Source: Polyangiaceae bacterium (GTDB lineage: Bacteria; Myxococcota_A; Polyangia; Polyangiales; Polyangiaceae). Taken from it: DNA of 64,000 bases. The stretch is from NCBI GenBank assembly GCA_013214025.1, contig JABSRN010000080.1, positions 62,001-126,000 of the forward strand. The letters run 5' to 3'. Both the position numbers and the translations under genes were made by a program. Every line of letters starts with the position of its first letter. The stretch's first letter is position 1. Positions 1-64,000 of the stretch are shown one piece after another. The notes under the pieces are model-generated. The model saw nothing but the letters and a program-made list of their open reading frames with translations. It made no database searches and was not told where the DNA came from.

Positions 1-377
1 AAACGCGCAACGATTATGAGCGCGATGTGTTTAACGGCGATGTTGGCGTGGTGCACGGCGTGGACAGCGAGCAGAGCCAGCTATCTGTGCGATTCGGCAG
101 TCGCTTGGTGCACTATGCGGACTCGGAACTCGACGCATTGAACTTGGCTTACGCCACCAGCATTCACAAGAGTCAGGGGAGCGAATACTCAGCGGTCGTG
201 ATCCCGATGTTGACGAGTCATTTTGTCATGTTGTCTCGCAACCTGCTCTACACTGCTGTGACAAGAGCGAAAAAGCTATGTGTCTTGGTTGCCGACCCCA
301 AGGCCTTAGGCATCGCTCTCGGCGAGGTGCGGCGGGAGCAGCGACAAACCCGGCTGGCGGAGTTGCTGAGGCGCTAG
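1..377 (+). CDS. recD2: RecD2-like ATP-dependent helicase, C-terminal fragment
   Basis: The reading frame is open from base 3, so this is the 3' end of a gene that starts outside the window; the GTG at 27 is internal. The first codons read TRNDYERDVFNGDVG, the segment that in RecD2/ExoV-type SF1B helicases precedes the UvrD_C_2 domain. It is followed by ATSIHKSQGSEYSAVVIP (helicase motif V region) and LLYTAVTRAKKLCVLV (motif VI, with the arginine that contacts ATP). Such enzymes unwind DNA 5' to 3' in repair and replication-fork processing. About 125 residues are visible, ending in a basic tail. The gene converges on the next one, 37 bases away. The family call is firm; RecD2 rather than another UvrD_C_2 helicase is likely from the NDYxRxVFNGD signature. 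Confidence 0.85.
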   Translation, partial: TRNDYERDVFNGDVGVVHGVDSEQSQLSVRFGSRLVHYADSELDALNLAYATSIHKSQGSEYSAVVIPMLTSHFVMLSRNLLYTAVTRAKKLCVLVADPKALGIALGEVRREQRQTRLAELLRR

Positions 378-414
378 AGTCGCTGTCCGATTTGATGCGC
401 AGCGCATTCGGAAA

Positions 415-2025
415 CTAGGGGATTCGGAAACTCTTGGAGACGGTCACCGGGTTACCTGAAAATGGCGGGACGCGGGCGCCGCGGAAAGTACGAGCGACAC
501 AACCGCCCGTGGTCGTACCGCCGAAGTTGCCGGCAATGACGTTGGCGCTGGTCACCCGCCCGCTGGTGGAAAAGGTAATCTGCACTTTGCCTTTGCCGGT
601 GGGGCCATCGGGCTTCTTACAGGATTTGGCTCTACCGGACGCGGCGCTGAGCGCGGCTTTGGCTGCGCTGGTATTGAATGGGGGTTTCTCCTCCGGCGCT
701 GCGGGCTCTGCTGCGGCAGGCTCTGCTGCGGCAGGCTCTGCTGCGCCTGCCGCAGCAGAGCCTGCCGGCGTCCCTGGAGACGGAGTCGTAGCCGGGGTAG
801 CGGGCGCTGACTGCGGGGCCTTGGCGGCGGCTTGGGCTGTCGCTGGGGCTTCAGCAGCTTTAACGGGGGCAGTCTTGGGCTCGGGTTCGGCTTTCGCGAG
901 ATCTTCTACGGAGGTTGTCGGTGGCTCGGCGGTCGCGGTCGCGGCAGTTGTAGGCGGAGCGGCCGCCGGGCTCGTGGGCTTTGGCGCCATCTCTGCGGCA
1001 GCAGCCGCTGCCGGGGGTTGGACCGCAGCTAATTGTGCTGACGGGGCGTCGGCGCGATTGCGTAGGAAGAGAAATGCGCCCGCTGCCACCAACAAGCCAA
1101 TGGCGGCACCGCCGACGAGCACTAATTTCTCCTTGCCACCACTGCTTGTGGGTTTGTTGGCTTCGGGCGCGATCTGGATGCTCGGCTCGTGCAAATTGCC
1201 CGACGACGGCGGGGGCGTAGATTTTACGGGGGCTGTGAGCAGAGCCTGGTTGTCCGGCTCTGATGCTATGTCGGCTGTCGCGGTGAGCAGGGCCAGATCG
1301 CTCAGGGGCGTAGCGGACTGCACTGGCGCCTGGTCGCCGGCATTGCGCGACGCTCCTGCTTTGAGCGCGTCCAAAGAAAACAGCACCGAATTCTCGTTGC
1401 GGGCTCCGGTGGCGCTCTCCACCGAAGGGTCCTGAATCACTTCTCGGGAGGCGATGCCGTCCTCTGCGCTACCAGCTAGGTTGTGATCGGCGAACAGATC
1501 CGGGGCTTTTGTTGACGAGGCTTCTGCAGTGAGATTCGCCAGGGCCGCGGGGGCCGGGGGAGCGACGGCGGCTGGTGCTGGTCCCAATATCGCTTTGAGC
1601 TCGGGTACTTCCTGCACCAGGACCCAGTCGCCCATGCCTTCGCGCCAAACATAGACTTCGCTCGTGATGCGCCCGGAGGCCCAGCCCTCCGCTATTTGAG
1701 TTGGGGTCATCGTCTCTGGTTCGTCGTCGCCGAGGTTGACCGACCATTCCGGCTCTGCGGTTATTGCGGCTTGGGTGGCTGACGCGATGGCCGCTTGCAC
1801 TTCCGGACTGTTGAACATCTCGGCACTCATGACCTGGGTGGCCTCTTCGCGCTCGTCCTCTTCTTCCGGCGCGTAGGCGGCTACGGTCACATCTTCGGGA
1901 GGTTTCGTGCCGTCAACCTTGATCATGTAGTCGCAGTTGCGACAGCGAATTTTGACCCGGCGACCCTGCACCCGGTCGTCGGGGATCTTGTAATTAAACC
2001 CGCAAGAGGAGCACACCACCTTCAT
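415..2025 (-). CDS. GltJ/AgmX-like protein: zinc ribbon, GYF_2 domain, membrane segment, TonB-like C terminus
   Basis: A 536-residue protein with ATG start. An MJ0042-type zinc ribbon sits at residues 1-39 (Cys5, Cys8, Cys28, Cys31). A GYF_2 domain follows at about 93-146 (WSVNLGDDEP ... YVWREGMGDWVLVQEVPEL). There is one membrane helix near residue 300 (LVLVGGAAIGLLVAAGAFLF), a long Ala/Pro/Glu-rich stretch with AAEP repeats, and a C-terminal TonB/AgmX-type domain of about 85 residues ending in SKSFRIP. This architecture matches GltJ (AgmX) of the myxobacterial gliding machinery, where the N-terminal part is cytoplasmic and the C terminus periplasmic. No other glt genes are present, so a motility role is inferred from architecture only; paralogues of this type are common in the phylum. 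The Pro/Ala segment is encoded by short tandem repeats that form a hairpin (see repeat feature). Confidence 0.8.
   Translation of the reverse strand: MKVVCSSCGFNYKIPDDRVQGRRVKIRCRNCDYMIKVDGTKPPEDVTVAAYAPEEEDEREEATQVMSAEMFNSPEVQAAIASATQAAITAEPEWSVNLGDDEPETMTPTQIAEGWASGRITSEVYVWREGMGDWVLVQEVPELKAILGPAPAAVAPPAPAALANLTAEASSTKAPDLFADHNLAGSAEDGIASREVIQDPSVESATGARNENSVLFSLDALKAGASRNAGDQAPVQSATPLSDLALLTATADIASEPDNQALLTAPVKSTPPPSSGNLHEPSIQIAPEANKPTSSGGKEKLVLVGGAAIGLLVAAGAFLFLRNRADAPSAQLAAVQPPAAAAAAEMAPKPTSPAAAPPTTAATATAEPPTTSVEDLAKAEPEPKTAPVKAAEAPATAQAAAKAPQSAPATPATTPSPGTPAGSAAAGAAEPAAAEPAAAEPAAPEEKPPFNTSAAKAALSAASGRAKSCKKPDGPTGKGKVQITFSTSGRVTSANVIAGNFGGTTTGGCVARTFRGARVPPFSGNPVTVSKSFRIP
704..767. repeat. 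15-bp tandem repeats with a 17-bp perfect inverted repeat inside a coding region
   Basis: On the plus strand a 15-base unit (GGCTCTGCTGCGGCA) starts at 704, 719 and, partly diverged, 734. The arm 729-745 is the exact reverse complement of 751-767, leaving a 5-base loop. The segment encodes the AAEPAAAEP-type linker of the minus-strand GltJ/AgmX-like protein. It is seen directly in the sequence. It could be slippage-prone or form an mRNA hairpin, but no function is shown. Confidence 0.8.
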
Positions 2026-2240
2026 AGAGTTTTCATACTAGCAAATACCTTCCGGTTTTCTTCCTTTCTTGCGATCCCGCCCTACGCGATTTGCTCTGAG
2101 GGGTGGACCGGCGGACGAGTAGTCCAGCAGCTCAGACGCGAGTCAGGCCGAGAATCGGGGCGTAGTCACATTTGGGCATGTGTCAGCGAGGCTGGCCGGA
2201 ACCCGCATTCCGCAGCCGAATAGTCCGCCAGCTTCGGGGG

Positions 2241-3782
2241 CTAGCTGTTCGCGGGGACGAGTGTGGCGCCGTCCTGTCCGCAAAATTGCGACCCATCAGC
2301 GTACCGAGTGCTGCAACGGGGGCAGACGGTTATGACCGGCGGCGGCGCCGCCGGCGCTGCCGCCACCGGCTGTATTTGCGGATTAGGCACTAGAACAGGA
2401 GACGTTTTGACCTCTCGCTGTTGGCCCGGAGGAGCTTGCCCTGGCGGTGTTTGGGCTGGGGGAGCCTCAACAACCTGGGTGCCGGAAAAATTACGCTGGC
2501 GGTCAGCGGTCATTCCAGGGGTGACCACGGCGGTCTTGGACAGCGCTGGGTTACGCGCCTGGCGGGGTCGAGGCGGAGGTTCCGCCTTGGCTGCAGCTGC
2601 TGCCTGTTTGCCGATGGCTGCGACCTTTTTTTCCTCCGCCACTGCGGCGGCTTGTCGGCCCCGGCGAATCATCATGAATCCGATCAGGGCGAGCCCGACT
2701 GCCACGAAGCCGACGACGCCCAAAAACACCATCTTTCGGGTCTTCGACCCGTCCTCGGCAGTTACGGATGTCGTGCTGATCGAGTTGGCAGTGGAAGACG
2801 GCGCTTTGGTGCGGGTCCCCTCTCCCTCTTCGTTGAACCCGCCCAGCTCCAGCAAGGACCGATAACGGGCGCTGGAAGCGACCTCTACCTCGACGGTGAC
2901 GGTGCGCCCGGGGATCGTTGCTGTGATCTTCACTACTTGCTCGGGCGCGTCGTCGCTGAGGCTCACCGTCCCGGGCTTTGGCATGGTCATCCCGTCAGGA
3001 GAGGCTAGTAGTTCCCATTTGGGTTCCACGCCCAAGCGACAGCCCTTGGCGTCGCGGACGGTTGCCTGAAATCGGAAGTTCTCACCCGAACGCATCAGTT
3101 TCTTGAGGGGGTGGATTTGGAGACTCGCGGGCAGCCCCCGCTTGGTGCAGTTGGCGGCCGATTTGTGCGCCGAGCGTTTGGGCTGCGCGGCAGACTTCTT
3201 CGCTTTCTTCGCGGGGACGGTCTTGCCGGCGCGCAGCTCGGGCTCTTGGCTGTTGGGGGCGGGCTCGCCGGCGCGTTGCACCAGCGTGTAGTTTCGCCAT
3301 CTACCGACACTGGCGGTGCAGTTCTGCCCCTGGACGACGAACTGGTATTGCCCGGTTTCAGCGAATGAAATGGCGTTGTCGGTGGCGTTGATGTTCGTAC
3401 GGATCGTGGTCTGGCGCGGGTCGGTCTTGCTGGTCTTGCAGACGTTGGCCCAAGCTCGTTGTCCACCGCTATGGCTCACCCGCCGGAGACCGGGATATTG
3501 CTCCCAACACTGGGAGGTCCGGTAGCTGCGCCCGCCGCCGGTGATGACCAATTCGTTGCCCGACTGATTGATGGTGACCGACGCTCGTCGAGCGCCTCCG
3601 CCAGATGGGCGGGGTCCGCAGGCATCGCCCCACTGGCCGATCCGCCAGCGCACCGTCATCGCACTCTGCGTCCAGCGCCCGGACAGGGGCGGCAGGGAGT
3701 CGGCGGGTGCCGTCTCAGGTGACGATACCAGCACCAGGAGGGCGAAAAATACGCTCAGAGCAATTCTTGGCAGTGCGGTCAC
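2241..3782 (-). CDS. Exported single-pass membrane protein with C-terminal zinc ribbon
   Basis: A 513-residue protein of unknown function starting at GTG (3782). Residues 1-27 look like a signal peptide (hydrophobic core LSVFFALLVLV, then SSPETAPA). The following 300 residues form an extracytoplasmic region with paired Trp/Cys and a Lys-rich linker. A second hydrophobic helix (MVFLGVVGFVAVGLALIGFMM) is followed by RRGR, suggesting the chain re-enters the cytoplasm. There it continues as a Pro/Gln-rich linker and a terminal zinc ribbon with the pattern CPRCSTRY...FCGQDG. The neighbouring minus-strand gene 215 bases downstream also couples a zinc ribbon to a membrane helix, so the two may be functionally linked. 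I do not recognise a named family for the extracytoplasmic part. Confidence 0.7.
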   Translation of the reverse strand: MTALPRIALSVFFALLVLVSSPETAPADSLPPLSGRWTQSAMTVRWRIGQWGDACGPRPSGGGARRASVTINQSGNELVITGGGRSYRTSQCWEQYPGLRRVSHSGGQRAWANVCKTSKTDPRQTTIRTNINATDNAISFAETGQYQFVVQGQNCTASVGRWRNYTLVQRAGEPAPNSQEPELRAGKTVPAKKAKKSAAQPKRSAHKSAANCTKRGLPASLQIHPLKKLMRSGENFRFQATVRDAKGCRLGVEPKWELLASPDGMTMPKPGTVSLSDDAPEQVVKITATIPGRTVTVEVEVASSARYRSLLELGGFNEEGEGTRTKAPSSTANSISTTSVTAEDGSKTRKMVFLGVVGFVAVGLALIGFMMIRRGRQAAAVAEEKKVAAIGKQAAAAAKAEPPPRPRQARNPALSKTAVVTPGMTADRQRNFSGTQVVEAPPAQTPPGQAPPGQQREVKTSPVLVPNPQIQPVAAAPAAPPPVITVCPRCSTRYADGSQFCGQDGATLVPANS

Positions 3783-4188
3783 GGGCAGAACAGATGGGTT
3801 AGGTAGGGGAGCGGCGTTCGCCCACAGTCGTCTCTACAGGCACTGCGCTCTCGCTGCTGCGAAACATTACATGTCAAGCTGCCAAAATCGGCCATTCCGA
3901 GCAGTCAGCCCTCGCCCCTGCAGGCCGACCAGCCGTTGCGGTGTCGGCCTGCAGTAGCTCGCCACCGCTCGCCCGTCGTGAGCGGGATACAGAAGTGAGG
4001 GGAATGGACTGCTGCCGTGTAGGGTTCCACGAATTCGAGCGCGGCGCTCAGCCCTCATTCGGCTCTACTGTTCCCCCGGCTATCCGTTGACAGGTCATTT
4101 TTAGCGGTGTTAGCGTGGCTACGTGTAGGGAAATGAACGCTTTGTTAAGGGTTTCCCAACCTTATGCCAATCGGGCGTGGAGCATTAG
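3783..4188. other. Divergent intergenic region with hairpin and candidate promoter
   Basis: About 400 bases between the minus-strand zinc-ribbon protein and the plus-strand OmpA gene. It contains a 12-bp perfect inverted repeat (3918-3929 with 3943-3954, arm CTGCAGGCCGAC, 13-base loop) that is not followed by a T-run on either strand. It also contains a TTGACA box at 4087. No convincing coding region is seen. Confidence 0.5.
4087..4116 (+). promoter_or_regulatory. Candidate sigma-70 promoter of the OmpA/TSP3 gene
   Basis: A perfect -35 hexamer TTGACA (4087-4092) is followed, after 18 bases, by TAGCGT (4111-4116), which matches the -10 consensus at positions 1, 2 and 6. It lies about 70 bases upstream of the start codon at 4189. 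The -10 match is weak, so this is a proposal. Confidence 0.35.
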
Positions 4189-6276
4189 ATGAGCGGTCGA
4201 ACCAGAGCGAGCAGCACGGCTGAGTGGAAAGCGCCTACCGGCGCCAAATGGTGGGCCGATCGGGCACGGATTGGGGGGATCCTGCTGGCCGCAGTCGCCA
4301 TCAGTCAATTTGCCGTCGTGTCTGGGGTTAGCGCTCAGGCGGAGGAGCAACGAGCCCCCGCGCGGAACGGAGACGGAATGGATCTGCATCTGTTCCGGTC
4401 AGCGGTCGATTCCAAGGGCTTTTTCACGCTGAACGGGTCGGACATCCTGGGGGCGAACGACATTAGTTTTGGCCTGGTAATGGACTACGGAAAAAATCTG
4501 CTGCGGACGGCGGATGGTACGGTGCCGTTGACCGCCGCTGGTGAAGAGTGCGAGCCCGGCACGTCCTGTGTCACCACCGATCTCGGCAGTGGTACCGACG
4601 CTATCGTCACTGACTCCTATCAAGGCGCGTTCAACTTCAACTACGGCATTGCGAACTTCGCGACTGTGGGTTTGAGCTTGCCCTTCGCGTTGATGACGAC
4701 GGATCCGACGTACCAAATCGGTGCGACGGGGGATCTCTACGATACCCAGCAACTGGACGTGCAGAAGCTGTCGACGGTGGCGCTGCACGCCAAGATCCGA
4801 ATCACACGGGTGGACAAGGGCGTAGGCCTGGCGCTGGTTGCCCAAGGTGGCATACCGCTCGCGGACGCAGCAGAAGATCTCGCAGCGGATCCCGGCGCTT
4901 GGTACTGGCCCCAGATTGTCGCCGAGACTCGTTTTGGAGGCACCGGCGGATTCAAGATTGGCGTCAACGCGGGCTACCGTGGTCACACGGCGACCAACCG
5001 AACGTCCTTTGGTCTGAAGAACGACGGCTCTCCCCAATTGGCCGAGGGCGAGTTCGAGTACGGCAACCTGGCGACCTTCAGCGGTGGCTTTGCCTGGCGC
5101 GCTCTAGAGGCGATGGATCTCATCGCCGAGACCTACGGCACCTACTTGGTGGACGGCAATTCTGCAGAAAAACAGAAGCTCAGCCAGGAATTCGTCGGCG
5201 GTCTAAAAATGTTCGTCGAGCACAATAGCTACTTCATGATCGGTGGCGGCACCCGCCTCATGAGCACCGGTTTTGAAGCGGCAGACTATCGATTGTTTTT
5301 CGGTATCGTGTTTGAGCCCTCCATTGGTGACCGAGACGGTGACGGATACAAAGACGACGAGGACCAGTGTCCCGATGAGCCGGAAGATTTCGATAACTTC
5401 CGGGACGACGATGGTTGCCCCGATCCGGATAACGACAACGACGGCATTCCCGATGTGGACGATCGCTGTCCGAACGTTCCCGAGGATCACGATGGTGATG
5501 AGGACGAAGACGGTTGTCCGGAAGGCTCCGATGGAGACCGCGACGGTGACGGCATCCTTGATTCCCGCGACAAGTGCCCGGACGATCCCGAGGACCGAGA
5601 TGGTTTCGAGGACAAGGACGGCTGCCCGGATCCGGACAACGACAAGGACGGAATTCCGGACGTAAAGGATGATTGTCCGCTGGATCCGGAAGACAAAGAT
5701 GGCTTCGAAGATGAAGACGGCTGTCCGGATCCCGACAACGACAAGGATCAAATTCTGGATGTGGACGACGAGTGTCCCAACGACCCAGAGGTCTACAACG
5801 GCTTTGAAGACGAAGACGGTTGTCCCGATAAGGGCAAGGTCATCATCGAAGGCAGTGACATCATGATCTTGGACAAGGTCCAGTTCGAGACGGGTAGCGC
5901 GGAGATCCGTTCCAGTTCATTCGCCATCCTGGATGCGGTGTCCACGACGCTCAACCATCACCCAGAGTTCCTCGTGATCGAGGTAGCGGGTCACGCCGAC
6001 GAGCGTTCCTCCGATGAGTACAACCTGACGCTGACCCAGGACCGGGCCCGTTCAGTTGTCGAGGCTATGATCAGCCGGGGTGTCGAGCGCAAGCGCGTCG
6101 TGTCTCAGGGCTACGGCGAATACTGCCCGATGGTCGACGAGAGTAACGCTGTGGCTTGGGAGAAGAACCGCCGAGTCGAATTCAAGGTCGTGAAGACCGA
6201 AGATGGCGATACTGGGGTCGAACGGGGCTGTGCCGCCGCTCGCTCCAAGGGCGTCATTCCTCCGACGGTCGAGTAG
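4189..6276 (+). CDS. OmpA-family outer-membrane protein with thrombospondin type 3 calcium repeats
   Basis: A 695-residue protein. The N terminus has an unusually long basic lead before the signal-peptide core (IGGILLAAVAISQFAVVSG), so initiation may be at this ATG with a long n-region. Residues of about 60-375 form an alternating, aromatic-rich region typical of an outer-membrane beta-barrel. Residues 381-548 are a run of thrombospondin type 3 repeats (DxDxDGxxD and DEDGCPD motifs), which bind calcium. Residues 558-672 form an OmpA/Pal peptidoglycan-binding domain (VQFETGSAEI, GHADERSSDEYN, NRRVEFKVV). It probably links the outer membrane to the cell wall, with the calcium repeats as a spacer. 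At DNA level the repeat unit is about 108 bases. Its 3' end overlaps the convergent lipoprotein gene by 23 bases. Confidence 0.9.
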   Translation: MSGRTRASSTAEWKAPTGAKWWADRARIGGILLAAVAISQFAVVSGVSAQAEEQRAPARNGDGMDLHLFRSAVDSKGFFTLNGSDILGANDISFGLVMDYGKNLLRTADGTVPLTAAGEECEPGTSCVTTDLGSGTDAIVTDSYQGAFNFNYGIANFATVGLSLPFALMTTDPTYQIGATGDLYDTQQLDVQKLSTVALHAKIRITRVDKGVGLALVAQGGIPLADAAEDLAADPGAWYWPQIVAETRFGGTGGFKIGVNAGYRGHTATNRTSFGLKNDGSPQLAEGEFEYGNLATFSGGFAWRALEAMDLIAETYGTYLVDGNSAEKQKLSQEFVGGLKMFVEHNSYFMIGGGTRLMSTGFEAADYRLFFGIVFEPSIGDRDGDGYKDDEDQCPDEPEDFDNFRDDDGCPDPDNDNDGIPDVDDRCPNVPEDHDGDEDEDGCPEGSDGDRDGDGILDSRDKCPDDPEDRDGFEDKDGCPDPDNDKDGIPDVKDDCPLDPEDKDGFEDEDGCPDPDNDKDQILDVDDECPNDPEVYNGFEDEDGCPDKGKVIIEGSDIMILDKVQFETGSAEIRSSSFAILDAVSTTLNHHPEFLVIEVAGHADERSSDEYNLTLTQDRARSVVEAMISRGVERKRVVSQGYGEYCPMVDESNAVAWEKNRRVEFKVVKTEDGDTGVERGCAAARSKGVIPPTVE

Positions 6277-8062
6277 CCGGCGGCGGCACAGGTGGCGTGT
6301 CCACCGACGTTGACGGCTTGGCCGGGCCGGACCCTTCGGCGGATGACGGCGCGGGCGCAACGGCTGGGGTCATCTGGATGACCGTGGTTGTCACTGGCGG
6401 ACTGATAAAGAGAGAGCCCACGTCGGGTGGAGCGGCATCCGCCGAAACGGGGGCGCTCGCTGTCGGAACCGATTTGGCAACGGGCTCAACAGCGTTCCAG
6501 CGAAACGGCCCAGTCGCGAGACGTTCCGCATCGCTGGGTACAGCCGCGGTCAACACATGTCCCGTTCGGCTCAGCGCGAGCGCCTTCCCCGAGCTCGTGC
6601 CCAGGAGACTGGCCGATCGAGTGTCGAATAGGTAGGGCGGCACCAGTAACAATCGGCCCCGTCGGAGGCTCGCGCTGAGTTCGTCGATGGGAGCCGTGAG
6701 CTGTTGACTGTACTTCGGGGACCACTGCCAGATGCTCCGATCGCGTCTAAGCAGCAGCTGCTCCCCATGCACGCTCAGGACTCGATCTCCTGGCGAGAGC
6801 TCAATCAGTTTCTTGTGCTCGACATCCCACAACATCGCGGCCGCCCCCGGATACAGCGGCACATAGCTGGCGCCCGGGGCGGCCCAGGTGTCGGACGCGA
6901 AGGGGCTGAGCTGGATATCGAGAGAGCGCCGCCCCCCTGCATGACTGAGCCATACTTCGGAGCGTCCCCCTTCTCGCAAACAGGCGACCAAGACCTGGTC
7001 TCGTGCGGCATCGACGTGCAGGGTGCGAGCGTTGCACCGTTCACTGAAGCGCTCTCGGACGGGCCCCGAGCCTTTTTGGACCAGGGCACCACTGGCCAAT
7101 CGCTCCAGATAACTATTGCCCATGGCCCGAACGAAGTGCGGCGCTTCCGTCGGTGGACCTCCGGCAGAGGGCAGTAGTCGGACGTTCGCGCGGTCGCCCG
7201 GGTATTCCCAAGCGCTGTACCGGGGCACAGGACCGTGACAGTCGTTGGTGGCGGACTTTCGAAGTTGATAGGGCCAATCGATTCGATTGTTTTTGTTGGT
7301 ATCCGTCGTCACCACGAAGAGTTGAATCCAGCGGCCACTGGCGTCGAACTGGGCGCGCCACAGCAAGCCTGTGCCCGGATCTAGCTCTAACTCCTCGCCC
7401 GTCCTCAGTTGTCGCACGACCACGCGGAGGCCGGCCTCGGTCGTGCGTAGATACAGCAGGCGCTCCCCAGTAGGGTCAAAGTGCACACTCCTGTGACCTC
7501 GATAGGACGAAGCGTCGTCCCGTAGATCGGCGCCGAGAGCGCTGAGATCTACTTGGGTCTTGCTCCAGGTATCGAGCAAGTAGAGGCGACTGTTGTTGAG
7601 CAACGCCACCCAGCGACCACTCGGATCGCTGCCGACGTAGCGATCCATTGTGGCGCCCGGCCCGCTGCCCACCGTGAGGTAGGCCTGAAGTTGATCTCCC
7701 GCAAGCGCACCAAAGGCACCGACATTGACCCGGATGTCACCGTCGGAATTGGTGTCCTCGCGCGCCTGACAGTAGGCGACCCAACGGCCGTCAGGCGAGC
7801 TAGCGATGAAGGTACTGGGAGCTGCCGTTCCGATATCCCCCGGGGCAAGAGGCGGTGCTTGTTCGGGACGGGACGCGGCGCCACCGGTGGCGGTTGCTGG
7901 CGGTGGCGTGGCGCTTGGCTTTGCCGTGGAGTTGGGCCCAGGTGCAGGATCCAACGGAGGGACCGGACTGCGGCAGCCGAGCCCGAAGGCGATGGGGCAA
8001 AGCCAGAACGGTAGAGCCCGAGATGAGCGTCGAAGGGGTCGCGAAGAGCGTCGGTCCGGCAT
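6254..8062 (-). CDS. Lipoprotein with TolB/WD40-like beta-propeller repeats
   Basis: A 602-residue protein with ATG start. The signal sequence LPFWLCPIAFGLGC ends in a lipobox, with Cys at about residue 29, after an Arg-rich n-region. A Pro/Ala-rich linker follows. Residues of about 85-520 contain repeated strands of the type SPDGRWVAYC, DPSGRWVALL, DPTGERLLYL and DASGRWIQLF, the signature of TolB-type propellers. The C terminus is a low-complexity Pro/Ala/Ser region. These proteins are usually periplasm-facing or surface-anchored binding scaffolds; the ligand cannot be told from the sequence. It converges on the OmpA gene and diverges from the mutase gene, which starts 69-144 bases upstream of this one depending on the codon used. 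Confidence 0.7.
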   Translation of the reverse strand: MPDRRSSRPLRRSSRALPFWLCPIAFGLGCRSPVPPLDPAPGPNSTAKPSATPPPATATGGAASRPEQAPPLAPGDIGTAAPSTFIASSPDGRWVAYCQAREDTNSDGDIRVNVGAFGALAGDQLQAYLTVGSGPGATMDRYVGSDPSGRWVALLNNSRLYLLDTWSKTQVDLSALGADLRDDASSYRGHRSVHFDPTGERLLYLRTTEAGLRVVVRQLRTGEELELDPGTGLLWRAQFDASGRWIQLFVVTTDTNKNNRIDWPYQLRKSATNDCHGPVPRYSAWEYPGDRANVRLLPSAGGPPTEAPHFVRAMGNSYLERLASGALVQKGSGPVRERFSERCNARTLHVDAARDQVLVACLREGGRSEVWLSHAGGRRSLDIQLSPFASDTWAAPGASYVPLYPGAAAMLWDVEHKKLIELSPGDRVLSVHGEQLLLRRDRSIWQWSPKYSQQLTAPIDELSASLRRGRLLLVPPYLFDTRSASLLGTSSGKALALSRTGHVLTAAVPSDAERLATGPFRWNAVEPVAKSVPTASAPVSADAAPPDVGSLFISPPVTTTVIQMTPAVAPAPSSAEGSGPAKPSTSVDTPPVPPPATRPSEE

Positions 8063-8130
8063 GCGAGCTCACCAATAGTATTCGTCTTCGCTAACTGCGG
8101 AAGCCGGGTTGACCGCATTTCTTCTGATTC

Positions 8131-9939
8131 GTGCCGACCGGGGACAGGGTCTCGCGGGATCCCATGCGCGGCCGGGATCTTGGCGCCATACTGAAATCGG
8201 ACCCCGTGACCGATTCCCAGAAGCCCTCGATATCTGCCTGTTCAGGCGCTGGTGCCCCGGCAGTGAATACGGAGGGCCGGGCTCAATTGACGGAGGTCAT
8301 CGGCCAGTGGCGGGACGAGGTGGTGTCGGCCGCCGAGAAGAAAATGCCGCCGCGCAAACAGCGCTTCACGACCTGGAGCGATCTGGAGGTACCGGCGCTG
8401 GTGACGCCAGCGGATCACGAGATCGATTACATGCGCGATCTGGGCCTTCCTGGGGAGTACCCGTACACGCGTGGCGTGCAGTCGACCATGTACCGCAGCC
8501 GCTTGTGGACCATGCGTATGTTTGCGGGTTTTGGAACCCCCGAAGACACCAACGCGCGGTTTCGCTACCTGGTGGCGCAAGGGCAGACGGGTCTATCGAC
8601 GGCCTTCGATTTTCCGACGCTCATGGGATACGACTCGGATTCACCGCGGTCGTTGGGCGAAGTGGGCCGCTGCGGGGTCGCCGTCGATACCTTGGCGGAC
8701 ATGGAGATCTTGTTCGATGGTATCGATCTGGAGAAAATCACCACCTCGATGACCATCAACGGTCCGGCGATTGTGCTGCTCGCCTTTTACTTCGCTTTGG
8801 GGGACGTACGAGGCGTGTCCCGAGCCAAATTGGGTGGAACAGTTCAGGCGGATTGCCTCAAGGAGTTCATCGCCCAGCATGCGTGGATTGTGCCTCCCGC
8901 TCCTGCCATGCGCCTCGTGACCGATATGATCGAGTTCTGCACCCACGAGGCGCCGCGCTTCAACAGTATTTCAATCAGCGGCTATCACATTCGGGAGGCC
9001 GGTGCGACCGCGACCCAGGAGTTGGCGTTTACGTTGGCGAACGGTTTGTCCTATGTCGATCACGCGATCGAACGCGGCCTAGATGTCGACGAGTTCGCGC
9101 CACGCTTGAGTTTCTTCTTCGACGTACACAATGACTTCTTCGAAGAGATCGCGAAATTTCGGGCGGCCCGGCGCATGTGGGCCAGATTCATGAAGGAGCG
9201 TTACGGCGCAAAATTGCCGGCCAGCATGAAGCTACGAACTCACGCCCAGACCGCGGGGGTATCGCTCACAGCCCAGCAGCCCTACAACAACGTGGCGCGC
9301 ACGGCGATTCAGGCGCTGGCGGCGGTACTGGGAGGCACCCAGTCCCTGCATACGAACTCGCTCGACGAAACCTACGCTTTGCCGACGGAAGATGCCGTGC
9401 GCATCGCTTTGCGCACGCAGCAGATCATCGCCGACGAAACCGGCGTCGCGAATCTCATCGATCCCCTGGGCGGCAGCTACCATGTCGAGTGGCTCACGGA
9501 TCGCATCGAAATGGACGCCCTCGAAATCATTGCTCATACGGACCACCTCGGCGGCATGGTGGCGGCAGTCGAGCAGGGGTATCCCCAGCAGGAAATCTCT
9601 CGCTCCGCCTACGAATTCGAACGCAAGTTGGGCGCCGGCGAGCGGGTGCGGGTCGGCGTCAATCGTTATCAAGAAGGCGGGGAAGGGGACGCTATTCCGA
9701 CCCTACAGATCGATGAATCGGTGGAGAAGAGCCAGGTCGCTAGCCTCGCTGACGTGCGGGACCGACGTGATCCGGCTGTGCTTCGCGCCAAGCTCGACGA
9801 TATTCGCGCGGCGCTTCGGGACAACAAGAACGTCATGGGCCCGATGATCGAGGCGGCTAAGGTCTACGCTACCCAACAGGAGATCTGCGACATCCTGCGC
9901 GAGGAAATGGGCAGCCATACGGATCCCGGCGCCTTCTAG
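8131..9939 (+). CDS. Methylmalonyl-CoA mutase-type catalytic (large, N-terminal domain) subunit
   Basis: A protein of up to 602 residues of the B12-dependent acyl-CoA mutase family, carrying only the TIM-barrel substrate domain. No C-terminal cobalamin-binding domain (DxHxxG) is present, so it must pair with a separate B12 subunit as in two-component mutases. Family signatures include [54 protein letters not shown] and [17 protein letters not shown]. The residues that hold the methylmalonyl carboxylate in MCM, Tyr in TMY (residue 121) and Arg in PAMRL (residue 261), are both present; isobutyryl-CoA mutases have Phe and Gln there. This favours (R)-methylmalonyl/succinyl-CoA interconversion. 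The longest frame begins at GTG 8131; ATG 8164 or GTG 8206 are plausible because conservation only starts near residue 52. Confidence 0.9.
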
Positions 9940-9977
9940 AGCCGATATCCGGCAAGCCGCGCCGCTGCATCCAGCGA

Positions 9978-11177
9978 CTACAGCTGATCGAGCGAACCGA
10001 TGACGTCGCCGACGACGTCTTCGGTGTCTTCGACACCGACGGACAGGCGAATCAGCGATGAGCTGATGCCGACTTTGCTGAGTCCCTCTTCGTCCAGCTC
10101 GAAGTAGCTCATGATGGCGGGCTGCTCGATTAGGGTTTCCACGCCACCGAGGGACGCAGCGATCTTGGCCAGCTTGCAGCCGTCCACGACCTTCGAGGTT
10201 TCCTTGCGGTCGCCCTTCACGATGAAACTCACGACGCCGCCTCCGCCAGCCATCTGCTCTTTGGCGATGGCGTAGGATGCGTGGCTGGGCAGCATGGGGT
10301 AAAAAACCCGTTCGACCTTGGGGTGTTTCTCCAAGGCGGTAGCGACCGCCAGCGCGGTGGCGTTCTGTCGTAGAACGCGCAAGTTGAGCGTCTTGAGCCC
10401 GCGGGCGATCAGGAACGCCGCATGGGGATCGAGCACGCTACCGAGGACTCCGCGGGAGTCTCGAAGCAGACTGATGAGATGTGACGGGCCGGCGACCAGA
10501 CCGCCGAGCACGTCGTTGTGCCCTGACAAATACTTGGTGGCGCTGTGCACGACGAGATCGGCGCCGAATTCGCCGGGACGGCAGTTGACCGGGGTCGCAA
10601 AGGTGGAGTCGACCATGACGCGAACGCGGCCGTGGCTCTTGGCGACTCGGACGAGCTCCTTGAGATCGCAGCAGTCGAGGTACGGGTTGGTCGGCGACTC
10701 GCTGATGACGAACTTGGTGTTCTTCTGAATCGCCGCGTCCAACGCTTTCATGTCGCCTGCGGGGATCAGGGTCTGTTCGACGCCGTAGCGGGTCAGCACG
10801 GTGGAGACGAACTGTCGCGTACGGCGATAACAGTCATTGAACAGCACGACGTGATCGCCGGACTTGGTCATGGTGAGCAATGCGGAGGTGATCGCGGCCA
10901 TGCCACTGGAGAACGCTACGGAATCGTCGGCGCCCTCGAGCGCGGCGACTCGGCGTTCCAGCTCGCGCACCGTCGGGTTGCCGTAGCGGCCGTACTCTTC
11001 GCGCTCGGGATCGTCGTCTTGCCCGCGCATGTACTGCTCGAGATCTTCCGTGCTCTGGAACGTGAAGGTCGCGGTCTGGGCGATGCCGGGCGCGAGCGTA
11101 TTGTGCGCGCGCACGGCGGGAGTCCCGGCGTGCACACTGGCGGTGGAGCCAGCGGGATTTTTTTCTTTTTCGCTCAC
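9978..11177 (-). CDS. PLP-dependent trans-sulfuration enzyme (cystathionine synthase/lyase family)
   Basis: A 399-residue Cys/Met metabolism PLP enzyme (fold type I). The PLP-lysine motif is HSATKYLSGHNDVLGG. Other family blocks are YGRYGNPTVRELERRVAALEGA, FSSGMAAITSALL and the C-terminal SLGGVETLIEQPAIMSY. It could be cystathionine gamma-synthase, cystathionine gamma/beta-lyase or O-acetyl/succinylhomoserine sulfhydrylase; sequence reading alone does not separate these. It starts at GTG 11177, overlapping the stop of proS by four bases (GTGA), so the two genes are translationally coupled. A role in methionine/cysteine interconversion is therefore family knowledge, and the exact reaction is open. 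Confidence 0.85.
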   Translation of the reverse strand: MSEKEKNPAGSTASVHAGTPAVRAHNTLAPGIAQTATFTFQSTEDLEQYMRGQDDDPEREEYGRYGNPTVRELERRVAALEGADDSVAFSSGMAAITSALLTMTKSGDHVVLFNDCYRRTRQFVSTVLTRYGVEQTLIPAGDMKALDAAIQKNTKFVISESPTNPYLDCCDLKELVRVAKSHGRVRVMVDSTFATPVNCRPGEFGADLVVHSATKYLSGHNDVLGGLVAGPSHLISLLRDSRGVLGSVLDPHAAFLIARGLKTLNLRVLRQNATALAVATALEKHPKVERVFYPMLPSHASYAIAKEQMAGGGGVVSFIVKGDRKETSKVVDGCKLAKIAASLGGVETLIEQPAIMSYFELDEEGLSKVGISSSLIRLSVGVEDTEDVVGDVIGSLDQL

Positions 11178-12892
11178 GATTTGAGGAGTTTCTGCACGCG
11201 TTCCACGATCAACTGGGGCGCGTCGGAGAGTTGAATAAGTTCGGCGTTTTTCGGATTGGGTTCGGCTCGGGGTTTCAGCTCGACTTGGCCGGTCTTGAGA
11301 GACCGAGCGCCTACGGTAACACGGAGGGGGATGCCGATCAGGTCGGCATCCTTGAATTTGACGCCCGGGCGCTCTTTGCGGTCGTCGATCAGTACTTCTA
11401 TGCCGGCGTCTTCGAGATCTTGCTCCAGCTTGGCTACGGCTTCTACTACCTGGGGCTCTTCGCCGAGCTGAGCGATGTGCACCTGGTAGGGAGCGATACT
11501 CATGGGCCAGAGGATGCCGTTGTCGTCATGATGTTGCTCGACGGTCGCCGCTACTAAGCGTGAGACACCGATGCCGTAGCAGCCCATGACCATGGAGCGC
11601 TTGACCTGCTCCTTATCCAGGTAGGTCGCCCCCATCTTGTCGCTGTAGTGCGTCCCCAGCACGAAGATGTGCCCGGCCTCGATGCCGCGATAAAGCTTGA
11701 GCTGTCCGCCACACTCTGGGCAGACGTCGCCCTCTGTAACGTTGCGGATATCAGCGCTGGTGGCTTCAAAATCTCGCTCGGCTTGTACGTGCACCAGGTG
11801 CGCGTCGGTCACGTTGGCGCCACAGACTCCGTCGGCGATACCGAGCACGGCCGAATCGATGACGACCTTGCCAGAGAATCCCACGGGTCCGGAGAATCCG
11901 AGCTTGGCTCCAGTGGTTTTGACAACAGCGCCCGGTTCGGCAAGTCCGATTTCAGAAACACCGAGCACTCGGGCCAGCTTGGTCTCGCTGAGCTCATGGT
12001 CGCCTCGCACCACGGCCATGACGAGCTCACCATCTGCTCGAACGACGAGGCTCTTTAGGAAGCTCGCTGGCTCCTTGTCGAGGAACTTCGATACGTCTTC
12101 GATGGTTTTCTTCTTGGGGGTGCTGACCTGCTTGCGGGCAGGGATATCGCTGGGCAATGTCGGCGGCTCGCCGGCACGTACGGAGGCGACCTCGACGTTT
12201 GCCGCGTAGTCACACTTTTCACATGCGACGATTTGGTCCTCACCGCTCTGGGTCAGTACCTGGAACTCCGCGCTCTGGGAGCCGCCCATCGCGCCAGAAT
12301 CAGCGTTGACCATGCGGTAGGTGAGCCCGGTGCGGTCGAAAATGCGCGTGTAGGCCGCACGCATCGTCTCGTAGCTCTCGAGGGCTCCGGCATCGTTGAG
12401 ATCGAAGGAGTAAGCATCCTTCATGGTGAACTCACGGCAGCGCAGCAGCCCGGCGCGCGGTCGTGCTTCGTCTCGGTACTTAGTTTGTACCTGATACAGA
12501 TTCTTCGGCAGATCGCGGTAGCTCTTGATCTCCCGCCGCGCCATGTCGCAGATGATCTCTTCGTGGGTCGGCCCCAGGTGGTAGTCGCCGCCCTTGCGAT
12601 CCTTTAGGCGCATCATGGTGTCGCCGAAGCTGTCCCAGCGTCCGCTCTCTTTGAAGTAGTCGGCAGGCAGCAGCGCGGGCAAGAGCACCTGCTGGGCGCC
12701 GGCGCGGTCCATCTCGCCGGTGATGATCTGCTCGATCTTCTTCAGCACGCGGAAACCGATGGGCAAGAAGCTGTAAATGCCCGCGCCAATGCGTCGCACG
12801 TAGCCGGCCCGGGTCAGCAGAATGTGGCTGGCCGTGACGGCGTCCGACGGGGCTTCTTTGACCGTGGGGATGAGAGCGCGTGAGTACCGCAT
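11174..12892 (-). CDS. proS: Prolyl-tRNA synthetase, bacterial type
   Basis: A 572-residue class II aminoacyl-tRNA synthetase that charges tRNA-Pro in the cytoplasm. Visible blocks include the N-terminal LIRAGYVRRIGAGIYSFLP-like segment, motif 2 (KYRDEARPRAGLLRCREFTMKDAYSF), an insertion of about 160 residues between motifs 2 and 3 that corresponds to the editing (INS) domain of bacterial ProRS, motif 3 (GCYGIGVSRLVAA) and the C-terminal anticodon-binding domain (EVLIDDRKERPGVKFKDADL). The length matches the usual 565-575 residues. The ATG start is at 12892. It is the first gene of a two-gene unit with the downstream trans-sulfuration enzyme. Two hairpins lie just upstream. Confidence 0.97.
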   Translation of the reverse strand: MRYSRALIPTVKEAPSDAVTASHILLTRAGYVRRIGAGIYSFLPIGFRVLKKIEQIITGEMDRAGAQQVLLPALLPADYFKESGRWDSFGDTMMRLKDRKGGDYHLGPTHEEIICDMARREIKSYRDLPKNLYQVQTKYRDEARPRAGLLRCREFTMKDAYSFDLNDAGALESYETMRAAYTRIFDRTGLTYRMVNADSGAMGGSQSAEFQVLTQSGEDQIVACEKCDYAANVEVASVRAGEPPTLPSDIPARKQVSTPKKKTIEDVSKFLDKEPASFLKSLVVRADGELVMAVVRGDHELSETKLARVLGVSEIGLAEPGAVVKTTGAKLGFSGPVGFSGKVVIDSAVLGIADGVCGANVTDAHLVHVQAERDFEATSADIRNVTEGDVCPECGGQLKLYRGIEAGHIFVLGTHYSDKMGATYLDKEQVKRSMVMGCYGIGVSRLVAATVEQHHDDNGILWPMSIAPYQVHIAQLGEEPQVVEAVAKLEQDLEDAGIEVLIDDRKERPGVKFKDADLIGIPLRVTVGARSLKTGQVELKPRAEPNPKNAELIQLSDAPQLIVERVQKLLKS

Positions 12893-12926
12893 GGGCGGGC
12901 TTTAGCACGATTCTCAGTAGGATCAG

Positions 12927-12986
12927 CGAAGGGCTCCCTTTCGAGAGCCCTTCGAAGTGCCCCAGATCTGCCCCAAGTTTTGGGGC
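12927..12986. repeat. Two consecutive hairpins between the Cys-rich lipoprotein gene and proS
   Basis: First hairpin: 12927-12936 (CGAAGGGCTC) pairs perfectly with 12945-12954, with an 8-base loop. Second: 12970-12976 (GCCCCAA) pairs with 12980-12986, with a 3-base loop. On the minus strand they lie downstream of the lipoprotein stop and 35-94 bases upstream of the proS start. They could be terminators lacking a good T-run, or leader structure for proS; the sequence does not decide. Confidence 0.45.
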
Positions 12987-13013
12987 GCGGGGCTTAGGTT
13001 TCGGCTTGGTGGC

Positions 13014-14171
13014 CTATAATTTAATGCAAGCGGTGGGCTCGCACTTGCCATCTACGCAGTGCTCGCTGAGGCAAGCATCGTCGTCGGTGCAGCTGCCTCC
13101 GTTGGCGTTTTGAGCCAGACAGCTGCCGTCAGACATGTCATCGGGATCTTGCTCGGCTCCCAGGCATTCCAGGCCCGATGCGCACTGACCTCGCTCCGTA
13201 CATGAGCTGCCGGCACCCGGTAGATCGATGCATACCCCCTCGTAGTCTTGGCTACCAAAGTCCACTCCGCCGCAGTACTGCCCGGCGGGGCACATCTCGG
13301 GGATGGCCAGCGTGCAGACACCACCGATGTTGGTTTGTTCCCCGCAAGTCAAGGTGATGTTGTTGTCGACGATTACCGGAGCGCCGTCCGAATCGAGGGC
13401 GAGGATACAGACCAGGCCGTCGGCGCAGAGGTCGCCGGCGAAGTGACAATCGTCGCCATCAGCACCAACCAGGACAGTGGAGGGCTCAGCGCACTCGCCC
13501 GCGACGGGCGGCTCCGCGTCGTCATCTGCGCCCTGGCACATCAGCTGCAAGCCGCAGTTGGCGATACCGTCGCCGCAGGTATCGCCCACGGCCGCGGGCG
13601 CCGCGCACTGCCCGCTCTCGTCGTCACAGCCCAGCCCATCGACGCATGCGTCGTCTTCCTCACACGCTGTGCCCGCAGCACCGCGAGCCGCACAGGTACC
13701 GGGGCAGCTGGCGCTGGTATCGCAGTGCAAGCCGGTCACACATTCGACGTTAGCGTCGCAGGCATCGCCCAAGGCGACCGTCCCATTGATGACGTCGCCG
13801 CAAGCCTCGTCCAGCCTGGAGGCGAAGAGATTACAACCCATGGCAGCGATGTCTTCAATGCATGCCGCGGCTTTGGTGCCGTCGTAGGTGGCTGTGCCGT
13901 TAGCAATGGCATACTCCAGTTCGGCGACCATTCCGGAAGTAATGGAAGGCCCGAGATCCGCTACGCAGTCGAAGGTCGGGTTGTACATCGCCATCACCGG
14001 GCCGCACTCGGTGATGGTGTCGCAGAAGGCCGTCACGAGGCCATCGCCCAGCTCGGTCACGGTCATCGACGAGGCGCCTGTACTTGAGTCGGTATCGCCG
14101 CCGCAGGCGAGGAAGGTGCTCCCAACGAGCAGCGTGGAAAAGCAATAGGATCTCAGCGTTCGCAAATTCAT
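13014..14171 (-). CDS. Cysteine-rich lipoprotein
   Basis: A 385-residue protein starting at ATG 14171. The signal sequence ends in the lipobox TFLAC at about residue 23, followed by GGDTDSSTG. The mature protein has an N-terminal region of about 110 residues, then many spaced cysteines in segments such as GDACDANVECVTGLHCD, GTACEEDDACVDGLGCD and GGSCTDDDACLSEHCVDGKCEPTACIKL. This resembles the Dickkopf/EGF-like disulfide-rich modules common in myxobacterial surface lipoproteins. Function is unknown; a disulfide-stabilised surface or periplasmic binding role is inferred. It stands alone between proS and fdhD, all on the minus strand, with 220 bases upstream before fdhD. Confidence 0.75.
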   Translation of the reverse strand: MNLRTLRSYCFSTLLVGSTFLACGGDTDSSTGASSMTVTELGDGLVTAFCDTITECGPVMAMYNPTFDCVADLGPSITSGMVAELEYAIANGTATYDGTKAAACIEDIAAMGCNLFASRLDEACGDVINGTVALGDACDANVECVTGLHCDTSASCPGTCAARGAAGTACEEDDACVDGLGCDDESGQCAAPAAVGDTCGDGIANCGLQLMCQGADDDAEPPVAGECAEPSTVLVGADGDDCHFAGDLCADGLVCILALDSDGAPVIVDNNITLTCGEQTNIGGVCTLAIPEMCPAGQYCGGVDFGSQDYEGVCIDLPGAGSSCTERGQCASGLECLGAEQDPDDMSDGSCLAQNANGGSCTDDDACLSEHCVDGKCEPTACIKL

Positions 14172-14393
14172 GAGCAGAACTGTAGCGAAGCGCGTGCCAT
14201 CGGTAGAACTTTCGGCAAAAATCGCGCGGTTCGTACTGATGCCGATCCAAATCCCAAGGAGGACGGGGACTTAGCTATCCACTCATGTGACAAGGCTGTC
14301 CCGACGCTTGTGAACTGATCTTCACACTGGGAGATGGGTCGCCGCGAAAGTCTTGCGGCGGCCCTCGAATGCCGCCGTGAGAGCCGGGCCTGG

Positions 14394-15212
14394 CTAGATG
14401 ATGCGTTCGCCACCCGTGTATAGGTTGAAGCCACTCTCCCGGGCGAAGCCGATCAGCGTCATGCCGGCGCGTTCGGCCATTTCCACAGCGAGGGAGCTGG
14501 CTGCGGAGATGCTGACCACTACTTCAATTCCAGCACGCCAAGCCTTTTGGGTGATTTCAAAACTGCAGCGCCCGCTCACGAGCAGGGCGCTAGCGGTTGG
14601 TGGTAACGCATCATCGAGGAGCAGTCGTCCGAAAGACTTGTCGACGGCGTTGTGACGGCCGATGTCTTCGCGCACCACTTGAAAGCTTCCCGCCGGGTTC
14701 ACCACGGCTGCCGCATGTATGCCGCCCGTATGTTCGAAGTTACGTTGGGCTTGGCGTAGCTTTCCCGTCATGCCGAAGATGTCAGCGGCCGAAAAGCGAG
14801 CGTCTTGTTTCACTGGGCCATAGCGCTGCAGCAAGTCGTCGATTTGGACCCGCCCGCACACACCACAGCTCGAACTCATCAGGGTGGCACGTGGCTTCCG
14901 CTCGTCGACTCCGGGCTGGGCCAAGGAGACATCCAGAGTGTCGGCCGAGTTCTCTTTTTGCTTGGGGCAGGGCCGGACACTCAACACATCGGCGCGGCTG
15001 TCCACCAGACCTTCGGCAAACAACAGCCCCAGCGCGAGCTCTTCGTCGTAGCCGGGCGTGCGCATGGTGGTGAGCCAGGGCTCGGAGTCGAGTCGGATTT
15101 CGAGAGGCTCTTCGACCACCAATCTGTCGTCCAGCGGCTTCCGCTCGCCGGAGGGCTCAAAGCGTTGGATGGAAAGCTCGGTCAGCCCGGCTTGGAAGCG
15201 GCGTTCGCTCAC
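14394..15212 (-). CDS. fdhD: Formate dehydrogenase accessory sulfurtransferase FdhD
   Basis: A 272-residue cytoplasmic protein that passes sulfur from the cysteine desulfurase to the Mo-bis-MGD cofactor, needed for active formate dehydrogenase. The two-cysteine loop SSCGVCGR, matching the catalytic Cys pair of E. coli FdhD, is near residue 115. Other conserved blocks are LRLDSEPWLTTMRTPGYDEELALGLLFAEG, HTGGIHAA, VREDIGRHNAVDK and SGRCSFEITQKAWRAGIEVV. It starts at GTG 15212, overlapping the stop codon of the upstream molybdoenzyme gene by four bases, so enzyme and maturase are made together. Confidence 0.95.
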   Translation of the reverse strand: MSERRFQAGLTELSIQRFEPSGERKPLDDRLVVEEPLEIRLDSEPWLTTMRTPGYDEELALGLLFAEGLVDSRADVLSVRPCPKQKENSADTLDVSLAQPGVDERKPRATLMSSSCGVCGRVQIDDLLQRYGPVKQDARFSAADIFGMTGKLRQAQRNFEHTGGIHAAAVVNPAGSFQVVREDIGRHNAVDKSFGRLLLDDALPPTASALLVSGRCSFEITQKAWRAGIEVVVSISAASSLAVEMAERAGMTLIGFARESGFNLYTGGERII

Positions 15213-17431
15213 GCGAAGGGGGCCCGTTCCACCATCACGGCGGTGTTGTAGTCCGGCTCACCTGATGCCGGATCGTAACGTTGGCTGAGCAGGACGTTGC
15301 ACTCGGGCCAGAAGCCCTGGACGTGGCTGCGTCGGCAGGGGCCGCTCTTGGCATTGGCGAACATTCGAGCATTTTCGTTGCTGATGACTACGGCGTCGCC
15401 TTCGGTGAGCCCGAGATCCTGCATGTCCCGCGGGTCCAAGATGATGGACGAGCGTTTGGTGTTGGTGATGGGGTCGTGGGCGCCATAGGTGATGGAGTTG
15501 AATTGCTTGCCCCGGCGCATGTGCAAGAGGAACTGGCCCTCGGGCACCTCGACACGCGGGATGTCCATCGTTGTCAGTTTCGCTTTGCCGTCCGGCATGT
15601 TGGGGAAGCTCGCTCCTAGACGTTCTCCTCCCCATTGCACCCAATCGCCCTCTTTCTCCAACGTTTCGATTCCGGCATAGAGCGGCATGACTTCAGACAT
15701 CTCTTGGCGGATTTCAGTGGTGTCCTGAAAATGGAACAGGTCTTTGCGATCGGGCAGTAGCTTCTGACCAATCAGCTGCGGGATTTCCCACTCAGGGCGC
15801 GCTTCTTTGATGCGGGGCCCGGGAATTTCCGGCGTGTAACGAATGCGGCGTTCCGTGGAAGTGGAAGTTCCGCCGCTGCGCTGCTCGTATCGGGTCTCGG
15901 CGGGAAGCAGTAACACCGCTTCTTTGGCGGGCAACAAGGCCGAAGAATTGATCAGGATGTCTTGATGAACCCGCAGCCCGACCTGTTCCAGCGCCATTCG
16001 CGCGTGGGCGCGGTTCGGCATGTTCTCCAGGTGATTGCCGCCGACTAGATACAAGAGATCGAGACCCTCTTTTCCGGCATGGTCGAGCAAGTGCCCTGCC
16101 TGTAGCCCGATGCGGCGAGGGATTTCGTGCTGATAGTGCTTCTCGAGCTTGTCGCAGTTCTCTTCGTTGATGGGCAAACCGCCCGGCAGCTTGGTGGCGT
16201 CGGCTCCGCACTCGGCGGTTCCCTGCACACCGGAGTGACCGCGGATGGGCAGGATGCCGCATTTCTCACGACCGATCATGCCGCGGCTCAACGCCAGGTT
16301 GACCACCATCTTCACGTTCTCGACGCCGAATTCGTATTGCGTGAGCCCCATGGAGTAGACGATGACGGCAGTCTTGGCGGCTGCGTAAATTTTGGCGATG
16401 CGGCGCATCTCTTCTTCGTCGATACCGGAATCGTCGACTAGCTCGCTCCACGGCAGCGTCTTGAGCCGAGCGCGTAGCTCGTCCGCTCCAGTGCACATCT
16501 CGCTGATGTACTTTTCGTTCCAGCCGTCGATTTCGTCGAGAGCCTTGAGCATGCCGCTGATGAACGCGATGTCGCCGCCTGGTCGCACCGGCACGAAATC
16601 GTCCATCAATTTTGTACCGAACACAGCCGAGCTGGGAATGCTCGGGATCCAGTAGCGCTCCATGGCGGGCTCTTTGAATGGATTGACCACGATGACGCGG
16701 GAACCGGCCTTACGGGCTGCGCGGAGGTATTTCGTCGAGACGGGCTGGTTGTTCGGCAGATTGCTGCCGATAACGAAAATCACGTCAGCGCCGATCAGAT
16801 CCGACAAGGAGATGGTCGGCGCGCCGTATCCAATGGTTTGCCCAAGGCCTACGCCACTGGCGGCGTGGCAAAGCCGCGCGCAACTATCGATGTGGGGGCT
16901 GCCACCGATCCGCCAGAGCTTTTGCAGCATGTAATAGGCTTCGTTCGTCAGTCCGCGACTACTGACGAACATGCCGCGGCGATCCGGATCGCTCGATTTG
17001 ATCTTGTTGGCGATCAACGCAGTCGCTTCATCCCACGATATCTTCGTGAATTTGTCTTCCCCGTTCTTGCGAATCATCGGGTAGGGGATGCGACCTAGCT
17101 GGTGCAGCTGCTCGTTGCTCATGCCCGAGAGGCCGTCGGATCGATGCAGACGGCTCGCGGGGATGACTCGCATCGTATTGAGGCGCAGTAGCTTGAGTCG
17201 CGTGAGACACAGGTGGGTGCCGGGAATGACATCGTCCCGCAAACCGCGCGGACCCAAAGAACAGCCATCGCAGACGCCGTGATTTAAGATCCGCCAGGCG
17301 TAGCCCCAGCGACCGCGGTTCTCCCAAAGAATGCCGAACATCTCGCGAAAGTGGCGGGGTTTGTTGGTGCTGAGGATTCCGAAAGGTACCCAGCGCACGA
17401 GGAAGGCCCAGACAGCACGAAACCAAGACAT
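15209..17431 (-). CDS. FdhF/YdeP-family molybdopterin oxidoreductase (formate dehydrogenase-like), Cys ligand
   Basis: A 740-residue Mo-bis-MGD enzyme with no recognisable TAT signal, so probably cytoplasmic or membrane-peripheral. The segment DSCARLCHAASGVGL aligns with the metal-ligand segment of E. coli FdhF, placing Cys188 where FdhF has selenocysteine 140. Further blocks are IFVIGSNLPNNQPV, VRPGGDIAFISG, GIGREKCGILPIRGHSGVQGTAE-like cofactor loops, and a C-terminal molydop_binding domain from about residue 620. The N-terminal cysteine cluster has C54xxC57 and C75, one short of the four-cysteine [4Fe-4S] set of FdhF. The family contains both genuine formate dehydrogenases and uncharacterised YdeP-like proteins; coupling to fdhD supports formate-dehydrogenase-like maturation. 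No electron-transfer subunit is adjacent. Confidence 0.85.
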   Translation of the reverse strand: MSWFRAVWAFLVRWVPFGILSTNKPRHFREMFGILWENRGRWGYAWRILNHGVCDGCSLGPRGLRDDVIPGTHLCLTRLKLLRLNTMRVIPASRLHRSDGLSGMSNEQLHQLGRIPYPMIRKNGEDKFTKISWDEATALIANKIKSSDPDRRGMFVSSRGLTNEAYYMLQKLWRIGGSPHIDSCARLCHAASGVGLGQTIGYGAPTISLSDLIGADVIFVIGSNLPNNQPVSTKYLRAARKAGSRVIVVNPFKEPAMERYWIPSIPSSAVFGTKLMDDFVPVRPGGDIAFISGMLKALDEIDGWNEKYISEMCTGADELRARLKTLPWSELVDDSGIDEEEMRRIAKIYAAAKTAVIVYSMGLTQYEFGVENVKMVVNLALSRGMIGREKCGILPIRGHSGVQGTAECGADATKLPGGLPINEENCDKLEKHYQHEIPRRIGLQAGHLLDHAGKEGLDLLYLVGGNHLENMPNRAHARMALEQVGLRVHQDILINSSALLPAKEAVLLLPAETRYEQRSGGTSTSTERRIRYTPEIPGPRIKEARPEWEIPQLIGQKLLPDRKDLFHFQDTTEIRQEMSEVMPLYAGIETLEKEGDWVQWGGERLGASFPNMPDGKAKLTTMDIPRVEVPEGQFLLHMRRGKQFNSITYGAHDPITNTKRSSIILDPRDMQDLGLTEGDAVVISNENARMFANAKSGPCRRSHVQGFWPECNVLLSQRYDPASGEPDYNTAVMVERAPFA

Positions 17432-17458
17432 GCCGATATTGTACTAGAGGCAGCCTGC

Positions 17459-17509
17459 CGCTGATAGTCGTCTCGCTGATAGTCGGGTCGCTGATACTGG
17501 CGGTATCAG
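17459..17509. repeat. Three 15-bp tandem repeats ending in a small hairpin
   Basis: The unit CGCTGATAGTCG plus three variable bases repeats at 17459, 17474 and 17489, the last copy diverged. The final copy forms a stem, CTGATAC (17491-17497) with GTATCAG (17503-17509), that reaches into the 3' end of the following minus-strand gene. It is directly visible; it may help end transcription on the minus strand. Confidence 0.6.
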
Positions 17510-18180
17510 TCCAACTTCACGCTTAGGATATTCCCCTGTCCGTCGGCTTCCAGGTGTCCCTGACGGCTGAGTCCTGCGACCAGCACACGGAACCGGAGCG
17601 AATTGGATTTCGGAAGATCGCGCTTGAGCACGACGCGGGTGATCTCTGGTTCTCGAACTTTTACGCGATCCAACGCTTCCACGGCGAGTTGGGGCACGAC
17701 GGATAGCTTGGCTTCCGAAAGCGGGAACAGATTGTGAGCCAAGGTTCCCTGACCCTCCAAGCTCACCTCCCGGGGTTGCCGGATTTTCCCCGCGCGGATT
17801 TCGTGCTGAAACACCAGCTCCGAACTTTGGGGATCCTTGGCTTGAACTCGGATAGCGCTCTGACTCACGACCACGCTGAGCACGGCAGTGTCTTTAGGAA
17901 GAGTCCTCGCGAGTAGTTTCCACGAGGTCTCGAAACCTTTGGGATCAAGGTTGGAGGGAGCGGTAGCCGATGGATTCGTGGGGGGCTGGGCGATGGAGTC
18001 CAGAGTGGCTCGATCACAACTCGCGCAGAGGGAGACTGCCAGCAGGCACAGCCCGAGCCGGGCACGCAGCCTCGCACTGCCTTCGACGCCCCTAGGATTT
18101 GGATGCCGTGGCGATGCGCTCGAGCCAGGTGTGGAAGATCTTGAGGCCGGCATTGAGAAGCTCAAGACTAGTGTATTCAT
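17506..18180 (-). CDS. Putative lipoprotein of the dap operon, unknown function
   Basis: Up to 224 residues. A signal-peptide core with lipobox (RARLGLCLLAVSLCASC) lies unusually far from the only in-frame ATG codons (18180 and 18153). The start is therefore uncertain and the gene overlaps the end of dapE by 62-89 bases. The mature part of about 165 residues has no recognised domain; it looks like a mixed alpha/beta fold with Val/Lys-rich strands (AVLSVVVSQSAIRVQA, ITRVVLKRDLPKSNSLRFRVLVAGLSRQGHLEADGQGNILSVKLD). Position after dapD-dapE suggests co-transcription but not necessarily a role in lysine synthesis. A non-canonical start codon nearer to the signal peptide is possible. Confidence 0.55.
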   Translation of the reverse strand: MNTLVLSFSMPASRSSTPGSSASPRHPNPRGVEGSARLRARLGLCLLAVSLCASCDRATLDSIAQPPTNPSATAPSNLDPKGFETSWKLLARTLPKDTAVLSVVVSQSAIRVQAKDPQSSELVFQHEIRAGKIRQPREVSLEGQGTLAHNLFPLSEAKLSVVPQLAVEALDRVKVREPEITRVVLKRDLPKSNSLRFRVLVAGLSRQGHLEADGQGNILSVKLD

Positions 18181-19162
18181 TCTTTTTGTGGGCCTGGGAG
18201 TTGATTCCCGGCCCGAGGTTCACGGCCGGAACCCCGAGGGCACTGAAGCGGGCAACATCTGTCCAAGCTTGCTTCGGCATGACGTCGGTTACGCCACTTT
18301 CCGCCAATGCCTTCACTAAGGGGTGGTCCCGCCGCGGCAAAGCGGACGGCGACAGATCACTGAACACAACGTCGGCATCTCCGTCCACCAGCTCCAAAAT
18401 GTGAGCCTGGGCTTGCTCCAGCGTGGAGGCCGGACCGAAGCGGTGGTTCAGGTTGATCTCGAAGGTGTCGGGGATGATGTTTCGAGCGCGCCCCGCTTTG
18501 GCCATGGTTGCCGACGTGACGCGGGACCAGGTCATGCCATCGGTGACTTGTTTCTCCGGAACCAGAGCGCTGAGTCGCGTCAGCACCCCGGCGGCTTTGT
18601 GGACGGCGTTTTCCCCTTCCCAGGGTCGAGCGCTGTGACACGTTCGGCCCTGAAAAGTCAGAGTCGCGTGCACCGAACCTGCACAGCCAAGTTGCAATCG
18701 GTTGTCGCTCGGCTCGAGACAGACGGCCACGTCGACCTTCGACAGCTCCGGATCTTCGTCCATGACGGGACCGAGTTCGTTTTCGTCGAAGGGGCCTTCT
18801 TCCCGCGAGTAAAATACGAGAGTCATATCGACATTCGGTCGGAAATCGCTCTCGGCGATATCCAACATGATGGCCAAGCCGCTCTTCATATCGCTGGAGC
18901 CGGCTCCGTAAAGCAAATCGCCTTCGATGCGCGGCTCGCCGTCGTGCTCGGTTCGCACCGTGTCGAGATGCCCCACCAAAGCTACGTGTGGTCCACCAGT
19001 GCCGCGAGTCAACGGCACGACGATGGAGTTCAGGTAACGGCGAATGGGCGCCGCCAGCTTGACGTCATCGAAGCGTTTGGTGACCTCGTCACAGATGTGT
19101 TCCTCGTCGCCGATGGGCGATTTTAGCTCACACAGCCACAGCAGGGTTTCGCTTAAGGTCAT
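18092..19162 (-). CDS. dapE: Succinyl-diaminopimelate desuccinylase
   Basis: A 356-residue M20-family metallohydrolase that removes succinate from N-succinyl-LL-diaminopimelate in the meso-DAP/lysine pathway. Dinuclear zinc-site motifs are visible: VGHLDTV (His and Asp with HxD spacing), GAGSSDMKSGLA (bridging Asp), and YSREEGPF (catalytic and ligand Glu pair). A lid/dimerisation domain sits in the middle (RTCHSARPWEGENAVHKAAGVL). It starts at ATG 19162, two bases after the stop of dapD, which supplies the succinylated intermediate's precursor, so the pair is an operon. It is slightly shorter than the E. coli enzyme and closer to the actinobacterial form; the context makes DapE the best call. 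Confidence 0.92.
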   Translation of the reverse strand: MTLSETLLWLCELKSPIGDEEHICDEVTKRFDDVKLAAPIRRYLNSIVVPLTRGTGGPHVALVGHLDTVRTEHDGEPRIEGDLLYGAGSSDMKSGLAIMLDIAESDFRPNVDMTLVFYSREEGPFDENELGPVMDEDPELSKVDVAVCLEPSDNRLQLGCAGSVHATLTFQGRTCHSARPWEGENAVHKAAGVLTRLSALVPEKQVTDGMTWSRVTSATMAKAGRARNIIPDTFEINLNHRFGPASTLEQAQAHILELVDGDADVVFSDLSPSALPRRDHPLVKALAESGVTDVMPKQAWTDVARFSALGVPAVNLGPGINSQAHKKNEYTSLELLNAGLKIFHTWLERIATASKS

Positions 19163-19164
19163 GC

Positions 19165-19989
<825 letters not shown>

Positions 19990-20117
19990 TGTGCCCGGTG
20001 TAGCGAGGGCCACAGCCCAGAGCAACCTCTCCCTGGACAGTGGTGTCATTTGGGTCACTTTGCCCCGTCAGCACGAGATATCCGGGCCACGCGGCGCGGG
20101 GCTCAGCGGGGCGGGGC

Positions 20118-20921
20118 TCAGCCCGACAATTTCCAGACCAGCGTCACTTCACTTTGGCCTTCAGCGATGCGAAATTCGGCTCCCATGCTGGTGGTCACGG
20201 CCGCCGCACAACTAGCGGAGGGACTCACGATTTTCGGAATGACCACCTGAACTGGTTGTCCGTCGCAGGGGCCGTGGCTCAGATTGACCGACAGCAGTCT
20301 GGCGTCCGCTCGGACGGCAATGTGGGGTTCTTTGGCTTTCGGTTTGAGCAGTCCAATGGCCAGCGCGATGGTGCTCATCGCCAGTCGCGGCGTCACGTCG
20401 ACGTCGGCGCCTGTGTGCACGTCCGTCGTGACAGTTGCTGTCCGACGCCCGGAGCTGGCCGTGGACGGCAGATCTCCGGGGCGGCTCTGGGTGATCAGTT
20501 CTGCCAAGTTCAGGCTGACGGATTTGCCGTTGACGCCTTCCTCGAGCAAATCGAACAGCGCGGCGGCTGCATCGAGGCTTTTGGACAAGGGTGTGACATC
20601 GTCTTCGAGGGCGAGTCGTTGTTTCGCGTTGACCGTGCGCGACATGGCTGGCTCCAGAATGCCCTTGAGCTTCTCGATTCGGGGTACCACGTAGCTGGTC
20701 AGCTCATCGCAGCAAGTAACGTCTAAGTGCTTTCGAGCATATCCCAGGAACTCGTGGGTGAGTTGAACGAGGGGAGCACAGGAAGCGTGCACACCTGGCA
20801 GCACGGCTTGGATACTGCGGGGCGCGACTCGTACAGATTTTAGCAACTGCTCCAGATTGCGAATGGCGCCGAGCCCATCCCGGAGGTCGCCGCAAGCGCG
20901 TCTTAGGTCCGGTTCTTTCAT
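20118..20921 (-). CDS. Protein resembling a degenerate sensor/histidine-kinase core
   Basis: About 267 residues from ATG 20921; the open frame extends to 21020, but that extension would run through a perfect 22-bp inverted repeat, so the shorter form is preferred. The N-terminal half is helical. The C-terminal half has the flow of a HATPase domain (MSTIALAIGLL, IAVRADARLLSVNLSHGP, SCAAAVTTSMGAEFRIAEGQ, VTLVWKLSG), but recognisable N, G1 and G2 ATP-binding boxes and an HisKA phospho-acceptor block are not apparent. No signal peptide or membrane segment is seen. It may be a degraded or regulatory kinase-like protein; the family call is tentative. It is the gene nearest the dap operon on the same strand, 128 bases upstream of dapD. 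Confidence 0.45.
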   Translation of the reverse strand: MKEPDLRRACGDLRDGLGAIRNLEQLLKSVRVAPRSIQAVLPGVHASCAPLVQLTHEFLGYARKHLDVTCCDELTSYVVPRIEKLKGILEPAMSRTVNAKQRLALEDDVTPLSKSLDAAAALFDLLEEGVNGKSVSLNLAELITQSRPGDLPSTASSGRRTATVTTDVHTGADVDVTPRLAMSTIALAIGLLKPKAKEPHIAVRADARLLSVNLSHGPCDGQPVQVVIPKIVSPSASCAAAVTTSMGAEFRIAEGQSEVTLVWKLSG

Positions 20922-20943
20922 ACTGTTCTGGGGATCTGTATCT

Positions 20944-20992
20944 GCCCTAGCGCTACCCTTGGCCGCGGGACGGCCAAGGGTAGCGCTAGGGC
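20944..20992. repeat. 22-bp perfect inverted repeat (strong hairpin) in a divergent leader
   Basis: Bases 20944-20965 are the exact reverse complement of 20971-20992, with a 5-base loop (CGGGA). The arm contains CCCTAGCGCTACCCTTGGCC. It begins 22 bases upstream of ATG 20921 on the minus strand. There is no T-run on either side, so it is not a classical terminator. It could be an mRNA leader structure, a protein-binding palindrome or a dispersed repeat. Confidence 0.85.
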
Positions 20993-21519
20993 GGGTGCAT
21001 TCCTCTAAAAAAGAGTCCACGCCATCGCGATGGCAGACCGCGAGAGCTGTGCGGTTTCAAGCAGAGCCGGATGCTGGGGGCTTAGGCGGAGCCGGCGCAG
21101 CGGTTTCAAGCGGCGGTGGAGCGCTATTTCAGGCGGAGCTGGGGCCGACTGGAAAATCATCGATTCGGCATCTGGAAGGCGCACAGATGGATGAGCAAGA
21201 CCACTATTGTGCAGAGCATCCGCGGTCCCCGCGGTCGCGAGAAAACGGCAGCCGGTAGATCTTCCCGGAATCGGCGCTGATGCCCTTCGGCCGCCCGCGC
21301 TCGGACGTTGGGACGTCACCGAAGTCGTGACCCGCACAATCATCGGGGATTACACGACTAGGAGTTGAAGCAACGATGGAGAATTCTGCTCACGAGGAAT
21401 GGCCTCGGGCATTGGCGCCGGCCCGGTTCCGTGGTCTGAGATTGGCGGCTGTTGCCTCGTATTCAGAACCCCGTAAACTGTCGCGATGGCGCTGGCGCAC
21501 CAAACCTTTCGGAGATTCC
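20993..21519. other. Divergent intergenic region upstream of a repeat-bearing lipoprotein
   Basis: About 530 bases with no gene I can support if the downstream lipoprotein begins at 21520. The lipoprotein frame is open from ATG 21376, so part of this stretch may be coding. The 22-bp inverted repeat lies at its left edge. Nothing else structured was recognised. Confidence 0.4.
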
Positions 21520-22587
21520 GTGATCTTGCACCGACCTTTCTCGTCTTCTGTTCGCCCTAATTTTCGCACTAGCGGTATCGCCGCGTCGCTGCTGCTGGCC
21601 CTCGTCGGGCTGAGTGGCTGCGCCACCGACATCGTGGAAGCGACCATCGAGACTGAGGGTTGGGAAGCCGCGGATCCGAGCGGCGGGCCCGCTCCGGCGT
21701 CCACGGGAACGGGAACGGGAACTGGAACGGGAACGGGAACTGGAACGAGCACTGGAACGACGGACCCCGGAACCGATCCGGGAACTGGTCCGGTCGCAGT
21801 CAGCGAGTGCGACATGACCGGTTATTGGGCCCTGCGAGAGCTGTCGCTGCCTGAGGACACCGTACTCGGTAACACGCAGCCAGCGACCAACTGGGCGTTG
21901 TGGATAGTCACTCAGGACGGCGACACCTTCGAGGTTCAAGATTCGCTCAACTGCGGCACCCGCGCCAGCGGCAATGCCGACGTCGTGTTCGGCGTCGATA
22001 CACAGATAGGTGTGATGGAGAAAAACCCGCAAACGGGTCGCACCGGCACCTTCGTCAAGAATGGCGATCACTGCGAGTTCGCAGTTGACCGCTGGTACAG
22101 CCGGACCGGGCTGCCCGCCTCGGTACTCGATGAATATCAGGGCACCACCAATGCGCTGCCGGCGAACGTTGAACCGCTGCTGGGCATCGCCGAGGATTGG
22201 GACGGAAACGGATACGGCGGAATTGCCTACCTTACCAGCGGCATAGTGAGCGGAAAGCGCCATGCCATCGATATCGGTTGGGACGAGTACTACAACGATG
22301 CAGGCTTCGGCCACATGCCGCCGTTGAACTCGACCGATTTCACGCTCCGCATGAGCTACGGAATCTCCGAAGCTGTGGTCTTTGCCGAAAAGACCAACGG
22401 TGGCGAAAGCGCGTTGCTCAAGGGCTCAGCCATTGTGATCCCGAATGCCAACAACGCTGTGGCTTTGCATCTACTGGGTCGCGACGAGGTGGCGGCCATC
22501 GCCGGTGGCATCTACGAGCAGAGCGACAACCTCCTTACCTGTTTCAACATCCAAGACAACTTCCCGCACCAAGAGGACCGCATCTGA
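21520..22587 (+). CDS. Lipoprotein with Thr-Gly repeat linker
   Basis: The proposed start is GTG 21520, giving a short n-region before the signal core IAASLLLALVGLSGC, whose lipobox Cys is about residue 28; ATG 21376 is possible but would add 48 residues of non-signal sequence. After the Cys comes a linker with repeated Thr-Gly (TGTGTGTGTST), encoded by hexamer DNA repeats. The folded part of about 265 residues starts at CDMTGYWALRELSLP and contains WALWIVTQDGDTFEVQDSLNCGTRASG and a D-x-D-x-N-G segment (EDWDGNGYGG) that may bind calcium. No family was recognised. It begins a cluster of unrelated lipoproteins. Confidence 0.65.
   Translation: MILHRPFSSSVRPNFRTSGIAASLLLALVGLSGCATDIVEATIETEGWEAADPSGGPAPASTGTGTGTGTGTGTGTSTGTTDPGTDPGTGPVAVSECDMTGYWALRELSLPEDTVLGNTQPATNWALWIVTQDGDTFEVQDSLNCGTRASGNADVVFGVDTQIGVMEKNPQTGRTGTFVKNGDHCEFAVDRWYSRTGLPASVLDEYQGTTNALPANVEPLLGIAEDWDGNGYGGIAYLTSGIVSGKRHAIDIGWDEYYNDAGFGHMPPLNSTDFTLRMSYGISEAVVFAEKTNGGESALLKGSAIVIPNANNAVALHLLGRDEVAAIAGGIYEQSDNLLTCFNIQDNFPHQEDRI
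21703..21756 (+). repeat. Hexanucleotide tandem repeat in a lipoprotein linker
   Basis: Nine hexamers, mostly ACGGGA with interspersed ACTGGA and one ACGAGC, run in frame from 21703 to 21756. They encode Thr-Gly dipeptides between the lipidated cysteine and the folded domain. Changes in copy number would keep the frame and alter linker length. Confidence 0.8.
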
Positions 22588-22642
22588 ACCGACTGAGTCC
22601 CGTGCCGCCCAGATCTCGTGAAATCGCGGGCTGCTCGGCTAG

Positions 22643-23368
22643 TTATTCAGCGCCGATGTCAGCGCAACAGCGGATCTGCGCTTGGGGTTTGGACGAGAGG
22701 CTGCCGTCCGCCGTAGTGCTCGCGCAATCGGCTCCGGTGTGCCGCAAAAAGACCTGATCACAGTTCCAGGGAGAAAAGAGGCACGTCGCGTCAAACTCGA
22801 AACTCGCCGATACCCACTCGGGAGCGCCGTCGAGCATGCCTCGGTCGGCATCGGCAGCCAGGCACGCGATGCCCCACTCCTCGGAGGGGTGCTTGCAGAG
22901 GGATTTGCCGGCGGCTTGGCAGTAACAGTTAGCCGCGCCCTTGCCGGCGATGACGGGGTCGAGCGGATCGGTGGTGGTGGCTGAGTCGAGATTGGTCGCG
23001 GCGCTGCACCCCTCTGCCGGACCTTCGAGGAAGGTGTCGTACTGCCCTTGAGTGACTTCGAAAGTGTCGATGCACCAGCTGGACGTTTCTCCGTACACCG
23101 CGACCATGTCCCCGGTCTCACCTGGGCATGAGAAGTGAGGGTTCGCATCGTCCCCCGCATCGGGCTTCGACTCGGCGTTTATGTCGCCTGCGTCCACGGC
23201 CTCCGGCGTGTCGCTGAGCTGAGCCGAGTCGCTGCTGGTGGTCGGGTAGGCTTCCACGTAGTCGTCGTCGATGCCCAGCATGCCTGTGCACGCGCCCACC
23301 GCCGTGAGCTGGAGCAGCAGTCCGGCGGCCCGTAGCCGGTAGGGGAGTGAAGAGCAGGGATGAGTCAT
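22643..23368 (-). CDS. Lipoprotein with SUMF1/formylglycine-generating-enzyme-like domain
   Basis: A 241-residue protein from ATG 23368. The signal core LRAAGLLLQLTAVGAC ends in a lipobox at about residue 25. The mature domain has blocks of the SUMF1 (FGE-sulfatase) family: MVAVYGETSSWCIDTFEVTQGQYDTFL, then NCYCQAAGKSLCKHPSEEWGIAC, which matches the W/C-AxAYC-xWAGKRLPTEAEWE-type block with Cys replacing aromatic positions, and a terminal RCC. It is shorter than FGE (about 280-300 for the domain) and is cysteine-rich, so catalysis is doubtful; many such lipidated SUMF1-like proteins are thought to be binding modules. It diverges from the CAP-domain gene. The upstream open frame to 23650 is not needed for a signal peptide. 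Confidence 0.7.
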   Translation of the reverse strand: MTHPCSSLPYRLRAAGLLLQLTAVGACTGMLGIDDDYVEAYPTTSSDSAQLSDTPEAVDAGDINAESKPDAGDDANPHFSCPGETGDMVAVYGETSSWCIDTFEVTQGQYDTFLEGPAEGCSAATNLDSATTTDPLDPVIAGKGAANCYCQAAGKSLCKHPSEEWGIACLAADADRGMLDGAPEWVSASFEFDATCLFSPWNCDQVFLRHTGADCASTTADGSLSSKPQAQIRCCADIGAE

Positions 23369-23635
23369 GAGGGTGCCAGTAGGGGCGATGAGCGCGTCCG
23401 GACGCCGAAAAGGCCTAGTGATTGCGCAAATGTACGAGTCTTGCGCAGTAGAATCTCGATATTGCCCGGGAAATAGGGTTTCTCCCTGGGACATCGCAAG
23501 GGCCGTGCCGAACTCTGAGTCGAGCCGAGATTTCCCGCTCGATCGTTGCCGTTGTCCCCCCCGGAGCTGGACCGAAGCTCGTGATAACCTCTTCGCTGGG
23601 CCCACTCGTGAATTGGCCCCAATGAAGTGACCGTC

Positions 23636-24157
23636 ATGAAGCGACCCCAATCTCCGATACGAGACCGTTCCCGAATGAGTTGGCTCGCGGCCATCGCCAC
23701 TCTGCTGATCGCGGGGGGCGCGTGCTCAGACGCCGATTTGGCTACCGGCGACGGGATGAGCAGCGGCGGCGGAGAGGACGCCTTCGCCACGGCTCGTACG
23801 GAGTGTGTCGACGCCATCAACGCGTTTCGCGCCACGGAGGGATTGCCGCCTCTGACTCGCTGGAGCGACGGCGAGTCCTGCGCTGACACCCAAGGACTGG
23901 CGGACAGCGCCGCGTCTGCGTCCCACGCCAATTTCGGCGACTGCGGCGAATGGGCTCAGAACACCTGCGGAGACCGGCGCAGCACTGGCGCCATCATCAA
24001 CGATTGCCTCCAGAGCATGTGGGACGAAGGCCCGGGGGAGCCGTTCTCCGAACACGGCCACTACCTCAACATGTCGAGCACCGACTACACCGAGGTGGCG
24101 TGTGCCTTCGTCGAGCTCGCGGACGGCAGCATCTGGGCGAGCCAGAACTTTCGCTAA
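23636..24157 (+). CDS. CAP-domain (SCP/PR-1-like) lipoprotein
   Basis: About 173 residues from ATG 23636 (an in-frame ATG at 23627 is also possible). The signal core MSWLAAIATLLIAGGAC ends in a lipobox. The domain has CAP-family blocks: CVDAINAFRATEGLPPLTRW (helix 1), ADTQGLADSAASASHANFGDCGEWAQNTC (with the conserved His and Glu region), WDEGPGEPFSEHGHYLNMSSTDYTEVACAF and WASQNF. CAP proteins are extracellular; proposed activities include proteolysis, lipid or sterol binding, and cell-wall association. It is short compared with most members. It is divergent from the SUMF1-like lipoprotein gene, and about 210 bases upstream of an OmpA lipoprotein. Confidence 0.8.
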   Translation: MKRPQSPIRDRSRMSWLAAIATLLIAGGACSDADLATGDGMSSGGGEDAFATARTECVDAINAFRATEGLPPLTRWSDGESCADTQGLADSAASASHANFGDCGEWAQNTCGDRRSTGAIINDCLQSMWDEGPGEPFSEHGHYLNMSSTDYTEVACAFVELADGSIWASQNFR

Positions 24158-24365
24158 GCACCGACCTAAGATCCCGCGGCATTAGATTCCACGGCCCCAG
24201 AGGCCATTGCGCTGGCAGCGGTCCATTTTGGCCAGTTGAAGCCCCAGGGAAGATCTGCGCCCCGGCGAGGGTATATGGCTCTGTGCTGCATATCGGCGCG
24301 GGGGTGTTGTCGATTGTGCCACGCTGTCCCGCGCTCTTTACATGACGAAGGTCATTAGGAATATA

Positions 24366-24920
24366 ATGAAATTATCGCTTACTACTTCAGTGCTGGGATT
24401 ATTGCTGGCCGGCTCGCTCACAGCATGCAGCGGCAAGGCATCTCTCTCTATCAACGCGAAGACACCCGAACCCGAGGTGGCAGCTGAGCCCGCAGCAGTC
24501 GAGGAAGCACCGGTCGTAGCCGCCGCGGAACCCAAAGTGGAAGAGCCTACAGACGTGCACGTCGAGGGGGACCACCTGACCATCGATCAGAAGATCCAGT
24601 TCGCTTACAACAGTGACGAGATCCTCTCGGACTCCGGTGAACTGCTCGACCACATCGCCACTGCGCTCAAGAATCACAAGGAGCTCGCCGCATTGCTCAT
24701 CGTTGGCCACACGGATACCAACGGCGACCACTCGCACAATCAAAGCTTGTCAGAACGCCGTGCCGAATCCGTAGTGGAGGCGCTGAAATCTCGCGGCGTC
24801 ACCCAGACCTTGAATGCCAAGGGAGCCGGCGAAGCGGAGCCCATGTGTCCCGAGGCGACGGATGCCTGCCACGAGAAAAATCGTCGGGTCGAATTCAAGA
24901 TCGCAGACGCGAAGAGCTAG
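24366..24920 (+). CDS. Pal/OmpA-family peptidoglycan-binding lipoprotein
   Basis: A 184-residue lipoprotein. I chose ATG 24366 because AGGA lies six bases upstream and the signal core follows directly (MKLSLTTSVLGLLLAGSLTAC); an upstream in-frame ATG at 24342 exists. After the lipidated Cys there is a Glu/Ala/Pro linker, then an OmpA domain: IQFAYNSDEILSDSGELLDHIATAL, LIVGHTDTNGDHSHNQSLSERRAESV, NAKGAGEAEPMCPEA and NRRVEFKI. It should anchor the outer membrane to peptidoglycan. The paired cysteines in CPEATDAC near the C terminus match those of the larger OmpA protein's subfamily. It is not in a tol operon, so it is an additional Pal-like protein. Confidence 0.88.
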   Translation: MKLSLTTSVLGLLLAGSLTACSGKASLSINAKTPEPEVAAEPAAVEEAPVVAAAEPKVEEPTDVHVEGDHLTIDQKIQFAYNSDEILSDSGELLDHIATALKNHKELAALLIVGHTDTNGDHSHNQSLSERRAESVVEALKSRGVTQTLNAKGAGEAEPMCPEATDACHEKNRRVEFKIADAKS

Positions 24921-24961
24921 CCTTCCGGACAATCGCTGCCGCAGCTGGGCCGTCCGCTCCT

Positions 24962-25022
24962 CGGGGTGGGGCGGCCTTGTGCGTTGGGAATTGCCAAAAC
25001 CACCGGCAATTGCCCCACCCCG
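24962..25022. promoter_or_regulatory. Compound hairpin in the leader of isocitrate dehydrogenase
   Basis: Outer arms 24962-24972 (CGGGGTGGGGC) and 25012-25022 are perfect reverse complements. Directly stacked inside is a second stem, 24989-24995 (AATTGCC) with 25005-25011 (GGCAATT), with a 9-base loop. It lies 132 bases before the icd start and 42 bases after the OmpA stop. With no T-run it is either a weak terminator or leader structure. Confidence 0.5.
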
Positions 25023-25066
25023 GGCGCCAACCGGTGTCTGACGCGGGTTGTTTCGACGCGCCCTAG

Positions 25067-27382
<2,316 letters not shown>

Positions 27383-27449
27383 TCCGCCCCAGCGCCGTAG
27401 TCGGCGGCTGCGACGGGCTGCCACTGCAGCAATAAGACGGCGACAAAGG

Positions 27450-27482
27450 AAAAACGGCGACTCCCGAGGGGTCGCCGTTTTT
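27450..27482. terminator. Bidirectional Rho-independent terminator between icd and ndk
   Basis: AAAAA-CGGCGAC (27450-27461), an internal CCC/GGG loop stem, then GTCGCCG-TTTTT (27471-27482). The A-run and T-run flank a 7-bp GC stem, so it works for both convergent genes. Confidence 0.9.
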
Positions 27483-27500
27483 CGTTGGGGGTGGTCGCGA

Positions 27501-27920
27501 TCAGAGCAGCTCGTGACCCTTGAAGTAGTAGTTCGTTTCGATCAGGCCGTTCTCTTCCGAGTCCGAACCATGCACGGCGTTTTCGCCGATGTCGGTGCCG
27601 TAGAGTTTACGGATGGTGCCGTCGGCGGCATCCTTCGGGTTGGTGGCGCCAATGACCTTGCGGTAGTGGGCGATGGCATCTTCACGCTCGAGGGCGATGA
27701 CCACCACCGGGCTACGAGTCATGAATTCGACCAGCTCACCGAAGAACGGACGCTCGTTGTGCACGGCGTAGAAACCCTCGGCCTGGGTCTGGCTCAATTG
27801 GATCTGCTGCATAGCGATGACTTTGAAGTCCTCGTCGAGCAGATGCTGGATGATGGCGCCTTGCTTACGCTTTTCGACGGCGTCGGGCTTGATGATGCAG
27901 AGGGTGCGCTGAACACTCAT
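27501..27920 (-). CDS. ndk: Nucleoside diphosphate kinase
   Basis: A 139-residue cytoplasmic enzyme that moves the gamma-phosphate of ATP to other NDPs through a phospho-histidine. It shows the family N terminus RTLCIIKPDAVEK, the block HNERPFFGELVEFMTRSPVVV and the catalytic NAVHGSDS (His at about residue 117). I chose ATG 27920 because AGGAG precedes it by seven bases and the length then equals the family norm; the frame remains open to 28007 but that extension is not conserved. It is downstream of sucD on the same strand but separated by a terminator. Confidence 0.97.
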   Translation of the reverse strand: MSVQRTLCIIKPDAVEKRKQGAIIQHLLDEDFKVIAMQQIQLSQTQAEGFYAVHNERPFFGELVEFMTRSPVVVIALEREDAIAHYRKVIGATNPKDAADGTIRKLYGTDIGENAVHGSDSEENGLIETNYYFKGHELL

Positions 27921-28127
27921 GGTGTCTCCTAAGAAATCTTTGGGGGAGGGGGGGAGCCTGTGGCTCAATTCGTTCTGGCCGAGCAGGTAGGCCATTTTCG
28001 GGGGCAAGACTAGTGCTAAGGGCGTATTTACCGGATCGGGGCGCCGGCAGATCCCGACCCTTGTCTGGAGTGCGTGGTTTCCAAGATCGGGAAGTCCCGG
28101 ACTACTGGAACTTCATGAACCGGACGC

Positions 28128-28160
28128 AAAAAAGCCCCGCGCGGTATCTCCGCACGGGGC
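28128..28160 (-). terminator. Rho-independent terminator after mdh-sucC-sucD
   Basis: Read on the minus strand, an 11-bp GC-rich stem (28150-28160 with 28134-28144, one G-U pair, 5-base loop) is followed by six T. It ends the mdh-sucC-sucD transcript 22 bases after the sucD stop and separates it from ndk. Confidence 0.88.
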
Positions 28161-28181
28161 CGTTTTACGCGTCGGTTCGGC

Positions 28182-29075
28182 TCAGAGCATCGACTGGAGC
28201 GTAACGCCCATGTCTGCCGGAGTCGGCGCGACCTTCACGCCAGCAGCCTCGAGAGCTGCGATCTTGTCGGCGGCCGTTCCTTTGCCACCGCTGATGATGG
28301 CGCCGGCGTGGCCCATGCGCTTGCCGGGAGGAGCCGTCGTGCCTGCGATGAAACCGGCGACCGGCTTCTTCATGTTGGCTTTGATCCACTCAGCGGCCTT
28401 CTCCTCGGCGTTTCCACCGATCTCACCGATCATCATGACGCCTTCGGTGTCAGGATCGTCGTTGAGCAGTTTGAGTGCGTCGATGAAGTCCATGCCGGCG
28501 ACGGGGTCGCCGCCGATGCCGATACAGGTCGACTGACCCATGCCGAGGGCGGTGAGCTGGCCTACGGCTTCGTAGGTCAGGGTACCCGACTTGGAGATGA
28601 CGCCGTACTTGCCAGGCAAGTGGATGTGACCGGGCATGATGCCGATCTTGCAGGAGCCGGGGGTGATGATACCGGGGCAGTTCGGGCCGAGCAGGGTGGT
28701 TTTCGAACCCTCCAGCGCTCGGCGTACCTTGATCATGTCCATGACCGGGATGCCTTCGGTGATGCAGATCACGAGGTCACAGCCGGCGGCGGTGGCTTCG
28801 AGAATGGCGTCAGCGGCACCCGGGGGCGGGACGAAGATGCACGAGGTGTTGGCTCCGGACTCTTCTACGGCTTCTTTGACCGTATTGAAGACCGGGACGT
28901 TGACGTCTTCGTCTTTGGGCCCCTTGGCCTTAAAGACTTCGCCGCCACGGTTGGGGGTACAACCCGCCACCACGTTGGTGCCGTAGGCAATGCAGCCGAG
29001 GGCGTGAAAGGAGCCGGTGTTACCGGTGATTCCCTGAATTACAAGCTTGGTATCTGGTCCAACTAGAACACTCAT
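28182..29075 (-). CDS. sucD: Succinyl-CoA synthetase alpha subunit
   Basis: A 297-residue subunit of the TCA-cycle enzyme that interconverts succinyl-CoA and succinate with ATP or GTP formation. The CoA-binding Rossmann domain is at the N terminus ([14 protein letters not shown]), followed by [25 protein letters not shown] and GSKTTLLG-type blocks; the active-site phospho-histidine is in [17 protein letters not shown] 29075 is chosen because AGGAGAG precedes it and the length matches the family; the open frame to 29144 would overlap sucC. Ten bases separate it from sucC. Confidence 0.97.
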
Positions 29076-29085
29076 CAGTCTCTCC

Positions 29086-30279
29086 TCAGGAAGTGGCGGC
29101 GACGATTTTTTTCGCCCCGTCACCCATGCCATCAGCAGTTTCAATTTTTAGGCCGCTATCCTTGAGGATCTGCTTGCCCTTTTCGACGTTCGTACCTTCG
29201 AGACGCACAACCAAAGGGACTTGTAGCCCCAGGTCTTTGGTTGCTGCCACGACACCTTCGGCGATGACGTCACACTTCATGATGCCACCGAAGATGTTTA
29301 CGAAGATGCCCTTCACCTTGTCAGATGACAGAATCATCTTGAAGGCTTTGGTCACCTGCTCTTTGTCCGCTCCGCCGCCGACGTCGAGGAAGTTGGCTGG
29401 GCTGCCGCCACAGTGCTGGATGATGTCCATGGTGGACATCGCCAGGCCCGCACCGTTGACCATGCAGCCGATGTTGCCGTCAAGCGCTACGTAGTTGAGG
29501 CCGGCGGCTTCTGCCTCGGCCTCAATGGGATCCTCTTCGGCGGAATCGCGAAGCTCGGCCCATTCTTTGTGGCGGTAGGCCGCACTGCCGTCGAAGTTGA
29601 TCTTCGAATCGAGGGCGATGACATCACCGTTGCCGCTGATGACGAGGGGGTTGATCTCGCAGAGGGCGCAATCTTCCTTCTCGAAGAGATTGGCTAGTTT
29701 GCCGAGTAGCGCGACGAACTTCTTGACGGTCTTTTTTGGCTCTGGCGTGCCTTTGCCGACGTCGAGGGCGAAGGCAAGGTTGCGGGCCTGATAGGCGCTG
29801 ATGCCCACCGTCGGGTCGATGAACTCGGTGAGAATCTTCTCGGGAGTCTCGGCGGCGACCTTCTCGATCTCCATACCGCCCTCGGTGGACGCCATGATCG
29901 CGATCTTGCGGGTCTCGCGGTCAACCACCATACCTAGGTACAGCTCGCGCTTGATGTCCATACCCTGCTCAATGTAGAGGCGCTGGACTTTCTGACCCTC
30001 GGGTCCGGTCTGGTGAGTCTTGAGCTGCATGCCCATGATCTCGCCGGCGACCTTGCCGGCTGCAGCTGCTCCTCCGGTGACGACCTTGACGCCGCCGCCG
30101 AGGCCGCGGCCACCTGCGTGAATTTGCGCTTTGACGACGACGACTTTGCTGCCCGTCTCGTCCATCAGCTTCTTTGCGATGCCCTCGGCCTCAGAGGCGT
30201 CGAAGCACGGCACGCCTTTGGGGATGGGGATCCCGTACTTGGCGAAGAGTTGTTTGCCTTGATACTCGTGGATATTCAT
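29086..30279 (-). CDS. sucC: Succinyl-CoA synthetase beta subunit
   Basis: A 397-residue ATP-grasp subunit that binds nucleotide and, with SucD, forms the phosphohistidine intermediate. Conserved blocks are [37 protein letters not shown] (lid/nucleotide loop), [11 protein letters not shown] (metal ligands), and [13 protein letters not shown]...[15 protein letters not shown]. Start, length and order are standard. It lies between mdh (2 bases) and sucD (10 bases), so mdh, sucC and sucD form a single operon covering consecutive TCA-cycle steps. Confidence 0.97.
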
Positions 30280-30281
30280 TC

Positions 30282-31223
30282 TTAGGACGCTTTCTTCACG
30301 GCTTCGACGATGGCCTGAACGCTGTCAGCGCTCTTACTGAGCATCGTTTTTTCGTCGTCGGTAAGGGCGATCTCGACGATTTTTTCCATTCCGCCCGAGC
30401 CAATGATGGTCGGGACGCCCATGTAGAAGTTTTTGAAGCCGTACTCGCCCTCTAGGTAGGCGGCGCAGGGAAGGAGGCGCTTCTGTCCGAGCAAGTAGGC
30501 CTCGGCCATGGCTACGGCACCGGCGGCAGGAGCGTAGAAGGCTGAGGTGCCCATGAGCCCGACGATCTCGCCGCCGCCCTTACGGGTGCGCGTGACAATC
30601 TCGTCCAGCTTCTCTTTGCTGATGAGCTCGGTGGCGGAGACGCCGTTGATGGTACAGGCCGAAAGCACGGGCACCATGTCGTCACCGTGGCCGCCGAGCA
30701 CCATGGCGCGTACGTCTTTGATGCTGACGCCGGCTTCGCGGGCGAGGAACAGCTCGAAGCGAGCGGCGTCGAGGGCACCGGCCATGCCGACAACCTTGTT
30801 GCGGGCAAAACCCGTACGGCGCTTGAACTCGTAGACCATCGCGTCGAGCGGGTTAGAGATGACGATCACGAAGGCATCGGGGCAATGCTTCTTGGCGTTG
30901 TCGGCGACGTTCTGGATGATCGGCAGGTTCGTGGCGACTAGATCGTCTCGGGACTGACCTGGCTTGCGCGGGATGCCGGCCGTAATGATGAGCACGTCGG
31001 CTCCGGCGCAGTCTTCCCAGTTGCTCGTTCCGGTGACCAAGCTGTCACAGCCGTTGATGCTTTGGGCCTGCTCGAGATCGAGGGCCTTGCCCTGGGCAAA
31101 CTTCTCTTTGACCGGGATGTCGAACAGAACGACGTCGCCGAGTTGCTTGTTAATGAGGAGATTGGCGAGCTCTCCGCCGATGTTTCCGGCCCCGATGAGG
31201 GCGATCTTGTTCTTCTTTGCCAT
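30282..31223 (-). CDS. mdh: Malate dehydrogenase (LDH-like type)
   Basis: A 313-residue NAD-dependent dehydrogenase that oxidises malate to oxaloacetate. The Rossmann motif is [10 protein letters not shown] near residue 11. [14 protein letters not shown] carries the Arg that distinguishes malate from lactate dehydrogenases, where Gln is found. VISNPLDAM and [11 protein letters not shown] (catalytic His) follow. It belongs to the LDH-like MDH group typical of Deltaproteobacteria and Gram-positives rather than the E. coli group. It is first in the mdh-sucC-sucD operon. Confidence 0.96.
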
Positions 31224-31855
31224 TGTGTTCTGACTTCTCCGAAGGGGCCCGTGAGCACGGGCCGGTGATTGGACGATCCCCCAGCCCTGAGCGGCAGGGG
31301 GCGAAAGTGGTTAAGGGCTGTCGAGTCCCGCTGGGGGAGGAGCGGCTGGGTGTGGGTCGGCTGGCAGCCGGGAGATCACCTTGAGCATGCCCATAGAAGA
31401 CAAGGTGAGGGACGTGCCCGCTGGGGGCGTTTCAAACTCGTTCATACGCATGGGGCTTCGCGGGATGGATGAGCCATCCGGGATGGGCGAAGTAGCCCAG
31501 GCTGTGGCAGACGGCAACAGCGCCAGGGTCGGGAAATCTAGCGCTTTTCTCGACTCCGGGCTGGTCATATCTCGGCCGGTGGGGTGGGTCTCCGGGGGCA
31601 AGCCAAGTACGGCCCACCAACCCCTGAATAGCGTTTCAGCGGAGTTTCGGACGCATGGGCGAAATCTGCCCGAGAGGCTGAACAGGCGAGCGGGTTTTAT
31701 CACAGTTCCGAATATCGCCGGAAATTCGGACCGGCGGCGCACGCGCATACCTTGACGAAGCTTTTGCCTTCCGTCATAAGTCGCAGCCCCCCCCTTGGGT
31801 ACCAAACAGTCGCACCATATAAGTGCGTCGGCCTACGTGGGATACGGAGTAAATA
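31224..31855. other. 632-base intergenic region between divergent mdh and rpmI
   Basis: Open frames exist on both strands but none has a convincing start site. The best is on the minus strand, 31311-31568 (85 codons from ATG). It has a weak signal-like stretch (FPTLALLPSATAWA) but no ribosome binding site or recognised family, so I do not call it. The rpmI promoter is at its right end. The remainder shows no clear structure. Confidence 0.4.
31795..31823 (+). promoter_or_regulatory. Candidate sigma-70 promoter of rpmI-rplT-pheS
   Basis: TTGGGT (31795-31800), a 17-base spacer, then TATAAG (31818-31823). The -10 matches five of six consensus bases and the spacer is ideal. Transcription would begin about 26 bases before the rpmI ATG, leaving little room for a long regulatory leader. 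Confidence 0.55.
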
Positions 31856-32053
31856 ATGCCCAAGATGAAGACCAATCGAGCCGCCGCGAAGCGGTTCAAG
31901 ATCACCGGCTCCGGCCGCGTGCGTCGCGCCAAACAAGGCGGACAGCACGGAATGATTGGTAAAGGCCGCAAGCGACGTCGTCGTTTGCGCGACAACGACA
32001 TGGTCCACCCCACAATGGAAGCGCGCGTAAAAGTGCTGCTCCCGTACCTCTAG
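31856..32053 (+). CDS. rpmI: 50S ribosomal protein L35
   Basis: A 65-residue, strongly basic protein of the large ribosomal subunit. The start MPKMKTNRAAAKRFKITGSGRVRR and the block HGMIGKGRKRRRRLR are diagnostic. GGAG lies eight bases before the ATG. It is followed by rplT after 19 bases. In most bacteria infC precedes rpmI; here the upstream gene is the divergent mdh. Confidence 0.97.
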   Translation: MPKMKTNRAAAKRFKITGSGRVRRAKQGGQHGMIGKGRKRRRRLRDNDMVHPTMEARVKVLLPYL

Positions 32054-32072
32054 GCCTCAGGAGTAACGAGCA

Positions 32073-32426
32073 ATGCCCAGAGTAAAACGAGGCCCCGGCC
32101 CCCGTCGTCGTCACAAAAGAATATTCAAGCAGACCGAAGGTTTTTTCGGTGGTCGCAAGAACCGCTACCGCGAAGCGGTCCGATCTCTCTTCAAGTCCTG
32201 GCAGTACGCCTACATTGGCCGGAAGCTCCGTAAGCGGGATTTTCGTCGCTTATGGATCCAGCGCATCAACGCCGCATGTCGTGAGAACGGCACCACCTAC
32301 TCGCGTTTCATCAACGCGCTGAAGGGTGCCGAGATCAACTTGGATCGCAAGGTTCTGGCTGACATGGCGGTTCGCGATCCTGCGACCTTCAAGAAACTGA
32401 CCGAGCTAGTCGCCCAGGGTAACTGA
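32073..32426 (+). CDS. rplT: 50S ribosomal protein L20
   Basis: A 117-residue rRNA-binding protein needed for early assembly of the large subunit and, in other bacteria, a translational repressor of its own operon. The N terminus [33 protein letters not shown]-type segment, [26 protein letters not shown] and GLEYSRFINGLK-like region (here [14 protein letters not shown]) are diagnostic. AGGAG precedes the ATG. It is co-transcribed with rpmI and, 44 bases later, pheS. Confidence 0.97.
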
Positions 32427-32470
32427 GCCCCGCGCTCAGTCGCCAGTACCTAAAGAACCAAGAACCGACC

Positions 32471-33541
32471 ATGTCGGACGCTGCAGACGAAATCACGCAA
32501 GGCCTCGCCTCTTTAGGCGAGCGCTTTCGCGCGGATTTTGCCAGCGCCGCTAACGAAACCGCGCTCCGTGAAGCCCGCGCCCAGGTATTGGGCAAGAAGG
32601 GCGATCTCACGGCCTTGCTCAAGCTCATGGGCAAGGTGCCCAAAGAGAAGAAGAAGGACATCGGCGCTGCCGTCAACAAGGTCAAGGGCGAGGTCGAAGA
32701 GGTCTTCAACGCGCGCCTCACCGTTTTGGCGGAAGCGGAGCGCAGGGCCGACCTGAATGCGCGCCCCTACGATCTAACCCTGCCTGCGCGAAGTCCGAAC
32801 CCTTCGGGTCATCTTCACCCGTTGACGCGCGCCAAATACGACATCCTCGACATCTTCCGCTCCCTCGGTTTCGAGGTGGGTTGGGGTCCGGAGATCGAGC
32901 TGGAGGACAACAACTTCACGAAGCTCGCTTTTCCGCCGGATCACCCAGCCACCGACATGCAGGATACATTCTGGGTCACGGTGGACGGAGCTGCGCGCGC
33001 TCGCACTTTGCTGCGCACCCACACCACCAGCGTCCAAGTTCGGGAGCTACTCACTCGTAATCCGCCCCTAGCGGTGGTCAGCGCAGGAGCGGTCTACCGC
33101 CGAGACGACGACGTCACCCACTCGCCGATGTTTCACCAAGTCGATGGCTTCATGGTCGGCGAAGACGTCAGCTTTGCCCAGCTCAAGGGCGTTCTCTCTG
33201 CCTTTGCCCGTCGTCTGTACGGAGCTGACGCCCCCGTGAGGTTTCGCGCGAGCTATTTCCCCTTCGTGGAGCCTGGCGCAGAACTCGACATCGGTTGTGT
33301 CTTCTGTGAGCCCGGCGAGGCACGCGCCAAATGTCGCGTGTGCAAGTCCACCGGTTGGTTGGAGGTGCTCGGCTGCGGCATGGTGCATCCGGCAGTGCTC
33401 GAACACTGCGGTATCGATTCGGAGAAGTACACGGGTTTCGCCTTTGGTCTCGGTATCGATCGAGTCGCGATGTTGCGTTATGCAATCCCCGACATTCGAG
33501 TGCTGTTCGACAACGACCCGCGGTTTTTGGCTCAGTTCTAG
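32471..33541 (+). CDS. pheS: Phenylalanyl-tRNA synthetase alpha subunit
   Basis: A 356-residue class II catalytic subunit. After an N-terminal coiled-coil of about 90 residues (tRNA-binding), the catalytic core shows GHLHPLTRAKYDILDIFRSLGFEV, FWVTVDGAARARTLLRTHTTSVQVREL, MFHQVDGFMVGEDVSFAQLKG, RFRASYFPFVEPGAELDI and FAFGLGIDRVAMLRYAIPDIR (motif 3). It includes a CxxC pair twice (CVFCEPGEARAKCRVC), the zinc-like variant seen in some bacterial PheS. The enzyme works as an alpha2beta2 tetramer, but pheT is not downstream: the next gene encodes an unrelated lipoprotein, so the beta subunit must be elsewhere. Confidence 0.96.
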   Translation: MSDAADEITQGLASLGERFRADFASAANETALREARAQVLGKKGDLTALLKLMGKVPKEKKKDIGAAVNKVKGEVEEVFNARLTVLAEAERRADLNARPYDLTLPARSPNPSGHLHPLTRAKYDILDIFRSLGFEVGWGPEIELEDNNFTKLAFPPDHPATDMQDTFWVTVDGAARARTLLRTHTTSVQVRELLTRNPPLAVVSAGAVYRRDDDVTHSPMFHQVDGFMVGEDVSFAQLKGVLSAFARRLYGADAPVRFRASYFPFVEPGAELDIGCVFCEPGEARAKCRVCKSTGWLEVLGCGMVHPAVLEHCGIDSEKYTGFAFGLGIDRVAMLRYAIPDIRVLFDNDPRFLAQF

Positions 33542-33653
33542 ATACGTCTGGGACCCGCGGCGCGCTTGCCCTCGGGACTTCAGCGACGCCCCCGCCCGGC
33601 CGCGATTCCGTCATGGGCCTCGCCGCTGCTCCCCAGCGATGTAGGATGGGCCC

Positions 33654-34778
33654 ATGACGGACGTCTACGGCACAGTGGGCAGGGGTGGCACGAGCGCTCT
33701 CGGGGCCATGTGGGCATTCCCGTTGGCGTTAGTCGCGTGTGAACCGACGACGCACCAAACAGAAAAAATGGCAGCTTCCTCAATTGTTTCGGGCTCGGCT
33801 GTTCCGAGCACCCGCCCCGAGACCCCGGCGTCTCCTGCAAGATCGAAATTTGCGCCGCGACCCACGACTTCCGCGCTCGTCAATTCGCCCGTAGCTTCTT
33901 CGGACCCGGTGACTGCCTCAAATGGCGCTGTGGCACAGGCTGGGTCAGCGCCGGCAATGATTCCGGCTCAGGAGTTGACCTGGACCTATCCCCAAGCGGC
34001 GTTTGGACTCAGCTCAGTGGTCGTGTCCGTTCCGGAACACCCCAAGGGGAAAAAGTTTCCGGTGCTCATCGCTTTGCACGGCATGTCCGAAGCGCGTAAA
34101 TCGCCGGCGGGCGGGGCGCGGGGTTGGTTGGACGATTACGGAATGAAACGTGCACAGTTGCGCTTGAAGAAAGCGCCGTTAGTGACCGCGGACTTTGGCG
34201 GCATGGTGACCGCCGAGCGGCTAGGGGCGCTCAATCGGAGTCTGTCCGTCCGTCCCTATCGGGGCGTGATCGTGGTGACGCCCTATTTGCCGGATGTGCT
34301 TCGCGCGGAGCGTGCGTTCGCTAACTATCCGGCACTGGCTGCGTTCTATGTGGACCAGGTGCTGCCGCGAGTTCTCAAAGAAACACCCGCGCTGCCAGAG
34401 CGCCGTCACCACGGAATCGACGGTGTGAGCTTGGGCGGAAGAGCCGCCCTGATGATCGGCTTGTCGCGCAGTGATCGTTTCGGCGCGGTGGGTGCGTTGC
34501 AGCCCGCCCTGGACGAGAAAGAATTGGCGCGAATGACGTCACTGGCGAGCTTGGCGCGCGCCAAAGCGCCGGACCTTCAGTTGCGCTTGCTGACTTCTGC
34601 TGACGATTATTACTTGGGCACCACTCAGACCCTCTCGGCGCTCTGGGACAAGGCGCAGATAGCGCATCGTTTGGATCTTGTTCAGGGGGATCACTCCTAC
34701 GCGTTCAACCGGGGTCCAGGGGTTTACGAACTCTTGCTCCACTACGATCGGGTCTTACGTACGGAACCGTACTTGTAG
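33654..34778 (+). CDS. Putative lipoprotein esterase (alpha/beta hydrolase fold)
   Basis: A 374-residue protein. Its signal core MWAFPLALVAC ends in a lipobox at about residue 29; a Ser/Thr/Pro-rich linker follows. The alpha/beta-hydrolase domain starts near residue 105 (SVVVSVPEHPKGKKFPVLIALHGMSE, the strand and oxyanion HG motif). The nucleophile elbow is GVSLGG, the acid candidate is Asp in SADDYYLG, and the catalytic His is in QGDHSYAF. This order fits the esterase D/putative-esterase family. Substrate is unknown; location is the outer-membrane or periplasmic face. It follows pheS by 112 bases with its own ATG and purine-rich upstream TAGGAT. Confidence 0.78.
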   Translation: MTDVYGTVGRGGTSALGAMWAFPLALVACEPTTHQTEKMAASSIVSGSAVPSTRPETPASPARSKFAPRPTTSALVNSPVASSDPVTASNGAVAQAGSAPAMIPAQELTWTYPQAAFGLSSVVVSVPEHPKGKKFPVLIALHGMSEARKSPAGGARGWLDDYGMKRAQLRLKKAPLVTADFGGMVTAERLGALNRSLSVRPYRGVIVVTPYLPDVLRAERAFANYPALAAFYVDQVLPRVLKETPALPERRHHGIDGVSLGGRAALMIGLSRSDRFGAVGALQPALDEKELARMTSLASLARAKAPDLQLRLLTSADDYYLGTTQTLSALWDKAQIAHRLDLVQGDHSYAFNRGPGVYELLLHYDRVLRTEPYL

Positions 34779-35453
34779 GACCTCGTAGGCTAGTCGGTCA
34801 TCGCAGCTCCCGAGCAGGGCGGGTCTTGACGATGGTCGCCGCGTCCCTAGGTTTAAAAGGGACGGGTGTCGTGAAAAACCGGCAGCTCTGTCCGGAACAG
34901 CGCAATGTCGCCATCGCGCCTTGACGATCCGTCAGATCGAATTGCCGCCCGCGTTGGCGGATCGCGGTCCCTGGCGGAGAGGGAGTTTTTCTCTAGCTAT
35001 GGAATCAGTGAAGAAAGTGTCGTCCCGGCACGGGACTTGTCGCACAAACACCTGCTTGCCTAGGGACAAGCAGGTCGCGGCCGTGGCTCATGCTGTGTCA
35101 TGCCCTCGGAAATATTTTCGTAGTTGGGCAGACTTGGGCGTGAAGTTTTGCCAGGGGCGGGCCGTACCGATAAAGGCGCAGCTGCGCAAATCAGCCATTT
35201 CCGGGCGGGACGGCGACGACGCGCCACAACGCGTCATCCGATACCCAATCAGGGCATGGACTTTGCTTAGAACTAATCACCTATCAATCAAGTTGCCGAA
35301 TGCATCAATCTCAAATCACCTCAATACCCAATGACCTATGTCTCGCCTTAGCCGGATGTACTCAAGGGTTACCTCTTTTGAAGATTGCGCAAACAAAAGC
35401 TGAGCCGTGTCGAATTTTCTCCTGTTCCTCCTGCACCTACTGAGACGCCGCCT
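34779..35453. other. 675-base region upstream of the sigma factor gene
   Basis: No gene is supported here. A 9-bp perfect hairpin lies at 35050-35058/35067-35075 (arm ACCTGCTTG, 8-base loop). The segment 35260-35345 is notably AT-rich for this genome and probably holds promoter elements. The sigma factor frame is open from TTG 35385. Confidence 0.4.
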
Positions 35454-36779
35454 ATGAATCACTCACAAAGTACCGCTATCGACATGACCACCGCCCCGAA
35501 GGAGAGCGCACCGCCGCCTGCCTCCGCACGACCTAGCGTTGCCCGCGCGTCGTCCTCCACAACCGCGCGTCGCGATGACTCCAGCAACGACACCATGCTG
35601 TCTCGCTATTTTCGCGAGATGGCTACCCATCAAGTCATGGGCGCTGACGAAGAGCAGCGCGCCGCCAAGAGCGTAGAGGAGGCGGAGATCGCCCACTGGG
35701 TCAAACTCCTGTCCTTCTTGCCCGTGGCCGAGCACCTGGTGAACCAGCTACAAACACGACTGGCGAAACTGAGCGAGGAGGATCGTCCCGCCGTAGACAA
35801 AGACTTAGAGGAGCTGAGGGAACTGCTTGAGGTGTATCGCAAGCAGCGTTCCAAGTTGCACGCGAACCAAACCCGTACGTGGATTGCGGCTTGCGCACGG
35901 CTGGCGGCTGCCGTGCGTCTGCCGGACACAGATCGGGTTTGGATGACGCAAGCTCAGGACTTGGCGTTGTCCATTTCCGAATGGGCGCCGAACCGCTCGG
36001 AGATCGCTCCTATCCCCGCCACTCAAGCCTACAGTCGATATCAGATGGGCGTGCTCTCCAGCAACAACAGTCAGCGTGCAGCCAAAGAGCGATTCGTCAA
36101 AGCTAACCTACGTCTCGTGGTTAGCATCGCTCGTCGCTACAATCGGGGTCGGCTTCCGCTCATCGATCTGATTCAAGAGGGCAATATCGGCTTGATGAAG
36201 GCGGTAGAGCGTTTCGATCACCGTCGGGGCTATCGTTTTTCCACCTATGCCAGTTGGTGGATTCGTCACGCGATCAGCCGCGCTCTTGCGGACAAGGGTC
36301 GTGCGGTTCGTATTCCCGTTCACATGCTCGATACCTACAACCGAGTAGCTCGTGCGACCCAATCGCTGATTACACGCACCGGTCGTGAGCCCACTCCAGA
36401 GGAACTCGCCGAAGAGACCGGCGTGCCCAAAGAGAAGCTCGACAAGGTGAGGGAGCTGTATGCGGACGCTCCCTTCTCCCTCGACCGTCCCGTCGGCGAT
36501 GAAGACGGGCGACGTTTCGTCGACTTCTTGGTCGAAGAGAACGCGGCCTCTCCCTACGACGACTTGGCCTCCTCTCGCTGGGCTTCCGAGATTCGGCGCT
36601 TGGTGGGCACGCTGACACCCATTGAGTCCCGCATCATCCGTTGGCGCTTCGGTCTCGATAGTCACGACGAGCTCACGCTCAAAGAGATCGGCGATAAGTA
36701 CAACTTGTCCCGGGAGCGAATTCGTCAGCTTCAGGAACAGGCCATCGGCAAAATCCGTAAGCAGATGCGAGACTTCTAG
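35454..36779 (+). CDS. RNA polymerase sigma-70 factor, group 2-like
   Basis: About 441 residues from ATG 35454; a TTG at 35385 in the same frame could add 23. The N-terminal 60 residues are low-complexity Ser/Thr/Ala. Region 1.2 reads [21 protein letters not shown] non-conserved insert of about 130 residues separates regions 1.2 and 2. Region 2 is complete ([42 protein letters not shown], then [19 protein letters not shown]), followed by region 3 ([14 protein letters not shown]) and region 4 ([25 protein letters not shown]). It lacks the long region 1.1 of primary sigma factors, so it is an alternative RpoS/SigA-paralogue-type factor; which regulon it controls cannot be read from the sequence. 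A strong terminator follows. Confidence 0.9.
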
Positions 36780-36826
36780 AGACTGAAGTTGTTCGACGGT
36801 GAGGTGTGAGTCATCGCTGTCCCCCG

Positions 36827-36867
36827 CCCAAGTCCCGATTCTGAATGAGTCGGGACTTGGGGTTTTG
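36827..36867 (+). terminator. Rho-independent terminator of the sigma factor gene
   Basis: A 12-bp perfect stem (36827-36838 with 36850-36861, arm core CAAGTCCCGA) with an 11-base loop is followed by GGTTTTG. It lies 48 bases after the stop codon. Confidence 0.85.
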
Positions 36868-37366
36868 TCGTCTAGCGGCGTGACCGCAGCGGCTTAGAAT
36901 GCATTGCGCCCAGACCGCCCGCCCGGGCGGTCGGTCTGGGCGCTGAATTTTCCAGCTGGTTTCCGGCCTGTTGGGTGATGCGCGTTTATAGACACATAAA
37001 ACTGTTTAATTACAGATGCTTAACTTGGATTTGCGCCGCATCATTTACATTTTCCCTCACAAGCGCCATTTAGGGCCGCGCCTTGGACTCAGGGCGCCCT
37101 GTATTCCCGCACTGATTCTGGGCTTTTCTGGCTCAGGCGGATCTCCACAACCTTCATCGGTGGTGGGAGCTCACAGGCTGTCGCAACGCGACGGAAACAG
37201 AGCAGCCCCGAATGACCCCAGTAGAACAGTCCTCACACCCCCCAGCCCATCGGATCCCGGTTACGCGATCCGATTGCGGCCCCTTGTTGGTATCGGAGAT
37301 TCCACGTCCGCTTGAGCATGAGCTTGAGCGCGCGCGAGCGAACCGATATCGCGTGAGAAAGCAACG
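36868..37366. other. Leader region of the alternative complex III operon
   Basis: About 500 bases after the sigma-factor terminator. It contains a 38-base palindrome (see separate entry) and an AT-rich stretch at 36985-37022 that likely holds the act promoter; TTGGGT at 36971 and CATAAA at 36995 are 18 bases apart. No gene is supported. Confidence 0.4.
36906..36943. repeat. 38-base near-perfect palindrome upstream of the act operon
   Basis: Arms GCGCCCAGACCG (36906-36917) and its exact complement (36932-36943) enclose a further GC stem (36919-36924 with 36925-36930). The whole is self-complementary except one position pair (36918/36931). With almost no loop it favours a DNA cruciform or a dimeric-regulator site rather than an RNA hairpin. 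Confidence 0.7.
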
Positions 37367-38011
37367 ATGAAGCCGTTCGTTTTTCCTCGATGGGCAAACA
37401 ACACCATCCCCTTTGTCGGGATTGTGCTTGGAGCACTGCCTCTCTTCCTGATCTCCCTTGTCTGGTATGGCGCCGCTCCCGCTACACAAGACGTTGGTTA
37501 CGCGCCCGAACAACCGGTGCCCTATAGCCACAAGCTGCACGCAGGCGATTTGGGCATCGACTGCCGCTATTGCCACAACACAGTAGACAAGGCGGCACAG
37601 GCTGCGATCCCGCCCACCGAGACGTGCATGAACTGTCATACGCGGATCAAGACGAAGAGCGAGAAGCTCCAGCCGGTGCGGGACAGTTTCGAAAAAGGAA
37701 CGCCCATCGCCTGGGTCAAGGTCCACGACCTACCGGACTACGTGTACTTCAACCACAGCGCCCATGTGACACGAGGAATCGGCTGTGTGAGTTGCCACGG
37801 TCGGGTCGACCAGATGGAAATCGTCACTCAGGTCGAAGAGCTCAGCATGGGCTGGTGCCTGGATTGCCATCGCAATCCTGCGCCGAACCTCCGCCCCCCC
37901 GCAGAGGTCACCAATATGAACTGGCAGCAGCCGTCTTCGGAGTTCGGAGAGGCTTTCCGCGCTGCCCACAACCTCAATCCTTCAACGGACTGCTCGACAT
38001 GTCATCGGTAG
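37367..38011 (+). CDS. actA: ActA: pentaheme c-type cytochrome of alternative complex III
   Basis: A 214-residue protein with one N-terminal membrane anchor (residues 14-34) and five CxxCH heme sites: 66-70, 87-91, 140-144, 164-168 and 209-213. The heme domain faces the periplasm. In alternative complex III (ACIII), a quinol:electron-acceptor oxidoreductase unrelated to bc1, ActA carries electrons from the iron-sulfur clusters of ActB towards ActE or an oxidase. It is first in the operon, and its last 13 bases overlap the start of actB, indicating coupled translation. Confidence 0.95.
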   Translation: MKPFVFPRWANNTIPFVGIVLGALPLFLISLVWYGAAPATQDVGYAPEQPVPYSHKLHAGDLGIDCRYCHNTVDKAAQAAIPPTETCMNCHTRIKTKSEKLQPVRDSFEKGTPIAWVKVHDLPDYVYFNHSAHVTRGIGCVSCHGRVDQMEIVTQVEELSMGWCLDCHRNPAPNLRPPAEVTNMNWQQPSSEFGEAFRAAHNLNPSTDCSTCHR

Positions 38012-41000
38012 ATAACGAAAAGAAGCCAGCGTTCTGGCGCAGTTTGGCCGAATACGAAAACAACCCGGCTTTCCGTAAATTCGTAGAGCACGAGTTCGCT
38101 GCTCCCATCGAGGATACAGCCCCCAACTCTGCGGAGCGTCGTCGATTCATTCAATTGATGGGTGCGTCCTTCGCCCTCGCCGGCGCCACAGGTTGCCGCT
38201 GGGAAGAGGACCACATGTTGCCGCACTCGCGCCGCCCAGAGGGCGCGGTTCCCGGCGAGTCACGTTATTTTGCGACCACCATGGACATGGGCGGCAATGC
38301 CGTCGGTCTCCGGGTGAAGAGCTACGACGGACGCCCCATTAAAATCGACGGCAACCCCAACCACCCCGACAGCCTGGGCGCGGCCAACGTGTTCCACCAG
38401 GCTAGCGTTTTGGAGCTCTACGATCCCGACCGGAGTCCGAAACCCACGCGAAGTGGTGAGGACGTCGAGATGGCGGATTTCGACATCTTCGCCAAAAAGC
38501 ATTTTAGCGCCCTGCGCGGTGCTCGCGGTCAAGGCCTGCGAGTTCTCGCCAGCGCCAGCTCCTCCCCGAGTCAGTACCGATTGCGTCAGCAGTTCCTGAC
38601 CGCCTACCCGATGGCGGCTTGGCACGAGTACGAGCCCATCAACGATGACAATGCTCGCGATGGCTCCGCGCTGGCCTTCGGTGAGCCCCATGTCACCCAC
38701 TACAATCTAAAGGCCGCCAAGGTCATCGTTTGCCTCGACGCCGATTTGTTAGGGCCGTCCGGCATCCAGCACGGTCCCGGCTTCGCTGCGGGTCGTGAGC
38801 CAGAGACCGGCGACATGAGCCGGATCTATGCCATCGAAAGCAGCTACTCCGGCACGGGCATTGTGTCGGACCATCGCTTGCCCCTGCGTTCCGAGCTCGT
38901 CGGCGCCGTGGCAGCTCAACTTGACGCGGAGATCAGCCGCGTTCGTCGCAACCCGAAAGTGGTTGGGGCGGCCCAGGCTGCGCCGACCGCGGCATTCCTA
39001 AAGGACGAGCGAGTTAAAAAGTTCATCAGCGCGGTGGTCAAAGACCTCCTGGACAGCACCGGCAACGGTATCGTCGTCGCAGGTGCCCAGCAGCCTCCCG
39101 AGGTTCACGCGGTCGTTCACCGGCTCAATGCTCTCTTGGGCAACGTCGGCCGGACCGTAACCTACACCCCCGTGGTGGATCGGAGCCGCAAGAACTACAC
39201 GGAAAGCCTCAGCGCCCTCGTCGCCGATATGGCCGCTGGCAAGGTTACCACGCTCGTCGTGCTCGGTGGTAACCCCGTTTACAATAGCCCGGGCGATCAA
39301 GACTTCAGCGCTGCGCTCAATAAGGTAGAGACTTCGGTCCACCTGAGCTTGTTCCGAGACGAAACCTCGAGCGCTTGTTCTTGGCATGTGCCGATGGCGC
39401 ACTTCCTAGAGAGCTGGGGCGATGCCCGTTCTCGCAATGCGACCGTCAGTATCGTTCAGCCGCTCATTGCTCCTCTCTATGGGGGCAAGAGCGCCATCGA
39501 ACTGTTGGCGCTGATTCTTCGTTCGGGTCCTCAGGACGGTCTCGGTATCGTCAAGGCCACCCTCGGTCGACGTCTCGGCGACGAACGCTTGTGGCGCAAA
39601 GCTGTGCACGACGGCGTCGTGATGGCTTCCGCGATGGGCCCGGTCATGCCGGCTCTCAAGGAGATGCCCCTGATCGCCATGCCGAAGCACACGGAAAGCA
39701 CCGTAGGCAACGGCGAGTTGGAGATCACCTTCAACGCGGATGCGGCGCTGCACGACGGGCGTTACTCCAACATCGGTTGGCTCCAGGAGCTGCCCGACAC
39801 GATGACCAAACTGACGTGGGACAACGTCGCGTTGATTCACCCCACCACGGCGAAACAGCTCGGCATCAGGGACGCCACAATGACCACAGTCTCCGTGGGC
39901 GGCAAGAGCATCCAGATCCCTGTCATGGTGTCTCCGGGTCAGGCGGAAGATTCGATTCGTCTCAATCTCGGTTACGGCCGAACTCACGCAGGCGTCATCG
40001 GCGGCTCCGTGAAAGGCGGCATCGCTCCGGTGGGCGTCGACACCTACGCGCTCCGAAGCTCGACGGCGTTGCACTTCGCCAGCGGCGGTAAAATTACCAG
40101 CAACGGCGAGGCCGTGCTGCTGGCGACCACCCAGGACAAACACGCCATCGACCAGGCGGGCATTGATGCCACCCAAGAGCGTCTGCCGATGCTGGTGCGT
40201 CAGTCCACCCTTGAGGAGTACAAGAAGCACCCGGACTTCGTGCAGCATGCGGTTCACCACCCGAAGCTGCTCGCCCTCTGGGAGGAGCCCGTGCCCTATG
40301 ACGGGCACAAGTGGGGCCTAAGCGTCGACCTCAACAAGTGCAACTCTTGCAACGCCTGTGTTGTGGCTTGCAACGCCGAGAACAACATCCCCGTCGTCGG
40401 CAAAGAGCGAGTGCTCATGGGCCGGGAGATGCACTGGATTCGCATCGACCGTTACTTCAAGGGTCCGCCCGAGGATGTCGAGGCCGTCGCTCAACCCGTC
40501 ACCTGTCACCACTGCGACCACGCTCCCTGCGAGCAGGTGTGCCCGGTCGGCGCGACCATGCACAGTCGCGAGGGCCTGAACGACATGGTCTACAACCGCT
40601 GCATCGGCACGCGGTACTGCTCGAACAACTGTCCCTACAAGGTTCGTCGCTTCAACTACTTCAACTTCCACGAAGACATGAAGCAAGAGAAGAACGCCGT
40701 GAAGGCCATGGCTTTCAACCCTGAGGTGACGGTTCGTGTTCGTGGCGTCATGGAAAAGTGCACCTTCTGCGTGCAGCGAATCCAGAACGTCAAGATCAAG
40801 GCAAAGAACGCCCGGCGCCCCATCAAGGACGGCGAAATCAAGACGGCGTGCCAAGAAACCTGCCCGACCGGCGCCATTATCTTTGGTGACCTCAACGACA
40901 GGCAGAGCCAGGTGGCTCGCCTCCAGGCAGTACCTCGCTCCTACGCGATGCTCGCAGAACTCAACGTTCGGCCCCGGCTGAAATATATGGGTCGTGTCAA

Positions 41001-41025
41001 GAACACCAATCCGGAGCTCGGCTAA
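37999..41025 (+). CDS. actB: ActB: molybdopterin-like plus Fe-S protein of alternative complex III
   Basis: A 1008-residue protein starting at ATG 37999 inside the end of actA (the frame is open upstream but runs through actA). A twin-arginine-like signal [21 protein letters not shown] is at residues 47-67. Residues of about 75-750 resemble the catalytic domain of molybdopterin oxidoreductases, which in ActB has lost the cofactor. From residue 781 onwards comes a ferredoxin-like part with four cysteine clusters ([44 protein letters not shown] ... CQETCP) for iron-sulfur clusters. This fused B1-B2 layout is typical of ActB. It passes electrons from quinol to ActA. Confidence 0.95.
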
Positions 41026-41029
41026 ACCC

Positions 41030-42394
41030 ATGGCTCAAATTACGCACTACTCTCAGTGGCAGGACGCGCCGGCCGGCGACAACGAATTCGCCAAGATCAC
41101 GGACGCGGTCGTCCGCGTGGTGGAAACGCCTCGTCCTCCGCCAGCTTGGTACATGGCCTTCGCCTTGGCCCTCTCGTGGCTCGGCATTCTCCAGCTCTGC
41201 ATCGGCTTCCTGTTTTGGGAAGGCATCGGCATTTGGGGAAATATGCACCCCGTGGCCTGGGGTTGGCCCATCGTCAACTTCGTGTTTTGGGTTGGTATCG
41301 GCCACGCCGGCACGCTCATCAGCGCGGTGCTGTTCCTGTTCCGTCAGAACTGGCGAACAGCCATCAACCGTTCAGCTGAGGCCATGACGATCTTCGCGGT
41401 CATCTGTGCCCTACTGTTCCCCGGTATCCATATCGGTCGCCCCTGGCTGCCCTACTGGATGTTCCCGCTGCCCAACCAGATGGACCTCTGGCCGCAGTTC
41501 CGAAGCCCCTTGGCTTGGGACGTATTCGCAGTCGGTACCTACTTCACCGTGTCCTTGCTGTTTTGGTACATGGGCATGATTCCGGATCTCGCGACCATTC
41601 GGAACCGGGCAAAATCGACCCTGCGCCGCTTCATCTACGGCGCCCTCGCGATGGGTTGGCGTGGTTCTTCTCGCCAGTGGCATCGCTACGAGCGCGCCTA
41701 CTTGATTCTCGCAGCTCTCGCGACTCCCCTCGTGCTTTCCGTGCACTCAGTCGTTAGTTTCGACTTTGCGACCGCCCAGCTCCCGGGTTGGCATACGACT
41801 ATCTTCCCGCCGTACTTCGTTGCGGGAGCTATCTTCAGCGGTTTCGCGATGGTGGTCACGCTGCTTATACCAGCGCGGCAGTTCTTCGGTCTCAAGGGGC
41901 TGATTGAGATGAAACATCTGGACATGATGTGCCGCATCATCTTGGCGACGGGCACCATCGTTGGCTACGCCTACGCGATGGAGTTCTTCGTCGCCTGGTA
42001 CAGCGGCAGCCACTACGAAGGGTTCGCCTTCATCAACCGCGCCTTCGGCCCCTACGCTTGGGCCTACTGGACCATGGTGTCCTGCAACGTCATCTTCCCG
42101 CAGATGTTCTGGTTCAAGAAGATTCGAGGCAACCTCTGGGCCATGATGTTGATCTGCATCGTGGTGAACGTTGGCATGTGGTTCGAGCGCTTCGTGATTA
42201 TCGCGACCTCGCTTCATCGCGACTTCCTGCCGTCCTCCTGGGGTTACTTCATTCCCACCCCGTTCGACTTCCTCGTGCTGATGGGCAGCTTTGGCCTGTT
42301 CTTTACGCTGTTTCTGTTGTTTTGCCGATTCTTACCAATCGTCGCCATCGCAGAGATCAAGAGCGTTCACCCCGCAGCCCATGGAGATCACTGA
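41030..42394 (+). CDS. actC: ActC: NrfD-like quinol-binding membrane subunit
   Basis: A 454-residue integral membrane protein with about ten helices, of the NrfD/PsrC family; ActC binds menaquinol near the periplasmic face and is thought to contribute to proton translocation. Visible helices include [45 protein letters not shown] and [20 protein letters not shown]. The conserved HAGT motif is present. ATG 41030 is chosen, four bases after the actB stop; the frame is open 36 bases further but overlaps actB. The length fits ActC (about 450-480). Confidence 0.93.
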
Positions 42395-42397
42395 ATC

Positions 42398-43675
42398 ATG
42401 AGTGACGAAGAATCCAAGAGCGAGTCGGCCATGGACAACACTGAGGACAAGCCCAAGAGTGACGCTCCCACCACCGCTAACGGCGAGCCGCTGCACGGCG
42501 TGTTGGCCGAGTACCACACTCCCAAAGAACTTCTGGCGGCAGCCGAGAAGATCCGCGATGCGGGCTACACCGTTTGGGATACCTACAGCCCGTTCCCCGT
42601 ACACGGGATAGAAAAGGCTCAGGGCATTCCTTGGACCATTCTTCCCTGGTTGGTGTTTGGCGCCGGCTGCACGGGGCTGACGGTCGGGCTGGGAATGCAG
42701 CTGTGGACCAACGGTGTCGACTACAAGTACCTGATCAGCGGCAAGCCGTTTTTCAGTATTGCGGCTAATATCCCCATTACCTTCGAAATTACCGTGCTCT
42801 TCAGTGCGTTGACTGCCTTCGGTGGCATGCTCGCATTGAACCGGCTCCCCAAGCCGTCTCACGCACTCGATCACGTGGAGCGCTTCAACCGCGTCACGGA
42901 CGACCGCTTCTTTGCTCTCATTGAAGCGACGGATCCGAAGTTCGACGACACGGCGACCCGCACTTTGATCGCCGAGACGAGCCCGCACCACGTAGAAGAC
43001 GTTCCGGCGGACACTCGCTCCGAGAATTTGCCGAAGTTTTTTACGTACGTGGCTGCCTTCTTGGCGCTCACGGCTTTGATTCCTCTGGGTTACGCCTACA
43101 GCGTTCGTGGAACGACGAGCACTCAGCCTCGTATCCACATCGTGCCGGACATGGACTTTCAGCAGAAGTTCAAGCCCCAGCGCGGGAACCCCTTCTTCGA
43201 GGACGGCCGGGCGATGCGTCCGCAAATCGAAGGCACGGTCGCGAGCGGGGATCTGCAAGACGATTCTCACTTCTACCGAGGCAAGGTCGGCAAAGCCTGG
43301 GCTCGGACCTTCCCCAGTCGGTTCACGCCGAATGAAGCGGCCATGCAGCGCGGCCGCGAGCGCTACGACATTTTCTGCGTGCCCTGCCACAGCGTGACCG
43401 GAAACGGCTCGGGCATCGTGGCGCAGCATGCTCTCGAACTGGCCGAGGGAACCTGGATCCCGCCGACAAATCTAACGCTGGCCAACATCAAGCAACAGCC
43501 CGTTGGCGAGCTGTACAACACGATCACCCACGGCATTCGCAACATGCCCGCCTACGGGAGCCAGATCGATCCGGAGGATCGTTGGGCGATCGTCCTTTAC
43601 GTCCGCGCCCTACAGCGCGCCCAGGCCGGCAACGTGAGCCACGTCCCGGCAGCCAAACGCGCAGGCCTGAAGTAG
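42398..43675 (+). CDS. actDE: ActD-ActE fusion: membrane subunit and monoheme cytochrome c of alternative complex III
   Basis: A 425-residue single chain. Residues 33-200 match ActD (DUF3341): HGVLAEYHTPKELLAAAEKIRDAGY, then two membrane helices (80-103 and 125-148). A third helix at 212-234 leads into a periplasmic monoheme cytochrome c domain with CVPCH at 327-331 and a Met-ligand candidate in IRNMPAYG near residue 385, which is ActE. In many genomes actD and actE are separate genes. No stop, frameshift or ribosome binding site lies between the parts, so this looks like a true fusion. It starts four bases after the actC stop. Confidence 0.9.
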   Translation: MSDEESKSESAMDNTEDKPKSDAPTTANGEPLHGVLAEYHTPKELLAAAEKIRDAGYTVWDTYSPFPVHGIEKAQGIPWTILPWLVFGAGCTGLTVGLGMQLWTNGVDYKYLISGKPFFSIAANIPITFEITVLFSALTAFGGMLALNRLPKPSHALDHVERFNRVTDDRFFALIEATDPKFDDTATRTLIAETSPHHVEDVPADTRSENLPKFFTYVAAFLALTALIPLGYAYSVRGTTSTQPRIHIVPDMDFQQKFKPQRGNPFFEDGRAMRPQIEGTVASGDLQDDSHFYRGKVGKAWARTFPSRFTPNEAAMQRGRERYDIFCVPCHSVTGNGSGIVAQHALELAEGTWIPPTNLTLANIKQQPVGELYNTITHGIRNMPAYGSQIDPEDRWAIVLYVRALQRAQAGNVSHVPAAKRAGLK

Positions 43676-43687
43676 GCGGAGAATCTG

Positions 43688-44917
43688 ATGGCAAACGCAA
43701 ATAATACCACCGATGACGTCATCGTCCTCAACGAAGAGGGCGCCAAGTTCGGCCGTGCCATGCTGATTGCCGGGCTCGTCCTGATCGCTGTCGGCGTCGG
43801 CGTCGGCTTGAGTTTTGACACTCGCGGACTCAAGGGTCTGCTCCACTCCTACTTGATCGCATTCATGTACGTGCTCAGCCTTGGGCTCGGACTGTTGTGG
43901 ATTGTCATCATCCAGCACCTCAGCAAGGCCAGGTGGAGCGTCGTTGTTCGACGCGTGGCCGAGGTGCTCGCAGCGGGCTTGCCCATTGTCTGCGCGCTGG
44001 GCTTGGGCATCATCATTCCGATGTGGTTGCACAACGCCGATCTGTACATCTGGGTTGATCACGAGTTGGTACAAAACGATCACTTGCTGCATCACAAGGC
44101 GCCGTATCTCAACGTGTCGTTTTTTACCGTGCGCTGTGCGGTGTACTTCGCCTTCTGGGGCGGCCTGTCCACCTTCTTCTTGAAGACCAGCGTCCGTCAG
44201 GATGAGACGGGCAAGGCAGAGCTCAGTGGGCTGATGCACGGAGTGAGCGCTCCGGCGATGATCCTCTTTGCCATCACGCTGACCTTCGCGTCGATTGACT
44301 TCCTGATGTCCCTCGACCCGACCTGGTTCAGCACGATGTTCGGCGTCTACTACTTCGCTGGTTGCATCATGAGTGGTCATGCCCTCTGGGCCTTGTCCCT
44401 GATGTGGCTGCAGAGCCATGGGCACATCACCACGAGCGTGACCGCAGAGCACTACCAGGACATCGGCAAGATGATGTTCGGCTTCGTGGTCTTCTGGGCC
44501 TACGTCGGATTCTCGCAGTTCATGCTCATCTGGTACGCTGACATTCCCGAGGAAACTCACTGGTACCATTGGCGCTTTGAGGAGCCCTGGAAACAGGTAT
44601 CCATCGCGCTGCTGATCGGTCACTTCGTGTTGCCGTTCCTCGGCCTGATGTCGCGCTGGGTGAAGCGCAAGAAGGTGTCATTGGCCTTTTGGTGTATCTG
44701 GCTACTCATCGTCCAGTACATCGACATGTTCTGGCTCGTTTACCCGAACGGCGAAGCCGCCGATCGAGTTCCGCCGAGCGCCCTAGTGGACCTGACCTTG
44801 GCAGCAGGCATGGTGGCTCTATTCCTCGGCAGCGCCATCCGACGCGCCGCGGGCATCAATCTCATTCCGACCAAAGATCCGGCGCTTAGCGATTCGCTAG
44901 CGTTCCACAACATCTAG
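43688..44917 (+). CDS. actF: ActF: second NrfD-like membrane subunit of alternative complex III
   Basis: A 409-residue integral membrane protein with about ten helices, a paralogue of ActC. Recognisable parts are AMLIAGLVLIAVGVGVGLSF, SYLIAFMYVLSLGLGLLWIVIIQHL (with the conserved His at the end of the helix), TFASIDFLMSLDPTWFSTMFGVYYFAG and WYADIPEETHWYHWR. In ACIII, ActC and ActF form the membrane core. GGAG lies seven bases before ATG 43688, twelve bases after the actDE stop. It is the last canonical act gene. Confidence 0.93.
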   Translation: MANANNTTDDVIVLNEEGAKFGRAMLIAGLVLIAVGVGVGLSFDTRGLKGLLHSYLIAFMYVLSLGLGLLWIVIIQHLSKARWSVVVRRVAEVLAAGLPIVCALGLGIIIPMWLHNADLYIWVDHELVQNDHLLHHKAPYLNVSFFTVRCAVYFAFWGGLSTFFLKTSVRQDETGKAELSGLMHGVSAPAMILFAITLTFASIDFLMSLDPTWFSTMFGVYYFAGCIMSGHALWALSLMWLQSHGHITTSVTAEHYQDIGKMMFGFVVFWAYVGFSQFMLIWYADIPEETHWYHWRFEEPWKQVSIALLIGHFVLPFLGLMSRWVKRKKVSLAFWCIWLLIVQYIDMFWLVYPNGEAADRVPPSALVDLTLAAGMVALFLGSAIRRAAGINLIPTKDPALSDSLAFHNI

Positions 44918-44925
44918 AGGACGAT

Positions 44926-45465
44926 ATGTCAGCGCAAGACACGTCAGTCGAAATCAGAGAGCCAGGCGTTGGCCTGCTCGGTCCGGCCCTCATCATGGGT
45001 GCCTTGGGCATCTTCGCGGTCATCCTGGCGATCAGCGGCATGGCCCAGAAACCCGTTCTTAGCACTCGGGCAGCCGAGGGCGCCGAGATCAAGGACCAGC
45101 AGCGGGCGGAGATCGAGTCTGACTACTCCTGGATCAGCAAAGGTCGAGGCGTGGTTCACGTGCCCATCGACAAAGCGATGGCGGCCGTAGTCGAGGAGAT
45201 TCGAAAGAATCCCGCGGCGGCAACTCCGGCGGCTCCCGATGAGGATGACGCTGGCGCCCCGGACGCAGCGGTCGAACCCGTCGAAGAAGCGGAGCCGGCA
45301 GAAGAGAAGAAAGCCGAGCCTGCCAAGGTGGCTCCGAAGCTGGCAGTACCTGTCAAGGTTGCTCCGAAGCCGGCAGTACCTGCCAAGGTCGCTCCGAATC
45401 CGGTGGCACCTGTCAAGGCAGCGCCGCCTGCACCGGCAGCGCCCGCACCCAAGCTCTCTCCCTGA
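44926..45465 (+). CDS. Small single-pass membrane protein at the end of the act operon
   Basis: A 179-residue protein, eight bases after actF, with AGAGG before the ATG. One membrane helix lies at residues 16-38 (GLLGPALIMGALGIFAVILAI). It is followed by a conserved-looking segment YSWISKGRGVVHVPIDKAMAAVVEE; similar Y-W-x-G-V-V-x-I-P-I-x-x-A-M segments occur in small proteins encoded next to ACIII and cytochrome oxidase genes. The rest is a Glu/Ala-rich and Pro/Ala/Lys-rich periplasmic tail encoded partly by three 30-base tandem repeats. A role as an accessory or assembly subunit of ACIII is inferred from position only. Confidence 0.75.
   Translation: MSAQDTSVEIREPGVGLLGPALIMGALGIFAVILAISGMAQKPVLSTRAAEGAEIKDQQRAEIESDYSWISKGRGVVHVPIDKAMAAVVEEIRKNPAAATPAAPDEDDAGAPDAAVEPVEEAEPAEEKKAEPAKVAPKLAVPVKVAPKPAVPAKVAPNPVAPVKAAPPAPAAPAPKLSP
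45325..45414 (+). repeat. Three 30-bp tandem repeats in the act-operon small protein
   Basis: Units begin at 45325, 45355 and 45385, each starting AAGGT.GCTCCGAA and encoding a KVAPKxAVPV-type decapeptide. The copies differ at a few positions. The repeats lengthen a Pro-rich, probably extended, periplasmic tail. Confidence 0.8.
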
Positions 45466-45486
45466 GCCCCAGCGAAAGCGAGGAGC

Positions 45487-45523
45487 CAACGGGTGTCTGA
45501 AGTCAGGCACCCGTTGTGCATTT
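45487..45523 (+). terminator. Hairpin terminator of the act operon
   Basis: A 13-bp stem (45487-45499 with 45504-45516, one G-U pair) with a four-base loop lies 21 bases after the last stop of the operon and is followed by TGCATTT. The T-run is short, but position and stability fit a terminator. Confidence 0.65.
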
Positions 45524-45686
45524 AGGGTCGTGATTACGGGACTGCGGATCCTAGCGGCGTTGACCGCGCCACGGCTCGGGTCTGACTCGCGGGCATAACT
45601 CTCAGCGATAACGCCCGGCAATAGCCTGGGAGGCCGTTCGGAGCAGCGGTCGACACAGTCCGGGGCTTGAGCTAGATCCTCTAGCC

Positions 45687-47273
45687 GTGAAGGGGACTAG
45701 AACCGCGCTGACCCAACGTTGGTACGACGAGGGCTTCTATTCGAAGTTAACGCTCCGCGACCGCATGGAGAGCGCGGTCGCCGATTTCGGTTCGTTAGAA
45801 TTTCGCGTCGTTTCCGCTGTGCGCCCTGCGGTGACAACTCAGTTGGAGTTGATGACTCGCGGACGAGATCTTGCTGGCAGCTTGCTAGATTTAGGTCTGG
45901 TCCCAGGAGACATCGTGGCCCTTCAGCTGCCGAACTGGATCGAAGGGGCGGTGATGTACCACGCGTGCCTGCAGATCGGACTGGTAGTTCTGCCTATAGT
46001 CCATATCTACGGCACTCCCGAAGTCGATCAGATCCTCGCTTCCTCGGGGGCTCGAGCGATTGTTACGCCGGATAGTTTTCGGTCGGTGGACTACACGACC
46101 CGTGGCTACCAGACCCGTGACGACCTGCGGTGGATCGTGGTCGGGGAGACGCCAGAGGGCGCCCACAATTTTGCGGCGCTTGAGGCTCGTGGGCACCGGA
46201 ACTATCAGCGCCCAGAGCTGAGCCCTGACGACGTGCACATCACGAACTATACGTCGGGGACGACGGCAGAAGCCAAAGGTGTGTTGCACACACACAACTC
46301 CCTGTGGGCGGAGAGTCTTCAGCTCAACGCGGCGTCCCAGGTCCCCCGGGGCCTCGGAATCAGTCTCTCGCCGAACCCCCTCGGTCACATCGGTGGCCTG
46401 ATCGCCAATATCCTGTTGCCGCTGTTTCACGGGCGGTCGCTGATCATGGTCGACGCATGGGACCCCGGCGAAGCCCTGTCGCTGATGCAGCAGTATCGAG
46501 TCACAGCTTCCGGCGGGGCTCCGTACTTTCTAGCGAGCCTGCTCGACCATCCAGATTTCGCGAGCTTCGATTTGGAGCGAATGGACATCTATGGTTGCGG
46601 CGGAGCTGGGGTCGCACCGGGACTCATCGAGCAGGCCGACGCGGTCGGGTGGCGCGCGTACCGATCCTATGGTTCGACGGAACATCCCTCGGTGACCGTG
46701 AGCTCGGTGGAGGCTCCCTTGGAGAAGCGAGCCTATACCGACGGCTTGGCGGGCAAGGGGACAGAGCTCCGGATCGTCGACGAGGGTGGCGCCACTGTCC
46801 CGACGGGCACTGCTGGGTGCATACTGAGCATCGGCCCGGATATGTGCGTGGGCTATCGCGATGAGGAGCACAACTCTGCGTTCAGTAATGACGGTTGGTT
46901 TGACACCGGGGACATCGGCAAGTTGGATGACGAGGGCTATCTGACCATCACCGACCGAGTCAAAGACATCATCATTCGCGGGGGCGAAAATATCTCCGCC
47001 CAAGAAGTGGAAAACATCTTGGTGTTGCATCCCCATGTCGCCGAAGCGGCCGCCATCGCCGTGCCTGATGAAAAATTCGGTGAGCGTGTATGCGCAGTGG
47101 TGCGATTGGCTAGCGGTCAAAGCTTCGGCTTCGAGGAGCTGCAGGCACATTTCCAAAAGAGTGGCGTGGCGAAACAGAAGACGCCCGAGCGCCTGGAAAC
47201 GGTGAAGGATTTTCCCCGTACTCCTGCCGGCAAGGTGAAAAAATTCGTGTTGCGCGATCGCTACGGGAGCTGA
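45687..47273 (+). CDS. Acyl-CoA ligase (AMP-forming), cyclohexanecarboxylate-CoA ligase-like
   Basis: A 528-residue ANL-superfamily enzyme starting at GTG 45687. It adenylates a carboxylic acid with ATP and transfers it to CoA. The P-loop is YTSGTTAEAKGVLHTH, where the usual GxPKG is AEAKG; the TAxxKGVLHTHN variant occurs in the cyclohexanecarboxylate/cyclohexene-carboxylate ligase group. Other motifs are GSTEHPSVTVS (A5), WFDTGDIGKLDDEGYLTITDR (A7/A8 hinge) and the catalytic lysine segment PRTPAGKVKKFVLRD (A10). The substrate may be an alicyclic or branched acid rather than a standard fatty acid, which is inference. It is a single gene, preceded by about 160 bases without structure after the act terminator. 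Confidence 0.85.
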   Translation: MKGTRTALTQRWYDEGFYSKLTLRDRMESAVADFGSLEFRVVSAVRPAVTTQLELMTRGRDLAGSLLDLGLVPGDIVALQLPNWIEGAVMYHACLQIGLVVLPIVHIYGTPEVDQILASSGARAIVTPDSFRSVDYTTRGYQTRDDLRWIVVGETPEGAHNFAALEARGHRNYQRPELSPDDVHITNYTSGTTAEAKGVLHTHNSLWAESLQLNAASQVPRGLGISLSPNPLGHIGGLIANILLPLFHGRSLIMVDAWDPGEALSLMQQYRVTASGGAPYFLASLLDHPDFASFDLERMDIYGCGGAGVAPGLIEQADAVGWRAYRSYGSTEHPSVTVSSVEAPLEKRAYTDGLAGKGTELRIVDEGGATVPTGTAGCILSIGPDMCVGYRDEEHNSAFSNDGWFDTGDIGKLDDEGYLTITDRVKDIIIRGGENISAQEVENILVLHPHVAEAAAIAVPDEKFGERVCAVVRLASGQSFGFEELQAHFQKSGVAKQKTPERLETVKDFPRTPAGKVKKFVLRDRYGS

Positions 47274-47274
47274 G

Positions 47275-48765
47275 TTAGCTTTCCGAGGTCAGCGCGCCGA
47301 CGTCGCTTTGCAGCGCTTTCACAGCACGGTCGATCCGAGAGCGGATGGCGGCGTGTTGACCGCCGATTCCGGTGACCAGGAACGAGAACGCGATGCCCTG
47401 CTGCGAGCCCGGGCGCAGTACATAGCCGCTGAGTGCGATCGCTCGGTTGAGCGTGCCGGTTTTCGCCCGGACCTGCCCGCTGGATCGGGACGCTGGGAAG
47501 CGCGAACGCAATGTGCCGTCGACACCTGCCACCGAGAGCTGGGCCGTGAATTCAGGGGAGATCCGCGCGTCGTTGTGGGCGTGGCGTAAGACGGTTGTGA
47601 TGCAGTGGGCGCTCAGTCGGTTGGTGTCGAAAAGGCCGGAGCCGTTCTTGATGATGATTCCGGAATGCCATGCCCCGATATCTCGCAACCATAGCTCGAT
47701 GGCGCGGGCCCCATCGCTGCTTCGGGCGGGCACCGTACCTGTTTCCGCGCCCAGAACCTTGAAGAAGGTCTCCGCATAAAAATTGTCGCTGCGTTTTCCT
47801 AGCTCCTTGACGAGTTCGCCCAGCCGGGCCGATTCCACATAGCTGAGTCGCCCTTTGACGTTGGCGCCGCCGAGCACCGGAACGCCGTGCACTGGCACGC
47901 CGCGCTCCTCCAAAAGTTGCTTCAGTACAAAGCCGGCGTACAGTCGCGGGTCGGACACACGTTTCTTGAAACGAACGCGTCCGATGCCTCGCGCGATGTG
48001 TCCGCTGAGGGTCGAGCGCAGATGGATGTGCGGGTGCAGGGACCACAACACGCGCTGCCCAGAGCCTGCGGCCCGGGTTTGTACACTCCCGTCGGAGCGC
48101 ACGAAGCCTTTCGGTGCATACCAGCTGCGCGCAGCCTTGCCGGTTTCACCTGGGGCGACGTTGAGCGTGATGGTGTTGCGCTCCAGCGCGACGGCACTGA
48201 TCGGGGCACGGAACGCAGCCCATTCCTTCGGTTGCTGGTCGAATCCGGGGGGAATGAATTCCGCGTCGAAGCGGCTTTGGTCTACCAATATTGCGTCCAC
48301 ATGTTTTACGCCCCGATCGGCAAGGGCGCTGGCCAATCGCCAGAGCTCGGCGACTCGCAGGGAGGGGTCACCATGACCGCGCAACACGAGCTGTTCGATC
48401 TTGTCGCCGCGCCGCGTGCCGTACAAGCCGGTGCGAAAGCGATAGGATGGCCCCAGTTTCGCCAGCACAGCAGCCGCGGTCAGAACCTTCATATTGGAGG
48501 CAGGATTGAGCGCGACTTTCTCGCTGTAGCTGCCGCGGCTGGCTCCGCTGCTCAGCTCGACTGCGTTAGCGCTGAGTTGCCCGCCGTTCGCTCGGACCCA
48601 CGCACCGAGTGCGTGAATGGCGCGCTGTCCGGCACTGGGGCGTGCGGCGCCAACCTGGGCGCCAGCCGGTGCAGGCGCGGGAGGCGCGCCCAGGGCCGTC
48701 GTTGGGAGAGAAATCCCCAGCAGTCCGATCCAGACCGCGGCGGGGAGAGATTTCGAGGAGAGCAT
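47275..48765 (-). CDS. dacB: D-alanyl-D-alanine carboxypeptidase/endopeptidase, PBP4 (DacB) type
   Basis: A 496-residue periplasmic peptidase of the S13 family that trims or cleaves cross-links in peptidoglycan. A signal peptide is at the N terminus (AAVWIGLLGISLPTTALGAP). Active-site motifs are SxxK at Ser90-Lys93 (NPASNMKVL), SxN in KRSDNFYAE, and KTG in RAKTGTLNRAIALSGYV near residue 436. The length and the large insertion between SxxK and SxN are typical of PBP4. It converges on the acyl-CoA ligase gene with only one base between the stops, and diverges from the peptide-binding lipoprotein, 50 bases away. Confidence 0.93.
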   Translation of the reverse strand: MLSSKSLPAAVWIGLLGISLPTTALGAPPAPAPAGAQVGAARPSAGQRAIHALGAWVRANGGQLSANAVELSSGASRGSYSEKVALNPASNMKVLTAAAVLAKLGPSYRFRTGLYGTRRGDKIEQLVLRGHGDPSLRVAELWRLASALADRGVKHVDAILVDQSRFDAEFIPPGFDQQPKEWAAFRAPISAVALERNTITLNVAPGETGKAARSWYAPKGFVRSDGSVQTRAAGSGQRVLWSLHPHIHLRSTLSGHIARGIGRVRFKKRVSDPRLYAGFVLKQLLEERGVPVHGVPVLGGANVKGRLSYVESARLGELVKELGKRSDNFYAETFFKVLGAETGTVPARSSDGARAIELWLRDIGAWHSGIIIKNGSGLFDTNRLSAHCITTVLRHAHNDARISPEFTAQLSVAGVDGTLRSRFPASRSSGQVRAKTGTLNRAIALSGYVLRPGSQQGIAFSFLVTGIGGQHAAIRSRIDRAVKALQSDVGALTSES

Positions 48766-48815
48766 GGTGGGAGCTTAGCCTGTCCCGTCGAACTGAGTTA
48801 ATAGAGATCCGTAAC

Positions 48816-50357
48816 ATGCCCGCCCCGCCCGTACCGAGCCGAAATCGCCCAACGCGCAGCGGTGGCCCGTTCTGGCGAGGCTGCGTCGCCCTGCTGCTTG
48901 GGCTGGGGAGCCCGGCGTGTGACGGCGCCGATGGCGGCGCGGACCGCCCGTTGGAAATGGTGATCCCGAACGATATCACGAGCGCTGATCCGAGATTTAC
49001 CATCCGGGGATATGACGTAAAGCTAAGCCGTCTGGTGCACGCTGGTCTCGTAGGCCTCCACCCGAGCACTCTGGAGCCAGTGCCGTTGGTGGCCAAATCT
49101 TGGCAGGCACCGGACGAGCGCACCCTGGTGATGCAACTACGCCCCGGGCTGCGTTTTCACAGCGGCGCCAAATTGGAGCCCGAAGATGTCTGCGCCACCA
49201 TCCGGGCGCTCCAGGAGCCCAGCTTGGGCAGTCCTCACCGGGCGGTGGTGCGATCCATTGGTAGCTGTCAGCCCGAACCCCCGCTTGGCTTACGCATTGT
49301 GCTCATGGAGGCCCGGGCGACACTGTTGACGGATCTCGAAGTGCCCATATTGCGCCGCGACCAGGCCGCCATCCTTCCGGAACGGCTCAGCGCGCCCCTC
49401 GACGGGCTCGGTCCCTATCGCATCGGAAAGATGTCCCCCGGGGAAGTCCAGTTGGAACCGTCCGGCAATGGGCCGCTTCCCAAGCCCGCCCGTCGACTGG
49501 TGGTGCGAACTGTGCATGACGCCAATGCTCGGGCGCTGCGGTTGCTCGTGGGCAAGAGCGACATCGCTCCCAATGCTATCTCCCCGGTCCTTCTGCCGTC
49601 GCTGGTGGGTCGCGACGGCCTGGAGGTGACGTCGAGGCCGGGGGCGAACGTTAGCTACCTGCTGCTCCAAAATGAGCGCCCGCCGCTGGATCGTCTGGAG
49701 GTGCGCCGTGCGTTGTCCGCCGCTATCGATCGGCGCAGCATCACCCGCTACCTGTTCGCCGATATGGCGCAGCCTGCCGCGGGTATCTTCCCCGCGGAAC
49801 ACTGGGCGGCACCCGATTCCCTGGTAGTGCCCCAGTTCTCTCCCGATCAGGCCCGATCAGTGCTCTCCGGGCTGCCGGAATTGACACTTTACACGAGTAC
49901 GGATCGGGCTCGTGTGACGGTCGCGCGGGCGATGGCGCAGATGTTGGAGGATGCTGGCGCCACAGTGCGGGTGGTGCCACTGGATCTCGGCGTCTTGCTG
50001 CACCGAGTGGATACCGGCGAGTATGAGCTAGCGAGCTTGCAGTTTCCGGAGCTGACCGAGCCGAATATTCTGAAATGGTTCTTCCACCCCAGCGGCGTGC
50101 CGGGAGAGGGGGGGGAGGGGAAAAACCGCGCCCGCTATCGGTCAACCGTGGTGGGTCGGCTGCTCGATCAGGCCTCAGAAGTGAGCGATCGGCGGCAGAG
50201 ACAGCAGGCTTACTTTCAAGTCGCTCAAGAGATGGCTCAGGATCTGCCAGTGATTCCGCTTTGGCACGAGGACCAGGTGGCCGTGGTCTCGAAGCGGGCC
50301 AAAGGCTTCCGGCTCAGCGCCGAGGGACGTTGGCTCGCCGTCGCAGCACTGCCCTGA
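48816..50357 (+). CDS. Solute-binding lipoprotein of family 5 (oligopeptide-type)
   Basis: A 513-residue lipoprotein from ATG 48816; the frame upstream runs antisense through dacB and is discarded. Signal and lipobox: GCVALLLGLGSPAC. The SBP_bac_5 fold is shown by LEMVIPNDITSADPRFTIRGYDVKLSRLVHAGLVGL, LRPGLRFHSGAKLEPEDVCATI, LDGLGPYRIGKMSPGEVQLEPS, LEVRRALSAAIDRRSITRYLF and ILKWFFHPSG. Such proteins deliver peptides, nickel or other solutes to ABC importers; no permease or ATPase genes are adjacent, so it is an orphan here. The divergent placement next to a PBP4 peptidase makes muropeptide binding an attractive guess, but this is unproven. Confidence 0.85.
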   Translation: MPAPPVPSRNRPTRSGGPFWRGCVALLLGLGSPACDGADGGADRPLEMVIPNDITSADPRFTIRGYDVKLSRLVHAGLVGLHPSTLEPVPLVAKSWQAPDERTLVMQLRPGLRFHSGAKLEPEDVCATIRALQEPSLGSPHRAVVRSIGSCQPEPPLGLRIVLMEARATLLTDLEVPILRRDQAAILPERLSAPLDGLGPYRIGKMSPGEVQLEPSGNGPLPKPARRLVVRTVHDANARALRLLVGKSDIAPNAISPVLLPSLVGRDGLEVTSRPGANVSYLLLQNERPPLDRLEVRRALSAAIDRRSITRYLFADMAQPAAGIFPAEHWAAPDSLVVPQFSPDQARSVLSGLPELTLYTSTDRARVTVARAMAQMLEDAGATVRVVPLDLGVLLHRVDTGEYELASLQFPELTEPNILKWFFHPSGVPGEGGEGKNRARYRSTVVGRLLDQASEVSDRRQRQQAYFQVAQEMAQDLPVIPLWHEDQVAVVSKRAKGFRLSAEGRWLAVAALP

Positions 50358-50445
50358 ACGGTCCCACCATCACCGATCCCCGGTTTTATTCGCGAACTAG
50401 TCTGCCCCTTGCCTTCCGGGCACAAACAAGCACAAACCCGCGGCC

Positions 50446-51030
50446 GTGTTGTCCCCCCCTCATCGCGTCGCCTTGTGCCGAACAACCCAAGCGGGAATTC
50501 TGGCGCTGGCCGTGCTGGCCGGTCTACCCGGCACGGCCATGGCTGACGAGCCAACGATGCCAGAATCTGACTTCGATCCGTCGAAGTATCCGGAGTCCGG
50601 TGTCCGCTGGACCACTGTGGGTGCCGGTGCTGCCTTAACGGTGGGCTGGTACGGCGTCGGCTACGGCGTTTCGGAGTTGTGGAGCGACGCTCCCGGCGCC
50701 GACGATCTCAAGATGCCCGTAATCGGGCCCTGGCAGGCTCTAGGGCAGTCTGGCTGCTCCGAATCCGAAGGCAGCGACTGCATTTTCATGCCGGTTCTCC
50801 GAGGGGTGTTTCACGTTCTCAGTGGTATCGGGCAGGCCGGTGGCATCTTGGTCATGCTTGAGGGAGCGTTCCTCCCTTCCGCGCCGGCTGAGGCCGCAAC
50901 TATTGCGGGTGGGACAAGGTCCTCCACGGCTGACCCCTCGAGCGATTCGGCCGCGGCATCTTTTTCAATCGCTCCGAGTGCCGTAGTCACCGACCATGGC
51001 TTGTCTCTCGGGCTTATCGGCGCGTTTTGA
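50446..51030 (+). CDS. Exported protein of unknown function
   Basis: A 194-residue protein with GTG start at 50446. A signal peptide is present (GILALAVLAGLPGTAMADEP). The mature part has two hydrophobic segments: VRWTTVGAGAALTVGWYGVGYGVSELW (about 46-70) and PVLRGVFHVLSGIGQAGGILVML (about 107-130), separated by KMPVIGPWQALGQSGCSESEGSDCIF with a Cys pair. It could therefore be a small two-helix inner-membrane protein. No named family is recognised. It sits 89 bases after the solute-binding lipoprotein and 94 bases before pyrG. Confidence 0.6.
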   Translation: MLSPPHRVALCRTTQAGILALAVLAGLPGTAMADEPTMPESDFDPSKYPESGVRWTTVGAGAALTVGWYGVGYGVSELWSDAPGADDLKMPVIGPWQALGQSGCSESEGSDCIFMPVLRGVFHVLSGIGQAGGILVMLEGAFLPSAPAEAATIAGGTRSSTADPSSDSAAASFSIAPSAVVTDHGLSLGLIGAF

Positions 51031-51049
51031 GCGTTATCATGGCAATTGA

Positions 51050-54203
<3,154 letters not shown>

Positions 54204-54207
<4 letters not shown>

Positions 54208-55169
54208 AGCGTCCCGCTTTTATCAGTAGACCCACGGCCATGAGGCTAATGAACTTGAGCTTTGGGGCGACTCACCGTGCACTGCTGGTGGCTGTTGCCT
54301 GTAGTGTCTTCACCACCGGCTGTCTGGAAAAGATGGGGCTGAATGCCTTTCTCGGAGCGACCCGAGATGGCTCCCACTCCCTGAACACCTTCCAAGATTT
54401 CGAGATCGCTCGAGAGGCGACCGCGGCTGGCTTGGGTCAGTTGGAGGGCATGCACAAGCTGGCGCCCTGGAACGAGGACGGACTCTTCATGTTGGCCCGC
54501 GGCTGGGCGACGAACTCTTATTTCTTCGCCGAGGACTCCTACGAAGAGGCAGTGGCCAAGGGTGACGCCCCCGCAGCGAACTACCACTTGCGAAGGGCTC
54601 GCGCGGGCTTCGTCCGCTCTTTGTACTTCGGGCAAGAACTGCTCAAGCGCTCCGACGACGGCTTTGATGCCGCGACCCAAGACGCAGGAGCCATGAGCGC
54701 CTGGTTGGACGACAACTTTGAGTCTGACGAAGATGCACTGCGGCTCTTGTGGGTAGGCTTTTCCTGGGTCGAGCACGCGCACGTATCCAAGGAGCTCAAG
54801 GATGTGCAAGCTCGCCTCTTCGTCGGTCTGGAGATGCTCAAGCGTTCCCTCGAAATCGATGAGAATCTTGAACACGGCATGGCTCACACCCTGCTCGGTG
54901 CCTATGGTTCCGATCTCGCGGAAAACGAGAAGCACTTTAAGCGCGCCCTTGAGCTCAATGACGGAGGCTTTCTCCCGACCAAGCTCAGCTACGCCACCAC
55001 ATTCTATTGCGCCAAGAGCGACAAGGCCGCCTACGAGAAGCTTCTTGGTGAGGTTCTGTCCGCAACAGATGCGATTCCGGCAGCACGTCTGCCAAACACC
55101 GTGGCCAAGCGCCGCGCCCGCCGTTACCTAGGCGCACCCGCCTTTCAGAAGAGCTGCGGCTTTAGCTGA
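54204..55169 (+). CDS. TatT-type TRAP transporter accessory lipoprotein
   Basis: A protein of up to 321 residues; TTG 54204 overlaps the previous stop (TTGA), with ATG 54240 as an alternative. The signal core LLVAVACSVFTTGC ends in a lipobox. The mature protein is a TPR-like helical solenoid. TatT-family blocks include ATAAGLGQLEGMHKLAPWNEDGLFMLARGWATNSYFFAED, RRARAGFVRSLYFGQELL and NLEHGMAHTLLGAYG. In Treponema pallidum, TatT (Tp0956) forms a pore-bearing oligomer that docks with the TRAP substrate-binding protein TatP. Here TRAP permease genes follow after 400 bases, but no TatP gene lies between. Confidence 0.88.
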
Positions 55170-55569
55170 GCTCCTCGGGAGCCTTGAGGCCCCTTGTGAA
55201 GCACGCTTCTTGTGAACGATGGTTTCAGGCAGCTCCCTTTTCTGACCATCACGGCTGACGCTAGCGACGAGCCCCACCCCGGTACAGGCGTCGGCGCCGT
55301 TGCGCTTCCGTCAAAGGGCAAAGCAGCTGAAATAACAACGCTTACGGAAGCGTGTATTGAGCTGAAGACCGTACGCGCATCCCAAGTTCTGACGAAGCCT
55401 CAGGCTCTAGAATTCGACAAAGCACAGTGACCGTATAATCCAGCAGCAAGACAACCCCTGGGGTCTTCAGCATGGGTCCGTGGGACCCCCGTGGGACGCC
55501 CGAAAAGAAGCATTTTACCGCGGATTAGTGGTGACGGCCGTGCCCCGTTTGGCATAACTTCGCGCCCAT
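55170..55569. other. 400-base gap between tatT and the TRAP small permease
   Basis: This is where the substrate-binding (P) gene would be expected; no such gene fits. A 72-codon frame at 55212-55430 shows no family features or signal peptide. A 9-bp inverted repeat (55303-55311 with 55344-55352, arm CGCTTCCGT) is present. The area 55450-55500 is GC-rich with GTGGGACC-type direct repeats. Confidence 0.45.
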
Positions 55570-56907
55570 ATGGCCGACAAAAAAGACGATTCGCCGGACG
55601 ACGAGAAGCCCCCGGAGTCAGACGCTCCCGCCTCGACGGACAGCGGTGACTCGACGGAATCCTCCGAGGACAATACCTCTGCGTCGGAAGAGTCCGCTTC
55701 GGCCGACGATTCTAAGCCTGAAAAAGTCAGCAAGCCGCTGGCTCGTCGCGCTTGGGGAGAGCCCTTAGTGCGTATCGATATTCATTGGACGAACTTCGAA
55801 ACCTGGCTCGCCGTAATCGTGATCACGGGCGAGGTCATCGCACTGACCTTGTGGATTGGTTTGCGAGGCATGTCGACCCCTGCCGAGAGCGCAAGTTACG
55901 CCGGTATCGTCTTCCGTGCTTTGTTCGGGGCCACGGTTCTCGGCACAGCAGCATTATTTGCGCTCCGCAACAAAAGCATTGTGGCTCAGCGAGTAGGCTC
56001 ACTCACCGGCGTGTTTCTGGGCGTGGCCTTAGCCAAGATGTGGATCGGCTTCGGAGTCGACTACACATCGAATCTTCTCAACTGGTTTCAGCAAGCATCG
56101 AGCTTGACCCTGTTCGGTGGTCTTCGCGGTGTCGGTACCCGATTGACATTGCTGTTAGCAATGCTGGGTGGCTCTCTGGCGACTGCCCGTGGCAAACACA
56201 TCACCATCGACCTAGTTACGCGCTACGTAAACGACACTCTGCGTCTCCCGATCGTGCTTGCAGGTTGGTTAGGCGCGTCGGTCATTTGTTTCGCCGGCTC
56301 CTGGGGTTTCTTCGATTACATCTCGATCGAGAACTTTGGCGCCAACCCCGATGCCAGCCCGACCGAAAAAGTCGTCAAGGTGGGCGAAGAGCTGGAAGAG
56401 CAATTCTTCATCGCCCGCAAGCAGGCCAATCTGGACTTCAAGAGCATCGTTCAGGTGGGCATCAAGGGCAAGAAATACTCCGACTGGCTCGGCGCTGAGG
56501 AGTGGAATCAGTACCTCGACGATGGCGGTTTCAAAGAGCGCTACGGTGCTGAAGCCATCGACCCTCTACGCCTCATGCCAGGCGAAACACGCGCTCCCAT
56601 CGTGGTGGTGCCGGGCCGAGGTGAGCCTCGAGGCGAGCTCATCAACGCCGCCAACTTGGTGTTCCCGATTGGACTGTTTATTATCGCGCTGCGCTTTTTG
56701 CTGCGGTCGCTGTTGGCCTTGAGCGGACACGTGAGCGTCGATCCTGAAGACTCCGGTGACTTCACGACAGATCTGAGTAAGGTGATCAAGAAGAAGGGCG
56801 AGGCTAAACTCAAAGCCGACGCCGAAGCGGAGGCAGCCGAAGCGGCGGCCGCGGAAGGCGAGGCTGCCACCAAATCGGATGAAGACTCGGAAGGAGGTGC
56901 GTCATGA
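55570..56907 (+). CDS. TRAP transporter small permease (DctQ-like), enlarged
   Basis: A 445-residue protein against about 160-200 for typical DctQ. It has an acidic Ser/Asp/Glu tail at residues 1-60. Helices are predicted by eye at 77-100, 107-131, 139-162, 188-205, 226-249 and 362-385. The motif GSLATARGKHITIDLV (200-215) is the conserved DctQ loop between its second and third canonical helices, so helices two and three here are extra. A hydrophilic insert of about 112 residues (250-361) lies before the last helix; by topology it should be periplasmic. The C terminus is Lys/Ala/Glu-rich. It overlaps the large permease start by four bases. Family call rests on the RGKHIxID motif and on the neighbouring DctM gene. 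Confidence 0.82.
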   Translation: MADKKDDSPDDEKPPESDAPASTDSGDSTESSEDNTSASEESASADDSKPEKVSKPLARRAWGEPLVRIDIHWTNFETWLAVIVITGEVIALTLWIGLRGMSTPAESASYAGIVFRALFGATVLGTAALFALRNKSIVAQRVGSLTGVFLGVALAKMWIGFGVDYTSNLLNWFQQASSLTLFGGLRGVGTRLTLLLAMLGGSLATARGKHITIDLVTRYVNDTLRLPIVLAGWLGASVICFAGSWGFFDYISIENFGANPDASPTEKVVKVGEELEEQFFIARKQANLDFKSIVQVGIKGKKYSDWLGAEEWNQYLDDGGFKERYGAEAIDPLRLMPGETRAPIVVVPGRGEPRGELINAANLVFPIGLFIIALRFLLRSLLALSGHVSVDPEDSGDFTTDLSKVIKKKGEAKLKADAEAEAAEAAAAEGEAATKSDEDSEGGAS

Positions 56908-58490
56908 CGATACTTCTCTTCGTACTCATCTTTGCGCTCATCGGGGCGCCGGTATTCGCCGTCATGGCGGGTACCACCCAGCTCGCTTGGCTGCTCCACG
57001 AGGACAAGGCCATGCAGTTCCTTCGTTTTCTGGCACCCGATGTGCTGGACGAGCGATTCGCTGGCTCCCCGATCCTCGTGACGGTGCCGCTGTTCACTTT
57101 CATCGGTTACATGATGGCGGAGTCCAAGACTCCCGACCGCATTGTTCGCGCGTCCAATGCCTTCTTCGGCTGGATGCCGGGTGGCTTGGCCATCGTCTGT
57201 ATTTTCTCAAGCGCGTTCTTTACGACGCTCACCGGCGGTAGCGCCGTCACCATCGTCGCTATCGGTGCGCTGTTGTACCCGGCGCTGATCAAGCGTGGTT
57301 ACCCGGCGGATTACTCCCTCGGTCTGGTCATGACTGGCGGCTCCCTGGGTCTGCTTCTGCCGCCCAGTGTCCCGATCCTGGTTTACTCGCTGGTTGCAGG
57401 CGTCGACTTTACGAAAGCCTTCAAGGCCGGCTTGGTTCCGGGCTTCATGGTGATCGGCCTGCTATCGATGCACGCCGTCTACGTTGGCATCAAGGCCAAG
57501 ATCCCGCGCAACAAGCCCAGTCTCAACGAGATGGTTGCGGCTTCCTGGCACATGAAGTGGGAGCTGGGTATTCCGGTGCTCATCCTCGGTGGTCTGTTCA
57601 CCGGTCTGACGGGCATCGACGAGAGTGCGGCGCTGGCATCGGCCTACGTGCTGATCGTCGAGGTCTACATCTACAAAGATCTGAAGCTCAGCGACATGAA
57701 GCGCATCGTGCGTGACTCCATGGCGCTAGCCGGAGCCATCGTGCTCATCATGGCCATGGCCATGGCGCTCACGAACTTCATCATCTCAGAGCAGATCCCG
57801 ACTCGGGTATTCGAGTGGGTGACCGCTCAGGGTGTGACCGAGACCTGGCAGTTTCTGCTGACCCTCAACGTGTTCCTGTACATCCAGGGCATGGTGATGG
57901 ACGGCTTCAGCGCCATTCTGGTGGCAGTCCCGCTGTTGATTCCCTTCGCAGCGCGCTTCGGGCTCTCACCGTTCCACTTGGCGATGATGTTTTTGCTGAA
58001 CCTCGAGATCGCGTATCTCAGCCCGCCCTTGGGTCAGAACTTGTTCGTGACGAGTTTCCGCTTCAATAAGCCGATGCTCCAGCTTTACAAGATTGCGATT
58101 CCGTTCATCGCCATTCTGCTCGTTGGATTGGTCTTGCTGATGACAATCCCGAAGCTCTCCACCGTGTTGGTGGAGCCCGACATCAGTTTGGCGAAGGCCC
58201 AGGCGGCTCGTTACAACGAGGCCCCCCGGGAAGCCTGGCTTATGGAATGTGTGCAAGAGGACAAGAACAACCCGCTGCCCTGCAAAGAAGCAGAGAAGCA
58301 GAAGTGGTGTGAAGTCCCGGATGATTGTGCACTCATTAAGACGCCGGGTGCCGACGTCGAAGACGAGCCGGATGACGACCCGCTAGGTGGCGACGACATG
58401 TTGGACGATCTCCTGAACGACGATGACGACGATGAGCCGGAAGGCTTGCCGACTGAGGACGACATGCTCAAGGAGCTAATGGAAGACTAG
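56904..58490 (+). CDS. dctM: TRAP transporter large permease (DctM)
   Basis: A 528-residue integral membrane protein with about eleven helices, the transporting subunit of a TRAP importer driven by an ion gradient. Conserved blocks include SPILVTVPLFTFIGYMM, SSAFFTTLTGGSAVTIVAIGALLYPAL, GLVMTGGSLGLLLPPSVPILVYSLVAGVDFTKAFKAGLVPG and AMMFLLNLEIAYLSPPLGQNLFVTSF. AAGGAGG lies six bases before the ATG, which overlaps the small permease stop. Residues 415-528 are an extra hydrophilic tail with four cysteines (C-x-C pattern within VQEDKNN, LPCKEA, KWCEV, DDCAL) and an acidic end; typical DctM stops near residue 430. Confidence 0.93.
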   Translation: MTILLFVLIFALIGAPVFAVMAGTTQLAWLLHEDKAMQFLRFLAPDVLDERFAGSPILVTVPLFTFIGYMMAESKTPDRIVRASNAFFGWMPGGLAIVCIFSSAFFTTLTGGSAVTIVAIGALLYPALIKRGYPADYSLGLVMTGGSLGLLLPPSVPILVYSLVAGVDFTKAFKAGLVPGFMVIGLLSMHAVYVGIKAKIPRNKPSLNEMVAASWHMKWELGIPVLILGGLFTGLTGIDESAALASAYVLIVEVYIYKDLKLSDMKRIVRDSMALAGAIVLIMAMAMALTNFIISEQIPTRVFEWVTAQGVTETWQFLLTLNVFLYIQGMVMDGFSAILVAVPLLIPFAARFGLSPFHLAMMFLLNLEIAYLSPPLGQNLFVTSFRFNKPMLQLYKIAIPFIAILLVGLVLLMTIPKLSTVLVEPDISLAKAQAARYNEAPREAWLMECVQEDKNNPLPCKEAEKQKWCEVPDDCALIKTPGADVEDEPDDDPLGGDDMLDDLLNDDDDDEPEGLPTEDDMLKELMED

Positions 58491-58530
58491 TCAGCCCGCG
58501 GCTGCATCCGCCGTGCGTTCAAACCGAGAT

Positions 58531-58565
58531 GGCCGAACCCGCGAGGGAACGGCCTTTTCGGTTTT
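58531..58565 (+). terminator. Rho-independent terminator of the pyrG-TRAP gene string
   Basis: GGCCG (58531-58535) pairs with CGGCC (58550-58554), and CCC pairs with GGG around a GCGA tetraloop of the GNRA type; TTTTCGGTTTT follows. It lies 40 bases after dctM and just before the convergent MATE gene. Confidence 0.85.
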
Positions 58566-58714
58566 GTGGGCAGAGTTGGCGCGGCCGAGCCGGTGATTCC
58601 TTTTGTTTGGAGCGTCGTCAGCACGATGGCTGGCGGCTGCTGGTCCGTTTGGCGTGGTGCTCGCCCCAGTGCCAAGGCCGTTCGGTGCTGATGTGGGTGG
58701 CGAAAGCTCCTGCT

Positions 58715-60127
58715 CTAGATCTTGATCCCGCTCCAGTCGCCCTGACGGAACTTCCAACTCATGACGGCGGCCAGCAGGGTGACGTAAATCATCGACGAGG
58801 TCCAGATCCCGACCAAGCCGTACTCAAGCGTGACACCCAGCAGCCAGGCCAGTGGCACCAGGCAGGCAAAGTGCAACAGCAGCTCGGTAATCATGACAAA
58901 CCGAGTGTTGCCGGCACCAAAAAGCGCTTGGGTGAGGATCATGCCCACCGCGATGAGCGGTGTGCAAACGCCCATGATGCGCATGGGAACGGTGGCGGCT
59001 GCGATTACGGCTTCACTCTTCGTGATGATTCCGAGCAGCTCTTCGGTGAAGAAAACGCCCTCGATGAGGCCCACCGCGCCGAAGATGAACAGCCCGAGAC
59101 GGACGGAGACCCAGCCGAAGCGGGATGCTTGCTCCGGTTTGCCCTCGCCGAGGGACTGGCTGACGAGGGTGGCCGTCGATGTTCCGAAGGCGAGACAAGC
59201 TGTGAAGGTCAACTTGAGCAGCCCCACAATCACCGAGGTGGCGGCACTATTGACGGGCTCTGCGTTGGGATCTCCATCCGCGACAAGGGCGTCCAGGTGG
59301 CTCACGATACCGGCGAAGAGCAGGAAGCCGCTCATCACGGCGATGGTGGCCACTGCGCTGGGAATCGACAGGCGTAATATGGCCGTGATGACGGGGCGAG
59401 AAAAGTTTCGCCATCGAAACGGTGAATACTGGCGGTAAGCGGGCTTGGCCGCCCACCACACCATGATGAACAACCCCACCCAGGTGGAGACAAATCCAGC
59501 CAGCCCCGCGCCGGCAATGCCCATCTCCGGGGCGCCCCATTTCCCGAATATTAACAACCAACAGAGGAGGACATTGATCACGTTCATGACCACGGACGCG
59601 GCCATGTGGACCACCGTGCGTCCGACGCCATCGAAGAACGATTTGAACGAGAAGGTGAGTGCCATAGACGCGATGCCGAGCAGGCGCCATTGCAGGTAGC
59701 TCTCGGCTGCCTCTCGCACGGCGGGAACTTGAATCATCGCGCTGAGGATGAACGGCAGCGATAGGTAGCTGGTGGCTGTAAACAGCACGCCGGCGATAGC
59801 CGAGAACACCCAGGAGTTGACCAACACCGTGCCGGCCGCGTGCACGTCACTTTCCGCTATTCTTCGGGCGGCGAGGGCTTGGGTGCCGACGCTGATAGCG
59901 CTCAAGGAGCCGCCGAAGAGCCATAGCAGCACCAAGGATGGCATCAATGCGGCCTGTGCGTTCGAAGCGTCCGGTTGCGGTAGGTAAGCGAAGAAAATGA
60001 TGTCGACTTCGTTCACGATGCTCTGACTGAGCATGGCGAGCACGGTCGGCAAGGCCAGCGTCAACACCGCGCGATAGGCGCGCTTCGAGTCGGTGCTGAG
60101 CTTGGGGGGAGGAAGAGGGCTAGCCAT
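58715..60127 (-). CDS. MATE-family efflux transporter
   Basis: A 470-residue inner-membrane exporter with about twelve helices, using Na+ or H+ to expel drugs or metabolites. ATG 60127 is chosen because the family N terminus (YRAVLTLALPTVLAMLSQSIVNEVDIIFF) follows after about 20 residues; the frame is open to 60187. Internal duplication of the two six-helix halves is apparent (SLPFILSAMIQVPAVREAAESYLQWRLLGIASMA versus LGIITKSEAVIAAATVPMRIMGVCTPLIAVGMI). Further family blocks are LWLFGGSLSAISVGTQALAARRIAE and FGTSTATLVSQSLGEGKPEQA. Substrate unknown. It converges on the TRAP operon. Confidence 0.92.
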   Translation of the reverse strand: MASPLPPPKLSTDSKRAYRAVLTLALPTVLAMLSQSIVNEVDIIFFAYLPQPDASNAQAALMPSLVLLWLFGGSLSAISVGTQALAARRIAESDVHAAGTVLVNSWVFSAIAGVLFTATSYLSLPFILSAMIQVPAVREAAESYLQWRLLGIASMALTFSFKSFFDGVGRTVVHMAASVVMNVINVLLCWLLIFGKWGAPEMGIAGAGLAGFVSTWVGLFIMVWWAAKPAYRQYSPFRWRNFSRPVITAILRLSIPSAVATIAVMSGFLLFAGIVSHLDALVADGDPNAEPVNSAATSVIVGLLKLTFTACLAFGTSTATLVSQSLGEGKPEQASRFGWVSVRLGLFIFGAVGLIEGVFFTEELLGIITKSEAVIAAATVPMRIMGVCTPLIAVGMILTQALFGAGNTRFVMITELLLHFACLVPLAWLLGVTLEYGLVGIWTSSMIYVTLLAAVMSWKFRQGDWSGIKI

Positions 60128-60273
60128 GGTCCGTGGGGTGCACCGAAACGAAAACGGGAGGTAAACTCGGTGGGCAGGGTGCCGCAAGAAGCATTGGAAG
60201 AATGCGGGTACAGAAACGCCCTACCTCATCGCTGAGGCAGGGCGCGGGAGCCGGATCGCCCCGTGACAGAGGC

Positions 60274-63200
60274 CTAGTTGTCCAACATCGCGACGCGTTT
60301 GCCCTGGTAGCGGTCCAATAGGGCGAGGCCCTGTTTGTTATGGGGATCGACGGCCAAAACTCGCTTGATAGTGGCGATGGCGCCGTATCGCTGGCCGACT
60401 TGTTTCTGAACTCGCGCAAGGTAGAGCTGAGCTGTGGGCGTCTCGTCGACGGCGCCCCAGCGCAGAGCGATGCGAAGAGCTTCGCCCCAACTACGGGTCT
60501 TGACAGCGGCGCGGCTCCAGCCTTCCAAGACCCGAGGATCTTGCTCGTATTTCGCGCCGAGTTTTCTGTAGGCGGCGAGGGCGGCGGCCTTCTTGTTCTC
60601 ACTCACGTAGATCTCGGCGTTGGCCAAGGCTCGTTCGACGGGGTCGCTCGCCGCCGGTTCGGCGTGCATGGGCGGAGCGGGAACGGACGCTGGATCCGGA
60701 TCATCGGTGGCGACATCCTCGGGGACCGCATCGCCGTCTGTCTCATTCTCGCTATCGCTCACGCTGGCGCTGCGCTCGGAGGGCGCAGGAGTCGGAGCAA
60801 CAGTAGCCGGCTCGGGAGCGGCGAGTTGCAGCTCGAAGCTTGGGGTTTCCTCGAGGGTCGCGGTGACCGTGCCTTCGGCGGAAGACTCGGGCATCCAGCT
60901 CATGATGCCGCTGTGCTTGAGCCACGCTTGGGCGCGCTCCTGAGTGCCCGGGTCGTTGGACTGTCGGAAGGCTCCGATGGCGAGTAGCAAGCTGGCGGCT
61001 GAAACGAGGCCAGTTGCCACACGACGCCGGCGCCGGCGTTGCCGCGCTGGCGCATCGAGAGCCGCCTGTAGTGCGTCGTGAAGCGCCTCAGCACTCTGAA
61101 AGCGATCGGCGGGCTGCAGGCTCAGCGCCTTCAGCAATGTCTTGTCGACGGCTCGTCCGAGGCCGCGCTGGGGAGCCCGCAAGGATGGGGGTTCGGGATC
61201 GAAGCGAAGTTTTTTGTCGAGCAGCGCGACAGTGTTGGCTGCCACATGGGGCAGGCGACCGGTGACCAGCTCATAGAGCACGGCGCCGAGAGCATACACG
61301 TCCGTGCGCTCGTCCACGGCTTCGTTTCCGGCTTGTTCGGGCGCCATATACTCGGGAGTCCCCATGATGGATATAGCCTCGCCAGAGTCGGAAGTCTGGG
61401 ACTCGGCTGCGATTTCGGCGATACCGAAGTCGAGCAGTTTGAGGCTGCCGCCTTCGGTGAGGAACAGATTGCCCGGTTTGATGTCGCGATGAATCACGCC
61501 GGTGGAGTGAGCCAGGCTAAGTGCGCGGCATGCTTGTTTGCCGAGCTCGAGGGCTTCACGCCAGTCCATGCCGCTCTCACGATTCAAGTAGGACTCGAGG
61601 GTTTCGCCTTCTAGGCGCTCCATCGCGTAGTAGGGGCGGCCGTCGCTGGACACACCGAAGTCGTGCAGGCCGACGAGGTTCTCGTGTCGCAGCCGAGCGA
61701 TGGCGCGGGCTTCGCGGCGGAAGCGGGCTTCGAACTCCGGATTGTCACAGCGGTCTTGGGGCAGCACCTTCAAGGCGACGACGCGTCCGAGGTCCACATG
61801 GTGAGCCTCGTAGACGACGCCCATCTCCGAGCGCGCGAGCTCCGTCAAGATTTCGTATCGGGTACCCGGGAACAGACGGTCGCCGTCGGCGACCGGCGCG
61901 GGTGCGGGTGACGGCAGCTTGTCGGACGAGGGCGCGATATCGGCTGCCTGAGAGCGGCTGAGCAGTCCGACAAATTCGCTACGGGAACGGGCGGGCTCCG
62001 CGGGGTACAAGCTGGTCATCAGCTGAGCGATACGAGCACGAACGCCACGCTCGCCATCCGCGAGGCTGGGGGCCTTTTTTAGCAATCGCAGTAGATCGGT
62101 CATCGCTTCCCGGGCGGTGGCGTAGCGATCCTCGGTGCGGTGAGCGGTCAACCGAGCAATGACGGTATCGAGTTCCGGGGGGGCCCCACTGAGACTGGAG
62201 AGCGGACCGGGACGTCGCTCGCCGGCAGCGACGGCGGCGAGATGAATCGAGGCCTCGCCGGTGAGGAAGCGTCGCCCAGCGACCAATTCCCAGAGCATGA
62301 TGCCGACGGCGTAAACGTCGGCGGGGATGCCGCCAGGATTGTTGTTGGCGACTTCCGGGGCAACGTAGCCGGGCTTGGCGAAGACGATGCCGCTGACCGT
62401 GTGGCATTTGCGGTTTTCGCCGCGAGCGGTGCCAAAGTCGATGAGCTTCAGATCGCCGGAGTAGCCGAGCATGACGTTCTGGGGGCTGAGATCCCGGTGC
62501 ACGATGTCCAGGGGTTTGCCGCTGGGATCCGTTCGCTCGTGAATATGAGAGAGGGCTTCGGTCATCGAAACCGTGATGGCGATGGCGTCGGCCCAGCACA
62601 GCTTGGAGTTCAGGGCGCTGGCGCGGTGTCTGACTTCGCCCATATTTCGGCCTTCGATGTGCTCGAGCACCACGAAGGGTTTACCGCTGGCATCGGTGGC
62701 GGCTTCGAGAACCTGCGCGATGCCCGGGTGCTGCAGCTGGGCTTGGATACGGGCTTCGTCGAAGAAGCGAGCCAGAAAGGATTTGTCGGCGCCGTGCTCG
62801 CGGCGAATCACTTTGAGCACACAGGGGCGTTCAGCCCCCTCGATGCCACCGGAAGTGGCGAGGTACACTTCGCCCATGCCGCCGCGAGCGATCCGGCGGA
62901 GCAAGGTGTAACGGCCATAGCGACGGGGCAAGGTGTCGGCGTCCTCATCGGCTTCTTGGGTCGGGGCTTTCGGGGGCGCGGCAGACTCATCGGCTGCTGT
63001 GGCTTTCACCGCATCGTTGACGGGCATGGACTCGGAGGCTGTAGCGATGGCGCTATCCGCTGCGCTGGGGACAGGCTCGGCTTCGGGCTCCGGGGCGGCG
63101 AGGGTCGGTCGGGCACTGTCGATGATGTCGGCACCGCTCAGTTCGATAGACGGGGCGAGGGCAATCGAGGGTTCGACTGGCACCGGGAGAGAATCAGCCG

Positions 63201-63384
63201 AAGGCGCTTCCTGAAGTGACAGGGGTGCCGGCACTGACATCGGCATGGGACCTAGACCCCGGGGGGTGTGGTCGATGGTCGGAACCGCTGAAGCCGGTTC
63301 GGAGGCGCCTGGCACGACCTTCAGGCCGGAGCCTAGATTACATAGGGATTTCAGTGGGTTAATAGAGGCTTTTGAGTCCGACAT
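60274..63384 (-). CDS. Membrane Ser/Thr protein kinase with two kinase domains and TPR-like C terminus
   Basis: A 1036-residue protein. Residues 1-155 are low-complexity. Kinase 1 (about 157-435) has an intact glycine loop (RGGMGEVY), Lys191, HRD at 296-298 in the variant HRDLSPQN, DFG at 316-318 and APE at 342-344. Kinase 2 (about 509-775) has Lys539, HRDIKPGN (632-639), DFG at 652-654 and MAPEQ, but its glycine loop is degraded to ARSEMG, keeping only the last Gly. A basic stretch RRRRRR precedes one membrane helix (789-806). The periplasmic part has an acidic/Pro linker and, from about 935, TPR-like helices (ALANAEIYVSENKKAAALAAYRKLGAKY ... AIATIKRVLAVDPHNKQGL). It probably senses an envelope signal and phosphorylates cytoplasmic targets; kinase 2 may act as a regulator. 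Confidence 0.9.
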   Translation of the reverse strand: MSDSKASINPLKSLCNLGSGLKVVPGASEPASAVPTIDHTPRGLGPMPMSVPAPLSLQEAPSADSLPVPVEPSIALAPSIELSGADIIDSARPTLAAPEPEAEPVPSAADSAIATASESMPVNDAVKATAADESAAPPKAPTQEADEDADTLPRRYGRYTLLRRIARGGMGEVYLATSGGIEGAERPCVLKVIRREHGADKSFLARFFDEARIQAQLQHPGIAQVLEAATDASGKPFVVLEHIEGRNMGEVRHRASALNSKLCWADAIAITVSMTEALSHIHERTDPSGKPLDIVHRDLSPQNVMLGYSGDLKLIDFGTARGENRKCHTVSGIVFAKPGYVAPEVANNNPGGIPADVYAVGIMLWELVAGRRFLTGEASIHLAAVAAGERRPGPLSSLSGAPPELDTVIARLTAHRTEDRYATAREAMTDLLRLLKKAPSLADGERGVRARIAQLMTSLYPAEPARSRSEFVGLLSRSQAADIAPSSDKLPSPAPAPVADGDRLFPGTRYEILTELARSEMGVVYEAHHVDLGRVVALKVLPQDRCDNPEFEARFRREARAIARLRHENLVGLHDFGVSSDGRPYYAMERLEGETLESYLNRESGMDWREALELGKQACRALSLAHSTGVIHRDIKPGNLFLTEGGSLKLLDFGIAEIAAESQTSDSGEAISIMGTPEYMAPEQAGNEAVDERTDVYALGAVLYELVTGRLPHVAANTVALLDKKLRFDPEPPSLRAPQRGLGRAVDKTLLKALSLQPADRFQSAEALHDALQAALDAPARQRRRRRRVATGLVSAASLLLAIGAFRQSNDPGTQERAQAWLKHSGIMSWMPESSAEGTVTATLEETPSFELQLAAPEPATVAPTPAPSERSASVSDSENETDGDAVPEDVATDDPDPASVPAPPMHAEPAASDPVERALANAEIYVSENKKAAALAAYRKLGAKYEQDPRVLEGWSRAAVKTRSWGEALRIALRWGAVDETPTAQLYLARVQKQVGQRYGAIATIKRVLAVDPHNKQGLALLDRYQGKRVAMLDN

Positions 63385-63551
63385 GCCCCCATGGTGCCGA
63401 TGTAGGACAATGTAGCCAAGAAAACGACAGTATTTCCTGGGAATAGTCGGGATTGCTTTCGGGTTCTCTAGTCCGAAAGCGTGGGATAGGCTCCCGGCAC
63501 TTGGCGGAAATAGGCATGCATCAAGGGGTTTTCAGCGGAATCACACAGCGA

Positions 63552-63920
63552 ATGGCACACGCCTTCGCGCGTCTCCTTGTTGCTCTCTGTCTGCTGAGCA
63601 CGACAGCCGAGAGTTTTGCCTTCGAGCTCGCTCCCGTTTGCGATCCCAGTGGAGCCAGCGCCATAGCCCCGATCCCGGTAGTGCCCATCGTGGACCCCGC
63701 GACTTGGGACTACGCGCCCTGCGGCGATGATTCTTTCGATGAGGGCGCTTCCGAGCACCGTCAGTTGCGCCAAGCCAGCGCGCCGCTGTCGTCCGTCGCC
63801 GCTTTCGCCCCCAGCCATTATCTGCCCTCAAGGCGCGCGCCCATCGCCGTGCCCCTCCCCCAGGCTGACGTGAACTTGTCCAACGGATACACAAGTTCGC
63901 TATATCGCCCCCCCCGCTAA
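63552..63920 (+). CDS. Small exported protein, unknown function
   Basis: About 122 residues from ATG 63552, chosen because a signal peptide follows directly (FARLLVALCLLSTTAESFAFE); the frame is open to 63453 with other ATG codons. The mature protein of about 100 residues has two Cys (PVCDPSG, APCGDD), Pro-rich strands and no recognised domain. Upstream is the divergent double-kinase gene, about 170 bases away, so co-regulation is possible but unproven. Confidence 0.5.
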   Translation: MAHAFARLLVALCLLSTTAESFAFELAPVCDPSGASAIAPIPVVPIVDPATWDYAPCGDDSFDEGASEHRQLRQASAPLSSVAAFAPSHYLPSRRAPIAVPLPQADVNLSNGYTSSLYRPPR

Positions 63921-64000
63921 ACAGACTCTTGTCGTCGCTGTTTGATACCTAGCATTCACGGGACCTCCCGTTCGCAGAGTGCCGGGTTGCTGTCGTGTTC

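Follow-up and report, generated by a model that had tools for sequence, protein, structure and literature searches.

A perfect inverted repeat occupies positions 20944–20992 of the Polyangiaceae DNA analysed here, a stretch of 64,000 nucleotides (the window), just upstream of a set of biosynthetic genes. What kind of element is so long and exact a palindrome, and does it do anything for the genes beside it? The initial annotation, made from the letters alone, had offered a REP-like dispersed repeat, a regulator site or a translational-control hairpin.

The genome comprises 5.77 Mb in 184 contigs, with 97.25% completeness. The hairpin adjoins the upstream edge of a predicted three-gene, minus-strand operon that includes lysine-synthesis genes. 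The first gene (20118–20921) encodes a 267-aa protein with no Pfam match at E 0.1, and its ATG lies 22 nt from the hairpin; it is followed by a dapD-like tetrahydrodipicolinate N-succinyltransferase (19165–20058; PF14805 and hexapeptide repeats) and by an M20-family enzyme (18092–19162; PF01546 and PF07687), called dapE-like from its dapD neighbourhood. On the far side, a divergent plus-strand gene (21520–22587, with 21376 or 21520 as its uncertain start) appears lipoprotein-like by eye and has no Pfam match. Among the ORFs of at least 25 codons wholly inside 20922–21519, none exceeds a coding score of 2.8. The first-gene protein was matched in 41 of 108 family genomes, its own included, and the five best-scoring relatives share only 34–36% protein identity with it, so that all relatives compared are distant. 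The 40 relatives with a match gave 36 distinct genes, fetched as 37 loci (L030 and L032 hold one gene), and dapD lies within the fetched flank in 28 of the 37, at least L026 and L029 being truncated on the dapD side; gene order thus points to an old operon. By eye, the 267-aa family carries a conserved N-terminal stretch resembling GxLRDxLGxLRNLxQLL.

Exact pairing and RNA and DNA folds agree on the minus-strand hairpin, whose arms (20944–20965 and 20971–20992) match at 22 of 22 pairs around a 5-nt loop. An inverted-repeat search and arm comparison extended these to 29-nt arms that are 90% complementary (20937–20965 and 20971–20999; span 20937–20999, not assigned to a strand). Over the outer 7 nt (TGTATCT and TGCACCC) the arms differ at three positions, all T/C transitions, which form G.U pairs in plus-strand RNA and A.C mismatches in minus-strand RNA, and the 29-nt stem pairs fully in plus-strand RNA only. 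Folding of a 121-nt minus-strand RNA stretch with the hairpin gave a z score of −6.66, and DNA folding of the 63-nt stretch 20937–20999 gave −8.69; neither was reached by any of 200 shuffles. Hairpins were then scored as paired length minus 3 per mismatch, with loops of 0–15 nt, and compared with four Markov sequences (5.47 Mb in total) having the dinucleotide make-up of a genome sample. This control contained three hairpins scoring at least 13, one scoring at least 15 and none scoring at least 17, and the hairpin described here is therefore not a product of chance: it is real and non-random. The initial annotation was right in its description of the object, namely an exact 22-bp repeat with a 5-base loop, far beyond chance, with no T-run at the stem end (at most three T per 8 bases on the plus strand and two on the minus strand) and beginning 22 bases upstream of a start codon (the spacer 20922–20943 leads to ATG 20921 on the minus strand). 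A search for riboswitches and other Rfam families yielded no matches at the gathering score across the whole window.

REP and BIME elements are dispersed palindromes, and like them the hairpin is a palindrome outside genes; unlike them, it is present here in a single copy. At up to 3 mismatches, only the two arms of this site match in the 97.25% complete genome, and the arm finds no match elsewhere in the 1.37-Mb genome sample at E 0.05. In public collections, from which records of the genome itself may be left out, no match was found for the exact hairpin core with any loop of 1–31 nt (GTDB-220 contigs), for an 18-nt arm (IMG/VR) or for the region 20900–21100 (PLSDB). Seven of 58 other genomes hold an arm-like match with 2 mismatches, at one place each, which is fewer than for a reversed control pattern, and no hairpin scoring at least 12 occurs at the arm-match loci (L003–L005 and L007–L010). 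With a single-copy arm and nothing in three public collections, the dispersed repeat was rejected. The search for further arm copies that the initial annotation had proposed as a check thus returned none, and its suggestion of a regulator site gained no support from it.

To compare relatives, stems were sought at 36 loci (35 distinct genes) within 200 nt upstream of where ATG 20921 aligns, L028 being dropped because its alignment falls short of the start. None of the 36 loci, all from distant relatives, has a comparable stem, the best score being at most 10 against 22 here, and a conserved leader structure was rejected on this basis. For the proposed translational-control hairpin, a location 22 nt ahead of the ATG fits and the comparison with relatives does not; of the refuting outcomes that the initial annotation had named, the absence of other copies holds, and the lack of conservation holds for distant relatives. 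A 14-bp hairpin at L016 (2574–2602) occupies a different place, some 250 nt ahead of the probable homologous start, and was not accepted as a counterpart. Apart from the genome itself, only 1 of the 108 family genomes yielded a match to the intergenic DNA, a single one of 37 bases (E 7.6e-4). A search of GTDB-220 for closer relatives recovered 36 stretches matching the peptide pattern, none of which encodes a relative by tblastn.

In order to place the hairpin among others of its kind, 81 stretches of the genome (1.37 Mb, the window included) were surveyed with a home-made gene prediction. They contain 38 hairpins scoring at least 13 and eight scoring at least 20, this one counted in; two relatives, sampled at 200 kb each and with a G+C content of 0.68 and 0.695 as opposed to 0.584 here, contain one and two scoring at least 13 and none scoring at least 15, too little sequence to reveal a difference for the longest class. 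The sampled hairpins have no arm sequence in common at E 0.05, and although exact matches of 13–16 nt occur elsewhere in the sample for five of the 38 arms, no other listed hairpin contains one. By location, 16 lie in genes, nine in tandem gaps, seven in convergent gaps, five in divergent gaps and one at a stretch end, the hairpin studied here being counted among the 16 because the predictor used a GTG start. If it is called intergenic, 23 of the 38 lie outside predicted genes, in non-coding DNA that makes up only 13% of the sample. Tandem, convergent and divergent gaps cover 88,618, 19,127 and 49,802 bases, respectively. Convergent gaps are thus the richest context, with 7 hairpins in 19,127 bp or 366 per Mb; tandem and divergent gaps each hold about 100 per Mb, and predicted genes about 13. 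Because the 38 hairpins share no arm sequence and are enriched between genes, the hairpin at 20944–20992 is a member of a mixed, ordinary class. Searches of the literature on intergenic hairpins in Polyangiaceae found none.

Within this class, a few hairpins carry T-runs and resemble terminators (27449 in the window, L099:6416, L123:6446 and also L081:5779, though this last lies between divergent genes), while most of the others have no T-run, such as L055:4472 and L108:12052. On the sense strand of tandem gaps, G.U-type mismatches outnumber A.C-type ones by 9 to 3, which weakly suggests that hairpins of this kind work at the RNA level; the corresponding counts are 6 G.T to 1 A.C in convergent gaps, where the strand is arbitrary, and 0 to 1 in divergent gaps. 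Relative to predicted starts, the bin 20–39 nt upstream holds nine hairpins scoring at least 8, against 5.2 in shuffles, and two scoring at least 10, against 0.6. The bins 40–99 nt upstream reach roughly three to four times the shuffles (score at least 8), and the values rise further downstream of stop codons, for example 30 against 5.0. These counts depend on the home-made gene starts; as these include the GTG start, the hairpin itself does not fall in any of the upstream bins. Three other hairpins were also noted. The longest stem in the sample (L131:15619–15673) has 26 perfect pairs and a 3-nt loop and stands 61 nt before a predicted plus-strand gene; a 25-bp perfect hairpin with a 7-nt loop (L120:14613–14669) lies in a predicted 558-nt gene; and at 714–767 of the window, a perfect inverted repeat with 23-bp arms and an 8-nt spacer, composed of short repeat units of GGCTCTGCTGCGGCA type, lies in a predicted 1611-nt minus-strand gene. 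Alone, the hairpin at 20944–20992 matters little, but it illustrates that a perfect hairpin, however striking, may have many unrelated counterparts in the same genome.

Stabilisers of the ompA type are stem-loops in the 5′ UTRs of bacterial mRNAs, and the edge of the ribosome initiation footprint lies about 20 nt upstream of the start codon. Against this background, our preferred but tentative reading (probability roughly 0.45) is that the hairpin is a lineage-specific structure of the mRNA leader, that it arose by template switching and that any stabilising or insulating role is modest at best. A template-switch mutation, that is, an inverted duplication, would have created it, probably in one step, and the outer end of the stem would now be losing pairing. 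The operon promoter would lie upstream of the hairpin, for which the divergent intergenic space of about 600 bp has room, and if so the mRNA leader would bear a very stable stem ending 22 nt before the AUG. Since that end is about at the edge of the initiation footprint, the stem is not expected to prevent initiation. A modest effect would be most likely, namely protection of the 5′ portion of the mRNA against decay that depends on the 5′ end, together with insulation of the start region against upstream structure or read-through. From the sequence we infer transcription through the hairpin, its origin and its effect; overall, it is probably an ordinary hairpin that arose when local DNA was miscopied, and its effect is probably small or nil.

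Several comparisons bear on the leader reading. Provided that ATG 20921 is the start, the hairpin lies shortly upstream of a start codon, at 22 nt, and by analogy this position matches the zone about 20–45 bp upstream of start codons in which, according to an E. coli survey, inverted repeats are enriched in 5′ UTRs (PMC6060812). It resembles the stem-loops and inverted repeats of bacterial 5′ UTRs, those of the ompA type included, in being a stable stem a few tens of nucleotides before the start with no U-tract. It differs from these in its long perfect stem, in the lack of conservation seen and in being known from sequence alone. As for origin, template switching can make perfect stems in a single event (PMC8794818), and hairpins of that origin likewise have a long perfect stem, a short loop and a sequence of their own. 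Against the leader reading, the transitions in the outer arms would suit plus-strand RNA better than the minus-strand RNA of the operon, the 20–39 nt bin is hardly enriched in the genome, and no conservation is apparent in the 36 distant loci, where the best stem scores 10 rather than 22. The promoter scan of 20800–21600 says little here, as no sigma-70-like promoter was found where 0.1 was expected.

Nearly as likely as the leader hairpin, and itself only a possible explanation, is a neutral by-product: a palindrome made by template switching or fold-back repair in a non-coding stretch, with no function and decaying from its outer end. The single copy, its absence before the same gene in the 36 relative loci and the transitions by which the outer arm has diverged all fit such an origin, as does the wealth of hairpins of unrelated sequence in the sample, 15 or 16 of the 38 inside predicted genes. 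The higher density between genes (about 100 and 366 against about 13 per Mb) argues instead for some selection on where hairpins stay.

A barrier to transcription is unlikely, the hairpin then being a terminator or pause site that needs no U-tract and acts against stray transcription, perhaps on the plus strand. Intrinsic terminators lacking a U-tract, called I-shaped, exist as a class, and the hairpin is like them in its strong stem without a T-run, as are some stems between convergent genes in this genome; unlike them, it stands before a start codon and between divergent genes. The abundance of hairpins between convergent genes and after stop codons, T-run-less L055:4472 and L108:12052 among them, and the full pairing of the 29-nt stem in plus-strand RNA only speak for a barrier. 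Nevertheless, no credible gene ends before the hairpin: a 112-aa minus-strand ORF that ends at 21005 has a coding score of −22.2 and its translation is unmatched in the 58 other genomes and PLSDB, so that a terminator of this ORF was rejected. A canonical intrinsic (rho-independent) terminator was likewise rejected, as no T-run follows the stem, the flanking genes are divergent and no gene end precedes it. The terminator scan of the region did not call the hairpin stem, and the nearby terminator-like site that it did call (minus strand, 21030–21017) is another, weak stem, one being found where 0.8 were expected.

The hairpin has been called intergenic, as in the initial annotation, because ATG 20921 was taken as the start; this holds if that ATG is used and fails if the gene starts at GTG 21020, which the gene prediction chose and up to which the frame is open through the hairpin. 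With the GTG start, the hairpin would be an in-frame palindromic insert near the protein N-terminus, which we consider improbable. By eye, a conserved G-x-(L/F)-R-(D/E) stretch is preceded by about 12–23 residues in many homologues, and neither start suits them well: the ATG gives only 10, and the GTG gives 43, longer than in the homologues. The part of the frame containing the hairpin scores as non-coding (hexamer score −2.7), and the 33-codon extension as a whole is ambiguous at 2.2, a value as low as that of 4.5% of 556 coding windows and reached by 22% of 1112 non-coding ones. ATG 20921 is therefore favoured over GTG 21020.

Similarly improbable is a broader proposal, that this lineage has unusually many long, perfect and unrelated hairpins from an active fold-back or template-switch process, some of them next to or within genes, the present one perhaps inserted in frame in the N-terminus of the dap-operon gene. 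If the class does reflect a raised rate of template switching in the lineage, the birth and decay of its hairpins should be directly traceable in close strains. An operator, or another site at which a dimeric regulator or a cruciform-binding factor would recognise the DNA, is very improbable, for despite the two-fold symmetry and the location between divergent genes the arm does not recur in the genome when up to 3 mismatches are allowed, and usual operators have half sites shorter than 22 bp.

Separately, the divergent intergenic region contains a 12-base direct repeat, GCGGTTTCAAGC, at 21051–21062 and 21100–21111 (GCTTGAAACCGC on the minus strand), which could represent promoter or operator elements.
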